NCBI RefSeq assembly: GCF_000721175.1
Contig: NZ_JOEZ01000009.1
Coordinates: 107,886 to 171,885 of the forward strand
Length of the DNA stretch: 64,000 nucleotides
Reading direction: 5' to 3'
DNA from: Streptomyces anulatus
Lineage (GTDB): Bacteria; Actinomycetota; Actinomycetes; Streptomycetales; Streptomycetaceae
Of the stretch, positions 1 to 64,000 are shown one piece after another. The notes under the pieces were generated by a model. It worked only from the letters and a program-made list of their open reading frames with translations. It was not told where the DNA came from and made no database searches. Made by a program: the position numbers and the translations under genes. Every line of letters starts with the position of its first letter. Position 1 is the first letter of the stretch.

Positions 1-68
1 CACTTAAGACAGGAACCTTTAATAAATAACGTCGCGGAAAAAGACGCTGGGCGATTGCGGAGGACAGG
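1..68 (+). promoter_or_regulatory. Upstream region of the GntR gene, AT-rich promoter candidate
   Basis: About 40 bases at the window edge are clearly AT-rich (the stretch around 15-32 reads tttaataaataac) in an otherwise GC-rich sequence, as expected for a promoter. A purine-rich ribosome binding site (ggagga, 58-63) lies 5 bases before the GTG at 69. Any operator cannot be judged because the window cuts the region. Confidence 0.35.
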
Positions 69-839
69 GTGGGGACCACGCAGCTGGAATCGGTTCAGGA
101 GCCGAAGTACTGGCACCTCAAGACCGTGCTCAGTGAGGCACTCGACTCGGACTTCGCGGTGGGGGAGATCCTGCCCAACGAGCGGGACCTCGCGGCACGG
201 TTCGGTGTCGCGCGAGCCACGCTCCGGCAGGCTCTGGAGCAGCTCGAACTCGAAGGCAGACTGCAGCGCCGCCGTGGTGTCGGGACGACCGTCGCCCCGC
301 CGCGCGTGGGCATCGCCGTCTCCACCGCCCAGCACGAATGGACGGGCGGCGTCAGCGGCGAGGCCTGGCAGCCGGTCGACAGCATCATGGGCAAGGCCCC
401 GGCCGCGGTGGCCGTCATGCTGGGAACGGACCCCGCCGAACCGCTACACGTGGTGCGCCGGATCCGTGACACCCAGGGGCAGGCGGTAGCGGCGGAACTC
501 CTCTACATCCCCGCTTCCTCGGTGCCCGACCTCTCCGGCATCGAGGCCGCGTCCGGTGCCGTCCGCGCCCGGAGCGTGCTGCGCGAGCTGCACCGGCTCG
601 GCCTGCAGGGCCAGGACCGCTCGGTGGAGCTCGGCTCCGCGCGGGCGGACGACGCCAAGGAACTGGACCGGCTCCCCGGCGCCCCCGTCCTCGTCGTCAC
701 CACCCGCTACTTCACCGTGGACGGTACGGCGGCCGTGTCAGTCGCCACCTACCGCGCAGACACCTGCCGGCTCACCTTCGGGGACTCCGGCGCGCTGGAG
801 ATCAGCCACGACGATCAGCCGGAGTGCCAGGTCTCCTGA
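69..839 (+). CDS. GntR/HutC-family transcriptional regulator
   Basis: 256 aa. The N-terminal winged helix-turn-helix spans about residues 12-72 (PKYWHLKTVL ... RQALEQLELEGRLQRRRG). The C-terminal ligand-sensing UTRA-type domain spans about 95-245. This is the HutC subfamily, which usually represses sugar or amino-acid uptake genes and is released by a small metabolite. The GTG at 69 is preferred because ggagga sits 5 bases upstream. The gene converges on a ROK regulator, and the two are separated by a perfect hairpin, so they are separate transcripts. Its target is probably to the left, outside the window. The effector cannot be inferred. Confidence 0.9.
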   Translation: MGTTQLESVQEPKYWHLKTVLSEALDSDFAVGEILPNERDLAARFGVARATLRQALEQLELEGRLQRRRGVGTTVAPPRVGIAVSTAQHEWTGGVSGEAWQPVDSIMGKAPAAVAVMLGTDPAEPLHVVRRIRDTQGQAVAAELLYIPASSVPDLSGIEAASGAVRARSVLRELHRLGLQGQDRSVELGSARADDAKELDRLPGAPVLVVTTRYFTVDGTAAVSVATYRADTCRLTFGDSGALEISHDDQPECQVS

Positions 840-862
840 CGCCCCGGCCCGCTCGGCAACCT

Positions 863-904
863 GCCCGCCGTTCCCGAGGACTCCGGTCCTCGGGAACGGC
901 GGGC
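863..904. terminator. Bidirectional terminator hairpin
   Basis: Perfect 18-bp arms (863-880 and 887-904) with a 6-base loop (ctccgg), followed on the + strand by a short T run (gcgcgtttt). It lies between the convergent GntR and ROK genes and probably ends both transcripts. Confidence 0.9.
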
Positions 905-973
905 GCGCGTTTTCACGGGCCTCCGCGGCCCGGGCCCTCTCCGCGTCAGCGGCGGGCGATCGGCGGCGGACCG

Positions 974-2131
974 TCAGCGGCGGGCGGTCACGGCCCCGTC
1001 GACGGCGAACAGCTGCTCCTCGACGTGGTCCAGGGCGAGCCGCAGCGCCCCCGTGGCGACTGCGGCCTCTCCGAGCAGCGACAGGGTCACCCGGGGCGGA
1101 CGCAGGCAGTAGCGGGCCAGCTCCTTGCGGAGGGGTTCCAGCACTCCGTCCAGCCCGGCGGCCCAGCCCCCGACCACGACCAGTTCCGGGTCGAGCGCCA
1201 GCACCAGCGCCGCCACATCGTGCACCAGCCGCTGGAGGAACCGCTCGACCGCCGCCTGGGCCCCCGCATCGCCCTCCCGGGCCTTGGCGAACACCGCGGC
1301 CACCGCATGCTCGTCCAGCGGGTCCAGCGGCGTGTCCGTCGTCGACAGCAGATGCTCCGGCGTCACGTCCCTGCCCAGCAGGTGCAGAGCGCCGATCTCC
1401 CCGGCGGCCCCGCCGAACCCCCGGTGCAGACGCCCGCCGATCAAGGAACCCGCCCCGGGGCTCAGCCCCGCCAGGACGAAGACCACGTCATCGGACTCGG
1501 TGGCCGCGCCCTTCCAGTGCTCGGCCACCGCCGCGGCGTTGGCGTCGTTCTCGACGAGCACGGGGCAGCGGAACGAACGACGGAGCCGCTCCCCGAGCGC
1601 GAGGCCGGTCCAGTCCGGCAACGCCGTACCCAGCCGCACGGTGCCGTCGGCCTCCACGATCCCGGGACTGCCCACACCGACGGCACGCAGACTGCTCCGG
1701 GCCACCCCGGTGCGCCGCAGCACGTCGGCGATGACGCCCCGGACCTGGTCGAGCCGGTCGTCCGCGCCGGCGGTCTCCGACACGGCGCGGGAGCCCGCCC
1801 CGATGATCCGGCCGTCGAGCCCCGAGATGAGCGCCGACACCCGGTGCGGGCCGATCTCCACCCCGAGGAGGTGCCCCGCCTCGGCGCGGAAGCGGAACCT
1901 TCGCGCAGGGCGCCCCTGGCGCCGTGCCTCACTCTCGTCGGGCACCGCCTCGACCACGAGGCCTGCTTCGAACAGTCCCTCGACGACCCCTTCGACCGTC
2001 GGCCGGGACAGCCCCGTGATCCGGGTCAGGTCCGTCAGCGTCGGCGCGCCGGCCCCCCTCAGGGCGTGCAGCACTACCGCTGAATTGATCCGCCGCAACA
2101 GCGACGGGTCCCCACCGGTCAGCCGGCCCAC
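974..2131 (-). CDS. ROK-family transcriptional regulator
   Basis: 385 aa. An N-terminal helix-turn-helix occupies about residues 5-65 (LLRRINSAVVLHALR ... GLSRPTVEGVVEGL), followed by a ROK sugar-kinase-like fold with VENDANAAA and GAAGEIGALHLL. The reading frame is open to 2323, but GTG at 2131 is chosen because gggagg lies about 8 bases upstream and family homology begins there. The zinc motif of active ROK kinases (GHxxV ... CxCGxxGC) is missing: the His position is Ala (GEIGALHLL) and the cysteine cluster is absent. I infer a pure sugar-responsive regulator without kinase activity. Confidence 0.9.
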   Translation of the reverse strand: MGRLTGGDPSLLRRINSAVVLHALRGAGAPTLTDLTRITGLSRPTVEGVVEGLFEAGLVVEAVPDESEARRQGRPARRFRFRAEAGHLLGVEIGPHRVSALISGLDGRIIGAGSRAVSETAGADDRLDQVRGVIADVLRRTGVARSSLRAVGVGSPGIVEADGTVRLGTALPDWTGLALGERLRRSFRCPVLVENDANAAAVAEHWKGAATESDDVVFVLAGLSPGAGSLIGGRLHRGFGGAAGEIGALHLLGRDVTPEHLLSTTDTPLDPLDEHAVAAVFAKAREGDAGAQAAVERFLQRLVHDVAALVLALDPELVVVGGWAAGLDGVLEPLRKELARYCLRPPRVTLSLLGEAAVATGALRLALDHVEEQLFAVDGAVTARR

Positions 2132-2231
2132 GGTATGTCCTCCCAGCTCGTGCGCATGTCTGCCGGATCGTACTCGCTGGCCGGGACCCCTGCGACCAGC
2201 GTGGAAAGCCGGTATCGAGCCGCAACCTGGG

Positions 2232-2738
2232 TCACCCCGGAGCGACGAATCCGGACTCGTAGGCGGCGATGACCGCCTGCGTACGGTCCAGCGCCCCCAA
2301 CTTTGCCAGGACCGAACTGACATGGGACTTCACCGTCTGGATCCCGACGACCAGGTCGGCCGCGATCTCCGCGTTCGACAGTCCCCGGGCCATCAACCGG
2401 AGCACTGCCGCCTCCCGGCCGGTGAGCGCAGCCCGGTCGAGGGCGGCCCGCGCCGTCTCCGTCCTGTACTCGGCGGCGAGCTGCCTGACCGCCGCCGGGA
2501 ACAGCAGCGACTCCCCCTCGGCCACCAGACGTACGGCGTGCACGATCTCCGCGGGCCTGGCGCGCTTGAGCAGAAAGCCGTCGGCCCCCGCCCTCAACGC
2601 CTCGTACACGTACTCGTCGTTCTCGAAGGTCGTCAGCACCAGGATCTTCGGTGGATCCGGCACCGTACGCAGCACCAGCCGGGTCGCCTCGATGCCGTCC
2701 AGCCCGACGACGAGCGCCGACCCGCCGATCGCCGTCAT
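2232..2738 (-). pseudogene. NarL/LuxR-type response regulator, N-terminally truncated remnant
   Basis: The frame encodes the C-terminal part of a receiver domain (from GLDGIEATR through FLLKRARPAEIV) and an intact LuxR-type helix-turn-helix (LTGREAAVLRLMARGLSNAEIAADL then TVKSHVSSVLAKL, about residues 105-155). The first ~50 receiver residues, with the acidic pocket and the phosphoacceptor Asp region, are missing. They are replaced by an unrelated start (MTAIGGSALVV). The truncation point lies at the junction with a permease remnant on the other strand. The DNA-binding half could still be expressed, but phospho-control should be lost. Confidence 0.8.
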
Positions 2739-2749
2739 CTTCGCCGCGT

Positions 2750-2935
2750 AGCTTCGTGTTCGTGGACGTCGCCACCGCAGTGGTGCGGTATCTGCCCGAC
2801 CGCGCGGGGCAGGCCGTGCTGCACCGGAATCCGGACGACGGACCAGGGCCGTGGACCGGCCTGGCGGTGGCAGCCGTGTGGGAGGCAGCAGCGCTCCTGG
2901 CGGGCTGGTGGGCGGTCCGCGACCGGGACGCGTGA
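2750..2935 (+). pseudogene. C-terminal remnant of an ABC-2-type permease (probable)
   Basis: About 60 residues in one frame (FVFVDVATAVVRYLPDR ... WAVRDRDA) resemble the last transmembrane segment and RRDA-type tail of actinobacterial ABC-2 permeases. The segment TGLAVAAVWEAAALLAGWW is strongly hydrophobic. No start codon or upstream coding remains in this frame, because the sequence to the left is the antisense of the response-regulator remnant. The family call rests on composition and tail pattern and is tentative. Confidence 0.5.
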
Positions 2936-2969
2936 GACCCGAAGGGAAGAGTGAAGGCGCAGGGTCGGC

Positions 2970-3551
2970 TCAGCCGGCCGAGGTTGGACCGGCGGCAGGG
3001 CGGTCGCCCGGGGGCCGGATGAGCACGGCGTCCCGGAGGCGGGCGTACTCCTCGGCCATGCTCTGGACCGTCCAGTGGGCGTTGAGACCGCTGGGGTTGG
3101 GGAGAGCCCACACACGGGCGCCGCCGACCGTGCGGTCCTGGGGGCCGATGCGGGCCCTGGGTTCCCCGAAGGCCGTGCGGTAGGCGGTGATGCCGACCAC
3201 CGTGAGCCACTGTGGCGCGAGGCGCTCGACCTTCGCCGTCAGGGCGGCCCCGCCCTGCCGGAACTCCTCCGCGTCGAGCTCATCGGCCCGTGCGGTGGCC
3301 CGCGCCACCACGTTGGTGATGCCGAGCCCGAGGCCGAGCAACTCGGCCTGCTCCGAAGGGTGCAGCTGCCGGGGCGTGAAACCCGAGCGGTGCAGGACCG
3401 GCCAGAACCGGTTACCGGGGTGGGCGAAATGGTGGCCCGTCGCCGCGGTCATCAGGCTCGGGTTGATGCCGCAGAAGAGCACGCGCAGACCGCCCGCGGC
3501 CACATCGGGGACGACGCGGTCACGGGCGGCGCTCAGTTCTTCGGGGGTCAT
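2970..3551 (-). CDS. mug: G:T/U mismatch-specific DNA glycosylase (Mug/MUG family)
   Basis: 193 aa. Removes uracil or ethenocytosine mispaired with guanine in base excision repair. The two family signatures are present: FCGINPSL near residue 25 (catalytic loop with Asn) and NPSGLNAHW near residue 160 (minor-groove intercalation loop). The longer frame to 3671 reads purB antisense. ATG at 3551 gives the normal family N-terminus (MTPEELSAARDRVVPD). The stop codon of purB lies 19 bases upstream on the same strand, so the two are probably co-transcribed. Confidence 0.9.
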   Translation of the reverse strand: MTPEELSAARDRVVPDVAAGGLRVLFCGINPSLMTAATGHHFAHPGNRFWPVLHRSGFTPRQLHPSEQAELLGLGLGITNVVARATARADELDAEEFRQGGAALTAKVERLAPQWLTVVGITAYRTAFGEPRARIGPQDRTVGGARVWALPNPSGLNAHWTVQSMAEEYARLRDAVLIRPPGDRPAAGPTSAG

Positions 3552-3570
3552 GCCGTGATGACGGTGCCGG

Positions 3571-5013
3571 TCAGAGGATCGAGCCTGGGGCGTAGTTCGC
3601 GGCCTCGGGGTGCTGCTTGGTGATCTCCTCGATCCGGGCGACGAGCGACGAGACCTGGTCGCCGGCGGCACCCGTGAACGAGAGCTTGTCGGCCATCAGC
3701 TCGTCCAACTGCGCGCGGTCCAGCGGGATCCGCTCGTCCGCGGCGAGCTTGTCGAGCAGTTCGTTGCGCTCGGCGCCCTGCTCCCGCATCGCGAGGGCGG
3801 AGGCGACCGCGTTCTCCTTGATCGCCTCGTGCGCCACCTCGCGGCCCACCCCGGCCCGTACAGCGCCCATCAGGACCTTGGTGGTGGCCAGGAACGGAAG
3901 GTAGCGGTCCAGCTCGCGCGCCACGACCGCGGGGAACGCGCCGAACTCGTCCAGGACCGTCAGGAAGGTCTCCAGAAGGCCGTCGAACGCGAAGAACGCG
4001 TCCGGGAGCGCCACCCGGCGGACCACGGAGCAGGACACGTCGCCCTCGTTCCACTGGTCACCCGCCAGCTCGCCCGTCATCGAGGCGTAGCCGCGCAGGA
4101 TCACCATCAGACCGTTCACCCGCTCACAGGAGCGTGTGTTCATCTTGTGCGGCATCGCCGACGAGCCGACCTGGCCGGGCTTGAAGCCCTCGGTCACCAG
4201 CTCGTGGCCGGCCATCAGCCGGATGGTCTTCGCCACCGAGGAGGGCGCCGCGGCCAGCTGCACCAGAGCGGTGACCACGTCGTAGTCGAGCGACCGGGGG
4301 TAGACCTGACCGACGGAGGTGAACGCCTCGGCGAAGCCGAGGTGCCCGGCGATGCGCTGCTCCAGGTCGGCGAGCTTGCCCGCGTCGCCGCCGAGCAGGT
4401 CCAGCATGTCCTGCGCCGTACCGACCGGACCCTTGATCCCCCGCAGCGGATAGCGGGAGAGAAGGTCCTCCAAGCGGCCGTAGGCGACCAGCAGCTCGTC
4501 GGCCGCGGTCGCGAAGCGCTTGCCCAGCGTCGTCGCCTGCGCGGCGACATTGTGCGAGCGTCCGGCGATGACGAGCTCGCGGTACTCGGCCGCGAGCTTG
4601 CCGAGCCGGGCCAGAACGGCCACGGTGCGGTCGCGCATCAGCTCCAGCGAAAGGCGGATCTGAAGCTGCTCGACGTTCTCCGTCAGGTCCCGGGAGGTCA
4701 TGCCCTTGTGGACGTGCTCATGACCGGCGAGGGCGTTGAACTCCTCGATCCGGGCCTTCACGTCATGCCGGGTGATCTTCTCGCGCTCGGCGATCGAGGC
4801 CAGGTCGACCTGGTCCAGCACACGCTCGTAGTCGGCCAGCGCCGCATCGGGCACCTCGATCCCGAGGTCCTTCTGAGCGCGCAGCACCGCCAGCCACAGC
4901 TGACGCTCCAGCTTCACCTTCTGCTCGGGGGACCAGAGGACGGCCAGCTCCGCAGAGGCGTAGCGGCCGGCCAGGACATTGGGGATGCGAGGCTTCGCAG
5001 ACACAGCAGTCAC
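3571..5013 (-). CDS. purB: Adenylosuccinate lyase
   Basis: 480 aa, full length. Cleaves SAICAR and adenylosuccinate to release fumarate in purine synthesis. The fumarase/aspartase signature GSSAMPHKMN is present (about residues 292-301), as are TSRDLTENV and the catalytic His region AGRSHNVAAQATT. The start is GTG at 5013. There is no purine-rich ribosome binding site before it. Instead TAGAAT (5022-5027), a good Streptomyces -10 box, lies 8 bases upstream, so the mRNA is probably leaderless. Mug follows 19 bases downstream. Confidence 0.97.
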   Translation of the reverse strand: MTAVSAKPRIPNVLAGRYASAELAVLWSPEQKVKLERQLWLAVLRAQKDLGIEVPDAALADYERVLDQVDLASIAEREKITRHDVKARIEEFNALAGHEHVHKGMTSRDLTENVEQLQIRLSLELMRDRTVAVLARLGKLAAEYRELVIAGRSHNVAAQATTLGKRFATAADELLVAYGRLEDLLSRYPLRGIKGPVGTAQDMLDLLGGDAGKLADLEQRIAGHLGFAEAFTSVGQVYPRSLDYDVVTALVQLAAAPSSVAKTIRLMAGHELVTEGFKPGQVGSSAMPHKMNTRSCERVNGLMVILRGYASMTGELAGDQWNEGDVSCSVVRRVALPDAFFAFDGLLETFLTVLDEFGAFPAVVARELDRYLPFLATTKVLMGAVRAGVGREVAHEAIKENAVASALAMREQGAERNELLDKLAADERIPLDRAQLDELMADKLSFTGAAGDQVSSLVARIEEITKQHPEAANYAPGSIL

Positions 5014-5217
5014 GTGAAGGGATTCTACTGGCGGTTCGTGCAGGCCGGCGACGTGCCCTGATTTGTGGCTTGCTACGAAGGGCCCGGCGACGGGGGAGGG
5101 GAACCGAGGGCGGAGGAGAAGGACGGGGCAAGGCCCGGCCCTCGGCAGGGAATCGGGTCAGGCCGCCCCGCCGCCGGTCAGCCCCACCAGCCCGGTCGGC
5201 CGGCTGGACCGGTCGGA

Positions 5218-6087
5218 TCAGTCGGCTTCCGGGGTGCTCATTGTGGCTTCCGGGGAGACCGCTCGGCTCCATCCCGTCACCGGGCCGGGGGTTTCGGCGT
5301 CCGAGGGCGTGAGCCAGAAGGCCCTGGCCGTCGCGGCGTCGAACTGCGCGCCGGATCGCCCGTCGCCGGAGGAGCGGCCGGTGAGCCGCCGCCCGATCCA
5401 CGGGGCGAGGTGCCTGCGGGCGAAGCGGATGTCCTCGGTCCGTCGTGACGCCCAACGTGGCGGCGCGGTCGCGGGGACCGGCGTCCACCAGTCGAGCTCG
5501 GCCGGAAGCCCCAGCGTCTGCCAGACCGCCTCGGCGACGCGGCGGTGTCCCTCGGCGGTCAGGTGCAGCCGGTCCACGTCCCACATGCGGGGGTCGCTGA
5601 GCGAGGGGGCGCTGTAGAGATCGACCACCGCGGCCCCGTGCCGGGCGGCCAGGTCGTCGATCAGGGTGAACAGCTCCTCCATGCGAGGCCGGAACCGCTC
5701 CAGCACCGGTCCGTTGCGGGCGGGGCTGCGCATCAGGACGAGTTGCCCGCAGGAGGGGGCCAGTCGTTCCACGGCCTCTTCCAGCCGCCCCTTGACCAGG
5801 CCCATGTCGCACTTCGGGCGCAGCGTGTCGTTGAGCCCGCCGACGAGCGTGACCACATCGGCCCGGAGCGCGGCCGCCGCCCCCACCTGCTCGTCGACGA
5901 TCTGGCCGATGAGCTTCCCGCGTACGGCGAGGTTGGCGTACCGGAAACCGGGGGACCGGGATGCCAGCCGGGAGGCGAGGACGTCGGCCCAGCCCCGGTA
6001 CGTGCCGTCGGGGAGCAGGTCCGACATGCCCTCGGTGAACGAGTCGCCGACCGCGACAAGACTGGTGTAGGAGGCATTCAATTTCAT
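5218..6087 (-). CDS. SGNH/GDSL-family hydrolase
   Basis: 289 aa. Block I GDSFTEG (nucleophile Ser near residue 16), block II Gly in AVRGKLIG, block III GGLND and block V DRLHLTAEGH (Asp/His) are all present, so the esterase/lipase triad is complete. No signal peptide is seen, so it is probably cytoplasmic. The last ~70 residues are low-complexity and family-variable. TAGGAT (6097-6102) lies 9 bases before the ATG with no obvious ribosome binding site, suggesting a leaderless or near-leaderless transcript. The substrate is unknown. Confidence 0.88.
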   Translation of the reverse strand: MKLNASYTSLVAVGDSFTEGMSDLLPDGTYRGWADVLASRLASRSPGFRYANLAVRGKLIGQIVDEQVGAAAALRADVVTLVGGLNDTLRPKCDMGLVKGRLEEAVERLAPSCGQLVLMRSPARNGPVLERFRPRMEELFTLIDDLAARHGAAVVDLYSAPSLSDPRMWDVDRLHLTAEGHRRVAEAVWQTLGLPAELDWWTPVPATAPPRWASRRTEDIRFARRHLAPWIGRRLTGRSSGDGRSGAQFDAATARAFWLTPSDAETPGPVTGWSRAVSPEATMSTPEAD

Positions 6088-6186
6088 GGCCCGGTGATCC
6101 TACCGCGAGGGCCGGCGACCGGCCTGCGGTCCGACCCGCCGCGCGAGCCGGTCCGCAGGTCAGGCAGGTCAGCCAGGACGGACAGG

Positions 6187-7206
6187 TCAGCGGGGCTGCG
6201 GCCGCCCGACGAGTTCTCGGAGCACGTCCTCCATCGTGACCATGCCGGCCAGCCGCCCGTCCTCGTCGAGGACGGCCGCGAGGTGGGTCCGGCTCCGCCG
6301 CAGAGCGGTGAGCACGTCGTCCAGCGGAGTCGCCGCCCGGACCCGGGCGATCGGCCGCATCGCCGTCACCGGGAAGGGCACGTCGCGGGGCGTCGCGTCC
6401 AGGGCGTCCTTCACATGGAGGTAGCCGAGGATGCGCTGCTCGCTGTCCATCACCGGGAAGCGGGAGAACCCCGACTCGGACGAGAGCCGCTCCAGCTCCT
6501 CCGGGGTGGTGCCGACCCTGGCGTAGAGCACCCGGTCCACCGGCATCACCACATCCCGCACCGGTCGGCGGCCCAGCTCCAGAGCGTGGTGGAGCCGCTG
6601 TGCGGAGCGGTCGTCGACCAGTCCGGCGTCGCCGGCGTCCTGCACCAGCCGGGCCAGCTCGTCGTCCGAGAACGTCGCGGAGACCTCGTCCTTCGCCTCC
6701 ACCCGCAACAGCTTGAGCAGGGTGTTGGCGAACGCGTTGATCGCGAAGATCACCGGGCGCAGAGCACGGGCCATCGCGACCAGCGGCGGACCCAGGACCA
6801 GGGCGCTCCGCGACGGCTCGGCCAGCGCGATGTTCTTCGGGACCATCTCGCCCAGCAGCATGTGCAGATAGGTCGCCACACCCAGCGCGATGACGAACGA
6901 CAGTGGGTGGATCAGTCCGTGCGGCACCCCCACCGCGTCGAAGACCGGCTCCAGCAGATGCGCGATGGCCGGTTCGGCGACGATGCCCAGCACCAGGGTG
7001 CAGAGCGTGATGCCGAGCTGGGCGGCGGCGAGCAGTGCGGAGACGTGCTCCAGGCCCCAGATGACGCTCCGCGCCCGCCGGTTGCCGGACTCCGCCTCCG
7101 GTTCGATCTGGCTGCGGCGGACGGAGATCATCGCGAACTCGGCGCCGACGAAGAAGGCGTTGGCCACCAGGGTCAGCAGGCCGATGAAGAGCTGGAGAAC
7201 GATCAC
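6187..7206 (-). CDS. CNNM/CorC-type membrane protein with CBS domains (hemolysin family)
   Basis: 339 aa. An N-terminal CNNM transmembrane domain (about residues 1-180, four hydrophobic segments, FVGAEFAM and GEMVPKNIAL motifs) is followed by a CBS pair (about 200-330). This family is linked to Mg/Co efflux or membrane metal homeostasis. GTG at 7206 overlaps the stop of the upstream paralogue by 4 bases (GTGA), so the two are translationally coupled and probably form a heteromer. Unlike its partner it lacks the C-terminal CorC/HlyC domain. Confidence 0.9.
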   Translation of the reverse strand: MIVLQLFIGLLTLVANAFFVGAEFAMISVRRSQIEPEAESGNRRARSVIWGLEHVSALLAAAQLGITLCTLVLGIVAEPAIAHLLEPVFDAVGVPHGLIHPLSFVIALGVATYLHMLLGEMVPKNIALAEPSRSALVLGPPLVAMARALRPVIFAINAFANTLLKLLRVEAKDEVSATFSDDELARLVQDAGDAGLVDDRSAQRLHHALELGRRPVRDVVMPVDRVLYARVGTTPEELERLSSESGFSRFPVMDSEQRILGYLHVKDALDATPRDVPFPVTAMRPIARVRAATPLDDVLTALRRSRTHLAAVLDEDGRLAGMVTMEDVLRELVGRPQPR

Positions 7207-8543
7207 CGGTCGTCCTCCGTCCGGTCGTCCTCGGATCCGGGCAGCGGGGCGTGCAGCAGGGCCCGCGCGGCACGGCGGCCCGAGGCGTCCACCACGTCGA
7301 TCCGCCATCCCGCCAGCTCGACGCTGTCGTCCACCGTCGGGATCCGTCCGATCTCGGCGGCGATCAGCCCCGCGAGGGTCTCGTAGGGCCCGTCCGGTAC
7401 CCGCAGACCGATCCTTCGGAGCTGGTCGGTGCGCGCCGCCCCGTCGGCCGACCACAGGGTCCGCCCGTCGGCGTCCTCACCGGCGGCGGCGAGGTCGGGT
7501 GTCTCGTGCGGATCGTGCTCGTCCCGGACCTCGCCGACGACTTCCTCCACGATGTCCTCCAGTGTCGCGACCCCGGCCGTCCCGCCGTACTCGTCGATCA
7601 CCACGGCCATGGCGAGCCTGCCGGACAGCCGGTCCAGCAGCCGGTCCACGGTGAGCGTCTCCGGTACGAGAAGCGGCTCGCGCAGCAGTTCCGAGACGCG
7701 GGTGCGGGGCCGCCGGTCGGCGGGGATCGCCAAGACGTCCTTGATGTGGGCCACACCGACCACGGTGTCCAGGCTGCCCCGGTAGACGGGGAAGCGGGAC
7801 AGACCGGTCGCCCGTGTGGCGTTGGCGACGTCCTCGGCCGTCGCGTGCAGGTCCAGCGCGGTCACCTGGACCCGCGGTGTCATCACGTTCTCCGCGGTCA
7901 GCTCCGAGAGGTTCAGGGTGCGGACGAACAGCTCGGCCGTGTCCGCCTCCAGCGCCCCCGCCTTGGCGGAGTGCCGGGCCAGTGCCACCAGCTCCTGCGG
8001 GCTGCGGGCGGACGCCAGCTCCTCGGTCGGTTCCAGACCGAAGCGGCGCAGGATCCGGTTGGCCGTGTTGTTGAGGTGGCTGATGAAGGGTCGGAACAAC
8101 GCGGTGAACACTCGTTGCGGTGTGGCCACCGCCTTGGCCACGGCCAGCGGGGACGAGATCGCCCAGTTCTTCGGGACCAGTTCGCCGATCACCATCAGGA
8201 CCACCGTGGACAGCGCAGTGCCGATGACGAGCGCCAGGGTGGACGCGGCGGCGGGAGGCAGCCCCGCAGCCTCGACGGGGCTCCGGATCAGCTTGGCGAT
8301 GGACGGTTCGGAGAGCATGCCGATCACCAGATTGGTGACGGTGATGCCGAGCTGGGCGCCCGAGAGCTGGAAGGTGAGGCTACGAACGGCTTTCAGCGCG
8401 CTGGCGGCGCCCCGGTCGCCCCGCTCGACGGCTCGTTCGAGTTCGCCGCGCTCCACCGTGGTCAGGGAGAACTCCGCCGCGACGAACGCGCCGCAGGCGA
8501 GACAGAGCAGCAGGGCGATGAGCAGCAGAAGCACTTCGATCAT
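7203..8543 (-). CDS. CNNM/CorC-type membrane protein with CBS and CorC_HlyC domains
   Basis: 446 aa. The CNNM transmembrane domain covers about residues 1-190 (FVAAEFSLTTVERGELE, GELVPKNWAI). A CBS pair covers about 205-330 (VIDEYGGTAGVATLEDIVEEVVGE). A C-terminal CorC_HlyC domain covers about 345-430. It is the first gene of a two-gene operon with the shorter paralogue that follows. The ribosome binding site (ggaggtga) is good. The upstream 248 bases hold a short tandem repeat but no recognisable Mg riboswitch. Confidence 0.92.
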   Translation of the reverse strand: MIEVLLLLIALLLCLACGAFVAAEFSLTTVERGELERAVERGDRGAASALKAVRSLTFQLSGAQLGITVTNLVIGMLSEPSIAKLIRSPVEAAGLPPAAASTLALVIGTALSTVVLMVIGELVPKNWAISSPLAVAKAVATPQRVFTALFRPFISHLNNTANRILRRFGLEPTEELASARSPQELVALARHSAKAGALEADTAELFVRTLNLSELTAENVMTPRVQVTALDLHATAEDVANATRATGLSRFPVYRGSLDTVVGVAHIKDVLAIPADRRPRTRVSELLREPLLVPETLTVDRLLDRLSGRLAMAVVIDEYGGTAGVATLEDIVEEVVGEVRDEHDPHETPDLAAAGEDADGRTLWSADGAARTDQLRRIGLRVPDGPYETLAGLIAAEIGRIPTVDDSVELAGWRIDVVDASGRRAARALLHAPLPGSEDDRTEDDR

Positions 8544-8706
8544 CGGTTCACCTCCGTCCCATGATCAGGCAGGGACGGGGGGACCGCGCGGCATCGGCGG
8601 AATCGGCTCTCGGGAGGCTCGCCCATGGGCGGACGCTCACACCTTTCGGCAGGGGGTGGCGGAGGGGCACGTCATCGTAGGTCGTCTGCCCAGCCGCGCT
8701 CCGCCC

Positions 8707-8790
8707 TACCGCGTCAGCGCCTGCGTACCGCGTCAGTGCCTGGCGTACCGCGCCGATGCCCGCCGTGCCGGGTCGGTCTCCGCCGTACGG
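8707..8790. repeat. Degenerate ~20-bp tandem repeat
   Basis: Roughly four units starting at 8707, 8726, 8746 and 8766 share the core taccgcgtcag-gcc-gcg with growing divergence to the right. They lie between the GNAT gene stop and the CNNM operon start. No coding or hairpin role is evident. Confidence 0.6.
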
Positions 8791-8791
8791 G

Positions 8792-9226
8792 TCAGTCCGT
8801 CAGATGCTTCACCCAGCGGCTCCACTGCGGCTCGGGCGCGTAGCCCGCCGCGCGCCAGGCGTGCTGTGCCGACGTATTGCGGTCGAGCACCATGGCGTCG
8901 GCGCGCCGCCCGCCCAGCGCGATGAACCGTTCCTCCGCCGCCGCGAGGAGGGCGCCGCCCACGCCCCGGCGCCGCTGGTGCGGGTGGACCGCGAGCCGGT
9001 AGAGATGGCAGCGCCAGCCGTCGAAGCCCACGATGACCGTGCCCACCAGCGACCCCTCACGCTCCGCGAGGAGCAACGCGTCGGGGTCCCGTTCCACCAG
9101 GCGTGCGATCCCGGCCCCGTCGTCGCTGATGCTGGTGCCCTCGGCGGCCACCTTCCAGAAGGCGAGGACCTCGTCCAGGTCGGCCGGGGTCGCGGACCGT
9201 ATCGAAAGATCGTTCATGACGGCCAT
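8792..9226 (-). CDS. GNAT-family N-acetyltransferase
   Basis: 144 aa from ATG 9226 (the frame is open to 9268, and ATG 9217 is another option). The acetyl-CoA loop RRRGVGGALL and the preceding beta strand LYRLAVHP are intact. The acceptor is unknown. No ribosome binding site clearly decides between 9226 and 9217, although ggatggtggg precedes 9226. Divergent from the toxin-antitoxin operon. Confidence 0.85.
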   Translation of the reverse strand: MAVMNDLSIRSATPADLDEVLAFWKVAAEGTSISDDGAGIARLVERDPDALLLAEREGSLVGTVIVGFDGWRCHLYRLAVHPHQRRRGVGGALLAAAEERFIALGGRRADAMVLDRNTSAQHAWRAAGYAPEPQWSRWVKHLTD

Positions 9227-9277
9227 CCCACCATCCGCCGCGCCGATCGCATTTCGCAGTGCGGACACATGCTCCTC

Positions 9278-9313
9278 TTGCCGGTGCTAGCACGGTCGCG
9301 CTAGCGTGGTCGC
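9278..9313 (+). promoter_or_regulatory. Promoter and tandem operator of the toxin-antitoxin operon
   Basis: A -35 TTGCCG (9278-9283), an 18-base spacer and a -10 TAGCGT (9302-9307) stand 6 bases before the GTG at 9314, predicting a leaderless mRNA. The same stretch holds two abutting 14-base direct repeats, GCTAGCACGGTCGC (9286-9299) and GCTAGCGTGGTCGC (9300-9313). It also holds a perfect palindrome GTGCTAGCAC (9284-9293). These fit autorepression by the ribbon-helix-helix antitoxin. Confidence 0.7.
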
Positions 9314-9541
9314 GTGCCCAAGACTCAGCTGAACGTTCGAGTGGAAGAGGCCACCGCCGAGGCCGCGCGCCAGCGCGCGCTGCAGAGGGGGATGAGTGTG
9401 AACCGCTACATAGAGGAACTCGTCCAGCAGGACGCGGGCGAGGTGGGACACACCTTCGTCGAGGCTGCGGCCGACTTCATGAAGCAGTACGAGTCGGTGT
9501 TCGCCGAGGAGTTCGGCCCGGAGCGCGAAGGCACCCGTTGA
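9314..9541 (+). CDS. Ribbon-helix-helix antitoxin (CopG/Arc type)
   Basis: 75 aa. The N-terminal beta strand and two helices (PKTQLNVRVEEATAEAARQRALQRGMSVNRYIEEL split by a turn) match the ribbon-helix-helix DNA-binding fold. The acidic C-terminal helix would bind the toxin. The stop overlaps the toxin start by 3 bases (TTGA). It probably represses its own operon through the tandem operator just upstream. Confidence 0.85.
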   Translation: MPKTQLNVRVEEATAEAARQRALQRGMSVNRYIEELVQQDAGEVGHTFVEAAADFMKQYESVFAEEFGPEREGTR

Positions 9542-9909
9542 ACCTTCGGATCGACCTCTCCTGGCTGCTGATGGTCGCCGAGCACAAGACGCCCGGAGAC
9601 CCGCAGGTCGTCGACTGGGGTGCGCTCGTCGCCGCCGTCGCGCGGCATGACGCGGAGATCTTCGGCAGCGCCGTCTACAGCGACCCGCACGCACGCGCGG
9701 CCGCCCTGTTGCAGTTGCTGCTGCACGTTCCCGCGCTCGAACACTCCAACGCGATGTTCGCCTCGGCCGTCGCGTACGGCTATCTCGTCGCCTCCGGGCT
9801 CAAGGTCATCACCTCGCCCGAGCAGGTCCGCGATCTGGCGCTGCTGGTGAAGCAGGGCAAGGCAGACGTACGGGCCATCGCCGACGAGCTGCGGCAGTGG
9901 AGCGTGTGA
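9538..9909 (+). CDS. Doc/Fic-like toxin component with divergent Fic motif
   Basis: 123 aa, starting with TTG 9538, which overlaps the antitoxin stop (TTGA). Length and helical pattern resemble Doc: N-terminal LDLSW-like helix, then a helix ending in a Fic-like loop. The canonical loop HxFx(D/N)(A/G)NKR is not present. The equivalent stretch is H63-VPALEHS-N71, keeping only the His and one Asn. The phosphate-binding NKR signature is therefore lost or strongly modified, so AMP- or phospho-transfer activity is uncertain. The operon context supports a toxin-antitoxin role. Confidence 0.75.
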   Translation: MNLRIDLSWLLMVAEHKTPGDPQVVDWGALVAAVARHDAEIFGSAVYSDPHARAAALLQLLLHVPALEHSNAMFASAVAYGYLVASGLKVITSPEQVRDLALLVKQGKADVRAIADELRQWSV

Positions 9910-9982
9910 GACGGGGCGGAGAACCCCACGTCCGGATCGGTCCTCCGCGAACGTCCGGATCGGTCCTCCCCGAACGTCCGGC

Positions 9983-10660
9983 TCAGTCCTCCGTGAACGG
10001 CTTGTGGGCCACGCCCAGGACGCAGGGGGAGGACGGCACCTGGATGCCCGTCTCCGGAATCCGCAGCCTGCGGTACGTGCCCAGCTCAAAGCCCGCCGCC
10101 TCGATCGCGGCCAGCGGGTTCCGGGCGGTGTGACAGCCGCCGAAGAGCAGCGGCCACACGGTCCGGTCGGCCGCCCGCTGCGCCGTGGCCAGTGCCCGGC
10201 CCGGCGCCAGCCCGTGCTCGAAGAACCGCAGTTCGCCGCCCGGGCGCAGGACCCGCCTGATCTCGGCGAGCGCCCGGGGCAGATCCCGTACGGTGCACAG
10301 GACCAGGGACGCCACCGCCCCGTCGAAGGCCTCGCTCTTGAGCGGCAGCGCTTCGGCCGCCCCCGGCACCACGTCCACCGGCACCTCGGCGCGCAGGGCG
10401 GAGCGGACGGCGAGCTGCCGCAGCGAGCGTTCCGGCTCCAGCGCCACGACCTCCGAGACGGCGCCGGGGTAGTGGGCGAAGTTCAGCCCGTTCCCCGCGC
10501 CGATCTCGATGACCCGGCCGGAGAGCCCCGCCAGCAGCTCCTCGCGGTACGCGGAGATGCCGCCCCTCACGTCGGCGGTCACGCTCACCCGCGCGTAGAA
10601 GCGGGCGAAGAGCGGGTGGTGCACGGCGTCCCGGGGGAGCTTCCTGCTGCGCAGCTGCAT
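9983..10660 (-). CDS. Class I SAM-dependent methyltransferase
   Basis: 225 aa. Motif I VIEIGAGNGLN (about residues 50-60), motif post-I VVALEPE, and the Methyltransf_11-type segment LRPGGELRFFEHG are present. ATG 10660 follows ggaggtccgtc, a strong ribosome binding site. The frame open to 10813 is upstream run-on. The substrate is not recognisable; family members act on quinones, lipids or small natural products. Confidence 0.88.
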   Translation of the reverse strand: MQLRSRKLPRDAVHHPLFARFYARVSVTADVRGGISAYREELLAGLSGRVIEIGAGNGLNFAHYPGAVSEVVALEPERSLRQLAVRSALRAEVPVDVVPGAAEALPLKSEAFDGAVASLVLCTVRDLPRALAEIRRVLRPGGELRFFEHGLAPGRALATAQRAADRTVWPLLFGGCHTARNPLAAIEAAGFELGTYRRLRIPETGIQVPSSPCVLGVAHKPFTED

Positions 10661-10770
10661 GACGGACCTCCGTTGAGGAGTGGACGTGACGCTCCTCCAT
10701 GATTCTCCCCCGGATCGCCCCGGCGGGAATCCCCGAGGACCGCCCGACGCCCCACGCCGGCCCCCGCCCG

Positions 10771-11463
10771 TCAGCGCGTGGCCCAGGTCCCTCCGAGTTC
10801 CGGAGCCAGCCAACCCGGCGCGCGGGCCGCGAAGTCGGCGCCCGGCAGTGCACCCGCGCCGGCCGGGACCGCGCCCAGCAGCGGTGCACCGGCCGCCACC
10901 GGCAGGTCCTCGATGTTGCAGCGGGCCGCGAGGTCCGGCTCCGCGGGCATGCTGCCGATCACGACGCCCCGGCAGCTCAGCCCCCGGTTCCGCAGCGCCT
11001 CGGCGGTCAGCGTGGTGGCGTTCAGCGTGCCCAGGCCCGCGGGGGCCACCACCAGCACCGGCGCGGACAACAGGCGGGCCGCGTCCGCCAGGGTGCCGCC
11101 CTCGTCGTCGAACCGTACGAGCAGCCCGCCCGCACCCTCCACCAGTACGAGGTCGTGCTCGGTGGCCAGCTTCTCCGCCGCCTCGGCCACCTCGAACGGC
11201 CGCAGGGGCGCGAGTCCCGCCCGGCGGGCGGCTGTGGCCGGGGCCAACGGCTCGGGGAAACGGGCCAGTTCGACGGCGGTGACATGGCTTCCCGCCAGGC
11301 GCGCGACCTCGGCCGCGTCGCCCGGCTCCCCGGGGGCGAGCCCCGTCTGCGCCGGCTTGAGCACCGCGACCCGGCGGCCCCGTGCGGCGGCCGCTACCGC
11401 GGCGGTCACCACGGTCTTGCCGATCTCCGTGCCCGTACCGGACACCAGCAGAATCATCGACAT
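10771..11463 (-). CDS. bioD: Dethiobiotin synthetase
   Basis: 230 aa. ATP-dependent carboxylation of 7,8-diaminopelargonate to dethiobiotin. The P-loop GTGTEIGKT (residues 9-17), the catalytic Lys in LKPAQTG and the EGAGGLLV motif are present. It follows bioA with a 5-base gap, last in the bioB-bioA-bioD operon. A longer merged frame reaching 12381 is antisense run-on of bioA in another phase. Confidence 0.96.
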
Positions 11464-11468
11464 GTCGC

Positions 11469-12857
11469 TCAGCCCTCCCGCGCCGCGGCGCACACGGCCC
11501 GGCAGATTCGTGCCACGTCCTCGTCGCCCGTCACGTACGGCGGCATCGTGTAGACGAGGTCGCGGAACGGCCGCAGCCAGACGCCCTCGCGCACGGCCGC
11601 ACGGGTCGCCGCCGCCATGTCCACCTCGTGGTCGAGCTGGACGACCCCGATCGCGCCCAGGACGCGTACGTCCACCACTCCGGCGATGCCGGAGGCCGGC
11701 GCGAGCCCGGAGCGCAGGCCAGCGCCGATCCGCGCCACCTCGCCCTCCCAGTCCTGCCCGAGCAGCAGGTCCACGGAGGCCGAGGCCACCGCGGCGGCCA
11801 GCGGATTGCCCATGAACGTCGGCCCGTGCGCCAGCACCGGCACCTCGCCGCTGGAGATGCCCTCGGCCACCCGCGTGGTGCACAGCGTCGCCGCCAGCGT
11901 GAGATAGCCGCCGGTCAGCGCCTTGCCGAGGCACATGACGTCCGGCGAGATCCCGGCGTGCCCGGCGGCGAACAGCTTGCCCGTACGCCCGAAACCGGTC
12001 GCGATCTCGTCGAGGACCAGCAGGACGTCGTGCTCGTCGCACGCCTCGCGCAGCACGCGCAGACAGGCGGGGGAGTGGAAGCGCATCCCGCCGGCCCCCT
12101 GCACCACCGGCTCCACGATGACCGCCGCGAGCTCGTCGGCGTGCGCGGCGACCAGCTCCCGCAGATGCCGTACATAGGCGGCGTCCGGCTCCGCGTCGAA
12201 GCCGTCCGGCGGGGCGTCGGCGAAGACCTGCCGGGGCAGGGAGCCCGACCACAGCTCGTGCATCCCGCCTTTCGGGTCGCACACGGACATCGGCTGCCAG
12301 GTGTCCCCGTGGTAGCCGCCGCGCCAGGTCAGCAGCCGGCGCTTCTCCGGACGCCCGGCCGAACGCCAGAACTGGAGGCACATCTTGACCGCGACCTCCA
12401 CGGAGACGGACCCCGAGTCGGCGAGGAAGACGTGCTGGAGCGGCTCGGGGGTGATCTCCACCAGCCGGGTCGCCAGCCGGACGGCGGGCTCATGGGTGAG
12501 CCCGCCGAACATCACATGGCTCATCCGGTCCAGCTGCCCGCGCGCGGCCTCGTTGAGGACCGGGTGGTTGTAGCCGTGCACCGCCGACCACCAGGAGGAC
12601 ATGCCGTCCACCAACTCGTGCTGCCCCTCGACGGGTTCGGCGAGCCGGAGCCGTACGCCGGAGGCCGACTCCACGATCAGCGGCTCCTGGCGCCCCGGCA
12701 TCGGACCGTACGGATGCCAGACGTGCGCGCGGTCCAGCGCCCGCAGTTCGTCGGGCGCGTACGGTTTCGGCGCGGCGGGTCCGTAGTGCTCGGCGGCTCC
12801 GGAGCGCGTGGTGGGTCCGGTGTGCGTGGCCTCCCCGGCGGGGTACGGTTCAGGCAT
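11469..12857 (-). CDS. bioA: Adenosylmethionine-8-amino-7-oxononanoate aminotransferase
   Basis: 462 aa. PLP-dependent transamination of KAPA to DAPA with SAM as donor. HVWHPYGPM at the start, DGMSSWW, the GGYHGDTW loop, [11 protein letters not shown] and the PLP Lys in [10 protein letters not shown] are all visible. The first ~35 residues are a low-complexity N-terminal extension. It overlaps the end of bioB by 8 bases, so translation is coupled. Confidence 0.97.
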
Positions 12858-14157
12858 TGGGCGCGAGGTCCGTTCCCGCGCCGCGACGGCGGACCGCCAC
12901 CAGATCCGTACGCGCCGCGCCGTTCGCGTCCGTACGCGAAGCGGTCACGCTCTCCCCGGCGTCCGCGACGGCCACCGGTTCCCGCTCCGCGTGGCCACCG
13001 CACGGCCCGCAGCCGCCACCACCGTGGGAACCGCAGCCACCCGCTCCAGAATTCTCCGGCGAACCGTCGTCCGCGGCTCCACCGGTGCCGTGCGATCCGC
13101 AGCCGGCCTCCGCCGTGGCGTCCTGGGTACCGCAGCCGCCGGCCAGGGCGTCGGCCCGGTGGCGTGGCAGCGTCGTCGTGCCCGCGCCCTCCACCTCGAA
13201 ACCGGCGTCCGCGATCATGTCCAGGTCGGTCTGGCCCGCCTGGCCCTCGCTCGTCAGGTAGTCGCCGAGGAAGATGGAGTTGACCAGGTGGAGCGCCAGC
13301 GGCTGCATCGAACGCAGATGCACCTCCCGGCCGCCCGCGAGCCGCACCTCGACATCGGGGCAGACGAAGCGGACCATCGCCAGAATGCGCAGGCAGCGCT
13401 GCGGGGTGAGGTTCCACTCCTTGGCGAGCGGCGTTCCCTCGAACGGGATCAGGAAGTTCACCGGCACCGAGTCCGGGTCCAGGTCGCGCAGCGCGAACAC
13501 CACGTCGACCAGGTCCTTGTCGCTCTCGCCCATCCCCGCGATCAGCCCGGAACACGCCGAGAGCCCGGCCGCCTGGGCCTGCTGCACGGTCTCGACCCGG
13601 TCCGCGTACGTGTGCGTGGTGGTGATCGCCCCGTACGTCTCCTCGGACGTGTTGAGGTTGTGGTTGTACGCGTCGGCGCCCGCCGAACGCAGCCGGTCGG
13701 CCTGTCCGTCGGTGAGCAGACCGAGGCAGGCGCAGACCTCGATGCCCTCGTTCTCCTCCTTGATCGCCTCGATGGTCTTCGAGACCCGGTCGACGTCCCG
13801 GTCCGTCGGGCCGCGCCCGCTCGCCACCAGGCAGACCCGCTTGGCGCCACCCGCCACCCCGGCGGCGGCTGCCTTGGACGCCTCGTCCGGCTTCAGCCAG
13901 GTGTACTTGAGGATCCCGGCCTTGGAGCCGAGCCGCTGCGAGCAGTAGGAGCAGTCCTCGGGGCAGAGTCCCGACTTCAGGTTGACCAGATAGTTGAGCT
14001 TGACGCGCCGCCCGAACCACTGACGCCGCACCTTCCCGGCGGCGGCCACCACGTCGAGCAGCTCGTCGTCGGAGGTCGCCAGTACGGCGAGCGCTTCTTC
14101 GCGGGTCGGCAGTTCGCGCCGCAGCCCCTTGTCCACCAGCGTGTTCAGCAGGTCCAT
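12850..14157 (-). CDS. bioB: Biotin synthase with Cys/His-rich C-terminal extension
   Basis: 435 aa from ATG 14157. Radical-SAM sulfur insertion into dethiobiotin. The [4Fe-4S] motif is C65-x3-C69-x2-C72 (CPEDCSYC). The [2Fe-2S] cluster ligands lie in the barrel. Typical BioB ends near residue 340; here about 96 further residues follow. They are rich in Gly and carry five Cys and three His ([27 protein letters not shown]), then an acidic and basic tail. The tail could bind a metal or serve as a sulfur or iron donor site, which is inference. First gene of the bioBAD operon, divergent from bioF. Confidence 0.95.
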
Positions 14158-14222
14158 GGAAGATGATCCTCGCTTACGGCACCGCCTCCAGCCAAGGAGG
14201 AACCAGACAGGAGACCCGGGCG

Positions 14223-14246
14223 AGGGTGTGTGTATTGCCACACCCT
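14223..14246. promoter_or_regulatory. Inverted repeat between bioB and bioF
   Basis: AGGGTGTG (14223-14230) and CACACCCT (14239-14246) form perfect 8-bp arms around an 8-base spacer, in the 216-base region between the divergent bioB and bioF. The position suits a common operator for biotin control, but it does not match a BirA or BioQ site that I know. It could also be an mRNA hairpin. Confidence 0.5.
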
Positions 14247-14295
14247 GACCTGCTGCGCACCCGGCTAGGGTCTGTTGGCTGCCTACAAAGGGACC

Positions 14296-14333
14296 GTCCG
14301 CGCCGGACTGTCCGCGCCGGACTGTCCGCGCGG
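14296..14333. repeat. 14-bp tandem repeat in the bioF leader
   Basis: The unit gtccgcgccggact occurs twice perfectly (14296-14309, 14310-14323) and partially a third time to 14333. It sits about 40 bases before the bioF start codon. Function unknown. Confidence 0.75.
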
Positions 14334-14373
14334 AGCCGCCCGCCGAGGGCCCGCCTACCCAAGGGACCGCCCC

Positions 14374-15537
14374 ATGTCCTTCGCCCCGTTCGACTGGATC
14401 GACGCCGAGGCCCGCGGCCGGGCCGCCGCCGGACTCGTACGCACACTGCGTCCGCGCGGCGCCGACCCGGAGCTGCTGGATCTCGCGAGCAACGACTATC
14501 TGGGCCTCACCCGGCACCCGGAGGTCACGGACGCCGCGGCCGGCGCCGCCCATCGCTGGGGGGCGGGGGCGACGGGGTCCCGGCTGGTCACCGGCTCCAC
14601 CGTCCTGCACGCCGAGCTCGAACGCGAACTCGCCGCGTTCTGCGGTTTCGAGGCGGCCCTCGTGCTCTCCTCCGGGTACGCGGCCAACCTCGCCGCGCTG
14701 ACCGCACTGTCCGGGCGCGGCTCACTCATCGTCTCCGACGCGGGCAACCACGCATCGATCGTGGACGGTTGCCGGCTCTCCCGCGCCGAGACCGCCGTCG
14801 TTCCCCACGCCGACCCGGACGCGGTCGCCAAAGCGCTGCCGGCACACGGAGGGCGGGCCCTCGCCGTCACCGACTCGGTCTTCTCCGTCGACGGCGACGC
14901 CGCCCCGCTCCCCGCGCTGGCCGAGGTCTGCCGCTCCGCGAACGCCGCGCTGCTGGTCGACGACGCCCATGGCCTCGGCGTCCTGGGCGACGGCGGTCGC
15001 GGAGCGCTCGCCGCGGCCGGGCTGGCGGGCGGCGACGGCGTCGTGGCGACGCTGACGCTGTCCAAGTCCCTGGGCAGCCAGGGCGGAGCGGTCCTGGGGC
15101 CCGCCCGGGTCATCGAGCACCTCGTCAACACGGCCCGTACGTTCATCTTCGACACCGGACTCGCCCCGGCGGCGGCCGGCGGCGCGCTCGGCGCCCTCGG
15201 GGTGCTGCGCCGGGAGCCCGAACGGGCGGCCCGCGCACGTGAGGTCGCCACCTCGCTGCACGGAAGGCTCACCGCCGCCGGACTGACCGCGGTCCGGCCC
15301 GACGCGGCCGTCGTCTCCGTCCGGGCGCCCTCGGCGGACGCGGCGGTTCGCTGGGCGGCCGACTGCCGCGCGGCCGGGATGGCGGTGGGCTGCTTCCGCC
15401 CGCCTTCGGTACCGGACGGCATCTCCCGGCTGCGGCTGACGGCAAGGGCCGACCTGACCGAGGAGCAGATCACGACCGCGGTGGCCACGATCGTCGCGAC
15501 CGCCCCCCGGCAGGCGGACGTTGCCCCTGTCAGCTGA
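14374..15537 (+). CDS. bioF: 8-amino-7-oxononanoate synthase
   Basis: 387 aa. PLP-dependent condensation of pimeloyl thioester with alanine. Motifs are [17 protein letters not shown], the [10 protein letters not shown] loop and the PLP-binding Lys in [14 protein letters not shown] 14374 is preceded by aaggga. The frame open from 14275 only adds low-complexity sequence from the tandem repeat. Divergent from bioBAD; its 3' end overlaps the DUF397 gene by 8 bases tail to tail. Confidence 0.95.
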
Positions 15538-15784
15538 TCCCGTGCGGGCCGGCTCCGCGCGGTACGAGGCCGGTCACGAACGTGCTCCAGGCCGCCGCCG
15601 AGAAGCGCAGCGGCGGCCGGTCCACGTCCTTCGAATCGCGTACGGCGAGGAGCGCGGCGTTGAGCCGCGCGGTCTCCACGCAGTTGTTCATCCCGGTCGA
15701 GCGGCTGCTGCGCCGCCACCGCGGATCGGACGGAGTCACGGACGACGGCGGCGGTGCGACGGGCGGTGCGAGACGGTCGGTCAT
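15530..15784 (-). CDS. DUF397 protein
   Basis: 84 aa. The core WRRSSRSTGMNNCVETA ... VRDSKDVDRPPLRFSAAAWSTFV is the DUF397 signature. In Streptomyces these small acidic proteins pair with XRE/DUF5753 regulators (whiJ and aba-type loci) and modulate their DNA binding during development. It sits 9 bases after its XRE partner on the same strand, as usual. Confidence 0.92.
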   Translation of the reverse strand: MTDRLAPPVAPPPSSVTPSDPRWRRSSRSTGMNNCVETARLNAALLAVRDSKDVDRPPLRFSAAAWSTFVTGLVPRGAGPHGIS

Positions 15785-15793
15785 GGCGGCCCC

Positions 15794-16648
15794 CTAGCTG
15801 CGGCTGATCGCGGTGATGAGGTCCAGCGAGCGCTCGGGCGACAGCGCGTGTGCCTGCAACGTACGGAAGGCCGAGCTGTACGCCTCAAGGTCTTCTTTCC
15901 GTTCCAGATAGAGGCTACTCGTCAAGTGGTCAAGAACGACCACATCCAGATCGGAAATGTTCGGAAAGGAGAAAATAACGAAAGGGCAGGTGAGTCCGAC
16001 GTAGCCGCCGACCGAGAACGGCAGCAACTGCAGTTGCACATGGGGAAGTTGGGACACCTGTCGCAGGTGCTGCAACTGGTCCCTCATCACCTCCGGTCCG
16101 CCCACCTCGCGATGGAGCACCGCCTCGTCCAGCACGGCGGTGAAGCGCAGCGGCGGACTCGCGCGCAGCACGCGCTGGCGGGTCAGCCGGACCTCGACCA
16201 GGGAGTCGAGCCGGCCGTCCGGTAACCCGTCCGGGCAGGCGCGGGTCACGGCTCGCGCGTATCCCGCGGTCTGGAGCAGGCCCGGTACCACCGAGGTCTC
16301 CAGCGTCCGGACCGTACTGGCCTGCGACTCCAGACTGATGAAGTCGCGGTACTGCGGTGGGATCAGCCCCCGGTAGGCATGCCACCAGCCCGAGCCGCCG
16401 CCGCCCGCCGACCCCGCGAGGACCTCGAGCAGGGAGCGCAACTGGGTGTCGCGCACCGCGTAGACGTCCAGCAGCCGCGACACGTCGGCGGGCGTCACCC
16501 CGCTCGCGCCCGTCTCGATGCGGCTCACCTTCGACTGGTGCCAGCCGAGCAGCCGCGCCGCGTCCCGGCTGGTCAGCCCGGAGGTGTGGCGCAGGCTCCG
16601 CAGCTCCTCACCGAGCTTGCGCCGCCGGACGACGGGGCCGTGCAGCAT
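15794..16648 (-). CDS. XRE-family regulator with DUF5753 (WhiJ-like)
   Basis: 284 aa. The helix-turn-helix covers about residues 12-68 (LGEELRSLRHTSGLTSRDAARLL...WHQSKVSRIETG split over the motif). The DUF5753 domain covers about 90-280 (QASTVRTLETSVVPGLLQTAGYARA, FTAVLDEAVLHREVGG). ATG 16648 follows aaggagaccggc. Together with the DUF397 gene and the ATPase-domain gene across the divergent promoter it forms a whiJ/aba-type module, which controls developmental or secondary-metabolic switches in streptomycetes. Confidence 0.92.
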   Translation of the reverse strand: MLHGPVVRRRKLGEELRSLRHTSGLTSRDAARLLGWHQSKVSRIETGASGVTPADVSRLLDVYAVRDTQLRSLLEVLAGSAGGGGSGWWHAYRGLIPPQYRDFISLESQASTVRTLETSVVPGLLQTAGYARAVTRACPDGLPDGRLDSLVEVRLTRQRVLRASPPLRFTAVLDEAVLHREVGGPEVMRDQLQHLRQVSQLPHVQLQLLPFSVGGYVGLTCPFVIFSFPNISDLDVVVLDHLTSSLYLERKEDLEAYSSAFRTLQAHALSPERSLDLITAISRS

Positions 16649-16765
16649 GCCGGTCTCCTTCTGCTGTCGGGAAGGGCCGGTTCCCTCACCGGAGCCGGCC
16701 CGCAGAGGGGCCAGTGTGCCGTCCGTCCACGCCGTCCGGGTCCCGACTTCACCGCTTCGAGCGAC

Positions 16766-16781
16766 AGATATATGCATATCT
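16766..16781. promoter_or_regulatory. Palindrome between XRE regulator and ATPase gene
   Basis: AGATAT (16766-16771), spacer ATGC, ATATCT (16776-16781): a 16-base AT-rich dyad in GC-rich DNA, in the divergent promoter region. It is a reasonable binding site for the XRE regulator. Confidence 0.5.
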
Positions 16782-16885
16782 TGGCCGAACGCCGTTACAG
16801 GCAGCTTCATCAATGGCAATCTGGCGCGAAGCACAATCCTGGCCGGTCACCGGTCGGCCGGGTCGGGATAAGGGACGGCGTCGCC

Positions 16886-17317
16886 ATGGCAGACCATCAG
16901 GAAGCAACCGTCACTCTGCCGAGCGATCCGGTCTCGGTCTCCTCGGCCCGCAGACACGTGGCCGGCACCCTGGCCCAATGGGGCCTGCCCGACGGCACCG
17001 AGTTCGCCGACACCCTCCGGCTGATCGTCTCGGAGCTGGCAACCAACGCCGTCCAGCACACGTTCGGCCAGTCGCCCACCTTCACCGTGGACCTGCGCCT
17101 CGAACGCGACGAGGAACTGTATCTCGGCGTCACGGACAGTCACCCCCGCTGGCCCCAGCGACTGCCCGCCGCCGTACGGCAGGACAACGGCCGGGGCATG
17201 GTCATCATCCGGGCGCTGGCCAAGGAGCACGGCGGGCGGCTCCAGGTCACCCCGACCGCCGAGGGCGGCAAGACGGTCTGGATCGCCCTCCCGTGGGTCG
17301 TTCCGGTCCAGGGCTGA
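16886..17317 (+). CDS. ATP-binding anti-sigma-factor-like protein (HATPase_c_2)
   Basis: 143 aa. A single GHKL ATPase domain with the N box LIVSELATNAVQHTF, and DSHPRWPQR and GRGMVIIRALA for the nucleotide lid. These RsbW-type proteins bind sigma factors or anti-anti-sigma factors. Divergent from the WhiJ-like regulator, as in aba-type loci. ATG 16886 has only a weak ribosome binding site (aaggga, 11 bases away). Confidence 0.9.
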   Translation: MADHQEATVTLPSDPVSVSSARRHVAGTLAQWGLPDGTEFADTLRLIVSELATNAVQHTFGQSPTFTVDLRLERDEELYLGVTDSHPRWPQRLPAAVRQDNGRGMVIIRALAKEHGGRLQVTPTAEGGKTVWIALPWVVPVQG

Positions 17318-17468
17318 CCTGGGCGGGGCACGGGGCGGACCGGGGCGATCAGCCCGCAGGGGGCCGGTTCGCCGCCGGGGCCGTGCTCCCTCGGCCGTAT
17401 CCGCTGCGCAGCAGCGTCGCGGCCCGCGGAGCAGCGACGGAACACCCGAGGACGCGCCGGGACGGCCC

Positions 17469-17760
17469 GTGACCAGGGAGTTCGGACGCGCGCTGCGCCA
17501 GGGGTTCCCGACCAACGCGCTCAACCCGAAGGCCCCGGTCCTCTTCCTCAGCCTGCTGCGCAGTTCGTGCCCCACGGGCAGCCGCCGCTGCCCTCGTGGT
17601 GGTGCCGGCGCTGATCCGGTTCCCGGCGGTGGCCCCGCTCGTGGACCGGCTGGGCCGGTGGCTGCGCCGTCCGCGTATCGCCCGCGCCATCGAGGACGGC
17701 AGCGGTGCGGCGCTCACCGGTCCGGGACTCGCGCTGGTCACCGGCCCGCTGTCGCGCTGA
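17469..17760 (+). pseudogene. LysE/RhtB-family exporter remnant, frameshifted
   Basis: The first part (REFGRALRQGFPTNALNPKAPVLFLSLL) matches the LysE-family TNxLNPKAxLFFLxLLP motif. A different phase then carries the family C-terminus, from about 17584 (ALVVVPALIRFPAVAPLVDRLGRW, split here) to LALVTGPLSR with stop at 17758-17760. The N-terminal transmembrane segments are missing and at least one frameshift or deletion separates the two parts, so no intact exporter can be made. Confidence 0.75.
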
Positions 17761-17871
17761 GGACGCAGTCCGCGCCCCTGGAGGCACAAGCAGGCCCCAC
17801 GGCACGGGCAGCCCGGGCGGCCCCGAAGAGGGCCGGGACCGCCCGCACGGAAAGAGCGTCCGGTCGCCGGG

Positions 17872-18342
17872 TCAGCGGACCCGTCCGTACCAGACGCTCT
17901 TGGACCAGATTTTCGCCAGTCGCACCACGTCCCCCGATTTGGGGGAGTGCCAGATCTTCCCGGCCCCGGCGTAGATGCCCACGTGGTAGACGCTGCGCCC
18001 CGAATGGAAGAAGACGAGGTCGCCGCGTTTGCGCTGTGACTTCGAGATATGGCGGGTCTTGTTGTACTGCTGCTGTGCCGTGCGGGGGAGTCTCTTCCCG
18101 GCCTTCTTGAACGAGTACAGCGTCAGCCCCGAGCAGTCGAAGCGACTGGGGCCGGTCGCTCCGTACTTGTAGGGAGCCCCCTTCTTCGACGCGGCCACCT
18201 TGAGGGCCTTCGTCGAGTGGGTGGCGGCCTCGGCGTCGCTCACCAGGCCGGGCGCCAGCATCGTCGACGTCACGGCCAGGGTGAGTACCGAGGCCGTACC
18301 GACCCGGGCGAACAGAGACGGGACATGAACCTGCGCAGACAT
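17872..18342 (-). CDS. Secreted NlpC/P60 cell-wall hydrolase
   Basis: 156 aa. A signal peptide covers about residues 1-45 (RVGTASVLTLAVTSTMLAPGLVSDAEAA, cleavage after AEA). A compact NlpC/P60 domain follows: catalytic Cys in FDCSGLTLY, His in VYHVGIYAG and a third polar residue in KIWHSPKSG. It probably cleaves D-glutamyl-diaminopimelate bonds in peptidoglycan. ATG 18342 has gaaggg 6 bases upstream. The frame open to 18804 is the riboswitch leader. A c-di-AMP riboswitch directly precedes the gene. Confidence 0.93.
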   Translation of the reverse strand: MSAQVHVPSLFARVGTASVLTLAVTSTMLAPGLVSDAEAATHSTKALKVAASKKGAPYKYGATGPSRFDCSGLTLYSFKKAGKRLPRTAQQQYNKTRHISKSQRKRGDLVFFHSGRSVYHVGIYAGAGKIWHSPKSGDVVRLAKIWSKSVWYGRVR

Positions 18343-18348
18343 GCGCAA

Positions 18349-18545
18349 CCCTTCGTCAGCCGCCTGTGAAGGATGACCTGTCGGGTTCGGGCTGGCGAAG
18401 TTGCCCGGCCGCGTCGCGGCTTCACCCCGAGGGCTTCCCGGTCTCCCGGTCGGCCCGTTGTGCTCGGGTCCTCCACTCCTGCCGATCCACTTCTGTCGAC
18501 CAGTCATCCGGGAGGCGGCAGGACTCGGCGTCCACCCGGACCGCC
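18349..18545 (-). ncRNA. ydaO-type cyclic-di-AMP riboswitch
   Basis: Reading the minus strand from about 18540, the conserved blocks appear in order: GCCGAGTCCTGCCGC (around 18529-18515), GGAGGACCCGAGCA, CTCGGGGTGAAGCCGC, and CCAGCCCGAACCCGACAG followed by CAGGCGGCTGACGAAGG (ending about 18350). These are the hallmark segments of RF00379. In actinobacteria this class sits before cell-wall hydrolase genes and lowers expression when c-di-AMP is high. The P1 3' strand (18359-18364) is only 4 bases from the ribosome binding site cccttc complement (18349-18354). No terminator hairpin follows, so control of translation start is likely. Confidence 0.9.
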
Positions 18546-18883
18546 CCGCCGCGGCGGCGGGGGCTTGTCGTCTCAGGGATCTTGACTCACTCGATGCCGG
18601 ATTTCCGAGCTGAAACAGTGGTTTGTGAGTCTCCTCACCACTGATCCGTTCGGGTGGACAGGTCCCCTTCGTGCTCGCCCGCGAGCCGGGGGCACACCCT
18701 CGTACCAGCGACGAAAGGGCACATTTCGAGTAGGGACCGCGCGCCGAGCGCAAGTTGAGCCGTCGCTCGCGCGGGTGATCGCCTACGCCGAACGAGCGAG
18801 GCAAATCGATCGCGGGACCGGGCGTGTCGCACGCGGGATCGGCCGGCCCGCTCCCGTAAGGCGCTCCCCGCGCGCGGGGCCGG
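18546..18883. other. Intergenic region upstream of the riboswitch
   Basis: About 340 bases without a gene. A very GC-rich stem (cccccgccgccgcggcgggg on the minus strand, about 18542-18560) lies just before the aptamer. The region must hold the promoter of the riboswitch transcript; a TTGACT reads on the plus strand near 18583. The left-over part near 18862-18884 is GC-rich and may terminate the neighbouring small gene. No coding seen. Confidence 0.5.
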
Positions 18884-19201
18884 TCAGTTCGCGGCCGGCG
18901 GCATCGCGACCCGGCCCGCCCGGCGCTCCCCGTCCAGGACGCGCAGGGCCCGCGCCAGGGTGGCGGCGTGGATCCGCGACTCGCCGCGCTCGTGCATCAG
19001 GGCCAGGGCGTCACGCAGGGCGGCCGCCCGGGAGGCCAGGGCCTGGGCGGCCCGCAGCGCGCTGTAGGTGTCGCTGCCGTGGGCCGGGTTGATCCGGCCC
19101 ACCTGGTCGAGCACGGCCAGATAGCAGTCGACGAACTCGCCCTCGGCGCGGGTCAGCGCGGGCAGGGGCGGGAACTCGGGTGGCTTCATCGACGGTTTCA
19201 C
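18884..19201 (-). CDS. Small protein of unknown function, coupled to clpP-like gene
   Basis: 105 aa from GTG 19201, or 101 aa from ATG 19189, which has gtgagg upstream. It is predicted mostly helical (RAEGEFVDCYLAVLDQVGRI, TYSALRAAQALASRAAALRD as separate helices). There is no signal peptide or transmembrane segment, and I do not recognise a family. It begins 27 bases after the stop of the ClpP paralogue on the same strand, so the two are co-transcribed. It may act with that ClpP as an adaptor or partner, which is inference from position only. Confidence 0.7.
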   Translation of the reverse strand: MKPSMKPPEFPPLPALTRAEGEFVDCYLAVLDQVGRINPAHGSDTYSALRAAQALASRAAALRDALALMHERGESRIHAATLARALRVLDGERRAGRVAMPPAAN

Positions 19202-19228
19202 CTCACGTCGTACGGGCGGCCGGGAGAG

Positions 19229-19834
19229 TCAGCGGTTACCCACGACGTGGTCGACCAGCCCGTAGGCGGCGGCGGCCTTCGCGTCGAGGATGGTGTCGCG
19301 CTCGATGTCGGCGGTGATGCGCTCCGCGGCCTGGCCCGTGTGCCGGACCAGCATGGCCGCGAACATCTCGCGGGTGCGTACCAGTTCGCGCGCGTGGATC
19401 TCCAGGTCGGACGGCTGGCCCCGCATCGGCTCCTCCAGCGCGGGCTGCTGGATGACTACCCGCGCGCCGGGCAGCGCATGTCGACGTCCCTTCGCCCCGG
19501 CCGCCAGCAGGGCCGCCGCGTACGAGCCCGCCTGCCCCAGGCAGAAGGTCTCCACCTCGCAGGTCAGGAACTGCATCGTGTCGTAGACCGCCGCCATCGC
19601 CTGGAACGTGCCGCCGGGGGAGTTGATGTAGAGCGACAGCGGCCGGTCCGGGTCGGCGTGCTCCAGATACATGAACTGGGCGATGAGGTCGCTCGCGGCC
19701 GTGTCGTCGACCGGGGTCCCGAGGAAGACGATCCGCTCGGACAGCAGCTTGGAGTACGGGTCCAGGGTCCGGGTTCCGGTCGCGGTGCGCTCGGTGAACT
19801 CGGGCAGTACGTAGCGGGCGGCGGGGCGGATCAT
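19229..19834 (-). CDS. clpP: ClpP-family protein with altered catalytic triad
   Basis: 201 aa, normal ClpP length. The fold signature is clear: [18 protein letters not shown], the nucleophile Ser104 in [15 protein letters not shown], and Asp180 in [11 protein letters not shown]. The His of the triad (IHQP in canonical ClpP) is replaced: the sequence here is [10 protein letters not shown], Gln129 (codon CAG). Streptomyces species encode several ClpP paralogues that assemble as mixed rings; this one may be inactive or structural. The ribosome binding site aggagag is good. It is divergent from a Phd-type antitoxin across a 91-base promoter region. Confidence 0.9.
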
Positions 19835-19891
19835 GGCGTGCCTCTCTCCTGGAACTGACCATCCGTCTGTCCGTCCGACCAGCGTGAAAAA

Positions 19892-19925
19892 TGTACAGGA
19901 CGTACAGAAGGCTATGATGGGGACT
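19892..19925 (+). promoter_or_regulatory. Operator and leaderless promoter of the Phd-type antitoxin
   Basis: TGTAC (19892-19896) AGGAC GTACA (19902-19906) is an inverted repeat with 5-bp arms. TATGAT (19913-19918) is a near-consensus -10 that ends 7 bases before ATG 19926, so transcription should begin at or beside the start codon. The dyad would cover the promoter, as in autoregulated phd genes, and also lies upstream of the divergent clpP-like gene. Confidence 0.6.
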
Positions 19926-20210
19926 ATGGCCTACGAGATTCCGGTGACGCAAGCACGGGCGGAGCTAGCCGAACTGATCAACCGCGTTGTCTACGGCGGT
20001 GAACGCGTGGTGGTGACGCGGCACGGCAAGCCGCTCATCGCGCTGGTCTCCGCCGCTGACCTGCAGCAACTCGAAGCGGAGGAAGCTGTTGCCGAGGAGC
20101 AGGTGATCAGCTCGGTCTCCTCCATCGGCTCCGCGCCATCCGCTCAGGGTGAACGGCGCAGGTTCGGCATCGCCGCCGAGCACCGCCCCCACGACGGCCG
20201 GGACGTCTGA
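19926..20210 (+). CDS. Phd/YefM-type antitoxin, solitary
   Basis: 94 aa. The Phd fold [19 protein letters not shown] then [18 protein letters not shown] is intact (residues 1-52). The tail ([13 protein letters not shown] ... RPHDGRDV) is the disordered toxin-binding type. No RelE, Doc or VapC-like frame follows; the next element is a terminator hairpin. It is therefore an orphan antitoxin in this window, either self-regulating or acting on a toxin elsewhere. Confidence 0.88.
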
Positions 20211-20244
20211 CACCCGACCGCCCCGTGACAGCACGAAGCCGGGC

Positions 20245-20264
20245 GCCCCTCCCGTAGGAGGGGC
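20245..20264. terminator. Terminator hairpin after the antitoxin
   Basis: GCCCCTCC (20245-20252), loop CGTA, GGAGGGGC (20257-20264), with further outer pairing between the flanking agcc and ggct. It lies 35 bases after the antitoxin stop, between it and the minus-strand remnant. Confidence 0.75.
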
Positions 20265-20293
20265 ACCAGGCTCGGCTCGTGCGGATCCGGCGC

Positions 20294-20482
20294 TCAGTCG
20301 GTCAGGGCCGGTTCCCGGACGGGCTCGGCCGGCTCGGCCGGAGTCGGTGTGCGACGGGTGAGCGGCACCGCCGCCAGGCCGGACGCCGACCACGGCGAGA
20401 GCGTCAGCGCGGTGCCGCCCGCCGCGCTGCCGTCGAAGAAGGCGACCGATCGGAGCGGCCGTCCGCGCCCGGCGGCAGCCAC
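20294..20482 (-). pseudogene. Possible C-terminal remnant of a minus-strand gene
   Basis: A 62-codon frame reads FFDGSAAGGTALTLSPW then SASGLAAVPLTRR and an acidic/proline tail ending at a stop at 20294. The hydrophobic stretch and charged tail would fit the end of a membrane transporter, for example one divergent to a TetR gene. The fragment abuts the TetR remnant on the other strand. The call is weak. Confidence 0.3.
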
Positions 20483-20751
20483 TGACCGATCGCACCGACT
20501 GGCTCGGGGAGCAGTTGCTGCTCGACCACGGCTACGCCACGATGCGCGTCGCCCGGACGAAACTGGTCGACGCCTACCGCTCCGCCGGGATCCTGGCGAG
20601 CGATGTGCCCGGCGACCACGTGGCGCGCACGATGATCGCGACGGCGCGGGGCTTCATCGTGCAGGAGGCGCTCTTCGGGGACGTACACCCCGAGGTGCTG
20701 GAGAACGGGCTGCGCGGGCTGATGTCGATGAACCCGCAAAAGATCAGTTAA
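20482..20751 (+). pseudogene. TetR-family regulator, C-terminal remnant
   Basis: In one frame LTDRTDWLGEQLLLDHGYATMRVAR ... (split) continues through PGDHVARTMIATARGFIVQEALFGDVHPEVLENGLRGLMSM to a TAA at 20749. This is a typical TetR ligand-binding half (helices 6-9). The helix-turn-helix half is absent, and upstream sequence is antisense of another remnant. There is no plausible start or ribosome binding site. It is a decayed gene. Confidence 0.7.
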
Positions 20752-20803
20752 CGCAACGGAAAAACTTCCGCCCTAACGTGCAATGTCTGGTCGCGAGACC
20801 GTC

Positions 20804-20834
20804 ATCCCCGCTCAACGAATCGTTGAACGGGGAT
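20804..20834. promoter_or_regulatory. 31-bp near-perfect palindrome before ureA
   Basis: Arms 20804-20818 and 20820-20834 pair 14 of 15 bases around a single central base; the core is TCAACGAATCGTTGA. A -10-like TAGGGT (20834-20839) begins at its right edge. It therefore covers the presumed -35 of the urease promoter and is a strong candidate repressor site. It resembles TetR-type operators more than the GlnR box. Confidence 0.75.
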
Positions 20835-20894
20835 AGGGTCCCGCTGCGTCCGGAGCCGGAGCCGGAGTCGGACGGAAGACGATGAGGTGGAAGC

Positions 20895-21197
<303 letters not shown>

Positions 21198-21210
21198 CGG
21201 GGGAGCGCCG

Positions 21211-21522
21211 ATGACTCCCGGAGAGATCCTTCACGGAGACGGGGACATCCCCCTCAACGAGGGGCGGGCGGTCACCCGCCTCACCGTCCTCAACGCCGCC
21301 GACCGCCCCGTCCAGGTCGGCTCCCACTACCACTTCGCCGAGGCCAACCCCGGACTGCGCTTCGACCGCGCCGCCGCCCACGGCCTGCGGCTGAACATCG
21401 CGGCCGGCACGGCGGTCCGCTTCGAACCCGGCATCCCCGCCGACGTCGAACTCGTCCCCCTCACCGGCCGCCGCGTCGTCCCCGGCCTGCGCGGCGAAAC
21501 CGGAGGTGCCCTCGATGCCTGA
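21211..21522 (+). CDS. ureB: Urease subunit beta
   Basis: 103 aa. Motifs are [35 protein letters not shown] and [14 protein letters not shown] 21211 has gggggag upstream, 13 bases after the ureA stop. It overlaps the ureC start region by 8 bases. Confidence 0.97.
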
Positions 21523-23236
21523 CCTCAAGCGAGCCGTGTACGCCGATCTGTTCGGCCCCACCACCGGCGACCGGCTTCGGCTCGCCGACACCGATCTGCT
21601 CGTCGAGATCGAGGAGGACCGCTCGGGCGGCCCCGGAAACGCGGGCGACGAGGCGGTGTTCGGCGGCGGCAAGGTGATCCGGGAGTCGATGGGCCAGGCC
21701 CGGACCACCCGGGCCGAGGGCGCACCCGACACCGTCATCACCGGGGCCGTCGTCATCGACCACTGGGGCATCGTCAAGGCCGACATCGGCATCCGGGACG
21801 GCCGGATCACCGGCATCGGGAAGGCCGGGAACCCGGACACCATGGACGGCGTCCACCCCGGCCTGGTGATCGGCCCCGAGACCGAGATCATCGCGGGCAA
21901 CGGGAAGCTGCTCACGGCCGGTGCGGTCGACGCCCACGTCCACTTCATCTCACCGACCCTCGTCGACCAGGCGCTCTCCAGCGGCATCACCACCCTCGTC
22001 GGCGGCGGTACCGGACCCGCCGAAGGCACCAAGGCCACCACCATCACCCCCGGACCCTGGCACCTCGCCCGGATGTTCGAGGCGCTGGAGACCTTCCCGG
22101 TCAACATCGGGCTGCTCGGCAAGGGCAACACGATGTCGCAGGAGGCGATGCACTCCCAACTTCGCGGCGGCGCACTGGGATTCAAGATCCACGAGGACTG
22201 GGGCGCCACCCCAGCCGTCATCGACGCCTGCCTCACCGTCTGCGAGCGGACCGGCGCCCAGCTCGCCATCCACACGGACACCCTCAACGAGGCCGGGTTC
22301 GTCGCCGACACCCTCGCCGCCATCGCCGGCCGGACGATCCACGCGTACCACACCGAGGGGGCGGGCGGCGGGCACGCACCCGACATCATCAGTGTGGTCT
22401 CCGAGCCGTACGTCCTGCCCAGCTCGACCAACCCCACCCGGCCGCACACCGTCAACACCATCGAGGAGCACCTCGACATGCTGATGGTCTGCCACCACCT
22501 CAACCCCGCGGTCCCCGAGGACCTGGCATTCGCCGAATCCCGGATCCGTCCCTCCACCATCGCGGCCGAGGACATCCTGCACGACCTCGGCGCCATCTCG
22601 ATCATCTCCTCGGACTCCCAGGCCATGGGCCGCATCGGCGAGGTGATCCTGCGGACCTGGCAGACCGCCCACGTGATGAAGAAGCGGCGCGGCGCCCTGC
22701 CCGGGGACGGCAGGGCCGACAACCACCGGGTCCGTCGTTATGTCGCCAAATACACCATCAACCCGGCGGTGGCGCAGGGCCTGGACCGGGAGATCGGATC
22801 CGTGGAGACCGGCAAGCTCGCCGACCTCGTCCTCTGGGACCCGGCGTTCTTCGGCGTCAAGCCGCAGACCGTCATCAAGGGCGGCCAGATCGCGTACGCG
22901 CAGATGGGTGACGCCAACGCCTCCATCCCGACGCCCCAGCCGGTCCTGCCCCGGCCGATGTTCGGCGCCCTGGGACGGGCGGCCGCCCACAGCTCGTTCA
23001 ACTTCGTCTCCGCTGCGGCGATCGAGGACGGGCTGCCCGAACGGCTCGCCCTGGACAAGCGGTTCGTGCCGATCACCAGCACGCGGGGGGTCACCAAGGC
23101 GGACATGCGGGAGAACGACGCGCTGCCACAGGTCCACGTCGACCCCGACAGCTTCGCCGTCACCATCGACGGCGATCCGGTCGAGCCCGCACCGGCGGCG
23201 GAACTGCCCATGGCCCAGCGCTACTTCCTCTTCTGA
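21515..23236 (+). CDS. ureC: Urease subunit alpha
   Basis: 573 aa. All nickel-centre residues are visible: HVHF, the carbamylated Lys in [10 protein letters not shown], His in IHTDTLNE and HTEGAGGGH, and Asp in SSDSQAMGR. The flap Cys-His pair is in [12 protein letters not shown] 21515 is preferred over GTG 21506 because ggagg (21501-21506) gives correct spacing to 21515. It is the catalytic subunit and looks fully active. Confidence 0.97.
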
Positions 23237-23247
23237 GCGGACCACCC

Positions 23248-23910
23248 ATGTCACGCGCGGCACTCCTCGTCCTCGCCGACGGCCGGTTCCCCGCCGGAGG
23301 GCACGCCCACTCCGGTGGCGCCGAACCGGCCGTCGCCGAGGGCCGGATCCGGGACGCCGACTCCCTCGCCGCCTTCTGCCTGGGCCGTCTGCACACCGCG
23401 GGTCTCACCGCGGCCGCCCTCGCCGCGGCGGCGGCCCACGGCCTCGACCCGCTCGCCCTCGACGAGGCCGCCGACGCCCGTACCCCCTCGCCCGCCCTGC
23501 GGACCACCGCGCGCAAGCTGGGCCGGCAGATGATGCGGGCCGCCCGCGCCACCTGGCCGAGCCCCGAACTGGACGCGCTCGCCCTGGCCCGGCCGCGGGG
23601 CGTCCACCAGCCGGTGGTCCTCGGGCTCACCGCACGGTCGGCGGGCCTGGGGCCCGTGGACGCCGCGCACTGTGTCGCGTACGAGACGGTCAGCGGCCCC
23701 GCCACCGCCGTCGTCCGGCTCCTCTCCCTCGACCCCTTCCACGCCACCGCCGTACTCGCCCGGCTCGCCCCCGAGTTGGACCGGGTCGCCGAACAGGCCG
23801 CCGAGGCGGCCCGGCAGGGCATCGACGGCCTGCCCGCCGCCTCGGCCCCGCTCCTCGACATCACCGCCGAGGCGCACGCCGCCTGGCCGGTCCGCCTCTT
23901 CGCCTCGTAG
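23248..23910 (+). CDS. ureF: Urease accessory protein UreF
   Basis: 220 aa. All-helical UreF with [16 protein letters not shown] and the central [20 protein letters not shown]. It recruits UreG to the UreD-bound apo-urease and checks GTP hydrolysis. It begins 12 bases after the ureC stop. Confidence 0.94.
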
Positions 23911-23935
23911 CCCCCAGACCTCACCGGAGCCCCCC

Positions 23936-24613
23936 ATGCACCTCGGCCACACCGGCGACGGCCCCGCCGCCGTCAGCGTCGACGCCACCCGCCCCGACGG
24001 CGCCCGACGCGCCCTGCGCATCGGCCTCGGCGGCCCCGTCGGCTCCGGCAAGACGGCCACCGTCGCCGCCCTCTGCCGCGAACTGCGCGACCGGCTCTCC
24101 ATCGCCGTCGTCACCAACGACATCTACACCCAGGAGGACGCCGCCTACCTGCTGCGCAACGCGGTCCTGCCGCCCGAGCGGATCCAGGCCGTCGAGACCG
24201 GCGCCTGCCCGCACACCGCGATCCGCGACGACATCTCCGCCAACCTCGAAGCCGTCGAGGACCTGGAGGACGCGGTCGGCCCGCTCGACCTGATCCTCGT
24301 CGAGTCCGGCGGCGACAACCTCACCGCCACCTTCTCCAAGGGACTGGTCGACGCGCAGATCTTCGTCATCGACGTCGCGGGCGGCGACGACATCCCGCGC
24401 AAGGGCGGCCCCGGCGTCACCACCGCCGACCTCCTCGTCATCAACAAGACCGACCTCGCCCCCTACGTCGGCTCCGACCTGGAGCGGATGGCTCTGGACG
24501 CCAAGAAGCAGCGCGGCGAACTCCCCGTCGCCTTCACCTCCTTGACCTCGGCCGAGGGCGTCGGACCGGTCGCCGGCTGGGTGCGGGCACAGCTCGCGGC
24601 CTGGACCGCATGA
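23936..24613 (+). CDS. ureG: Urease accessory GTPase UreG
   Basis: 225 aa. The P-loop GGPVGSGKT, the metal-binding Cys-Pro-His in [13 protein letters not shown], Walker-like [10 protein letters not shown] and the NKTD base-recognition motif are all present. It delivers nickel under GTP hydrolysis. Its stop overlaps the ureD start by 4 bases (ATGA). Confidence 0.97.
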
Positions 24614-25485
24614 GCGTCCACGCGACGGCCCGGCTCCGCGCCGAACCCGACGGGCGGGGCGGGACCGCCCTGCCCGTCCTGGAGAGCGACGGGCCACTCG
24701 CCCTGCGCCGTACCCGCTCCCCGCTGGCCGCGTACGCCCGGGTCACCGTCGTCGGCGCGATGAGCGCCCCGCTGAACGGCGACGGGCTGGCCATCGAGGC
24801 GGACATCGCGGACAGGGCGCGCCTCACCGTGGACTCGGCGGCGGCCACCGTGGCCCTGCCCGGGGCGCGGGCGGACGGCGAGCCGTCCACGTACACCGTG
24901 GACCTGAGCGTGGGGGAGGGGGCCGTGCTGCGCTGGCTCCCCGAACAGCTCGTCTCCGCCCGCGGCAGCGACCTGCACCTGACCACCCGGGTCCAACTCG
25001 CCGCCACCGGCCGCCTGCTGCTGCGCGAGGAGCAGATCCTCGGCCGGCACGGCGAACCCAGCGGCGCCCTCACCACCCGGCTCACCGTCCACCGCGCGGG
25101 CCGCCCGCTCCTGGACCAGCAACTGGCCTACGGACCCTGCGCCCCCGGCGGCTGGGACGGCCCCGCCGTCCTCGGCGGCCACCGGGCCGTCGGCCAACTG
25201 CTCCTCGCCGACCCGTCCTTCGAGGACGCCCCGCTCCCGGCGCGCCTCCTCGGCCCCACCGCAGCCCTCACCCCGCTGGCCGGCCCCGCCGTCCTGGTGA
25301 CCGCCGTGGCGGCTGACGCCCGCCTGCTGCGCGGGGTTCTGGACGAGGCGATGCACGAGCTGCTGGACGGACTCGACGGGGACGACCACATATCCGCATC
25401 GTCGAGCGCGAACAGATCGCCCCAACGCTCCGACGACGGCACCGGAGACATGCCTGAGCGCTGTCCCGGCCATCACAGCCGGTAG
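24610..25485 (+). CDS. ureD: Urease accessory protein UreD/UreH
   Basis: 291 aa. The scaffold protein that binds apo-urease: [32 protein letters not shown] and the later [13 protein letters not shown] segment match the family. The last ~40 residues (after [10 protein letters not shown]) are low-complexity and unusual for UreD, so the natural end may have been altered. Last gene of the operon. Confidence 0.93.
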
Positions 25486-25504
25486 GACAAGCGGCTCCTG
25501 AAAA

Positions 25505-25550
25505 GGGGCCGGGTGGCAACCTGAGATGTTCGAGGTTCCGCCGGGGCCCC
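25505..25550. terminator. Imperfect hairpin between ureD and the epimerase gene
   Basis: ggggccgggtggcaacct (25505-25522) pairs with aggttccgccggggcccc (25533-25550) with small bulges. It lies between two convergent genes and probably ends both transcripts. Confidence 0.55.
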
Positions 25551-25553
25551 CGA

Positions 25554-26606
25554 TCAGCGGCGGCCCCGGTCGAACGCGTCCAGCCAGACGTCCTCCGCCG
25601 CATAGTCGAAGAGCCACTCGCCGTAGTTGGCCTGCATCTTCGGGAACGCCTCCCGCCAGTCGCGCTCCGCCAGCTCACCGGCGAGCCACTCGACCGTTTC
25701 CGGCAGCGACTCCACGTACCCGATCACCGGACGGTACCCGAGCTGCTCCTCGGCGGCCGTCATGTCGTACACCACGGGGTGGGCGCCGCTCCACGGTGTC
25801 ACCCCGACCTGCCCCGCCGGGGAAGCGCCGTCGATCAGTACCGTCTCGGTCTCCCGCCCGAGCACCGCGTCGATCGCCGACGCGATCTCCGCGACCGTGG
25901 GGGCCTCGGGGTCCGCCGCGTTCAGCACACGCGATCCCGGCCGGTCGGCGGCCAGCCGGATCAGCTCCGCCGCGTTGGACACATGCACCGGGTGGAAGCG
26001 GCTCTTCCCGCCGTACGTGAGGACCCGGCGGCGGCGCCCGTCGAGCAGCCGCTTCACCACGTACAGCTCGCGTGGTGTCCGGCAGTACGGGCCGTGGACC
26101 GCGCCCGCCCGCAGCAGCGTCACCGGCAGCGCCTCGCCCACCGCCAGCAGCTCCCGCTCCAGCAGGACCTTCCGTGTCCCGTACGTGGCGTCCCCCGGCG
26201 CCACCGTGCGCTGGGACTCCGGCAGCGGCACCGGGTAGCGGGGGAAGCCGTCTTGCTCCGTCTGGGTGTCGAAGCTGCGGCCCCGGTCGTCCTCGTACAC
26301 CGCCCCGCTGGAGATCACGACGGCCGAGCCGACGCGGCCGGCCAGCTCCGTCAGCTGGCGGGCGTGCGCGCCGCCGAACGCCACCATGTCGACCAGCACG
26401 TCACAGCCGTCGCCCAGAGCCCTGCCGAGCGCCCCCTCCTCGTCCCGGTCCAGCGCCACCGCCCGGACCCCGGCATCCCACCCCTCGTCCCGGCCACCGC
26501 CGCGCGAGGCCGCGGTGACCTCCCAGCCGTCCTCGGCCAGCGCCCGCACCGCCGCCCGTCCGATCTGGCCCGTCGCTCCCAGCACCCATGCGCGTCCTTT
26601 GCTCAT
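25554..26606 (-). CDS. NAD-dependent epimerase/dehydratase-family protein
   Basis: 350 aa. The Rossmann motif GATGQIGRA (residues 10-18), the extended-SDR Ser region VISSGAVYEDDRG, and the catalytic pair YGTRK (Tyr and Lys) are present. The C-terminal half resembles nucleotide-sugar reductases acting outside central pathways. The substrate is unknown. A short frame overlaps on the other strand but is antisense. The ATG at 26606 has no strong ribosome binding site. Confidence 0.85.
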   Translation of the reverse strand: MSKGRAWVLGATGQIGRAAVRALAEDGWEVTAASRGGGRDEGWDAGVRAVALDRDEEGALGRALGDGCDVLVDMVAFGGAHARQLTELAGRVGSAVVISSGAVYEDDRGRSFDTQTEQDGFPRYPVPLPESQRTVAPGDATYGTRKVLLERELLAVGEALPVTLLRAGAVHGPYCRTPRELYVVKRLLDGRRRRVLTYGGKSRFHPVHVSNAAELIRLAADRPGSRVLNAADPEAPTVAEIASAIDAVLGRETETVLIDGASPAGQVGVTPWSGAHPVVYDMTAAEEQLGYRPVIGYVESLPETVEWLAGELAERDWREAFPKMQANYGEWLFDYAAEDVWLDAFDRGRR

Positions 26607-26670
26607 GGATCCGACGCTAGGGGAGCGGGCCCGCCCGGACGTGGGCGCTCTGCCGGTGGCGGATTCGCGC

Positions 26671-27387
26671 TCAGCGTCGCAGCTTCGGGAACTTCCTCGG
26701 CGGCGCGGCCTCCTGCCCGGCCGCCTTCACCTTGGCCGCGTACTCGTCCACGTACTCCTGGCCGGAGAGTCCGAGGATCGCGTACATGATCTCGTCCGTC
26801 ACGGCCCGGATCGCGGCCTTCTGGTTCTCCATGCCCGCGTAGCGGGAGAAGTCCAGCGGTTCGCCGAAGCGGATCGCGACCCGCTTGATCCTCGGCACGA
26901 CCTGGCCGGGCGGCTGGATCTCGAACGTGCCGACCATGGCACAGGGGACCACCGGGACCTGCGCGGTGATCGCCATCACCGCGACCCCGACCTTGCCCTT
27001 GTAGAGCCGGCCGTCGTGCGAGCGGGTGCCCTCCGGGTAGATCCCCAGCAGCTCGCCCTTGCCCAGCACACCGAGCCCCTCGCGGATGGCCGCCTGCCCG
27101 GCGTCCTTGCCGGACCGGTCCACCGGGATCTGCCCCGCGCTGTGGAAGAAGGCCGCGGTCAGCCGGCCTTTGATCCCCGGGCCCGTGAAGTACTCGGCCT
27201 TCGCCAGGAAGGTGATCCGGCGCTTGATGATGGCCGGCATCAGGAAGTGGTCGGAGAAGGAGAGGTGGTTGCCGGCGACGATCGCCGCGCCGCCCTCCGG
27301 AATGTTCTCCAGGCCCTCGATACGGGGACGGAACAGCAGCCGAAGCAGGGGCCCGAGCACGACGTACTTCAGGACGTAGTAGAACAC
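26671..27387 (-). CDS. 1-acyl-sn-glycerol-3-phosphate acyltransferase (PlsC-like)
   Basis: 238 aa from GTG 27387 (VFYYVLKYVVLG). The NHLSFSD motif (HX4D active site) and FYPEGTR-type motif YPEGTRSHDG are present, with a hydrophobic N-terminus for membrane attachment. It adds the second acyl chain in phospholipid synthesis. The frame is open to GTG 27441, but that codon lies inside a 22-bp perfect hairpin, while homologues begin at the FYYVLKY segment and gaggtg precedes it. I therefore chose 27387. Confidence 0.9.
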   Translation of the reverse strand: MFYYVLKYVVLGPLLRLLFRPRIEGLENIPEGGAAIVAGNHLSFSDHFLMPAIIKRRITFLAKAEYFTGPGIKGRLTAAFFHSAGQIPVDRSGKDAGQAAIREGLGVLGKGELLGIYPEGTRSHDGRLYKGKVGVAVMAITAQVPVVPCAMVGTFEIQPPGQVVPRIKRVAIRFGEPLDFSRYAGMENQKAAIRAVTDEIMYAILGLSGQEYVDEYAAKVKAAGQEAAPPRKFPKLRR

Positions 27388-27438
27388 CTTGTGGGTGCAC
27401 CTCGCTCGCTGCCGGGTCGGCTCAGGGCTGTACTGGGT

Positions 27439-27485
27439 CACGGTGGTGCCGGGGGCCTACAGCGTAGGCCCCCGGCACCACCGTG
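27439..27485. terminator. Long perfect hairpin upstream of plsC
   Basis: 22-bp perfect arms (27439-27460 and 27464-27485) around a 3-base loop agc. It lies between the 52-aa membrane protein gene and plsC, both on the minus strand, and probably terminates the upstream transcript. There is no T run. Confidence 0.8.
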
Positions 27486-27546
27486 CGACCGTAGCGAACC
27501 GGTCCACCGACTCGTACCCGTCTCCTGGCCCGTCAGACGTGGTCAC

Positions 27547-27608
27547 CCGCCGCGGTGGTCAGCTGTCCTCGTGGTCGCTCCGCCGCGGCGGTCAGGTGTC
27601 CTGCGTGG
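27547..27608. repeat. Short duplication at the 3' end of the small membrane protein gene
   Basis: 27547-27574 and 27580-27608 share 28 bases with about four differences. The right copy contains the last codons and stop of the small gene; the left copy is the duplicate beyond it. Confidence 0.6.
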
Positions 27609-27750
27609 CCAGCATGCCGAGGGTGCACAGGCCCAGCACCACCCAGCCGAACCAGAGCCAGCCGCTGCTACCCAGCGCCACCGTGTACGCCGTCACCGCG
27701 ACCAGTGCCCCGACGGTCGTGTATCCCATGGTCTTCGTCGATCCGGACAT
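27592..27750 (-). CDS. Small two-helix membrane protein, 52 aa
   Basis: 52 aa, with a strong ribosome binding site gaggagcg 6-7 bases before ATG 27750. It has two hydrophobic segments, YTTVGALVAVTAYTVAL (about 10-26) and WLWFGWVVLGLCTLGML (about 31-47), a short cytoplasmic N-terminus and a polar TQDT end. It lies 66 bases after the CtaG-like gene on the same strand. I do not recognise a family; a role beside the oxidase assembly protein is possible. Confidence 0.75.
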   Translation of the reverse strand: MSGSTKTMGYTTVGALVAVTAYTVALGSSGWLWFGWVVLGLCTLGMLATQDT

Positions 27751-27816
27751 GCGCGCACGCTCCTCGTCGGCCGCGCGGCCGTTGTCCCCATGGTCACCCC
27801 GGATGCGCCCTCCGCG

Positions 27817-28767
27817 CTACCGTCCGCGCGCCTGCAAAGACGCGAGATAGGCGTTGTACGCCGCCAGCTCCTTGTCCCCGTCGCGGTCCGCCGCGCGGTC
27901 CGAGCGCCGGGCGGTGCGCTGCTCGGAGCGGTACCACTGGAAGACCAGCGCGATCAGCACCAGCACGGAGGGGATCTCGCTGAACGCCCACGCGATGCCG
28001 CCCGCCCAGTTCTGGTCGCTCAGGGCGTCGATGCCGAGCGAGGCGGGCGGGTTCTGGTACGTCTTCACCATCGGCGTCGACCCCATCATCAGGGCGATCC
28101 CGAAGAACGCGTGGAACGGCATCCCGGCGAACAGCTCCAGCATCCGCATCAGATAGCCGGGCCGGTGCGGACCCGGGTCCACGCCCATGATCGGCCAGAA
28201 GAAGACCAGGCCGACCGCGAGGAAGTGCACCATCATCCCGATGTGACCCGGCTTGGAGCCCATCAGGAAGTCGAAGATCGGCGTGAAGTACAGCGCGTAC
28301 AGGCTCGCGATGAAGAGCGGGATCGTGAACACCGGATGTGTGATGATCTTCATGTACCGGCTGTGCAGCAGCTTCAGCAGCAGTTCGCGCGGCCCGGTCC
28401 GCCCCCGGCCGGCCGGGGGCAGCGCACGCAGCGCCAGCGTCACCGGCGCGCCCAGCAGCAGCAGGATCGGCGACAGCATGCTGATCACCATGTGCTGCAC
28501 CATGTGCACGCTGAACATGACCATGCCGTAGTCGTTGAGCTTGGTGCACATCACCAGCGCGATGCTCAGCACGCCCAGGGTGAAGAACACGATCCGGTTC
28601 ACCGGCCAGCCGTCCCCGCGCCGACGCAGCCGCACCACGCCGTACCCGTACAGGGCGAGCGCCAGGACGCAGCCGGTCAGGAAGAACGGGTCGACCGACA
28701 GCTCCAGCCCACGCTCCAGCGTGAACGGCGGCAGATCCATGTTCATGCCGTGCCCGCTGTGATCCAT
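27817..28767 (-). CDS. Cytochrome c oxidase assembly protein, CtaG/caa3-type
   Basis: 316 aa from ATG 28767 (gggag 8 bases upstream; GTG 28791 is also possible). It has seven or so transmembrane segments and His-rich motifs typical of the family: MVMFSVHMVQHMVIS and GLVFFWPIMGVDPGPHR. It helps deliver copper to the oxidase. The N-terminus DHSGHGMNMDL is His/Met-rich and could bind copper. Confidence 0.88.
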   Translation of the reverse strand: MDHSGHGMNMDLPPFTLERGLELSVDPFFLTGCVLALALYGYGVVRLRRRGDGWPVNRIVFFTLGVLSIALVMCTKLNDYGMVMFSVHMVQHMVISMLSPILLLLGAPVTLALRALPPAGRGRTGPRELLLKLLHSRYMKIITHPVFTIPLFIASLYALYFTPIFDFLMGSKPGHIGMMVHFLAVGLVFFWPIMGVDPGPHRPGYLMRMLELFAGMPFHAFFGIALMMGSTPMVKTYQNPPASLGIDALSDQNWAGGIAWAFSEIPSVLVLIALVFQWYRSEQRTARRSDRAADRDGDKELAAYNAYLASLQARGR

Positions 28768-28825
28768 CTGTTTCACTCCCGATGGGGACACGTCCCCGTT
28801 TCGTGCCGGTTGTCCGGTCCAGACT

Positions 28826-28865
28826 AGAACTGCCCCCGGCCGCGGTTGCGGCCGGGGGCAGTTCT
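28826..28865 (-). terminator. Terminator hairpin of pfkA
   Basis: 18-bp perfect arms (28826-28843, 28848-28865) with loop ggtt, directly after the pfkA stop and before the CtaG-like gene on the same strand. Confidence 0.88.
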
Positions 28866-28879
28866 GGACGACACGTTTC

Positions 28880-29905
28880 CTAGAGCACGCACTCCGCCTC
28901 GGCGTACCGCTCGGCCGGGACCGTCTTCAGTGTCTCGACCGCTTCCCCCAGCGGCACCATCACGATGTCGGTGCCGCGCAGTGCCGTCAGCATCCCGAAC
29001 TCGCCCCGGTGCGCCGCCTCCACCGCGTGCCAGCCGAACCGGGTCGCCAGGACGCGGTCGTACGCGGTCGGCGTGCCGCCGCGCTGGACGTGGCCGAGGA
29101 TGACCGGACGGGCCTCCTTGCCGAGCCGCTGCTCCAGCTCCCCGGAGAGCTGGGTGGCCACCCCGGCGAACCGCTCGTGGCCGTAGATGTCCTTGACGCC
29201 CTGCTCGAACTGCATGGAGCCTGCGCGCGGCTTGGCGCCCTCGGCGACCACCACGATGGCGAACTTCTTGCCCGCCGAGAAACGCTTGCCGACCAGCTCG
29301 GTCAGCTCGTCGATGTCGAAGGGACGCTCGGGCACCACGATCGCGTGGGCGCCGGCGGCCATCCCGGAGTGCAGGGCGATCCAGCCGGTGTGCCGGCCCA
29401 TGACCTCGACGATCAGCACCCGCTGGTGCGACTCGGCGGTCGTCTTCAGCCGGTCCAGCGCCTCGGTGGCGACGCCGACGGCGGTGTCGAAGCCGAAGGT
29501 GACGTCGGTGGAGGCGATGTCGTTGTCGATGGTCTTGGGGACGCCGACGATCGGGAGACCGGCCTCGGAGAGGAGGTTCGCGGCCTTGAGGGTGCCCTCG
29601 CCACCGATCGGGATGATGGCGTCCAGGCCGAGGTCCGCGACATGGCCGCGGGCGCGCTCCACACCGTCGCGCAGATGCGCGGGCTGGACGCGGGAGGAAC
29701 CGAGGATCGTGCCGCCGCGGGCCAGGATGCCGCCTACCGCGTCGAGGTCGAGCTTGCGGTAGTCGCCCTCCAGCAGGCCCTTCCAGCCGTCGTGGAAGCC
29801 GATGACCTCGTCGCCGTGGTCCACCACCGCGCGGTGCACGACGGAACGGATGACGGCGTTGAGGCCGGGGCAGTCGCCGCCGGAGGTGAGTACGCCAATG
29901 CGCAT
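28880..29905 (-). CDS. pfkA: 6-phosphofructokinase, ATP-type
   Basis: 341 aa. Phosphorylates fructose 6-phosphate in glycolysis. The N-terminal LTSGGDCPGLNAVIR, GGEGTLKAANLL (Gly where PPi-dependent enzymes carry Asp), PKTIDNDI, the EVMGRHTGWIAL loop and the GHVQRGGTPTAYDR segment are present. ATP is therefore the expected donor, with the Lys in PKT typical of actinobacterial PFKs. Single gene with its own terminator. Confidence 0.95.
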   Translation of the reverse strand: MRIGVLTSGGDCPGLNAVIRSVVHRAVVDHGDEVIGFHDGWKGLLEGDYRKLDLDAVGGILARGGTILGSSRVQPAHLRDGVERARGHVADLGLDAIIPIGGEGTLKAANLLSEAGLPIVGVPKTIDNDIASTDVTFGFDTAVGVATEALDRLKTTAESHQRVLIVEVMGRHTGWIALHSGMAAGAHAIVVPERPFDIDELTELVGKRFSAGKKFAIVVVAEGAKPRAGSMQFEQGVKDIYGHERFAGVATQLSGELEQRLGKEARPVILGHVQRGGTPTAYDRVLATRFGWHAVEAAHRGEFGMLTALRGTDIVMVPLGEAVETLKTVPAERYAEAECVL

Positions 29906-30022
29906 GGCCCGAAAACCTTTGCAACGTGGGTCGACGACCGGACCACGTCGTCCGGTTGGATCCCCGCCACCCTACCGGCGCAGGGTGGCGGGACCGAACC
30001 GGCCGTCCGCCTGCTGGACTCC

Positions 30023-30087
30023 GCTCAACCGAGCGGAAAACGCCTCAGGCGGACGCTGCTCAAGCGAGCGGAAAACGCCTCAGGCGG
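30023..30087. repeat. 30-bp direct repeat at the gatD 3' end
   Basis: 30023-30052 and 30058-30087 are identical at 29 of 30 positions. Each copy contains gctc-aa(c/g)c-gagc and cgcctcaggcg mini-hairpins. The right copy includes the gatD stop codon (30080-30082), so the terminal part of gatD has been duplicated outward. The mini-hairpins may serve as terminators. Confidence 0.85.
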
Positions 30088-30808
30088 GCTGTGTCGCCGA
30101 GGCGATCCGCTCGGAGCGCAGCGCGTCGTACCAGCGGTCGTCGGTGGGCGGCAGCGCGTTCACGTCGAGGGCCAGCTTGAGCAGCAGATCGGCGATCTGA
30201 GGATTGCGGGCCATCACCGGACCGTGCATGTACGTCCCGAAGACCGTGTCGTTGTACGCGCCCTCCGTGCCGTCCCCGGTGCCGTTGCCCCGGCCGAACT
30301 GCACCCGCGCGAACGGCCGTGCCGTCGGGCCGAGATGGGTGACGCCCTGGTGGTTCTCGAACCCGGTCAGCTGCGGCAGCGCGAGCTGCGGGTCGATGTC
30401 CGCCAGTACGTCGCCGACGCACCGCGCTCCCTCGCCCCGGGTGGAGACCACGTCGAGCAGACCGAGACCCTGCTCGCGCTCGCCCAGGTCGTTGACGAAC
30501 TCGTGCCCGAGGATCTGGTAGCCCGCGCAGACCGAGAAGATGATCGCGCCGTTGGACGCGGCCCGGCTCAGCCCGCCGTCGCGGCGCAGCCGCTCGGCCG
30601 CGAGGCGCTGCGGCCGGTCCTCACCGCCGCCGATCAGATAGATGTCGCCGGACGTCGGCACAGGCTGGTCGCTGCGCACGTCGACGCGCTGCACGTCCAG
30701 ACCGCGCTGCCGGGCCCGCCGCTCCACGACCAGGGCGTTGCCCTGGTCGCCGTAGGTGCTGAGCAGGTCGGGGTAGACCCAGACCAGACGCAGACCGTTG
30801 TTGCTCAT
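30080..30808 (-). CDS. gatD: Lipid II isoglutaminyl synthase, glutaminase subunit
   Basis: 242 aa. A class I glutamine amidotransferase domain: nucleophile Cys94 in FSVCAGYQIL, GFENHQG and the catalytic His in TYMHGPVMARNP. It releases ammonia for MurT, which amidates the D-Glu of lipid II. ATG 30808. MurT precedes it by 34 bases. Confidence 0.95.
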   Translation of the reverse strand: MSNNGLRLVWVYPDLLSTYGDQGNALVVERRARQRGLDVQRVDVRSDQPVPTSGDIYLIGGGEDRPQRLAAERLRRDGGLSRAASNGAIIFSVCAGYQILGHEFVNDLGEREQGLGLLDVVSTRGEGARCVGDVLADIDPQLALPQLTGFENHQGVTHLGPTARPFARVQFGRGNGTGDGTEGAYNDTVFGTYMHGPVMARNPQIADLLLKLALDVNALPPTDDRWYDALRSERIASATQPA

Positions 30809-30842
30809 GCTTCGTCCTCTCCGGAGGTGGCCGGGGCCGGGG

Positions 30843-32081
30843 TCAGTTGCCGACACGACGGCGCAGATCCTGGAAGGCGGTGTAGTTGGCGATGACCTCG
30901 ATGCGGCCGGGCGGGGCGTACTGCACGGCCTCGTCGAGCGTCTCGCAGACCCGGAAGTCGAGACCGGCAACTTCGAGGCGGACCGCGAGGTCCAGCTTCC
31001 GGTCGCCGAGCACGAAGATCGGGTGGCCCGCCAGCTGGGTGTAGTCGACGTCCCACAGCCAGGAGGTGTCCGTGCCGTCCGCACCGCGGGCGTTCACCGA
31101 GAGGATCACCGGCGTCGGCGGCGGGTCGATCAGCGAGAACGTCTCCAGCCAGCCGGCCGGGTTCTTCGCCAGCAGCAGGCGCAGCTCACGGTTGTGGAAG
31201 GTGACGACGTCGTAGCGTCCGGCCACCGCCTGCACCTGGTACATCCGCTCCAGGGCGACCTGCGGCGGCACCCCGAAGACGGCGGCCACGGCCGCCGAGC
31301 TGGTGGCGTTCGCCTTGTTCGCGCGGCCCGGCAGCTGGAGGTGGATCGGCCAGGCCGATCCGTGCGGGTCCAGGACGTAGTCGCCGTTCAGCGCCCAGCT
31401 CGGGGCGGGGCGGCGGAAGCCGCACTGCCCGCAGAACCAGTCGTCGCCCGGACGCTGCATCACACCGCCGCAGGACGGGCAGGACCAGGCGTCGTCCTTC
31501 CACGCCTGACCGGCCGCCACCCACACCACGTTGGCCGAGGAGGAGGCCGCCCAGACGACCAGCGGGTCGTCGGCGTTGGCGATGATCACGGCCTTCGAGC
31601 CGGAGAGGCCCTCGCGCCAGTGCTCGGCCATCATCCGGGTCTCCGCAGCGCGGTCCAGCTGGTCGCGGGAGAGGTTGAGCAGCGCGATGGCCTTGGGCGT
31701 GGTGTCCCGGGCCACCCCCGCCAGATACTTCTCGTCGACCTCGATCACGCCGAACTTCGCGTCCGAGCCGCCGGCCAGCGCCGAGGTGATGCCCGCGGGC
31801 ATGTTCGCGCCGAGGGCGTTCGACACGACGGGCCCGGCGGCCCGCAGTGCCTCGGCGATCAACCGTGTGGTGGTCGTCTTGCCGTTCGTCGCCGACACGA
31901 GGATCACGTCCAGGTGCTGCGCCAGCCGCCCCAGCAGGTCGGGGTCGAGCTTGAGCGCCACCCGGCCGCCGATCACCGATCCGCTGCCCCGCCCCGCGGC
32001 GCGTGACACCGCCGCCGCGGCCTTGCCCGCCGTCACGGCCAGTTTGGCCCGCGGCGACAACGGCTCCGTGTTGCCTGCCAT
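30843..32081 (-). CDS. murT: Lipid II isoglutaminyl synthase, Mur-ligase subunit
   Basis: 412 aa. Mur-ligase ATP site SATNGKTTTTRL, GVIEVDEKYL, and the inserted zinc ribbon CPSCGGV ... WFCGQCG typical of MurT. C-terminal DUF1727 part with GDRKLDLAVRL. ATG 32081 has aaggaggatc upstream; the preceding frame adds only MQGGSRT. It works with GatD on peptidoglycan precursors. Confidence 0.96.
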   Translation of the reverse strand: MAGNTEPLSPRAKLAVTAGKAAAAVSRAAGRGSGSVIGGRVALKLDPDLLGRLAQHLDVILVSATNGKTTTTRLIAEALRAAGPVVSNALGANMPAGITSALAGGSDAKFGVIEVDEKYLAGVARDTTPKAIALLNLSRDQLDRAAETRMMAEHWREGLSGSKAVIIANADDPLVVWAASSSANVVWVAAGQAWKDDAWSCPSCGGVMQRPGDDWFCGQCGFRRPAPSWALNGDYVLDPHGSAWPIHLQLPGRANKANATSSAAVAAVFGVPPQVALERMYQVQAVAGRYDVVTFHNRELRLLLAKNPAGWLETFSLIDPPPTPVILSVNARGADGTDTSWLWDVDYTQLAGHPIFVLGDRKLDLAVRLEVAGLDFRVCETLDEAVQYAPPGRIEVIANYTAFQDLRRRVGN

Positions 32082-32195
32082 CGTCCTAGATCCTCCTTGC
32101 ATCGGTCCGCGCCCAGCCTATCGATGTCCGGCGTGGCGACCGCACCGCGGCACCACGGGAACTCCCCGACCCCGGCGGAACGTACGCTTGCCGCC

Positions 32196-32741
32196 ATGCG
32201 AAACCGCCCGATCCCCGGCAGTTCCGGACTCGTCCGTGAGATGAGTCTGCTCGGCGACCCGTTGCTCCACCGTGCCTGCGAGGACGTCACGGACTTCGGC
32301 CCGTCGCTCGCGAGGCTGGTCGAGGACATGTTCGCCACGATGTACGCCGCACAGGGTGTCGGGCTCGCCGCCAACCAGATCGGTGTCCCGCTCAAGGTGT
32401 TCGTCTACGACTGCCCGGACGACGACGATGTCCGCCATCTGGGACACGTGGTCAATCCTGAACTGGTCGAGGCGGACGGACTCACCGTACGCGGACCGGA
32501 GGGCTGCCTGTCACTTCCCGGTCTGGAAGCGGGCACGGAACGCTTCGACCACGCGGTCGTCGAGGGCCTGACGATGACCGGCGAGCCGGTCCGGATCGCC
32601 GGGACGGGGTGGTTCGCCCGGTGCCTCCAGCACGAGTGCGACCACCTGGAGGGCATGGTCTACACCGACCGGCTGACCGGGCTGCGGCGCACCCGGGCAC
32701 TGCGCGCGGCGCGCCGCGCACCCTGGGCCCGCAAGGGCTGA
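32196..32741 (+). CDS. def: Peptide deformylase
   Basis: 181 aa. Motif 1 GVGLAANQIG, motif 2 EGCLSLPG (metal Cys) and motif 3 QHECDHLEG (metal His pair with catalytic Glu) are all present. It removes the formyl group from nascent proteins. No ribosome binding site precedes ATG 32196; TACGCT (32184-32189) lies about 6 bases before it, so the message is probably leaderless. Confidence 0.95.
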   Translation: MRNRPIPGSSGLVREMSLLGDPLLHRACEDVTDFGPSLARLVEDMFATMYAAQGVGLAANQIGVPLKVFVYDCPDDDDVRHLGHVVNPELVEADGLTVRGPEGCLSLPGLEAGTERFDHAVVEGLTMTGEPVRIAGTGWFARCLQHECDHLEGMVYTDRLTGLRRTRALRAARRAPWARKG

Positions 32742-32780
32742 GCCCGTCGCGCCCCGGCTTTCAGAGCCTTGGGCCGGCTC

Positions 32781-32834
32781 CCGGAGCGGTCAGAAGCCCG
32801 GGCCCGGCATCCGGAGCGGTCAGAAGCCCGGGCC
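32781..32834. repeat. 24-bp direct repeat across the TetR gene end
   Basis: 32781-32804 and 32811-32834 are identical. The right copy includes the last codons and stop (32820-32822) of the TetR gene, the left copy lies outside. It is a similar 3'-end duplication to that at gatD. Confidence 0.85.
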
Positions 32835-33482
32835 GCCCTGGAGGTCGCCGGCCTCCGCGAGCCTGCCCCACAGCAGATCGGCGAGGCCGCTCACCAGCCG
32901 CTCGCGGGAGCAGGGCCGGTCGGCGAGCCACCAGTCGCCCGCCGCGTGCATCATGCCGACGATCCCGTGGCCCCAGATGCGCGCCATCTGCTCGCTGTCC
33001 GGGCCGAGGTCCACGCGCTCGACGATCACCTGGCCCAGCTCCTCGCCGAGGCGGCGCAGCAGCGGGGCGGAGTGCCGGCCGACGTCGAAGCCCTGCTCGG
33101 GGGAGGGGGCGGTGTCGGCTCCGGCGGCGTCGGAGGGGTGCATCAGGAAGCGGTAGACCTGGGGGCGGGCCTCGATCGCGGCGAGATAGGTGTCGAGCGT
33201 GGACTCCACCCGCTCACGCCGGTCGGCGGGCGCGTCCAGGGCGGCCCGCAGGGCGCTGAGCAGCGCGTCGGTGTGGCGCTTGGCGAGGGCGCGGTAGAGG
33301 CCGCCCTTGTCCCCGAAGTGGCGGTAGAGGATGGGCTTGGTGATCCCGGCCTCGGCGGCGATGGCGTTCATCGAGGCCTGCGGTCCGTCCCTGAGCACCA
33401 CTCGGTCCGCCGCTTCCAGCAACTCGCGGCGACGGCGCTCGGCCGCGGTCCGCTGTCGTTCGGCGCTTCGTGCGGTCTCCAT
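32820..33482 (-). CDS. TetR-family regulator
   Basis: 220 aa. Helix-turn-helix about residues 18-64 (RRELLEAADRVVLRDGP ... MNAIAAEAGITKPILYRHFGDK split). ATG 33482 has gggagag upstream; the frame extends to a TTG at 33542. Divergent from an acyl-CoA dehydrogenase with two dyads overlapping that gene's promoter, so it probably represses it in response to an acyl-CoA. Confidence 0.92.
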   Translation of the reverse strand: METARSAERQRTAAERRRRELLEAADRVVLRDGPQASMNAIAAEAGITKPILYRHFGDKGGLYRALAKRHTDALLSALRAALDAPADRRERVESTLDTYLAAIEARPQVYRFLMHPSDAAGADTAPSPEQGFDVGRHSAPLLRRLGEELGQVIVERVDLGPDSEQMARIWGHGIVGMMHAAGDWWLADRPCSRERLVSGLADLLWGRLAEAGDLQGGPGF

Positions 33483-33585
33483 GTCGTCTCTCCCACCCCT
33501 GGCTACGCGATGCCGTCGCATCGCTTCTGCACGCCCGCGCAACGTAACACTCCCCAGGGAGGACGCTTGATCGGCTCCGGAGCGG

Positions 33586-33633
33586 TTGACAGTGGCTACT
33601 TGTCAGTAACAGACTGGGGTTACCGCAAGTAAC
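33586..33633 (+). promoter_or_regulatory. Acyl-CoA dehydrogenase promoter with overlapping dyads
   Basis: -35 TTGACA (33586-33591), 18-base spacer, -10-like CAGACT (33610-33615). TACTTGTCAGTAAC (33597-33610) and its partner GTTACCGCAAGTAAC (33619-33633) are related half-sites in opposite orientation; the latter is itself a GTTAC-N5-GTAAC dyad. Likely operator of the divergent TetR protein. Confidence 0.7.
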
Positions 33634-33667
33634 GTACGCTTTTCCGCCGCAGTGCCTGGAGGGGAAC

Positions 33668-34894
33668 ATGGCCGAGTTCACGCTCGATCTCAACGACGAC
33701 CAGAAGCAGGTCAGGGAGTGGCTCCACGGCTTCGCGGCGGATGTCATCCGCCCCGCCGCCGCCGAGTGGGACGAGCGTGAGGAAACGCCCTGGCCCGTCA
33801 TCCAGGAAGCGGCCAAGGTCGGCATCTACTCGCTCGACTTCTACGCCCAGCAGTTCTTCGACCCTACGGGGCTCGGCATCCCCATGGCCATGGAAGAGCT
33901 CTTCTGGGGCGACGCGGGCATCGGCCTGTCGATCGTCGGTACGGGTCTGGCGGCCGTCGGCGTCCTCGCCAACGGCACCGAGGAGCAGATCGGCACCTGG
34001 ATCCCGCAGATGTACGGCGACGCCGACGACGTGAAGGTCGCCGCCTTCTGCTCCTCCGAGCCCGACGCCGGATCCGACGTCGCCTCGATGCGCACCCGTG
34101 CCGTCTACGACGAGGCCAAGGACGAGTGGGTCCTCAACGGCACCAAGACCTGGGCGACCAACGGCGGCATAGCCAACGTCCACGTGGTCGTCGCCGTCGT
34201 CGACCCCGACATCGGCTCCAAGGGCCACGCATCCTTCATCGTGCCGCCGAACACGCCCGGCCTCTCCCAGGGCCAGAAGTTCAAGAAGCACGGCATCCGC
34301 GCCTCCCACACCGCCGAGGTGGTCCTGGAGGACGTCCGCGTCCCCGGACACTGCCTGCTCGGCGGAAAGGAGAAGCTCGACGAGCGCCTCGCCCGCGCCC
34401 GCGAGCGCGCCAAGTCCGGCGGTGAGCGGGTCAAGAACGCGGCGATGGCCACCTTCGAGGCATCCCGCCCGGCCGTCGGCGCGATGGCCGTGGGCACCGC
34501 CCGCGCCGCCTACGAGGTCGCCCTCGACTACGCGAAGACGCGCAGCCAGTTCGGCCGCCCGATCATCGACAACCAGGGCATCGCCTTCCAGCTCGCCGAC
34601 ATGCGCACCCGGATCGACGCGGCCCGGCTGCTGGTCTGGCGCGCCTCCTGGATGGCCACCACCGGCAAGCCGTTCACCTCGGCCGAGGGGTCCATGTCGA
34701 AGCTGTACGCGAGTGAGACAGCCCGGGACGTCACCGCACAGGCCATCCAGATCCTCGGCGGCAACGGCTTCACCCGCGAGTACCCGGTCGAGCGCATGCA
34801 CCGCGACGCGGCCATCTACACCATCTTCGAGGGCACCAGCGAGATCCAGCGCCTGGTGATCGCCCGCACGCTCTCGGGCATGCCGATCCGCTAG
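33668..34894 (+). CDS. Acyl-CoA dehydrogenase
   Basis: 408 aa. FAD-dependent first step of fatty-acid or branched-chain acyl-CoA oxidation. Domain order N-terminal helical, beta (FCSSEPDAGSDVASMRT, VLNGTKTWATNGG), C-terminal helical. The catalytic Glu region EYPVERMHRDAAIYTIFEGTSEIQ (in two parts) is present. ggagggg precedes ATG 33668. The TAG stop at 34892 is provided by the start of a repeat element. Confidence 0.94.
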   Translation: MAEFTLDLNDDQKQVREWLHGFAADVIRPAAAEWDEREETPWPVIQEAAKVGIYSLDFYAQQFFDPTGLGIPMAMEELFWGDAGIGLSIVGTGLAAVGVLANGTEEQIGTWIPQMYGDADDVKVAAFCSSEPDAGSDVASMRTRAVYDEAKDEWVLNGTKTWATNGGIANVHVVVAVVDPDIGSKGHASFIVPPNTPGLSQGQKFKKHGIRASHTAEVVLEDVRVPGHCLLGGKEKLDERLARARERAKSGGERVKNAAMATFEASRPAVGAMAVGTARAAYEVALDYAKTRSQFGRPIIDNQGIAFQLADMRTRIDAARLLVWRASWMATTGKPFTSAEGSMSKLYASETARDVTAQAIQILGGNGFTREYPVERMHRDAAIYTIFEGTSEIQRLVIARTLSGMPIR

Positions 34895-35058
34895 GGCGTG
34901 TTAGGCGACGTTCACCCCGTCGCGACGCCCGGCACGCACGCTCGCCGCACCGGACGAAACCCCGAGTACGTCCGCTGCGAGGGATTCCGGCCGGCACACC
35001 GGGAGCACGCACCGGACGCCACTCCTTGACGGGCAGACGCTGCCTGCCACGGCACCAG
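34891..35058. repeat. Dispersed ~165-bp repeat, copy A
   Basis: Its reverse complement matches 38282-38443 with roughly 90 percent identity by eye. It begins with ctagggcgtg, which includes the TAG stop of the acyl-CoA dehydrogenase. It codes for nothing convincing. Confidence 0.85.
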
Positions 35059-35075
35059 CTGCCGCAGGAGACCGG

Positions 35076-35117
35076 AAGGGGGGCGGCCCGGGACACCTGT
35101 CCCGGACCGCCCCCCTT
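35076..35117 (-). terminator. Terminator hairpin after the glutathione peroxidase gene
   Basis: 19-bp arms (35076-35094, 35099-35117) with one mismatch and loop acct, 9 bases past the peroxidase stop. Confidence 0.85.
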
Positions 35118-35125
35118 CCGCGTAC

Positions 35126-35614
35126 TCAGGCCGGCAGCTGCGCCTCGATCGCCGCCACGACCTCCGTGGCCTCGGGCTCGGAACGCGGCCGGATCCGGGC
35201 CACCGGCTCACCGGCCGGCGAGATGAGGAACTTCTCGAAGTTCCACTGGACGTCCCCGGCCTCCCCGTCCGCGTCCGCCAGCTTCGTCAGCTCCACGTAC
35301 AGCGGGTGCCGGTCCGCGCCGTTGACGTCGGTCTTCTCCAGCAGCGGGAAGGTGATCCCGTACGTCGTCGAGCAGAAGGTCTGGATCTCCTCCGCGCTGC
35401 CCGGCTCCTGCCCGGCGAACTGGTCGCACGGGACGCCGAGCACCGTCAGGCCCCGGTCGCCGTAGTTCTGCTGCAGCCGCTCCAGGCCCTCGTACTGCGG
35501 GGTGAGCCCGCACTTGGAGGCCACGTTCACCAGCAGGACGGCCCGGCCGCTGTACGCGCCCAGCGTGGTCGGCGCGCCCGCGAGGGTGCGCAGCGGAATG
35601 TCGTGCAGCGTCAT
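35126..35614 (-). CDS. Glutathione peroxidase family (thiol peroxidase)
   Basis: 162 aa. Peroxidatic Cys in NVASKCGLTPQY, with Gln in QFAGQEPG and Trp in QWNFEKFL completing the active site. The CNxQF-like resolving Cys is in VPCDQFAGQ. Streptomyces lack glutathione, so thioredoxin or mycothiol is the likely reductant. ATG 35614 follows ggagag. Confidence 0.93.
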   Translation of the reverse strand: MTLHDIPLRTLAGAPTTLGAYSGRAVLLVNVASKCGLTPQYEGLERLQQNYGDRGLTVLGVPCDQFAGQEPGSAEEIQTFCSTTYGITFPLLEKTDVNGADRHPLYVELTKLADADGEAGDVQWNFEKFLISPAGEPVARIRPRSEPEATEVVAAIEAQLPA

Positions 35615-35665
35615 GAAACTCTCCCTGAATCATTGCGTGGTGGTGCACATTGTGCCGTTCGCCGC

Positions 35666-36190
35666 TCACGGAGCGGCGAGCTCTTTGTAATAGAAGGTCG
35701 TCGGCTTGAGGATGCCCGCGGGATCCGCCGCGTATCCCGGCACACTCCCGACCTTCGTCCACCCCGCCCCGCAGTAGACCTGCTCCGCCAGACTGCCGCT
35801 CTCGGTGTCCAGGATCAGCAGCGTGATGCCCTCGGTCGCCGCGTACGCCTCGACGGCGGCCAGCAGCGCCCCGCCGAGCCCCTGGCCGCGGGCGGAGGGA
35901 CGGACCATCAGCTTGGCGACCTCCGCGCGGTGCCGGGCGTTCGGCAGCGGAGCGCGGACCAGGGCGATCGTCCCGGAGACCTGTCCGCCCTCCCGCGCGA
36001 TCCAGATCCCGATGGTCCCCGCCTCCACGGCGGCGGCCCGCTCCCGCCACCAGATGGCGGCCGCCTCCCGGTCCAGCGGGGCCAGGAAACCCACCGATGA
36101 CCCCTCGTCGACGGTCTCGACCAGGAGGCCGGCCAGGTCGTCGGCGTAGGTGACCAGCTCGGGGGCGGACACGTGGACGATCTCGGTCAT
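35666..36190 (-). CDS. GNAT-family N-acetyltransferase
   Basis: 174 aa. The acetyl-CoA loop ARGQGLGGALLAAVEAYA and the strand VAKLMVRPSARG are intact. No substrate signature. ATG 36190 has ggaccctcccc complement, a weak site; it stands alone between the peroxidase and the ClC channel. Confidence 0.87.
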   Translation of the reverse strand: MTEIVHVSAPELVTYADDLAGLLVETVDEGSSVGFLAPLDREAAAIWWRERAAAVEAGTIGIWIAREGGQVSGTIALVRAPLPNARHRAEVAKLMVRPSARGQGLGGALLAAVEAYAATEGITLLILDTESGSLAEQVYCGAGWTKVGSVPGYAADPAGILKPTTFYYKELAAP

Positions 36191-36247
36191 GGGGAGGGTC
36201 CTTTCACGAAACAGGAGCAGGAGCCGGGAGGAAACCCACGGGAACGA

Positions 36248-37585
36248 TCACACCTCCTTCGGCCCCGCCCTGTCCACCGGCGCGAGCGTCAGCCGGAGGG
36301 TGACCACGTACGCCACCACCACCGCCACGATCACCAGGGGCATCACGGTGAGCCCCTCCTCGCCCAGCAGGAGCGTCGCCAGGAGCACCGAGGTCAGCGG
36401 CAGCCGCAGCACCGCCACGCACATGGCCCCGATCCCCATCGCGAACCCCGCGGTGAGATGCAGCCCCGGCAGATGGGACAGCGCGATGCCGGCCACCGCG
36501 CCCACGAACATCGCGGGGAAGACGGGGCCGCCCCGGAAACAGCTCAACGAGGCGCAGTAGGCGAGCGCCTTGCAGACGATGAGGAGCACCAGCGCGCCGA
36601 CCGAGTACTCCGCGCTCCCGGACAGCAGATGGCCCAGCTCGTGTTCGCCCGAGTACAGCACCTCGGACGCGTCCCTGCCCGACGTCTCGGCGTACACCAG
36701 CGCGAGCCCGCCGACGACCAGCCCCATCGCCGCCGTGGCCACCACCGTCCGCCGCTCCACGCGTTCCTGCAGAGCCAGCGACAGCCGGCGGATGCCCGCG
36801 CCGGCGAAGGCCGCCGCGACACCGAGAACCAGCGCCCACCCGAACCCGGCGATGCCGGGAGCCGCCACCGGCGGAACCTCGCCCAACGTCAGGGAGTAGG
36901 TGCCCAGGCCCGTCCAGGAACCCAGCCCCGTGAAGATCAGCGCGCCGATCCCCGCGGAGAGCAGCCCGGGCACCAGGACCACGCCCAGCATCGGCCCGGC
37001 CAGCCCCGACACCTCCATCAGCAGGAACGCGCCCAGCAGCGGTGATCCCAGCAGGGCGCTCACCGCGGCGAAGCTCCCCGAGGCCCCGACCAGGGCCCGC
37101 CCGTCCGGCGCCAGGTTCCGCTTGACGCGGCCCGCCGCCCAGACGGCCAGCCCGCCGCCCAGCGCGATCAGGGGCGCCTCCGGCCCGAGCACGGCACCCA
37201 CGCCCAGGGAGAGCAGCGCCGCGAGAACGATGCCGGGCAGGTCCGCCGGGGCCGGGGCTCCGGTGGACAGCAGCCCCTCCGCCGGCCGGTGCCCGCCCCC
37301 GCCCGGCAGCCGGCGAACGGTGAGTCCGACCAGAAGACCGGCGGCGCCGAGCAGCGGGACGGGCCACCACGACGGTGTCTCCTCGAAGCCCATCGCCCTC
37401 GGCAGCTCTGTGTACGTCAGTGACTGGAGCTCCGAGACCAGGGCCAGGAAGCCGAACGCGACCGCCGAGATGGGCACCCCGAGCAGCGCCGCCATCACCA
37501 GCAGCCCCGCGTACCTCCGCGTGCGGACCGGCGCGTACGGGTCCTCGGAGGCGGTGACGGGTGTGCCCGGAGGGACGGCCGGCAT
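36248..37585 (-). CDS. ClC-family chloride channel/antiporter
   Basis: 445 aa with about ten or more hydrophobic segments. Ion-path motifs are GASGSF, GPEAP (gating-Glu motif GxExP, here with Ala at the fourth position), GSPLLGAFLLME and GGPVFPAMFVG. ATG 37585 has gaggagtc 8 bases upstream. The frame open to 37693 is upstream run-on. Whether it is a channel or an H/Cl exchanger cannot be told from what I can see. Confidence 0.9.
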   Translation of the reverse strand: MPAVPPGTPVTASEDPYAPVRTRRYAGLLVMAALLGVPISAVAFGFLALVSELQSLTYTELPRAMGFEETPSWWPVPLLGAAGLLVGLTVRRLPGGGGHRPAEGLLSTGAPAPADLPGIVLAALLSLGVGAVLGPEAPLIALGGGLAVWAAGRVKRNLAPDGRALVGASGSFAAVSALLGSPLLGAFLLMEVSGLAGPMLGVVLVPGLLSAGIGALIFTGLGSWTGLGTYSLTLGEVPPVAAPGIAGFGWALVLGVAAAFAGAGIRRLSLALQERVERRTVVATAAMGLVVGGLALVYAETSGRDASEVLYSGEHELGHLLSGSAEYSVGALVLLIVCKALAYCASLSCFRGGPVFPAMFVGAVAGIALSHLPGLHLTAGFAMGIGAMCVAVLRLPLTSVLLATLLLGEEGLTVMPLVIVAVVVAYVVTLRLTLAPVDRAGPKEV

Positions 37586-37809
37586 GATCTCGACTCCTCG
37601 GCGTGACGACCCCGGGACGGGGAGGTGTCCCCACGGGTTCACGTCGGGATACCACGCACCGGCGGACCGGGCGCGTCTCCGCCGCCGGGACACGCCCTCC
37701 GGTGCGTAAGGTCAGCCGCCCGGCCCCGGAGGACGTTCGCGCCGCCGGCCGCGCGCCCCGCCGAGCCGTGCGCCGGCAGCCGGCCCGAGGCCGCGTCCAC
37801 CAGCGCCCG

Positions 37810-37968
37810 GTGATCGAGCTCGTCGCACGGGGCCTGCTCGCCGAGGAGTCCGGCCCCAGTGGCGAAGAACTGGACGACTGCCCCCAGGCGTTCACCCATC
37901 TCTCGCTCATCCTGGCGGCCCGGACCCCGGACGAGGCGCTCGACCGGGAGCGGCACCGCGGCACCTGG
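37810..37968 (+). pseudogene. Remnant of a GH15-type glycosidase C-terminus
   Basis: The frame [23 protein letters not shown] (in two parts) [14 protein letters not shown] matches the end of glucoamylase/trehalase-like GH15 enzymes, where LLxEExDP then G-x-FPQAFSHLxLI is conserved. Only this ~55-residue piece is left, with no start or ribosome binding site. Confidence 0.65.
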
Positions 37969-38018
37969 GACCAAACGCCCCGAGGGCCGCCACGGAGCCG
38001 AGCTGGGAGGATCGAAGG

Positions 38019-38273
38019 GTGGATACTCCCGATGCCTTTCCCGAACCGCTGCCCGGGGCCGACGGAGCCCTCGCCCGGGACCCGGCGGCCGACGGCGAGC
38101 AGCCGCAAGGCCGCCGCCTCGTCCGCTGCCGCCTCTGCGGCCGGCCCCTCACCGGGACCGAATCGCGCCGGGCCGGCCTCGGCCCGTCCTGCGACGCCAA
38201 GCTGCACCCCGCGCCGCCGGACATCCGCACCCGCCGCCACGAGGTGGAACAGGACCCGCTGCCCGGCACGTGA
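38019..38273 (+). CDS. Small zinc-finger protein (DUF6011 type)
   Basis: 84 aa. The core [22 protein letters not shown] is the Cys-x2-Cys ... Cys motif of DUF6011, which binds zinc. GTG 38019 has gggaggatc 6 bases upstream. Followed by the second copy of the dispersed repeat. Function unknown. Confidence 0.78.
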
Positions 38274-38281
38274 AGCGCGCT

Positions 38282-38443
38282 CTGGTGCCGTGGCAGGCGA
38301 CGTCTGCCCGTCAAGGAGTGGCGTCCGGTGCGTGCTCCCGGTGTGCCGGCCGGAAGCCCTCGTAGCGGACGTACTCGGGGTTCCGGCCGGTGCGGCGAGC
38401 GTGCGTACCGGGCGTCGCGACGGGGTGAGCGTCGCCTGTCACG
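38282..38443. repeat. Dispersed ~165-bp repeat, copy B
   Basis: Inverted relative to copy A at 34891-35058. Matching runs include the start ctggtgccgtggcagg, gtctgcccgtcaaggagtgg, gtcgcgacggggtga and gtcgcct near the end. Confidence 0.85.
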
Positions 38444-38481
38444 GCACCAGGGCGTGTTTCGAAAGTCCCGCCGCCCGCCCT

Positions 38482-38523
38482 CCGGGCGTCGCGACGGGGC
38501 GAACGTCGCCTGTCACGCCCTAG
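38482..38523. repeat. Partial third copy of the dispersed repeat
   Basis: Only the terminal ~42 bases are present (ccgggcgtcgcgacgg to gccctag). It ends in ctag and supplies the TAG stop of tesB (complement at 38520-38522), just as copy A does for the acyl-CoA dehydrogenase. Confidence 0.85.
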
Positions 38524-39395
38524 CCGCCTGCCAGCCGCCGGAACAGCCCCTCCTGCACCACCGACACCAGCAGGTGCCCCGACCGGTCGTAGATCCGGCC
38601 CCGCGCCAGGCCCCGGCCGCCCGTGGCGATCGGCGACTCCTGGTCGTACAGGAACCACTCGTCCGCCCGGAACGGCCGGTGGAACCACATCGCGTGGTCC
38701 AGGGACGCCATGTCGAAGCCACGCGGGCCCCACAGCGGCTCCACCGGGATACGCACCGCGTCCAGCAGCGTCATGTCGCTCGCGTACGTCAGCGCGCAGG
38801 TGTGCACCAGCGGGTCGTCGCCCAGCGGGCCCACCGCCCGCATCCACACCGCGCTCCGTGGATCGGCGTCCGTGACCTCGTCGTGCGTCCAGCGCAGCCG
38901 GTCGACGTAACGGATGTCGAAGGGCTGCCGCCGGGCCATCCGCTCCAGCGCCTCCGGCAGCGCGCCCAGGTGCTCGCGCACCTCCTCGGCGACCGTCGGC
39001 AGCTCCTCCGGGTCCGGGACGATCCGGGCCGGCGGCAACTGGTGCTCGAAGCCCGCCTCCTCGGGACGGTGGAAGGACGCCGTCAGATTGAAGATCGTCC
39101 GGCCCTCCTGAACGGCTGTCACCCGGCGGGTGGTGAAGGAACGGCCGTCCCGCACCCGCTCCACCTGATAGACGATCGGCACCCCGGGACGCCCCGGCCG
39201 CAGGAAGTAGGCGTGCAGCGAGTGCACCGGCCGCTCCCCGTCGGTCGTGCGGCCCGCGGCCACCAGCGCCTGGCCGGCGACCTGCCCGCCGAAGACCCGT
39301 TGCAGGGACTCCTCCGGGCTGCGGCCCCGGAAGATGTTGACCTCGATCCGCTCCAGGTCGAGCAGGTCGACCAGACGCTCGGCCGGGTTCGTCAT
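38520..39395 (-). CDS. tesB: Acyl-CoA thioesterase II
   Basis: 291 aa from ATG 39395. Double hot-dog: [47 protein letters not shown] in the first half, and [17 protein letters not shown] then [13 protein letters not shown] in the second. The catalytic Asp lies in SLDHAMWF. A longer start (GTG 39452, overlapping the helicase stop as GTGA) adds an acidic stretch, so either start would couple it to the helicase. Confidence 0.93.
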
Positions 39396-39448
39396 CCCGT
39401 CGCTCTCCACTTCTTCCGCAGCTTCGTCTTCCGCGTCGAAGGGTCCGC

Positions 39449-41971
39449 TCACAGCTGGCCGACCTCGGTGACCCGGACGATCGCCCGGCCCTCCTCGTCG
39501 GACGCGGCGAGGTCCACCTCGGCCTTGATACCCCAGTCGTGGTCGCCCGCCGGGTCGGCGAACGCCTGCCAGACCCGCCACAGCCCGTGCGCCGGGTCCT
39601 CCTCGATCTTCAGCAGCTTCGGACCGCGCGCGTCCGGACCGGTGCCGATCTCCTCGTGCGCGTCCCAGTACGCGTCCATCGCCTCGCCCCAGGCGTCCTC
39701 GTCCCACCCGGCGTCGCCGTCCAGCTCGCCCAGGTCCCGGACCCGGTCCAGCGCGGCCAGCTCCACCCGGCGGAACATCGCGTTGCGCACGAGCACCCGG
39801 AAGGCGCGGGGGTTGGCCGTGACCGGCTTGACCTCGTCGGCCCGCTCCTGGGCCTGCTCGGCGGTCTCCACCTCGGGGTTGGCCAGCTGCTCCCACTCGT
39901 CCAGCAGACTGGAGTCCACCTGACGCACCATCTCGCCGAGCCAGGAGATCAGGTCCTGGAGGTCCTCCGACTTCACGTCGTCCGGGATCGTGTGCTCCAG
40001 CGCCTTGTACGCGCTCGCCAGATACCGCAGCACGATGCCCTCGGTCCGGGCCAGCTCGTAGTGCGAGGTGAACTCCGTGAAGGTCATGGCCCGTTCGAAC
40101 ATGTCCCGGATCACCGACTTCGGCGACACCGGGTGGTCGTTCACCCACGGGTGGCTCGTGCGGTACACGTCGTAGGCGTGCCACAGCAGCTCGCTCAGCG
40201 GCTTGGGGTACGTGACGTCCTGGAGCCGCTCCATCCGCTCCTCGTACTCGACCCCGTCCGCCTTCATCTGGCCCACGGCCTCGCCGCGCGCCTTGTTCTG
40301 CTGGGCGGCCAGGATCTGCCGGGGATCGTCCAGCGTCGACTCGACGACCGAGACCATGTCCAGCGCGTACGAAGGGGATTCGACGTCCAGCAGGTCGAAC
40401 GCGGCCAGCGCGAACGTGGAGAGCGGCTGGTTCAGTGCGAAGTCCTGCTGGAGGTCGACCGTCAGACGCACGATCCGGCCCTCGGCGTCCGGCGTCTCCA
40501 ACTGCTCCACCACCCCGCCGTCCAGCAGCGAGCGGTAGATGGCGATGGCCCGCCGGATGTGCCGCAGCTGCGCGCGGCGCGGCTCGTGGTTGTCCTCCAG
40601 CAGATGCCGCATCGCCTCGAAGGCGTTGCCCGGGCGGGCGATGACCGCGAGCAGCATCGTGTGCGTCACCCGGAAGCGGGAGCTCAGCGGCTCCGGCTCG
40701 GACTGGATCAGCTTGTCGAACGTGGTCTCCGACCAGGCGACGAAGCCCTCGGGCGCCTTCTTGCGGACGACCTTGCGCTTCTTCTTGGGGTCGTCGCCCG
40801 CCTTCTTGACGGCCTTCTCGTTCTCGATGACGTGCTCGGGGGCCTGCGCCACGACGAAGCCCGCCGTGTCGAACCCGGCCCGCCCGGCCCGGCCCGCGAT
40901 CTGGTGGAACTCCCGCGCGCGCAGGGTTCGCACCCGGGTGCCGTCGTACTTGGTGAGCGCCGTGAACAGCACCGTGCGGATGGGCACGTTGACGCCCACC
41001 CCGAGCGTGTCCGTCCCGCAGATCACCTTCAGCAGACCGGCCTGGGCCAGCTTCTCCACCAGCCGGCGGTACTTGGGCAGCATGCCCGCGTGGTGCACGC
41101 CGATGCCGTGGCGCACGTAACGTGAGAGGTTCTGGCCGAACTTGGTGGTGAAGCGGAAGCTGCCGATCAGATCGGCGATCTTCTCCTTCTCCTCCTTCGT
41201 GCACATGTTGATGCTCATCAGCGACTGCGCCCGCTCGACGGCCGCCGCCTGCGTGAAGTGCACGATGTAGACCGGCGACTGCCGGGTGTCCAGCAGCTCG
41301 GTCAGCGTCTCGGTGATCGGTGTGAAGCGGTACTCGTAGCTCAGCGGCACCGGGCGGGTCGCCGAGCGCACCACGGAGGTGGGGCGGCCGGTGCGCCGGG
41401 TCAGGTCCTTCTCGAACATCGCGACGTCGCCGAGCGTCGCCGACATCAGCACGAACTGGGCCTGCGGCAGCTCCAGCAGCGGGATCTGCCAGGCCCAGCC
41501 CCGGTCCGGCTCGGCGTAGAAGTGGAACTCGTCCATCACGACCTGGCCGATGTCGGCGTACTTGCCGTCGCGCAGCGCGATGGAGGCCAGCACCTCGGCC
41601 GTACAGCAGATGACCGGGGCGTCCGCGTTGACCGAGGCGTCGCCGGTGAGCATGCCGACGTTCTCGGTGCCGAAGAGCTTGCACAGGTCGAAGAACTTCT
41701 CCGACACCAGAGCCTTGATCGGCGCCGTGTAGAAGGTGACCTTGTCCTGCGCCAGCGCCGTGAAGTGCGCGGCCGCCGCCACCAGGCTCTTTCCGGAGCC
41801 GGTCGGGGTGGAAAGGATCACGTTCGCCCCGGAGACCACCTCGATCAGCGCCTCCTCCTGAGCCGGATAAAGGGTGATGCCCTGGGTCTCGGTCCATGAC
41901 GAGAAGGCCTCGAAGAGGGCGTCCGGGTCGGGTGTCTTGGGCAGCTGGTCGATGAGGGTCACGCCCCCCAT
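39449..41971 (-). CDS. Ski2-like DEAD/DEAH-box RNA helicase with DUF3516
   Basis: 840 aa. Helicase motifs are Q/motif I STPTGSGKS (about 54-62), Ia TAPIKAL, II DEFHFY (variant DEVH), III MSATLG, V CGTDTLGVGVNVPI and VI HQIAGRAGRAG. A C-terminal DUF3516 region covers about 500-840. The family is thought to act on RNA. There is a Lys-rich insert (KKKRKVVRKK) near residue 400. tesB follows it on the same strand. Confidence 0.93.
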   Translation of the reverse strand: MGGVTLIDQLPKTPDPDALFEAFSSWTETQGITLYPAQEEALIEVVSGANVILSTPTGSGKSLVAAAAHFTALAQDKVTFYTAPIKALVSEKFFDLCKLFGTENVGMLTGDASVNADAPVICCTAEVLASIALRDGKYADIGQVVMDEFHFYAEPDRGWAWQIPLLELPQAQFVLMSATLGDVAMFEKDLTRRTGRPTSVVRSATRPVPLSYEYRFTPITETLTELLDTRQSPVYIVHFTQAAAVERAQSLMSINMCTKEEKEKIADLIGSFRFTTKFGQNLSRYVRHGIGVHHAGMLPKYRRLVEKLAQAGLLKVICGTDTLGVGVNVPIRTVLFTALTKYDGTRVRTLRAREFHQIAGRAGRAGFDTAGFVVAQAPEHVIENEKAVKKAGDDPKKKRKVVRKKAPEGFVAWSETTFDKLIQSEPEPLSSRFRVTHTMLLAVIARPGNAFEAMRHLLEDNHEPRRAQLRHIRRAIAIYRSLLDGGVVEQLETPDAEGRIVRLTVDLQQDFALNQPLSTFALAAFDLLDVESPSYALDMVSVVESTLDDPRQILAAQQNKARGEAVGQMKADGVEYEERMERLQDVTYPKPLSELLWHAYDVYRTSHPWVNDHPVSPKSVIRDMFERAMTFTEFTSHYELARTEGIVLRYLASAYKALEHTIPDDVKSEDLQDLISWLGEMVRQVDSSLLDEWEQLANPEVETAEQAQERADEVKPVTANPRAFRVLVRNAMFRRVELAALDRVRDLGELDGDAGWDEDAWGEAMDAYWDAHEEIGTGPDARGPKLLKIEEDPAHGLWRVWQAFADPAGDHDWGIKAEVDLAASDEEGRAIVRVTEVGQL

Positions 41972-42100
41972 CTTGCCTGTCTTCCGCCCGGATGAGGGAA
42001 CCGGCGGACGGCACGAAGATCACGGACGATACGCTGCGGTCTCAACCTGCCCGCGCCGCACCGGTGATGGGCGCACGAAGCACTGGGGCGGGAAAAGACC

Positions 42101-42892
42101 ATGATGGGACCGGCACACTCTCTGTCAGGGGCGGCGGCCTGGCTGGGGGTGGGTGCGGCGGCCACCGCCGCGGGTCACACGATGCCCTGGCCCGTCCTCG
42201 TCGTCGGGGCGCTGATCTGCGCGGGAGCCGCGCTCGCCCCCGACCTCGACCACAAGTCCGCGACCATCTCGCGCGCCTTCGGCCCCGTCTCCAAAACCCT
42301 CTGCGAGATCGTCGACAAACTCTCCTTCGCCGTCTACAAGGCCACCAGGAGCGCCGGCGACCCCCGCCGCACCGGTGGCCACCGGACGCTGACCCACACC
42401 TGGCTCTGGGCCGTCCTCATCGGCGGCGGCTGTTCCGCCGCGGCGGTCTTCGGCGGACGCTGGGCCGTCCTCGGCATCCTCTTCGTCCACCTGGTGCTCG
42501 CGGTCGAGGGCCTGCTGTGGCGGGCCGCCCGGGTCTCCAGCGACGTCCTGGTCTGGCTGCTCGGCGCCACGAGCGCCTGGATCCTCGCCGGCGTCCTGGA
42601 CCAGCCGGGCAACGGGGCCGGCTGGCTCTTCGACGCCCCCGGCCAGGAGTACCTGTGGCTCGGCCTGCCCATCGTGCTCGGCGCCCTGGTCCACGACATC
42701 GGCGACGCGCTGACCGTCTCGGGCTGCCCGATCCTGTGGCCCATCCCGATCGGCCGCAAGCGCTGGTATCCGATCGGCCCGCCGAAGGCCATGCGCTTCC
42801 GGGCCGGCAGCTGGGTGGAGATGAAGGTGCTGATGCCCGCCTTCATGCTCCTCGGGGGAGTGGGCGGGGCCGCCGCCCTCAACTACATATGA
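42101..42892 (+). CDS. Metal-dependent membrane hydrolase (YdjM family)
   Basis: 263 aa. A membrane protein with the conserved metal-ligand motifs GPAHSLSG, APDLDHKS, GGHRTLTHTW and VHDIGDALT. The family includes the LexA-regulated YdjM. gggaaaag precedes ATG 42101. Divergent from the helicase, in the same direction as the ligase. Confidence 0.88.
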   Translation: MMGPAHSLSGAAAWLGVGAAATAAGHTMPWPVLVVGALICAGAALAPDLDHKSATISRAFGPVSKTLCEIVDKLSFAVYKATRSAGDPRRTGGHRTLTHTWLWAVLIGGGCSAAAVFGGRWAVLGILFVHLVLAVEGLLWRAARVSSDVLVWLLGATSAWILAGVLDQPGNGAGWLFDAPGQEYLWLGLPIVLGALVHDIGDALTVSGCPILWPIPIGRKRWYPIGPPKAMRFRAGSWVEMKVLMPAFMLLGGVGGAAALNYI

Positions 42893-42960
42893 CGGACCCG
42901 GGCGCGACCGTCCGTACCTATGGGCGGGCGCCGGGCTCCGCCCCGTAGCACCATGGCAGC

Positions 42961-44496
42961 ATGCTGCTCGCCGAGCTCGCCCAGGTGTCGCTGGAGGTCG
43001 CCGCCACCTCCGCCCGGTCCCGGAAGGTGGCGCTCCTCGCCGGCCTCTTCCGGGACGCCGGGCCCGAGAACGTGCCCGTCGTCATCCCGTACCTCGCCGG
43101 GCGGCTGCCCCAGGGCCGGATCGGCGTCGGCCGGCGGAGCCTGGGCGACCCCGTGGAACCCGCCGCCGAGCCCACGCTCACCGTCACCGGCGTCGACGCC
43201 GAGCTGACCGCCCTCGCCGCCACCTCCGGCCCAGGATCCCAGGCGCTGCGCCGCGAGCGCCTGCGCGCCCTGTTCGCCGCCGCCACCGCCGGTGAGCAGC
43301 GCTTCCTGCGGGCCCTGCTCACCGGCGAGGTACGCCAGGGGGCCCTGGACGCCGTCGCCGCCGACGCCCTGGCCCGCGCGGCCGAAGCACCGCCCGCCGA
43401 CGTCAGGCGCGCCGTGATGCTCGCCGGATCACTCCAGGACGTCGCCGGGGTCCTCCTCGCGGACGGACCCGGAGCGCTCGCCGCCTTCCGTCTCACCGTC
43501 GGGCGGCCCGTCCAGCCGATGCTCGCGCACACGGCCGCCTCGGTCGGTGAGGCCCTGGACAAGCTGGGACCGTGCGCCGTGGAGGAGAAGCTCGACGGGA
43601 TCCGGGTGCAGGTCCACCGGGACGGCGACCGGATCCGCGCCTACACCCGCGCCCTCGACGACATCACCGACCGGCTGCCCGAGCTCACCGCCGCCGTGGC
43701 CGCGCTCCCGGCGGGCCGCTTCGTCCTCGACGGCGAGGTGATCGCCCTGGGCGAGGACGGCAGACCCCGGCCCTTCCAGGAGACCGCGTCCCGGGTGGGC
43801 TCCCGGCGGGACGTGGCCGGAGCCGCGGCGCACGTGCCGGTCGTCCCGGTCTTCTTCGACGCGCTGTCGGTCGACGACGAGGACCTGCTCGACCTGCCCT
43901 TCACCGACCGCCACGCGGCCCTGGCCCGGCTCCTCCCCGAGCACCTGCGGGTCCGCCGTACGCTCGTCGCCGACCCGGACGACCCGCGGGCCCGCGCGGC
44001 GGCCGAGGCGTTCCTCGCCGACACCCTGGAGCGCGGCCACGAGGGTGTCGTCGTCAAGGACCTGGCCGCCGCCTACAGCGCGGGACGCCGGGGCGCGTCC
44101 TGGCTGAAGGTGAAACCGGTGCACACCCTGGACCTGGTGGTCCTGGCCGTCGAGCGGGGGAGCGGCCGGCGCACCGGCAAGCTCTCCAACCTGCACCTGG
44201 GCGCCCGCAGGTCCGACGGCACGTTCGCGATGCTCGGCAAGACCTTCAAAGGGCTCACGGACGCCCTGCTGGAGTGGCAGACCGAGCGGCTGGGGAAGCT
44301 GGCCACCGACGACGACGGCCATGTCGTCACCGTACGCCCGGAACTCGTCGTGGAGATCGCCTACGACGGACTCCAGCGTTCCACCCGCTACCCCGCGGGC
44401 GTGACCCTCCGGTTCGCCCGCGTCCTGCGCTACCGGGAGGACAAGACCGCGCGGGAGGCGGACACCGTGGAGACGGTCCTGTCCCGGCAGGCGTGA
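42961..44496 (+). CDS. ATP-dependent DNA ligase
   Basis: 511 aa. Adenylation Lys210 in VEEKLDGIRVQVH (KxDGxR). Motifs III-V: FVLDGEVI, FFDALSVD, EGVVVKDL and WLKVKP. The C-terminal OB-fold is intact (LRFARVLRYREDK). An N-terminal ~190-residue DNA-binding domain is present, as in LigB-type ligases. ATG 42961. Confidence 0.94.
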   Translation: MLLAELAQVSLEVAATSARSRKVALLAGLFRDAGPENVPVVIPYLAGRLPQGRIGVGRRSLGDPVEPAAEPTLTVTGVDAELTALAATSGPGSQALRRERLRALFAAATAGEQRFLRALLTGEVRQGALDAVAADALARAAEAPPADVRRAVMLAGSLQDVAGVLLADGPGALAAFRLTVGRPVQPMLAHTAASVGEALDKLGPCAVEEKLDGIRVQVHRDGDRIRAYTRALDDITDRLPELTAAVAALPAGRFVLDGEVIALGEDGRPRPFQETASRVGSRRDVAGAAAHVPVVPVFFDALSVDDEDLLDLPFTDRHAALARLLPEHLRVRRTLVADPDDPRARAAAEAFLADTLERGHEGVVVKDLAAAYSAGRRGASWLKVKPVHTLDLVVLAVERGSGRRTGKLSNLHLGARRSDGTFAMLGKTFKGLTDALLEWQTERLGKLATDDDGHVVTVRPELVVEIAYDGLQRSTRYPAGVTLRFARVLRYREDKTAREADTVETVLSRQA

Positions 44497-44541
44497 GCGC
44501 GCCCCGCGGACCCGGGGCGCGCTCGGGCGTCACCCGGCCGC

Positions 44542-45903
44542 TCAGTGCTTGATGACCGTCGTCGCCGTGTGCTTCTTGATCTGCTCGGGCGTCAGATAGA
44601 CGTCCGTGTACTCGAAGTCCCGCAGCGTCGCCGGCTTGCGGGACTGGAACCCGGTCCGTACGAAGTCGTCACCGGCGACCGCGTTCAGCATCCAGTTCGT
44701 CATGACCCGGGTCTTGGCGACGTTCGTCCGCAGCGCCGACCAATGGTAGCCGCGCGCCACCGCCTGCGCGGGCAGCCCGTGCAGCTCGATGCCCAGCGGC
44801 TTGGACACGGCGTCCTTGCCGCCGAGGTCCACGACGAGCCCCAGATCCTTGTGCACGTAGTCCTTGAGCGGCTGGTGCCGCAGCGAGGCGATCAGGTTGT
44901 CGGCCAGCACACGGCCCTGACGCATCGCGTGCTGCGCGGTGGGCGGGCAGACCGCCCCGTCGCCCTTCGCCAGGTCGGGCACCGCGGCCGCGTCGCCGAG
45001 CGAGAACACCCCGTCCGAGCCCGGCAGTTTCAGCTGCGGGGTCACGGCGAGCCGGCCGCGTACCGTCTCCGCGCCGAGGGTGGCGATCAGGGGGCTGGCG
45101 GCCACTCCGGCGGTCCAGATCAGGGTCCGGCAGGGCAGCACCCGGCCGTCGGTGAACGTGACCTCCTCCGCCCCTGCCTCGGCGATGGAGACCCCGAGCG
45201 ACACCTCGATGTCCCGCTTGCGGAGCACCTCCAGAGCGGCCTGTCCCAGCTTGTCACCCAGCTCCGGCATCAGCCTGGGCGCGATGTCGATCAGATGCCA
45301 CTTGATCAGCCTCGGGTCCAGCCGCGGATAGTGCCGGACCGCGTTGGTGGTCAGGCGCTGGAGACAGGCGGCCGTCTCGGTGCCCGCGTATCCGCCGCCG
45401 ACCACCACGAACCGGAGCCGGGAGGCCCGCTCCGCCTCGTCGTGACTGGCGTCCGCCAGATCCAGCTGGGCGATGACGTGGTCGCGGACGTACGCGGCCT
45501 CGGCCAGCGTCTTCATCCCCCGGGCGTGGTCCAGCAGCCCGGGGATGTCGAAGGTCCGGGTGACGCTGCCCGCCGCCAGCACGATGTAGTCGTACGGCTC
45601 GTTCACGATCTCGTCGGTGATCTTCCGGATCACACAGACCTTCGCCTGGGTGTCCACGCCGATCGCCCCGCCCGGCACGATCCTGGTCCGGTGGCGGCGG
45701 CTGCGGCGCAGCGACACCGCGACGGACTGAGGCGTGAGCACACCCGAGGCCACCTGGGGGAGCAGCGGCAGATACAGCTGGTAGGAGAACGGTGTGACGA
45801 GCGTGATCAGGGCCTCTCCCGGAGCGAGCCTGCGCTCCAGGCGGCGTACGCACTCGACGCCTGCGAAGCCGGCGCCGACGACGAGAATCCTGGGTGGTGC
45901 CAC
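44542..45903 (-). CDS. ndh: Type II NADH dehydrogenase
   Basis: 453 aa from GTG 45903 (gaaggga about 10 bases upstream). FAD site VVGAGFAGVECVRRLE, NADH site VVVGGGYAGTETAA, IWTAGVAASPL and LGDAAAVPD. It oxidises NADH to a quinone without pumping. The frame up to 45966 adds only MKPGIRGRR-type sequence. Confidence 0.92.
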   Translation of the reverse strand: MAPPRILVVGAGFAGVECVRRLERRLAPGEALITLVTPFSYQLYLPLLPQVASGVLTPQSVAVSLRRSRRHRTRIVPGGAIGVDTQAKVCVIRKITDEIVNEPYDYIVLAAGSVTRTFDIPGLLDHARGMKTLAEAAYVRDHVIAQLDLADASHDEAERASRLRFVVVGGGYAGTETAACLQRLTTNAVRHYPRLDPRLIKWHLIDIAPRLMPELGDKLGQAALEVLRKRDIEVSLGVSIAEAGAEEVTFTDGRVLPCRTLIWTAGVAASPLIATLGAETVRGRLAVTPQLKLPGSDGVFSLGDAAAVPDLAKGDGAVCPPTAQHAMRQGRVLADNLIASLRHQPLKDYVHKDLGLVVDLGGKDAVSKPLGIELHGLPAQAVARGYHWSALRTNVAKTRVMTNWMLNAVAGDDFVRTGFQSRKPATLRDFEYTDVYLTPEQIKKHTATTVIKH

Positions 45904-46158
45904 GGTCTGCGTCCCTTCTCGGGCTTGCGTGTTCTGCGCTCGCCTGCCCCGTATGCCGGGTTTCACCTCTCATCCTCACCGGACGCCCCGGCATCCGCCT
46001 CCTGACAGCGGTGAAAGGGGGGCCCGGCTCACAGCGGCGGGGCGAGGACGCACCGCGACTTTCCGAAGGCGCTCGTCACCGGGATGCGCCCGGTTCCCGC
46101 CCTCTCCGCCCCATGGAGCAACGGGAGTTCGGCCGCCGCCCCGTGCGAGGATGCTGCG

Positions 46159-47928
46159 GTGACCCCATCGCCCTCCTCGCCCGTGGCCGACGACTCCCCC
46201 AAGGGCGACGACCCGCCCCGCGACCGGGGCCTGGGCCCCCGCGCCGCTGCGGTCCTCGTGTTCGGGTCTTCGGCCGCGGTCCTGGTGGTCGAGATCGTCG
46301 CCCTGCGGCTGCTGGCCCCGTACCTCGGCCTCACCCTGGAAACCAGCACGATGGTGATCGGCGTCGCCCTCACCGCCATCGCGCTGGGCTCCTGGCTGGG
46401 CGGGCGCATCGCGGACCAGGTCGATCCGCACCGGCTCATCGGCCCGGCGCTCGGGGTGTCGGGCGTGGTCGTCGCGCTCACCCCGCTGCTGCTGCGTACC
46501 ACCGCCGAGTGGTCTCCGGCGCTGCTCCTGCTGGTCGCGTCGGCGACGCTCCTGGTGCCCGGCGCACTGCTCTCCGCGGTGACCCCGTTCGTGACGAAGC
46601 TGCGGCTCACCAGCCTCGCCGAGACCGGGACGGTCGTCGGGCGGCTGTCGGGCGTGGGCACCTTCGGCGCCATCGTCGGCACCGTCCTCACCGGATTCGT
46701 CCTGGTCTCGCGGCTGCCCGTCAGCTCCATCCTGATCGGCCTCGGAACGCTGCTGGTGATCGGCGCCGCGCTGGTCGGATGGCGGGCCCGGCGTTGGCGG
46801 CGCGCCTCGGCCGTGGCGCTCGCCACCGTCGTGGCAGCCTCCCTCGCCACCGCGTTCGCCCCCGGCGGCTGCGACGCGGAGACCCGCTACCACTGCGCCC
46901 AGGTCGTCGCGGACCCCGACCGCGCAAGCGGCCGCACGCTCGTCCTGGACGGCCTGAGCCACTCCTACGTCGACGTCGAGGACCCGGCGCATCTGAAGTT
47001 CGCGTACGTCCGCGCCATCGCCTCCGTGGTCGACACCGCCTTCCCCGAGGGCGCACCGCTGACCGCCCACCACATCGGGGGCGGCGGCCTCACCTTCCCC
47101 CGCTACCTCGCGGACGCACGCCCCGGGACCCGCAGCGTCGTCTCCGAGATCGACGGCGGAGTCGTCCGCATCGACCGCGAACGGTTCGGCCTGGGACCGT
47201 CGGCCGCGACCGGTGTCGACGTGCGGGTGGAGGACGGCCGGCTGGGCCTGCGGCAGCTGGCGGCGGGCAGCCACGACCTGGTCGTCGGCGACGCCTTCGG
47301 GGGCGTCAGCGTGCCGTGGCACCTGACGACGTCACAGGCGCTGGGCGACGTACGCCGGGCGCTCGACGAGGACGGCCTGTACGTCGCCAACCTCATCGAC
47401 CACGGGAAGCTGGCCTTCGCCCGCGCCGAGGTCGCCACCCTCGCCGAGACCTTCGAGCACGTCGCCCTCCTCGGGAAGCCCGCGGACATCGGGCTGGAGA
47501 CGACCGCGTCCTCCGTGGGCGGCAACCTGGTGGTGGTCGCCTCCCGCCGGCCGGTCGACGCCCCCGCGATCCAGGAAGCCCTGGACGCCCGGGACGTCGG
47601 CTGGAGGATCACCACCGGCGGCGACCTCGCCACCTGGACCGGGAACGCCCCGATCCTCACCGACGACCACGCGCCCGTCGACCAGCTCCTCCAGCCCGGC
47701 CCCACCCGGACGGCCCGGCGATCCCCGGGCCGTCCGCCGAGTGTCTCACCCGTGCCAGGACCGCCACAGCGACGCGTACGCGCCGTCCGCCGCCACCAGC
47801 TCGTCATGGCCGCCCAGCTCGCTGATCCGGCCGTCCTCCACGACCGCGATCACGTCCGCGTCGTGCGCGGTGTGCAGCCGGTGCGCGATCGCCACGACCG
47901 TGCGGCCCTCCAGCACCCGGGCGAGTGA
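46159..47928 (+). CDS. Spermidine-synthase-like membrane protein, extended C-terminus
   Basis: 589 aa from GTG 46159. Several N-terminal transmembrane segments (about 35-250, GLTLETSTMVIGVALTAIALG) are fused to a methyltransferase/spermidine-synthase-like domain (HHIGGGGLTFPRYLAD, SEIDGGVVRIDRE). Homologues end soon after the DDHAPVDQLL motif. Here the frame continues ~70 codons through a terminator hairpin and 183 bases antisense to the ABC gene. The natural stop seems lost, so the tail is probably not functional. Confidence 0.85.
   Translation: MTPSPSSPVADDSPKGDDPPRDRGLGPRAAAVLVFGSSAAVLVVEIVALRLLAPYLGLTLETSTMVIGVALTAIALGSWLGGRIADQVDPHRLIGPALGVSGVVVALTPLLLRTTAEWSPALLLLVASATLLVPGALLSAVTPFVTKLRLTSLAETGTVVGRLSGVGTFGAIVGTVLTGFVLVSRLPVSSILIGLGTLLVIGAALVGWRARRWRRASAVALATVVAASLATAFAPGGCDAETRYHCAQVVADPDRASGRTLVLDGLSHSYVDVEDPAHLKFAYVRAIASVVDTAFPEGAPLTAHHIGGGGLTFPRYLADARPGTRSVVSEIDGGVVRIDRERFGLGPSAATGVDVRVEDGRLGLRQLAAGSHDLVVGDAFGGVSVPWHLTTSQALGDVRRALDEDGLYVANLIDHGKLAFARAEVATLAETFEHVALLGKPADIGLETTASSVGGNLVVVASRRPVDAPAIQEALDARDVGWRITTGGDLATWTGNAPILTDDHAPVDQLLQPGPTRTARRSPGRPPSVSPVPGPPQRRVRAVRRHQLVMAAQLADPAVLHDRDHVRVVRGVQPVRDRHDRAALQHPGE
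47707..47736. terminator. Bidirectional terminator between the spermidine-synthase-like gene and the ABC operon
   Basis: 12-bp perfect arms (47707-47718, 47725-47736) around a 6-base loop, 10 bases past the ABC gene stop at 47746. It lies inside the extended frame of the + strand gene. Confidence 0.85.
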
Positions 47929-49527
47929 ACGCTCCAGGTGGCGGGCGGCCCGCGGGTCCAGCAGCGAGGTCGCCTCGTCCAGGACCAGCGTGTGCGGATC
48001 GGCCAGCACGAGACGGGCCAGCGCGATCTGCTGGGCCTGCGCCGGGGTCAGCGCGAACCCGCCGGAGCCGACCTCGGTGTCCAGCCCCGTCTCCAGGGCC
48101 TTCGCCCAGCCGTCCGCGTCGACCGCGGCCAGCGACGCCCACAGCTCGGCGTCCGTCGCCCCGTCGCGGGCCAGCAGCAGGTTGTCCCGGAGCGAACCGA
48201 CGAAGACGTGGTGCTCCTGGTTGACCAGGGCCACGTGCTCACGGACCCGTTCCGCCGTCATCCGCGACAGCTCCGCCCCGCCGAGCGTCACCTCACCGGT
48301 ACGCGGGGCGTAGATCCCCGCCAGCAGGCGGCCCAGCGTCGACTTACCCGCGCCGGAGGGGCCGACCAGGGCGAGCCGGGTGCCCGGGGCCACGTCGAGC
48401 GACACCTGGTGCAGGACGTCGACGCCTTCCCGGTATCCGAAACGGACCTCGTCCGCCCGCACGTCCCGGCCGTCCGGACCGACCCCGGCGTCGCCCGCGT
48501 CCGGCTCGATCTCCCGGACGCCGACCAGCCGGGCCAGCGACACCTGGGCCACCTGGAGCTCGTCGTACCAGCGCAGGATCAGACCGATCGGGTCGACCAT
48601 CATCTGGGCCAGCAGCGCACCCGTCGTCAGCTGCCCGACCGTGATCCAGCCCTCCAGCACGAACCAGCCGCCGAGCAGCAGGACCGCGCCGAGGATCGTC
48701 ACGTACGTCGCGTTGATGACCGGGAACAGCACCGAGCGCAGGAACAGCGTGTACCGTTCCCAGGCCGTCCACTGAGTGATCCGCCGGTCCGACAGCGCCA
48801 CCCGGCGGCCGCCGAGGCGGTGCGCCTCCACGGTCCGCCCGGCGTCCACGGTCTCCGCGAGCATCGCGGCGACGGCGGCGTAACCTGCGGCCTCCGAGCG
48901 GTACGCCGAGGGGGCCCGGCGGAAGTACCAGCGGCAGCCCACGATCAGCACCGGCAGCGCGACCAGCACGGCCAGCGCCAGCGGGGGAGCGGTCACCGTC
49001 ATCGCGCCGAGCAGCAGCCCGGCCCACACGATGCCGATCGCCAGCTGCGGCACCGCCTCACGCATCGCGTTCGCCAGCCGGTCGATGTCCGTGGTGATCC
49101 GGGACAGCAGATCGCCGGTCCCGGCCCGCTCCAGAACACCGGGCGGCAGCCCGACGGACCGTACGAGGAAGTCCTCACGCAGGTCCGCGAGCATCTCCTC
49201 GCCCAGCATCGCCCCGCGCAGCCGCATGCTGCGGGTGAACAGGGTCTGGACGACCAGCGCGACCGCGAAGATCGCGGCGGTGCGCTCCAGATGCAGGTCG
49301 GTGACGCCGTTCGATAGGTCCTCGACCAGTCCGCCCAGCAGATAGGGGCCGGTGATCGAGGCGATCACCGCCACCGCGTTGACCGCGATCAGGACGACGA
49401 ACGCCCTGCGGTGCCGGCGGAGGAGGCTCCGTACGTAACTCCGCACGGTCGTCGGCGTGCCCACGGGCAGTGTCGTCGCCGACTCCGGGGCCGCGGGGTC
49501 GTACGCCGGGGGTGCGACGCCGATCAC
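47746..49527 (-). CDS. ABC exporter subunit with intact Walker A and degenerate signature
   Basis: 593 aa. Six-helix transmembrane domain (about 25-330), then the nucleotide-binding domain: Walker A GPSGAGKST, Q-loop VNQEHH, signature LTPAQ instead of LSGGQ, Walker B LVLDEAT with the catalytic Glu and H-loop AIAHR. It pairs with the following gene in a heterodimer (4-base ATGA overlap) in which one ATPase site is consensus and one degenerate. Substrate unknown. Confidence 0.93.
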   Translation of the reverse strand: MIGVAPPAYDPAAPESATTLPVGTPTTVRSYVRSLLRRHRRAFVVLIAVNAVAVIASITGPYLLGGLVEDLSNGVTDLHLERTAAIFAVALVVQTLFTRSMRLRGAMLGEEMLADLREDFLVRSVGLPPGVLERAGTGDLLSRITTDIDRLANAMREAVPQLAIGIVWAGLLLGAMTVTAPPLALAVLVALPVLIVGCRWYFRRAPSAYRSEAAGYAAVAAMLAETVDAGRTVEAHRLGGRRVALSDRRITQWTAWERYTLFLRSVLFPVINATYVTILGAVLLLGGWFVLEGWITVGQLTTGALLAQMMVDPIGLILRWYDELQVAQVSLARLVGVREIEPDAGDAGVGPDGRDVRADEVRFGYREGVDVLHQVSLDVAPGTRLALVGPSGAGKSTLGRLLAGIYAPRTGEVTLGGAELSRMTAERVREHVALVNQEHHVFVGSLRDNLLLARDGATDAELWASLAAVDADGWAKALETGLDTEVGSGGFALTPAQAQQIALARLVLADPHTLVLDEATSLLDPRAARHLERSLARVLEGRTVVAIAHRLHTAHDADVIAVVEDGRISELGGHDELVAADGAYASLWRSWHG

Positions 49528-51377
49528 GCCCTCTCCTCGATTTCCTGGATGCTCTTCATGGCGGGGACCGCTTCGATGCCGGCTGTCGCGTCCGGTACGG
49601 ACGCCGCCGCCTCGTCGTCGGTCTCCCGGGTGACGACCGCCCGGTAGCGCGGTTCGGTGCGCAGCAGGTCGCGGTGGCTCCCCACAGCGACCACGGTGCC
49701 CTCGTGGACGAGGACCACCCGGTCGGCGACGTCGAGCAGCAGCGGGGACGAGGCGAACGCCACCGTCGTACGCCCCCGGCGCAGCTTCGCGATGCCGGCG
49801 GCGACCCGCGCCTCGGTGTGCGAGTCGACCGCCGAGGTCGGCTCGTCCAGCACCAGCGCCTCCGGGTCGGTGACCAGCGACCGGGCCAGCGCGAGGCGCT
49901 GGCGCTGACCGCCGGACAGGGACCGGCCGCGCTCGGTGATCCGGGTCCGCATCGGGTCCCCGTCGTCGTCGGGGGAGGCCTGCGCCAGGGCGCTCAGCAC
50001 GTCACCGCACTGGGCCGCCTCCAACGCCGCCTCCGCGGTGACCAGGCCGGACGACGGTACGTCCAGCAGCTCCTGGAGCGTGCCGGACAGCAGTACCGGG
50101 TCCTTGTCCTGGACCAGCACCGCGGCCCGTGCGGCGTCCAGCGGGATCTCATCCAGGGCGACCGCGCCGAGCAGAACCGAAGGAACCCTCGCCGAAGCCT
50201 CCTCGTCCCAGTCCCCCTCGCCGGTCTCCGCGTGCCCGCCGAGCCGTTCGGCCAGCCGGCCCGCCTCGTCCGGGTCGCCGCAGACGACGGCGGTGAACTG
50301 CCCCTGCGGGGCCATCAGGCCGGTCGCCGGGTCGTACAGATCACCGGAGGGCGTCACCCCCTCGACGGTGGCCTCACGTGCACTGCGGCGCAGCGACAGC
50401 ACCCGCACCGCCCGCTGGGCGGAGGGCCGCGAGAAGGAGTAGGCCATCGCGATCTCCTCGAAGTGACGGAGAGGGAACAGCATCAGGGTGGCCGCGCTGT
50501 AGACGGTGACGAGCTGGCCGACGTCGATGCGGCCGTCCCGGGCCAGCGTCGCCCCGTACCAGACCAGGGAGATCAGCAGGATCCCCGGCAGCAGCACCTG
50601 CACCGCCGAGATCAGCGCCCACATCCTGGCGCTGCGCACGGCCGCCCGGCGCACCTCCTGGGAGGCGCGGCGATAGCGGCCGAGGAACAGCTCCTCGCCG
50701 CCGATGCCGCGCAGCACGCGCAGTCCGGCGACCGTGTCCGAGGCCAGCTCGGTGGCCTTCCCGGCCTTCTCGCGCTGCTCGTCGGCGCGCCGCGTGGCGC
50801 GCGGCAGCAACGGCAGCACGGCCAGGGCGAGCACCGGCATGGCGAGCGCCACCATCACACCGAGGGACGGGAGGTAGAAGGCCAGCCCCACGCAGATCAC
50901 CACGAGGGCGGTGGCGGCCGCCGCGAAGCGGGAGAGCGCCTCGACGAACCAGCCGATCTTCTCCACGTCGCCGGTCGACACGGCGACGACCTCACCGGCC
51001 GCGACCCGGCGCGTCAGCGCCGAGCCCAGCTCGGCGGTCTTGCGGGCGAGCAGCTGCTGGACCCGGGCGGCGGCGGTGATCCAGTTGGTCACCGCGGTCC
51101 GGTGGAGCATGGTGTCGCCGACGGCGATCAGGATGCCGAGCGCCACGATGAGGCCGCCGGCCAGGGCGAGCCGCCCCCCGGAGCGGTCGATGACGGCCTG
51201 CACGGCGAGACCCACGGTGACCGGGAGACCGGCGATGCCCAGCTGGTGCAGCAGCCCCCAGGAGAGGGCCTTCAGCTGGCCCGCGAGCTGATTGCGCCCG
51301 AGCCAGTAGAGGAACCGGGGGCCCGAACGGACATCGGGGTCGCCGGGATCCGAATACGGAAGGTCGCGAATCTGCAT
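49524..51377 (-). CDS. ABC exporter subunit with degenerate Walker A and intact signature
   Basis: 617 aa, six-helix transmembrane domain about 30-330. The nucleotide-binding domain lacks Walker A (CGDPDEAGRLAE instead of GxxGxGKS) and its H-loop His (AFASSPLLL). It keeps LSGGQRQR and Walker B VLDEPTS. This is the non-hydrolysing half of a heterodimeric exporter; its LSGGQ completes the active site formed with the partner's GKS. ATG 51377. Confidence 0.93.
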   Translation of the reverse strand: MQIRDLPYSDPGDPDVRSGPRFLYWLGRNQLAGQLKALSWGLLHQLGIAGLPVTVGLAVQAVIDRSGGRLALAGGLIVALGILIAVGDTMLHRTAVTNWITAAARVQQLLARKTAELGSALTRRVAAGEVVAVSTGDVEKIGWFVEALSRFAAAATALVVICVGLAFYLPSLGVMVALAMPVLALAVLPLLPRATRRADEQREKAGKATELASDTVAGLRVLRGIGGEELFLGRYRRASQEVRRAAVRSARMWALISAVQVLLPGILLISLVWYGATLARDGRIDVGQLVTVYSAATLMLFPLRHFEEIAMAYSFSRPSAQRAVRVLSLRRSAREATVEGVTPSGDLYDPATGLMAPQGQFTAVVCGDPDEAGRLAERLGGHAETGEGDWDEEASARVPSVLLGAVALDEIPLDAARAAVLVQDKDPVLLSGTLQELLDVPSSGLVTAEAALEAAQCGDVLSALAQASPDDDGDPMRTRITERGRSLSGGQRQRLALARSLVTDPEALVLDEPTSAVDSHTEARVAAGIAKLRRGRTTVAFASSPLLLDVADRVVLVHEGTVVAVGSHRDLLRTEPRYRAVVTRETDDEAAASVPDATAGIEAVPAMKSIQEIEERA

Positions 51378-51534
51378 GACGTCCCAGGGCTCGTGAAACG
51401 GAGATCCGGACGGATCTCGAAGAACGGGGTGACGTGCAAGGTTCCCTGTTCGTCCCGTTCCGGGGCAACCGGTTTTCCGGTGCTCCGCCGCCCTGCGGGG
51501 TCCCGGGCCCGGTCGGCCCGGGCCCCTGGGAACG

Positions 51535-53019
51535 TCACTCCGCGGGCTTCTCGGAGTCCACGCCGGACCGGGCCTTCTTCCACTCGCCCCGGGTGAAGTC
51601 CGGGATCGGCAGCGGCGCGCCCTTGGCCTTGATGGAAAGATGGCTCAGCGGTACGGGGGCGGTCCAGGTCGCCGCGTCGTACACGTCGAAGTCGGGGACC
51701 AGGCCGAGCCGCATGCACTGCATCAGCCGGAAGACCATCATGTAGTCCATGCCGCCGTGGCCGCCCGGCGGGTTCGCGTGCTCCTTCCACAGCCAGTGGT
51801 CCCATTCGGCGTACTTCTTGAAGTCGTCCCACTGGTGGTTCGTGTTCGTGGGCTCCAGGTAGATCCGCTCCGGGTAGTCCTCGAAGACGCCCCGCGTACC
51901 GCCGAGGCTGTTGATACGGGAGTACGGGTGCGGCGTCGACACGTCGTGCTCCAGCCGGATCACCCGGCCCTTGGCCGTCTGCACGAGGCTGATCGTCCGG
52001 TCGGCCCCGATGTACGACTCCTTCCAGCTGGGGTCGCCGGGCGGCACGTGCTCCTCGCGGTACTCGGCGAGCCCCAGGGCAGGCGTGCCGATGCTCGTGA
52101 TGCTCACGGCACGGTCGCCCCGGTTGACGTCCATGTAGTTGGCGACCGGACCGAACCCGTGGTTGGGGTAGAGGTCCCCGCGCAGCCGGGTGTGCCACAG
52201 CCGCCGCCACGGGCCCTCGTAGTAGTCGGGGTCGAACATCAGCCCGCGCAGATCGTGGTTGTAGGCCCCCGCCCCGTGCAGCAGATCGCCGAAGAGACCC
52301 GCGTGCGCCATGCGCAGCACCCGCATCTCGTTCCTGCCGTAACAGCAGTTCTCCAACTGCATGCAGTGGCGCCGGGTCCGCTCGGAGAGGTCCACCAGCT
52401 GCCAGAGCTCTTCCAGCCGCATGGCGATCGGGCACTCCACGCCGACGTGCTTCCCGTTCAGCATCGCCGCCTTCGCCATCGGGAAGTGCAGCTCCCAAGG
52501 CGTCGCCACATAGACGAAGTCGATGTCGCCGCGCTTGCAGAGGTTCTCGTAGTCGTCCTCGCCCTTGGCGTAGACGGTGGGGGCGGGCTGACCGGCGGCC
52601 GTCACCTTCGCGGCGGCCTTCTCCGCCTTGTCCCGGACCGGGTCGCAGACCGCCTTCACCTGGACGCCCGGGACGGCGAGGAAGAGGTCGACCATGCTGC
52701 CGCCCCGGTTGCCGAGGCCCACGATGCCGACCCGGACCGTGGAGCGCCCCTCGAAGCGGACGCCCGCCATCGTGCGTCCCTGCCGGGCGGGAGCGGCGGC
52801 GACCGCCTCTGCGGCGGTGACGGCTTCCGGGGCGGCTGCCTCGGCCGCCGACGCGGTCCCCCCGCTCAGTGCGCCGAGGCCGAGTCCGGCGCCGGCCACG
52901 CCCGCCGTGGTCCACAGCACCGAGCGGCGACTGGGGTCCTGCCGGGCCGACTCGTCGGCCGCGCCGCTGTGCGGGGGTATGTTCTGCGGTTCCGGTGCGG
53001 GCCGGGCGTCGTCGTTCAT
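51535..53019 (-). CDS. Secreted GH109-type Gfo/Idh/MocA glycosidase
   Basis: 494 aa. A twin-arginine signal peptide ([18 protein letters not shown] ... ASAAEA, residues 28-62). NAD-binding [12 protein letters not shown], and the GH109 segments [28 protein letters not shown] and [13 protein letters not shown]109 enzymes remove alpha-N-acetylgalactosamine by an NAD-dependent redox mechanism. ATG 53019 follows ggaggctcg. Confidence 0.9.
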
Positions 53020-53152
53020 CGAGCCTCCAGGTGGGGTTGGGGGTTCAGACGGTGCGCGAGCGCGTCCGGTCCCCGTACGGCTGGCGAGCGGGGGGGACCG
53101 GGTCTCGGTAAGGACCCTGGAGGGTGAGGCTGATGATGCGCAAGGGAGGTAT

Positions 53153-53186
53153 TTGGACTCTCGTCCTCAAACCTTGGACTTTCGTC
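53153..53186. promoter_or_regulatory. Paired direct repeat upstream of the GH109 gene
   Basis: TTGGACTCTCGTC (53153-53165) and TTGGACTTTCGTC (53174-53186) differ at one base and are spaced 21 bases, two helical turns. They lie 135-165 bases before the start codon and suit an operator or activator site for a sugar-responsive regulator. Confidence 0.6.
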
Positions 53187-53199
53187 ACGGCGTGCGAAA

Positions 53200-53226
53200 G
53201 CCCCAACTGGTGCAACCAGTTGGGGC
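53200..53226 (-). terminator. Terminator hairpin after the lactate-dehydrogenase-like gene
   Basis: 12-bp perfect arms (53200-53211, 53215-53226) with loop gca, 80 bases beyond the gene stop at 53306. Confidence 0.85.
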
Positions 53227-53305
53227 CTCGGAACGCTCAGTTGTGCACGCTTTTCAGGTGCTCGGCGGGGAGGAGGTCGGGGTGTTCACGCCTGCCGTCA
53301 GAGGC

Positions 53306-56260
53306 TCAGCGGACGGTCGGCCGGGTGGCGTGCTCCAGCTCGATCAGCGCCGAGCGGTAGGGGTGCCCGGTGGCGCGTTCCATGCCGATCTCGCACATCC
53401 GGTTAGCCGACAGATAGGCGTCGTAGGGACGGCGGCCGACCTCGGCCGCCTCCTTGGCCGTCGCCGAGTCGGTCAACTCCTTGTGCAGCATGCCCCGGTC
53501 GCCCGCGAACGCGCAGCACCCCGCGTCGTCCGGCACCACGACCTCGTCGGCGCAGGCCTCGGCCAGCGCGCGCAACTGCCCCACGTCACCCAGGTGCTCC
53601 ATCGAACAGGTCGGATGCACGACGGCCGACCCGGCGGTGCGGAACACCGTCAGCTCCGGCAGCAGTTCGTCGGCCGCCCACACCAGCGAGTCCACGACGG
53701 TCAGTTCGCGGTGCAGCGCCCGGTTGTCCTCGGTGAGGTAGGGCACCACCTCCTCGGCGATGCCGAGCGTGCACGAGGACGCGTCCACGACCAGCGGCAG
53801 CGTGCCGCCCGCCGTCCAGGCCCAGGCGGCCTCCACGATGCGGTTCGCCATGATCCTGTTGCCCGCGGCGTAGCCCTTGGAGTGCCAGATCGTCGCACAG
53901 CACGTCCCCGCGACGTCCTCGGGGATCCACACCGGCTTCCCGGCCCGCCCGGACACGGTGACCACCGCCTCTGCCAGGGACAGGCCCGGCATCCCGTCCG
54001 GCCCGGCGAAGATGCGGTTGACGCAGGCCGGGTAGTAGACCGCGCTCGCCCCGACGCGGGTGGTGCGCGGCAGCCGCCGGGCCGCAGCACCGGGGATCTG
54101 CGGCAGCCACTCCGGTACGAGGTCGGGGCGGACGGCCTTGCGGGCGAGCCGCGTCACGGCCTGGAGCGGACCGTCGCCCACCCGCTCCCCGACCGTGCCG
54201 GCCGCCGCGACGGCGAGCCGGGCCGAGGCCTCCACCACCCGGAAGTTCTTCGCGGTGAGCGCGGCGATCCGTTCCTCGCGCGGTGTGTGCCTGCGGTGCC
54301 GGAAGCCTTTCATCATCGCCCCGGTGTCGATGCCGACCGGGCAGGCGAGCTTGCAGGTGGAGTCCCCGGCGCAGGTGTCCACGGCGTCGTATCCATAGGC
54401 GTCGAGGAGTCCGGCCTCCACCGGTGAGCCGTCGGTCTGGCGCATCATCTCCCGGCGCAGCACGATCCGCTGGCGCGGAGTGGTCGTCAGATCCTCGCTG
54501 GGGCAGGTCGGTTCGCAGAAGCCGCACTCGATGCACGGGTCGGCCACCGCCTCGACCTTCGGAATGGTCTTCAGACCCCGCAGATGGGCCCGGGGGTCCC
54601 GGTCCAGGACGATCCGCGGAGCGAGGACCCCGGCGGGATCGATGACCTGCTTCGTCCGCCACATCAGCTCGGTGGCGCGCGGCCCCCACTCCCGCTCAAG
54701 GAACGGCGCGATATTGCGTCCGGTGGCGTGCTCCGCCTTGAGCGACCCGTCGAACCGGTCCACGACCAGCGCGCAGAACTCCCGCATGAACGCGTCGTAC
54801 CGCTCGACGTCGGCCGGCTTCCCCGCGTCGAACGCGAGCAGGAAGTGCAGATTGCCGTGGGCGGCGTGACCGGCCACGGCGGCGTCGAAGCCATGGCGCG
54901 ACTGGAGCTCCAGCAGCGCCTCGCAGGCATCCGCCAGCTGGGCGGGCGGCACCGCGAAGTCCTCCGTGATCAGGGTGGTGCCCGAGGGCCGTGACCCGCC
55001 GACCGCCGTGACGAACGCCTTGCGGGCCTTCCAGTACCCGGCGATCGTCCCGGCGTCCCGAGTGAACGCGTTGGTCACCGAAGCGGCCGGGACGACCAGG
55101 TCCAGATCGGCGACGACGGCGTCGGCCGCCCGCTCGAACGCCTCCCGGCCCGCCTCGTCGGCCGCCCGGAACTCCACCAGCAGTGCGGTCGTGGTCCGGG
55201 GCAGTGCCGCCCAGTCCGCCGGAACGCCCGGCACGCTGACGGAGGCGCGCAGGGTGTTGCCGTCCATCAGCTCCACGGCGATGGCCCCCGCCTCGTTGAA
55301 CCGGGGCGCGGCGGCCGCGGCGGCGGTGAGGGAGGGGAAGAAGAGCAGGGCGCTGGAGATCCGCCGGTCCAGCGGCAGGGTGTCGAAGACGACCTCGGAG
55401 ATGAATCCGAACGTCCCCTCGGAGCCGACCATCAGCCCGCGCAGGATCTGCACCGGCGTCGCCCCGTCGAGGAAGGCGTCCAGGCGATAGCCGTTGGTGT
55501 TCTTGATCGTGTACTTGGCGCGGATCCGGGCGGTCAGCTCCTCGTCCGCCTCGATCTCCGCCTTCAGCTCCATCAGCCCCGCGCACAGCTCCGGCTCGGC
55601 GCGGGCCAGTTTCTCGTCGGCGGCGGGGTCGGCGGTGTCGACGACGGTGCCGCTCGGCAGGACGAAGGTGAGCGAGGCGAGTGTCCGGTAGGAGTTGCGG
55701 GTGGTGCCCGCGGTCATGCCCGAGGCGTTGTTGGCGACGACCCCGCCGACGGTGCAGGCGATGGCGCTGGCCGGGTCGGGGCCCAGCAGCCTGCCGTACC
55801 GGGCGAGGGTGATGTTGGCCCGCAGCACCGTCGTCCCGGGCCGGATCCGGGCCCGCGCCCCGTCGGCCAGCACCTCGACGCCGGTCCAGTGGCGGCGTAC
55901 GTCGACGAGGATGTCCTCACCCTGTGCCTGGCCGTTGAGGCTGGTGCCGGCGGCCCGGAAGACCACGTCACGCGCCTTGCCGTGGGCGTACGACAGGATC
56001 GCGGAGACGTCGTCGAGGTCCTCGGGGACCAGCACGACCTTGGGGAGGAAGCGGTAGGGGCTGGCGTCGGAGGCGTACCGCACGAGGTCGGAGATCTTCC
56101 AGAGCACCTTGTCCGCACCGAGCAGGGCCGTCAGCTCGCCGCGCAGCGGCTCCGGGGTGCCCTCGGCGCTGCGGTCGGTGACCCGGTCGGGGGCGGGTTC
56201 CCGTGCCGTTCCTGGGCGCAGGGCTTCCGGGTCGGGCTCCAGCAGCGGCATGTCGGCCAT
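53306..56260 (-). CDS. FAD-linked oxidase/iron-sulfur fusion, D-lactate dehydrogenase-like
   Basis: 984 aa. N-terminal FAD-binding domain (about 60-260, VGGVVANNASGM), FAD-oxidase C-terminal domain (about 310-560), two [4Fe-4S] motifs CIECGFCEPTCPSED and CAGDSTCKLACPVG (about 575-650), and CCG domains (YYPACVNRIF, GTCCATIW, HPTCSMEH, DDAGCCAFAG). This layout is a Dld/GlpC fusion and should oxidise D-lactate or another 2-hydroxyacid into the quinone pool. ATG 56260. Confidence 0.92.
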   Translation of the reverse strand: MADMPLLEPDPEALRPGTAREPAPDRVTDRSAEGTPEPLRGELTALLGADKVLWKISDLVRYASDASPYRFLPKVVLVPEDLDDVSAILSYAHGKARDVVFRAAGTSLNGQAQGEDILVDVRRHWTGVEVLADGARARIRPGTTVLRANITLARYGRLLGPDPASAIACTVGGVVANNASGMTAGTTRNSYRTLASLTFVLPSGTVVDTADPAADEKLARAEPELCAGLMELKAEIEADEELTARIRAKYTIKNTNGYRLDAFLDGATPVQILRGLMVGSEGTFGFISEVVFDTLPLDRRISSALLFFPSLTAAAAAAPRFNEAGAIAVELMDGNTLRASVSVPGVPADWAALPRTTTALLVEFRAADEAGREAFERAADAVVADLDLVVPAASVTNAFTRDAGTIAGYWKARKAFVTAVGGSRPSGTTLITEDFAVPPAQLADACEALLELQSRHGFDAAVAGHAAHGNLHFLLAFDAGKPADVERYDAFMREFCALVVDRFDGSLKAEHATGRNIAPFLEREWGPRATELMWRTKQVIDPAGVLAPRIVLDRDPRAHLRGLKTIPKVEAVADPCIECGFCEPTCPSEDLTTTPRQRIVLRREMMRQTDGSPVEAGLLDAYGYDAVDTCAGDSTCKLACPVGIDTGAMMKGFRHRRHTPREERIAALTAKNFRVVEASARLAVAAAGTVGERVGDGPLQAVTRLARKAVRPDLVPEWLPQIPGAAARRLPRTTRVGASAVYYPACVNRIFAGPDGMPGLSLAEAVVTVSGRAGKPVWIPEDVAGTCCATIWHSKGYAAGNRIMANRIVEAAWAWTAGGTLPLVVDASSCTLGIAEEVVPYLTEDNRALHRELTVVDSLVWAADELLPELTVFRTAGSAVVHPTCSMEHLGDVGQLRALAEACADEVVVPDDAGCCAFAGDRGMLHKELTDSATAKEAAEVGRRPYDAYLSANRMCEIGMERATGHPYRSALIELEHATRPTVR

Positions 56261-56315
56261 CTCCTCGGCGGCTCGGCGCGGTGCTCGGCAGTGGTGTTCC
56301 GGCGTGCTGTCGCGC

Positions 56316-56813
56316 TCAGCAGCGGCGTTCCGGCATGCCGTCGACCAGAGCGGACAGCAGCCCGCCGAGCACCTCGCGCTGATCGGTGGTCAATGGCGCC
56401 AGGATCTCCTCCGCGGCCGCCCGGCGCGCGCTGCGCAGGGATCGCAGCGTGGCGCGCCCCTCGTCCGTGATCTCGACGCGGACCACCCGGCGGCTGTCGG
56501 GGTCCGCGGCGCGGCGCACCCGGCCGCTCGCCTCCAGCGCGTCGACCAGCGTCGTCACGGCGCGCGGAACGACGTCCAGGCGCCGGGCGAGATCCGCCAT
56601 CCGGGGGGCCGCGTCGTAGCTCGCGACCGTCCGCAGGAGCCGGAACTGGGCCGGAGTGATGTCGATCGGCTCCAGCTGGCGGGTCTGGATGCGGTGCAGC
56701 CGACGGGTCAGCCGCAGCAACTGCTCGGCGAGCATGCCGTCGGTGTCGGGGGAGCCGGGGGAGCTCGAGGAGCCGGGCGGGCCATGCGAACCGGGGGAAT
56801 CTGGGGCGTCCAT
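56316..56813 (-). CDS. MarR-family regulator
   Basis: 165 aa. The winged helix covers about residues 45-125 (ITPAQFRLLRTVASYDAAPRM, LARRLDVVPRAVTTLVDALEASGRV, DSRRVVRVEITDEG). N-terminal Ser/Pro/Gly-rich tail. Divergent from an ABC exporter with a dyad over the shared promoter, so it probably represses the exporter and is released by the exported compound. Confidence 0.92.
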   Translation of the reverse strand: MDAPDSPGSHGPPGSSSSPGSPDTDGMLAEQLLRLTRRLHRIQTRQLEPIDITPAQFRLLRTVASYDAAPRMADLARRLDVVPRAVTTLVDALEASGRVRRAADPDSRRVVRVEITDEGRATLRSLRSARRAAAEEILAPLTTDQREVLGGLLSALVDGMPERRC

Positions 56814-56837
56814 ACGGGAACGATATCAGGACCTTGT

Positions 56838-56870
56838 TCATTGTGAGTACAGGTAACAATGAGCTAGGCT
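56838..56870 (+). promoter_or_regulatory. MarR operator overlapping the ABC exporter promoter
   Basis: TCATTGT (56838-56844) and ACAATGA (56856-56862) are perfect 7-bp arms with an 11-base spacer. -35 TTGTGA (56841-56846), 18-base spacer, -10 TAGGCT (56865-56870). A repressor there would block the promoter. Confidence 0.75.
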
Positions 56871-56926
56871 CTCCATGTGCGAGGCCGGGAGAGCCCGGCC
56901 GCGCCTCACGCCCGACGAAGGAGCCC

Positions 56927-58741
56927 ATGAAACCCGACGAACCCACGTGGACGCCCCCACCTGACGCCCATGCCGCAGACCGGCCGCCCGCCGAGGTGCG
57001 CCGCATCCTCCGGCTCTTCCACCCCTACCGCGGCCGCCTCGCCGTCGTCGGCCTGCTGGTCGGCGCCTCCTCCCTGGTGTCGGTCGCCTCCCCGTTCCTG
57101 CTGCGCGAGATCCTGGACACCGCCATCCCGCAGGGACGCACGGGCCTGCTGACCCTGCTGGCGCTCGGCATGATCCTCACCGCCGTGGTGACCAGTGTCT
57201 TCGGCGTGCTCCAGACGCTGATCTCGACCACGGTCGGTCAGCGCGTCATGCACGACCTGCGCACCGCCGTCTACACCCAGCTCCAGCGGATGCCGCTCGC
57301 CTTCTTCACCCGCACCCGCACGGGCGAGGTCCAGTCCCGTATCGCCAACGACATCGGCGGCATGCAGGCGACGGTCACCTCCACCGCGACCTCCCTGGTC
57401 TCCAACCTCACGGCCGTCATCGCGACCGTCGTCGCCATGCTCGCCCTCGACTGGCGGCTCACCGTCGTCTCGCTGCTCCTGCTGCCGGTCTTCGTAGCGA
57501 TCAGCCGCCGGGTGGGCCGGGAACGCAAGAGGATCACCACCCAGCGCCAGAAGCAGATGGCCGCGATGGCCGCCACAGTCACCGAGTCCCTCTCGGTCAG
57601 CGGCATCCTGCTCGGCCGCACGATGGGCCGCTCCGACTCCCTCACCCAGGGCTTCGCCGAGGAGTCCGAGCGTCTGGTCGACCTCGAAGTGCGCTCCAGC
57701 ATGGCCGGCCGCTGGCGGATGTCCACGATCGGCATCGTGATGGCCGCCATGCCCGCGGTCATCTACTGGGCGGCCGGACTCACCCTCCAGTCCGGCGCCA
57801 CCGCCGTCTCCCTCGGCACGCTGGTCGCCTTCGTCACGCTCCAGCAGGGGCTGTTCCGCCCGGCGGTCAGCCTGCTCTCCACCGGTGTGCAGATGCAGAC
57901 CTCCCTCGCCCTCTTCCAGCGCATCTTCGAGTACCTCGACCTCACGGTGGACATCACCGAACCGGAGAAGCCGGTCCGCCTGGAGAAGATCCGCGGCGAG
58001 ATCGCCTTCGAGAACGTCGACTTCAGCTACGACGAGAAGAACGGCCCGACGCTCACCGGCATCGATGTGACCGTCCCCGCGGGGGCCGGCCTCGCGGTCG
58101 TCGGGTCCACCGGTTCCGGCAAGTCGACCCTGAGCTACCTCGTGCCCCGGCTGTACGACGTCACCGGCGGCCGGGTCACGCTCGACGGGGTCGACGTCCG
58201 CGACCTGGACTTCGACACTCTCGCCCGAGCGGTCGGCGTCGTCTCCCAGGAGACCTACCTCTTCCACGCCTCGGTCGCCGACAACCTGCGCTTCGCCAAG
58301 CCGGACGCCACCGACGAGGAGATCGAGGACGCGGCCCGCGCCGCGCAGATCCACGACCACATCGCCTCCCTGCCCGATGGCTACGACACCCTCGTCGGCG
58401 AGCGCGGCTACCGCTTCTCGGGCGGCGAGAAGCAGCGCCTCGCCATCGCCCGCACCATCCTGCGCGACCCGCCGGTGCTGATCCTCGACGAGGCGACCAG
58501 CGCGCTCGACACCCGTACGGAACAGGCCGTGCAGGAAGCGATCGACGCCCTGGCCGCCGGACGGACCACGCTCACCATCGCGCACCGCCTCTCCACCGTC
58601 CGCGACGCCGACCAGATCGTCGTCCTGGAGGACGGCCGGGCCGCCGAGCGCGGTACGCACGAGGAGCTGCTCCACCGCAACGGCCGATACGCCGCCCTGA
58701 TCCGCCGCGACTCCCACCCGGCCCCGGTCCCGGCCCTCTGA
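56927..58741 (+). CDS. ABC exporter, full transporter half (homodimer type)
   Basis: 604 aa. Transmembrane domain about 30-320; consensus nucleotide-binding domain with Walker A VGSTGSGKST, signature FSGGEKQR, Walker B LILDEATSALD and H-loop IAHRL. It is therefore fully competent as a homodimer, unlike the pair at 47.7-51.4 kb. aaggagccc precedes ATG 56927; a longer frame from 56834 crosses the operator. Probably a MarR-controlled efflux pump. Confidence 0.94.
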   Translation: MKPDEPTWTPPPDAHAADRPPAEVRRILRLFHPYRGRLAVVGLLVGASSLVSVASPFLLREILDTAIPQGRTGLLTLLALGMILTAVVTSVFGVLQTLISTTVGQRVMHDLRTAVYTQLQRMPLAFFTRTRTGEVQSRIANDIGGMQATVTSTATSLVSNLTAVIATVVAMLALDWRLTVVSLLLLPVFVAISRRVGRERKRITTQRQKQMAAMAATVTESLSVSGILLGRTMGRSDSLTQGFAEESERLVDLEVRSSMAGRWRMSTIGIVMAAMPAVIYWAAGLTLQSGATAVSLGTLVAFVTLQQGLFRPAVSLLSTGVQMQTSLALFQRIFEYLDLTVDITEPEKPVRLEKIRGEIAFENVDFSYDEKNGPTLTGIDVTVPAGAGLAVVGSTGSGKSTLSYLVPRLYDVTGGRVTLDGVDVRDLDFDTLARAVGVVSQETYLFHASVADNLRFAKPDATDEEIEDAARAAQIHDHIASLPDGYDTLVGERGYRFSGGEKQRLAIARTILRDPPVLILDEATSALDTRTEQAVQEAIDALAAGRTTLTIAHRLSTVRDADQIVVLEDGRAAERGTHEELLHRNGRYAALIRRDSHPAPVPAL

Positions 58742-58805
58742 CGGACCTCGGCGGGACCGGCCCTGACGTGACCGGCGCGGCACGCGTACGGCATGATCGC
58801 CGCGC

Positions 58806-59417
58806 ATGAGAGCTCTCCTCGGGGCGGAACTCCCCGGCTACCGAACCGTCGACACCGACACCTGGCTGAACGACCACGGCGATGTGCTGTCGTTGCACTT
58901 CTTCGACCTGCCGCCGGATCTGCCGGCGGCCCTGGACGACGGCCCGTCCCTGCGCCACGGCCTCACCCACTTCACCGCACAAGCGGGCGGCGGGCTCATC
59001 GAGGCGTCGGTGAAGCGACTGGGCGAGCTGCCGGCCCTGCGCCAGATACTCAAACTGCCGCTGCCGGGACAGCCCAGCGGCCAGGCGTTCATCGGCAGCT
59101 TCACCGTGCCGCGCGCCGGATGCAGCACCGTCGTGAAGGTCCAGGCGGCGGAACGCGGCATGACGGGCATGCGGGAAGCGGTGGTGCTGGCCAAGCTCGG
59201 CCCCGACCAGTACTTCCGGCCGCACCCCTACGCCCCCGAGGTCCAGGGCGGGCTGCCCTTCCACGCGGCGGACCACGCCCAGTGGGACACGGATTTCCCG
59301 GACCATCCGCTCACCCGGGTCCGCCGGACGCTCGACGTCCTCGCGACGGCGGTGACGGTCGCACCCGAGTTCACCGCTCTGCCGCCCTTCACCGGACCGG
59401 CCACGGCGAACGGCTGA
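58806..59417 (+). CDS. Protein of unknown function
   Basis: 203 aa. I do not recognise a family. No signal peptide or membrane segment. It contains LSLHFFDLPPDLPAALDD near the start and GYRTVDTDTWLNDHGDVL; charged and helical in the middle, with a Pro-rich end. It starts 64 bases after the exporter stop on the same strand and may share its transcript. Confidence 0.7.
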   Translation: MRALLGAELPGYRTVDTDTWLNDHGDVLSLHFFDLPPDLPAALDDGPSLRHGLTHFTAQAGGGLIEASVKRLGELPALRQILKLPLPGQPSGQAFIGSFTVPRAGCSTVVKVQAAERGMTGMREAVVLAKLGPDQYFRPHPYAPEVQGGLPFHAADHAQWDTDFPDHPLTRVRRTLDVLATAVTVAPEFTALPPFTGPATANG

Positions 59418-59446
59418 GCCGGCCGGCCCCGTACACGTGAACGCAG

Positions 59447-59486
59447 CGGCGCCGCCGCTCCCGTGGGACGGGGAGCGACGGCGCCG
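59447..59486. terminator. Convergent terminator hairpin
   Basis: gcgccgccgctccc (59449-59462) pairs with gggagcgacggcgc (59471-59484) with one G-U; two outer pairs extend it to 59447-59486. It lies between the unknown protein gene and the small-peptide gene. Confidence 0.75.
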
Positions 59487-59499
59487 GGCGGAGCAATGG

Positions 59500-59559
59500 T
59501 CAGACGAGCCAACCCACGAAGTGGACGACGCCGGCAAGCAGGTTGGTCAGGAAGTTCAT
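59500..59559 (-). CDS. 19-residue hydrophobic peptide gene
   Basis: Encodes MNFLTNLLAGVVHFVGWLV. gaggagaag (59566-59574) is a strong ribosome binding site with proper spacing to ATG 59559. The peptide has a Leu/Val/Phe/Trp-rich face with few polar residues (Asn, Thr, His) and could insert in a membrane or act as a signal or toxin. A terminator follows at 59447-59486. Upstream are GCAG-type repeats around 59590-59635. The call rests on ribosome binding site and isolated position. Confidence 0.6.
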   Translation of the reverse strand: MNFLTNLLAGVVHFVGWLV

Positions 59560-59827
59560 CTGGTCTTCTCCTCGTACGTGGTGCATCTGCGGGACTGCGC
59601 AGTAGCGGTCTGCAGCCCGTCGACTGCGCTCTGCAATCATCAGGCCCCGGACGAGTGAACAGCAGCGAATCTCCTGACGATCACACGTTCCAGCGAACAC
59701 CCGATCCCGTGTTCGTGTGTTCCGGGATCCGCGTGTTCCGGTCGCCCGCTACGGCGTTCGTGTCGCCCGGGCCGACGCCGTGGCCGGGCTACCGGCGGCG
59801 GCTCGCACCCCGGGTTAACGTGCCCGC

Positions 59828-60688
59828 ATGGTGAACGAGTCCCCGGACGCCCGCCCCCGCCGCAGACTCCGCCCGACCCGCCGCGGGAAGATCGTCCTGG
59901 TAGTCGGCGCACTGCTCGTCGTGTCGGCCGCCGTCCTGATCCCGCTGTCCCTGATCGGATCGGACGAGCGTCAGAAAGAGGAGGAGAGCACGCGGAGCAC
60001 CCTGATGATCCCCGAGGGCCGTCGCGCCTCGCAGGTGTACGAGGCCGTCGACCAGGCGCTCGGCCTGAAGCCCGGCAGCACGCGGAAGGCCGCGTCGACG
60101 GTGGACCTCGCTCTGCCCGCCGAGGCCGCGGGCAACCCCGAGGGATATCTCTTCCCGGCCACGTACCCGGTCGACGCAGAGACCGAGCCCACCGGTCTGC
60201 TGCGCTACATGGCCGCCACCGCCCGCAAGCACTTCGGCGCGGACCATGTCACGGCAGGGGCCCAGCGCAACAACGTCTCCGTCTACGACACGATCACGAT
60301 CGCCAGCATCGTCCAGGCCGAGGCCGACACCGCCTCCGACATGGGCAAGGTGGCCCGGGTCGTCTACAACCGGCTGCTCAAGGACATGCCGCTGCAGATG
60401 GACTCCACCATCAACTACGCCCTCAAGCGCTCCACCCTGGACACGACGACCACCGACACCCAGCTGGACAGTCCGTACAACAGCTACCGGATCAAGGGCC
60501 TGCCGCCGACACCCATCGGCAACCCGGGGGAGGAGGCGCTGCGCGCGGCCGTCAGCCCCACACCCGGGCCCTGGCTGTACTTCGTCACGGTCGGCCCCGG
60601 CGACACCCGGTTCACCGACAGTTACGACGAGCAGCAGAAGAACGTCGAGGAGTTCAACCGCAACCGCGGCTCCGCCACCACGAGCTGA
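59828..60688 (+). CDS. mltG: Endolytic transglycosylase MltG-like
   Basis: 286 aa. One N-terminal transmembrane segment (about 20-45), LysM-like part, then the YceG domain with IASIVQAEADTASDMG (conserved catalytic Glu in the ASIVxxE pattern), VVYNRLLKDMPLQMDSTINYAL and NSYRIKGLPPTPIGNPG. It cuts nascent glycan strands and limits their length. No ribosome binding site; TAACGT (59816-59821) lies 6 bases before ATG 59828, so the message is probably leaderless. Confidence 0.92.
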   Translation: MVNESPDARPRRRLRPTRRGKIVLVVGALLVVSAAVLIPLSLIGSDERQKEEESTRSTLMIPEGRRASQVYEAVDQALGLKPGSTRKAASTVDLALPAEAAGNPEGYLFPATYPVDAETEPTGLLRYMAATARKHFGADHVTAGAQRNNVSVYDTITIASIVQAEADTASDMGKVARVVYNRLLKDMPLQMDSTINYALKRSTLDTTTTDTQLDSPYNSYRIKGLPPTPIGNPGEEALRAAVSPTPGPWLYFVTVGPGDTRFTDSYDEQQKNVEEFNRNRGSATTS

Positions 60689-60710
60689 CCGAGTCCGCCG
60701 ACGGACGTGT

Positions 60711-61844
60711 TCACGCCTCCGCGACGCGGGCGCCGACGACCGCCACCCCGGATTCCCGGTCGGTCCGCCCGCCACCGGTCCCCTTCAGCAGCCGCATGAC
60801 CGACCGGACCGCCGCACGGCCCGCGCGGTTGGCGCCGATGGTGCTGGCGGACGGGCCGTACCCGACGAGATGCACACGTCCGTCGCGGACGGCGCGGGTG
60901 TCCTCGGCCCGGATGCCGCCACCCGGCTCGCGCAGTCTCAGCGGCGCCAGATGCTCCACGGCGGGCCGGAACCCGGTCGCCCACAGGATCACATCGGCCT
61001 CGACGACACGACCGCCGTCCCAGGCCACGCCGCTCGGCGTGATCCGGTCGAACATCGGCAGCCGGTCCAACACCCCCTCCTCCCGGGCCCGCCGCACCGC
61101 ATCGGTCATCGGCAGCCCGGTCACGCTGACCACGCTGCGCGGCGGCAGCCCGTTGCGTACCCGCTCCTCCACCATCGCCACGGCCGCCCGCCCCCACTCC
61201 TCGGTGAACGGCCCCTCGCGGAAGACCGGTTCGCTGCGGGTCACCCAGAAGGTGCCGACCGCGTGCTCGGCGATCTCCATCAGGTGCTGCGTACCGGAGG
61301 CGCCGCCCCCGACCACGATGACACGCTGCCTCGCGAACTCTTCGGGCCCCGGGTAGCTCGCCGTGTGCAACTGCCGCCCCCGGAACGTCTCCTGGCCCGG
61401 GTAGCGCGGCCAGAACGGCCGGTCCCAGGTGCCGGTCGCGTTGATCAGGGCCCGCGGAGCATACGGTCCCTCGGATGTCTCCACGAGCAGCCGCCCGCCG
61501 CTTCCCTCCCGTACGGCGCTCACCTCCACCGGGCGGTGGACCCGCAGGTCGAAGCGCTCCTCGTACGCGGCGAAATACGCGCCGATCACCTCCGACGAGG
61601 GGCGGTCGGGGTCGGCGCCGGTCAGCTCCATGCCCGGCAGCGCGTGCATCCCGTGGACCTTGCCGTACGTCAGCGAGGGCCAGCGGAACTGCCACGCCCC
61701 GCCCGGCCGGGGCGCATGGTCCAGCACGACGAAGCCGACGTCCGGCTCCAGCCCGACGCGGCGCAGGTGGTGGGCGGCGGACAGCCCCGCCTGCCCCGCG
61801 CCGATCACGACCACGTCCAGCTCGCGCACCCCAGAAAAGTTCAC
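60711..61844 (-). CDS. Flavin-dependent monooxygenase/oxidoreductase (CzcO type)
   Basis: 377 aa from GTG 61844 (the frame is open to 62147). FAD motif VVVIGAGQAGLSAAHHLRR, the second Rossmann VIVVGGGASGTQHLMEI and ATGFRP are typical of FMO/CzcO-like enzymes. A cysteine-type leader peptide about 480 bases upstream hints at sulfur-linked control. Substrate unknown. Confidence 0.88.
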   Translation of the reverse strand: MNFSGVRELDVVVIGAGQAGLSAAHHLRRVGLEPDVGFVVLDHAPRPGGAWQFRWPSLTYGKVHGMHALPGMELTGADPDRPSSEVIGAYFAAYEERFDLRVHRPVEVSAVREGSGGRLLVETSEGPYAPRALINATGTWDRPFWPRYPGQETFRGRQLHTASYPGPEEFARQRVIVVGGGASGTQHLMEIAEHAVGTFWVTRSEPVFREGPFTEEWGRAAVAMVEERVRNGLPPRSVVSVTGLPMTDAVRRAREEGVLDRLPMFDRITPSGVAWDGGRVVEADVILWATGFRPAVEHLAPLRLREPGGGIRAEDTRAVRDGRVHLVGYGPSASTIGANRAGRAAVRSVMRLLKGTGGGRTDRESGVAVVGARVAEA

Positions 61845-61861
61845 GCTTCTACTAACTGCGA

Positions 61862-61905
61862 GGGGCTCCGGGATCTTCCCGAACGGGAGAGGGTCCCGGA
61901 GCCCC
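61862..61905 (-). terminator. Hairpin directly before the monooxygenase gene
   Basis: 12-bp perfect arms ggggctccggga (61862-61873) and tcccggagcccc (61894-61905). It stands 18 bases before the start of the minus-strand gene, between it and the leader peptide, so it may be an attenuator or the terminator of a lost gene. Confidence 0.7.
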
Positions 61906-62328
61906 GATGGTGTCCACCGGTGTCCACGTCGCAGTGGCAGGGTTCGGCGGCCTCCGGCGAGCAGCAGCGGCGCCCCGCCCCGGAGCCGGGACGGTCCGGT
62001 TGTCGGCGCCGGCCTCGCCCAGCAGCGGCGACGCGGAACGGTCGGCAGCAGTCCGCGCCGGGCCGGCTCGGGCGTGACCCCCTCGCCGAACCAGTACGCC
62101 TCCTCCAGGTGCGGATACGCGGACACGCCGAGGTACCCCGTACCCACACGGCACGACCACCGGAGACCGACGGGACAGGGGAAGGCAGGAGCGGGCGGCG
62201 CGCTCAGCGGTGTTGGGAGGCATGGATCCGGATGCGACTACGGGCAGGGGGGCGGAGGAACACCGCAGGCGCAGCCGTGCGGCCGGAAACAGTCCGGAAG
62301 CCCTGAAGGGGAGAGCGCTGAGAGTGCG
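61906..62328 (-). other. Spacer between leader peptide and monooxygenase
   Basis: About 420 bases without a convincing gene. Several minus-strand frames are open but show no recognisable domain; one contains GYLGVSAYPHLEEAYWFGEG and could be a decayed gene. Confidence 0.4.
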
Positions 62329-62430
62329 TCAGCGGCCGCGACAACACACGGCGGAAGGCACTTGCAGCAGGTCGATGTGACCGCGCGAAGTGAGCGGAGC
62401 TGATCGGAGCACGGCGCTGAACGCGGCCAT
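62329..62430 (-). CDS. Cysteine-type leader peptide (putative), 33 aa
   Basis: Reads MAAFSAVLRSAPLTSRG then HIDLLQVPSAVCCRGR from ATG 62430 (GTG 62412 is possible). The (R/G)HIDLLxVxSAVCCR core matches the short leader peptides that actinobacteria place before sulfur-metabolism genes, where adjacent Cys codons allow sensing of cysteine supply. The two Cys codons lie near the end. TTGACC (62444-62449) may be its -35. Downstream on the same strand are the hairpin and the monooxygenase. Confidence 0.7.
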   Translation of the reverse strand: MAAFSAVLRSAPLTSRGHIDLLQVPSAVCCRGR

Positions 62431-62504
62431 CCGGTCGGGACACGGTCAATGGTGTCTCGGAGCGTGGACGAGTCATCTCACGCCTGTGGGGTGAAGATGG
62501 AGGC

Positions 62505-63056
62505 ATGTCCGATACCTTCACCACCACGGTCCTGAACATCACCACGGGTACGGCCGAGAGCGTCACGGACCTGACGCGCGCCTGCGAAGAATTCCTCACC
62601 CGCACCGCGCCCGGCCGCGACGGCCTGCTCAACGTCTTCGTCCCCCACGCCACGGCCGGCATCGCCGTACTGGAGACCGGCGCGGGCAGCGACGACGACC
62701 TCCTGGCCGCGCTCCACCACCTGCTCCCCGCCGACGACCGCTGGCAGCACCGCCACGGCAGCCCCGGCCACGGCCGCGACCACGTACTCCCGGCCCTGGT
62801 CCCGCCCCACGCCACGCTGCCGGTGATCGGCGGCCGACTGGAGCTGGGGACCTGGCAGTCGGTCTGCCTGGTCGAGTCGAGGGTCACCAACTTAGACAAC
62901 TCTGGGGCGGTGGAGTCCCTGGTTGAGCTGAAGCCTCAAGCTGCATGCCAGCCACCGCCGAGTGGAAGCAGTGCCTTCGCGCCCCCGGTACCCGCCCCAG
63001 CGGCCACGCCCTCTACGGCTCCGCTGGGTCGGGTCCGTCTTCTAGTGAGGCGTTGA
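62505..63056 (+). CDS. YjbQ/UPF0047 protein with aberrant C-terminus
   Basis: 183 aa. Residues 1-125 follow the family: LNVFVPHATAGIAVLETG, DDRWQHRHGS, GHGRDHVLPALVPPHATLPV, GTWQSVCLV. Homologues end soon after, with DTNVDNP and RxVxLSFL-type sequence. Here that end is replaced from about 62878 by unrelated sequence (ESRVTNLDNSGAVESLVE...) for ~55 residues. The junction marks the edge of foreign or rearranged DNA. Confidence 0.82.
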   Translation: MSDTFTTTVLNITTGTAESVTDLTRACEEFLTRTAPGRDGLLNVFVPHATAGIAVLETGAGSDDDLLAALHHLLPADDRWQHRHGSPGHGRDHVLPALVPPHATLPVIGGRLELGTWQSVCLVESRVTNLDNSGAVESLVELKPQAACQPPPSGSSAFAPPVPAPAATPSTAPLGRVRLLVRR

Positions 63057-63435
63057 GCACGCATACCTGGGCGGTGATCCCGCAGTCAGCTAGCGTTGCC
63101 GCGTGCTGGTGCAGGTCTTTACGGAGCCGCTCGGGTGTGTGGCGGGCCGACTTGGCTTGGCAGCTGTCGTCGTCGCTCCAGGCATTGCCGCCGCAGTAGA
63201 CAGCGATGTATACACCTGCTGACCCCCGTGGGCTTTTCAGGTAGCGCCGGAAGAGTTGGTCGGCGATAGCGGTGACGACTTCGGTGTGCCAGTTGCACTT
63301 CACCTCGCCAGGTACTGTCAGCGATTGGCCACTGGTGGTGCGGGCTTCGACCAGGAGGTCGGGGACGTCGCCAGATGTGTCACCCAGGCGCGGGTTGATC
63401 TCTACCTCACGCACCACGGCGGCCCGCTCCCGCAA
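63013..63435 (-). pseudogene. C-terminal part of a PD-(D/E)xK-like nuclease-domain protein
   Basis: 140 codons with only a TTG start. PDLLVEARTT ... VPGEVKCNW matches the (P)D-xn-ExK core of restriction-like nucleases. The segment AIADQLFRRYLKSPRGSAGVYIAVY is also typical of long defence-associated or NTPase proteins that carry such a domain at the C-terminus. The N-terminal part is missing; the frame overlaps the HTH fragment by 34 bases in another phase. Confidence 0.6.
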
Positions 63436-63608
63436 TCACTGTCGGCCCTGAAGCCCTCGCGGTCGAAGGAGAGGCCGAGGTGCTGCGCGTGATTCGTGAT
63501 GGTGCCGACGGACCAGCCCATCTGACGGGCGATCCCGTTGCGGTTGACGCCGTCGGCGTGAAGCTGACGCCGGATCGCTGCGTCCTCCGCGGAGAAGGTG
63601 CGGGCCAC
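63402..63608 (-). pseudogene. Truncated helix-turn-helix protein
   Basis: 68 codons. FSAEDAAIRRQLHADGVNRNGIARQMG ... (split) VGTITNHAQHLGLSFDREG is a Hin/homeodomain-like helix-turn-helix as in phage and plasmid proteins. After DREG the frame runs into the antisense of the nuclease fragment, so the natural C-terminus is lost at about 63440. Confidence 0.6.
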
Positions 63609-63699
63609 GGCCGGCTCACCCCCTCACGTACGCGCGGTGACGGGTGACTGGTCATGAAAAGGCGCTCATCATGTCGATGGGTATCCGTAGGCTCCGGCC

Positions 63700-63918
63700 A
63701 TGACAGATGACGAGTTGCCGGAGGCTGAAGATGACCGCCTCATGGCTGTGCCGATCACCGACCATTTTGCTCAGGCCGCAGCCCAGGTGCTGCGGGAGTA
63801 CCGGGAGATGGTCGAGGGAGGCATCACGCACCTAGAGCCGGATGCGGCATCGCCCTTTATGGCGGAGGTCGCCGCCATCAACAGCACGCCGGACCCGCTC
63901 GGGGGCCTTGACCCCTGA
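63700..63918 (+). CDS. Small acidic protein of unknown function
   Basis: 72 aa, acidic N-terminus (MTDDELPEAEDDRLMAV) and a helix with PITDHFAQAAAQVLREYREMV. TAGGCT lies about 6 bases before the ATG with no ribosome binding site, so it may be leaderless. Its stop TGA (63916-63918) lies at the apparent left edge of an insertion sequence. Confidence 0.5.
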   Translation: MTDDELPEAEDDRLMAVPITDHFAQAAAQVLREYREMVEGGITHLEPDAASPFMAEVAAINSTPDPLGGLDP

Positions 63919-64000
63919 TGTTGGACACACGAGACACTGGATCCTGAGGATCTGAGGACGGACATCTCGTGGTCATGAAGAACTACCCGCCTGAGTTCAA
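63919..64000 (+). mobile_element. Left end of an IS3-family insertion sequence, cut by the window
   Basis: The stretch after 63916 (tgttggacacacgagacactgg) looks like an IS terminal region, followed by gaggacgg and a transposase start. The element continues past the window end, so the right inverted repeat and target duplication cannot be seen. Confidence 0.55.
63969..64000 (+). CDS. IS3-family transposase OrfA, partial
   Basis: Only the first codons are in the window: VVMKNYPPEFK, matching the start of IS3-type OrfA proteins (MKNYPPEFKADAV...). GTG 63969 or ATG 63975. gaggacgg lies upstream. Confidence 0.65.
   Translation, partial: MVMKNYPPEF

Follow-up and report, generated by a model that had tools for sequence, protein, structure and literature searches.

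A linker-variant ydaO-type RNA upstream of a Streptomyces NlpC/P60 gene appears to hold the Shine–Dalgarno sequence in its own loop–tail pseudoknot

It is unsettled whether the c-di-AMP riboswitches of actinobacteria control transcription or translation, with S. coelicolor rpfA on one side and C. glutamicum nlpC on the other. A ydaO-type RNA directly upstream of an NlpC/P60 gene in Streptomyces anulatus raises this question again. It lies on the minus strand of the window, which is the whole 64,000-nucleotide stretch of DNA analysed here (Table 1). The initial annotation proposed a direct translational switch and set it apart as a distinct design, on the grounds that most actinobacterial members are discussed as transcription terminators. 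The published systems bear this out for rpfA (PMC10117811, in the passages used here), whereas nlpC and the proposals for Streptomyces are translational. The relevant passages of PMC8079986, citing Haiser 2009 and Block 2010, state that the S. coelicolor riboswitch seems to block the ribosome-binding site (RBS) at translation initiation, and list six copies in S. lividans. For C. glutamicum nlpC, passages of PMC9960051 describe reporter-supported OFF control that is most likely translational, find no canonical terminator and propose a pseudoknot between CTCC and the GGAG of the RBS. Excerpts of PMC10117811 give seven copies for S. coelicolor and six for S. venezuelae, the latter expected, according to part of PMC11481543, to be OFF elements before wall hydrolases.

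Table 1. Features of the locus, in window coordinates
Feature	Position	Strand	Remarks
ydaO-type RNA	18540-18349	-	conserved ydaO blocks, upstream of NlpC/P60 gene
G+C hairpin directly 5' of aptamer	18562-18544	-	99.2% of cells paired in 51 orthologues; no double-sided changes
PK2 5' strand	18540-18532	-	pairs P2 loop 18515-18507; one U-U in window
P1 5' strand CGCC	18530-18527	-	pairs 18364-18361; 100% of cells in 51 and 35 relatives
P2 hairpin, long loop	18523-18516 / 18484-18477 (stem)	-	3 pairs with double-sided change; 97.9% of cells paired
PK2 3' strand in P2 loop	18515-18507	-	4 of 9 pairs with double-sided change
P3 5' strand GUGGAGG	18476-18470	-	2 pairs with double-sided change; 98.8% paired
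P4	18427-18425 / 18385-18383	-	encloses P5 and P6
P5	18420-18416 / 18412-18408	-	within P4
P6	18406-18403 / 18392-18389	-	within P4
PK1 5' strand, loop CUUCG	18400-18396	-	all cells paired in the 35 relatives
Variant linker GUCAU after CAG	18377-18373	-	CU[ACG]A in other copies, with two bases fewer before P3
P3 3' strand CCUUCAC	18372-18366	-	pairs P3 5' strand
P1 3' strand GGCG	18364-18361	-	pairs P1 5' strand; extra pairs to about 18357 possible by eye
PK1 3' strand CGAAG	18355-18351	-	overlaps 5' half of SD
Possible alternative hairpin AUCCUUC:GAAGGGU	18374-18368 : 18354-18348	-	exclusive with P3 and PK1
Shine–Dalgarno sequence (SD) GAAGGG	18354-18349	-	spacer 6 nt, start ATG 18342
NlpC/P60 hydrolase gene, 156 aa	17872-18342	-	PF00877, E 1.7e-27; N terminus signal-peptide-like by eye
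Crp-like site GTGAGGAGACTCAC	18638-18625	-	upstream of variant leader

The element belongs to the ydaO family by several lines of evidence. In a search of 601 bases, Rfam model RF00379 matched 18508-18346 on the minus strand (37.4 bits, E 3.8e-7). This falls 0.6 bit short of the gathering cut-off of 38, and a scan of the whole window at that cut-off therefore passed the element over. A score below the cut-off is what the initial annotation had named as refuting its claim; this copy falls under it by that small margin, but orthologues in two other genomes score above it (G072, 39.6 bits; G013, 38.5 bits). Because P2 is long in this copy, the Rfam alignment misplaces the 5' part of the element, and the P1 5' strand was placed from the orthologue alignment instead, which puts it within the coordinates of the initial annotation. 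We also found that R1, a model of the variant group described below, recovered four of the six canonical copies in the source genome (98.2, 90.5, 67.0 and 35.2 bits; E 5e-15 to 0.0037) and did not list the other two; these matches support common descent of the variant and canonical groups. The conserved blocks GCCGA, GGGGTGAA, GAACCCG and GACAG are largely kept in the variant alignment. A chance match was considered and is made very unlikely by orthologue conservation together with covariation. The claim of a ydaO-type RNA on the minus strand thus holds. By descent it would be a c-di-AMP riboswitch; since GUCAU replaces the class linker CUNA, we file it as a divergent homologue with c-di-AMP as its presumptive ligand.

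The surroundings agree with the initial annotation in two respects: the downstream gene encodes an NlpC/P60 protein (PF00877 in the reading frame 17872-18342), and a consensus scan of 17700-18800 found no terminator-like site (0, against a mean of 0.6 in shuffles), hence none between aptamer and gene. The source genome contains a DAC (c-di-AMP synthase) domain (E 7.5e-25) and six further RF00379 copies above the cut-off, at 63 to 93.7 bits. Of 150 genomes from the genus, 130 have a match to the NlpC protein at E ≤1e-30, and 65 of 70 examined leaders of NlpC orthologues, with protein identities down to 63%, carried the element. CGAAGGG was kept in all 65, and in the closer orthologues the leader is nearly invariant from P3 through the SD to the ATG. 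A wider set of 148 leaders was assembled from a protein search (30) and from the matches listed for a DNA pattern (118), from which L193 and L285 were dropped as their records end before the SD. Among the matches listed, the SD–ATG spacing was 6 nt in 134 of 146 variant leaders, and an NlpC homologue lay downstream in 144 of 146, the other two running off the stretch.

Consistent with a structured RNA, the helices P1–P6 (names of our own) follow Rfam's order and are well conserved. Alignment A1 held 51 of the 65 orthologue leaders, the window included (eight without the 5' anchor, as well as L040, L043, L050, L053, L078 and L086, were left out), and 98.1% of its cells pair. A2 held 37 of 39 sequences (L322 and L323 omitted for long inserts), and A3 held 35 of these 37; its covariation does not cover the two out-of-family copies, L294 and L295, which were omitted. 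In A3, a more diverse set that includes other genera of the family, 97.9% of cells pair. With PK1 and PK2 included, double-sided changes were seen there in 15 pairs, where shuffles gave 8.7, and in 76 cells, where shuffles gave 20.5; none of 500 shuffles reached these values, though relatedness of the aligned sequences inflates such comparisons. Slid controls reached at most 6 pairs and 15 cells with double-sided change. Further pair types in A3 did not rise above shuffles (35 versus 33.9; 176 of 500 as high). A hairpin at the start codon, UGCGCA-UGUC-UGCGCA, was tried and rejected, as 88.2% of its cells pair with no double-sided change and coding constraint explains it equally well.

Covariation also supports a pairing, PK2, between the 5' flank of P1 and the P2 loop, at positions where the RF00379 model has no pairs. 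In the 35 relatives, 93% of PK2 cells are paired, with one position unpaired in 9 of 35; example pairings are UCCGUGCGG:CCGCACGGA in L069 and CCCGACCGG:CCGGUCGGG in L304. Re-pairing was also tried for PK2 (0 of 5,000 for other copies, 52 of 5,000 for variants), but with crude anchors, many of them visibly wrong in the other copies, and we therefore take the case for PK2 from the covariation in the 35 relatives. When the leader was folded without pseudoknots, the SD had an unpaired probability of 0.57 in the unconstrained fold and of 0.62 once the aptamer was imposed. The comparison of folds with and without an aptamer constraint, which the initial annotation had suggested, thus showed almost no change, so nested folding was rejected as evidence for an SD switch, a role that would fall to PK1. 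When pseudoknots are left out, the aptamer is 10.9 kcal/mol less favourable than the free ensemble, a cost that the predicted energies of the isolated duplexes, −13.5 kcal/mol for PK2 and −3.7 kcal/mol for PK1, could offset.

PK1 joins the CUUCG loop to the tail and places the SD in the fold itself. All five positions pair in 35 of 35 variant relatives and two of them show double-sided changes; among the closest orthologues of the window PK1 hardly varies. In the crystallised ydaO sequence, as given in part of PMC5393176, we read the loop CUCCUUCG and the tail CGAAGGAG as the pseudoknot strands, an assignment of our own. Loop–tail runs of at least 5 were observed in 44 of 45, 43 of 50 and 17 of 19 cases, compared with 63–65% of shuffles; since a pyrimidine-rich loop and a purine-rich SD will pair through base composition anyway, significance from letter shuffling alone was rejected as too weak and replaced by re-pairing tests. 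For canonical copies (genus, order and class; 23 distinct types) the loop–tail fit, summed over types, exceeded all 20,000 re-pairings, with the own tail best or tied for only 13 of the 23. The phylum sample, which includes three same-genus loci (L152, L170 and L172), gave a weaker result (126 of 20,000 as good, 15 types; 133 with distinct tails). Inside the variant group the test was uninformative (13,916 of 20,000 as good), the group being too uniform. L151, L157, L158, L160 and L173 had no P1 match and were dropped from the loop–tail set, which is also without L091, L094, L100, L103, L106, L132, L148 and L167 (no block pattern).

At least 3 nt of the SD fell within the fitted loop–tail strand in all 43 variant types, in 35 of the 50 canonical ones and in 12 of the 19 from the phylum sample, although the automatic choice of the best helix was not always PK1 and picked another register for the window. 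A search of the draft assembly of the source genome for the 16S end pattern found no match, so SD positions were assigned with an assumed anti-SD sequence. Two points tell against blocking by PK1: the 3' GG of the SD stays free of it, and its 5 bp contribute only −3.7 kcal/mol as an isolated duplex. P1 and the SD are separated by 6–7 nt in the 43 variant types, by a median of 5 nt (range 2–8) in 50 distinct canonical types from genus, order and class, and by a median of 5 (range 0–19) in the 19 types of the phylum sample. Such adjacency is common in these copies and therefore not a special design, so steric abutment of P1 and SD was rejected as one. The aptamer does lie next to the SD, as had been claimed, but the relation is not mere abutment: the SD appears to be contained in the riboswitch's own pseudoknot. 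The notion of a distinct design is not supported, given the similar spacing in canonical relatives and the earlier proposals of translational control. Neither the place of the SD in the pseudoknot nor the changed linker described below figures in the initial annotation.

The variant differs from its class between CAG and P3. In 99 of 99 other copies (97 distinct) CAG is followed by CU[ACG]A, a count from which L132, L148 and L167, also with the canonical linker, stand apart; the class linker CUNA is absent from the window copy. All 184 variant copies listed (174 distinct) have G and then variable bases after CAG, with the stretch up to P3 lengthened by two bases and P3 itself by a seventh pair. 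These 184 comprise 118 listed matches to a DNA pattern that contains the linker, the 65 protein orthologues and the window locus again, so that the window copy is counted twice (L007 and L037). The G-N4 linker, two bases longer, was present in 65 of 65 element-bearing orthologue leaders (65 distinct, window included), which were found by protein and with a block pattern that needs CAG and not the bases that follow; the remaining 5 of 70 lacked the block. A looser pattern, which still requires CAGG and so detects variants only, matched 52 of the 150 family genomes sampled, from 10 of 17 genera, and a reversed control pattern gave no match in the family sample among the matches listed. Across the class, 16 of 197 genomes gave a match: 14 belong to the genus and two to another family, where both copies also precede an NlpC/P60-like reading frame (recognised by eye); R1 found one more variant in a third family (L329). 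In a record titled Streptosporangium nondiastaticum (L226) we observed a near-identical variant element that otherwise occurs mostly in Streptomyces records; this genome is possibly mislabelled.

As a linker-variant group within the ydaO class, these RNAs look new; we found no description of the linker variant in the literature searched, which did not reach the primary ydaO papers. With seven copies reported in S. coelicolor and six in S. venezuelae, orthologues of the element may already be among those published. That the variant forms a functional subclass, in which the changed linker alters ligand, affinity or polarity (a competing SD hairpin with the opposite sense, or another nucleotide), seems unlikely to us; any such subclass would coexist with six canonical copies in one genome.

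We lean, with a little more confidence than doubt, towards a c-di-AMP riboswitch that turns off translation of the NlpC/P60 gene through PK1 over the SD. Binding of c-di-AMP would stabilise P1, P3 and PK1, and the bound fold would consist of P1–P6 and the loop–tail pseudoknot. Since PK1 would then occupy the 5' half of the SD (CGAAG of CGAAGGG), 30S binding would be blocked at high c-di-AMP and translation would stop; at low c-di-AMP, PK1 and P1 would loosen and free the SD. We infer the ligand, its stabilisation of PK1, the OFF direction and the level of control from the comparative evidence. The change of the class linker means that c-di-AMP binding by this copy is not assured. Action on translation, as initially annotated, is probable from the position of the SD within PK1 and the lack of a terminator. 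As translational control has already been proposed in PMC8079986 and PMC9960051, in the passages used here, the mechanism is an extension with comparative support and not a new idea.

An unlikely alternative is attenuation as for rpfA, in which c-di-AMP would halt RNA polymerase within the leader with no canonical terminator involved. The precedent is rpfA of S. coelicolor, the most thoroughly studied Streptomyces copy, which excerpts of PMC10117811 describe as ending transcription early upon c-di-AMP binding and which is likewise said to be without a canonical terminator in part of PMC9960051. However, the same part of PMC9960051 reports that C. glutamicum nlpC acts without a c-di-AMP-dependent change in transcript level, 17700-18800 holds no terminator-like site, and termination would not need the SD overlap that is present in every variant type. 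Rather less likely is a variant with another ligand or with lost binding, kept for a structural or ligand-free role. The longer G-N4 linker and the seventh P3 pair would fit such a change, all the more as CU[ACG]A occurs in 97 of 97 distinct other copies; against it, the conserved blocks are largely kept, R1 joins the variant and canonical groups, and the kind of gene matches published actinobacterial copies.

Reversed polarity, in which the linker and the P3 3' strand would pair with the whole SD in the unliganded RNA and ligand would free it (an ON switch), we regard as slightly more improbable still. It draws on the complementarity between linker/P3 and SD in variants, with a mean score of 16.1 against 10.0 when shuffled (57 types), on the canonical value not being above shuffles (8.5 versus 9.2; 62 types) and on the 10 perfect pairs of relatives L315 and L316. 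Yet the constraints on P3 and the SD alone could give this complementarity, and covariation of the hairpin was not significant, with 1,230 of 20,000 re-pairings as good (22 types). Folding of the window's leader gave the hairpin a probability of 0.12, a second frame gave 0.25, and values across ten leaders ran from 0.00 to 1.0; the out-of-family copies L294 and L295 have only 5 pairs, and single canonical copies such as L005 reach 6. The translational OFF switch remains the reading we prefer.

Upstream of the variant leader, GTGAGGAGACTCAC resembles the Crp motif of Streptomyces. The pattern GTG-N6-[CG]NCAC, fitted after inspecting sites, occurred upstream in 131 of 144 variant loci among the matches listed, loci that are related to each other, against 10 of 144 after one shuffle each. 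Control of rpfA by cAMP plus c-di-AMP is reported in part of PMC9960051. Elsewhere in the window, a Clp protease-like gene (PF00574; 19229-19834, minus strand) lies upstream of the hydrolase gene, and the 105-aa reading frame between the two has no Pfam match at E 0.001. An Rfam match to 5_ureB_sRNA (68.6 bits; 21966-21675, minus strand) runs antisense to the reading frame 21506-23236 (plus strand), which is urease-like by eye; it is likely a by-product of conserved urease coding sequence, with no evidence for an sRNA.

For the dispute between transcription and translation, these results give the translational side a simple, testable answer, as the SD coincides in part with the 3' side of the aptamer pseudoknot in most copies examined. 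For the role of the CUNA linker, the variant group provides a natural experiment, and one conserved across much of a genus whose published copies precede wall hydrolases. Compared with ydaO/yuaA RNAs of RF00379, the element shares the order of P1–P6, the conserved blocks, the loop–tail pseudoknot and a cell-wall hydrolase gene, and differs in the longer G-N4 linker, the seventh P3 pair and a score just short of the cut-off. With S. coelicolor rpfA it shares the riboswitch class and the lack of a canonical terminator, whereas rpfA is reported, in the excerpts used, to act by early termination of transcription. C. glutamicum nlpC, unlike the Streptomyces element known from its sequence, has been tested experimentally; as far as the passages of PMC9960051 go, the two have in common the gene family, the lack of a canonical terminator and, as proposed for both, an RBS paired with a pyrimidine stretch of the riboswitch.
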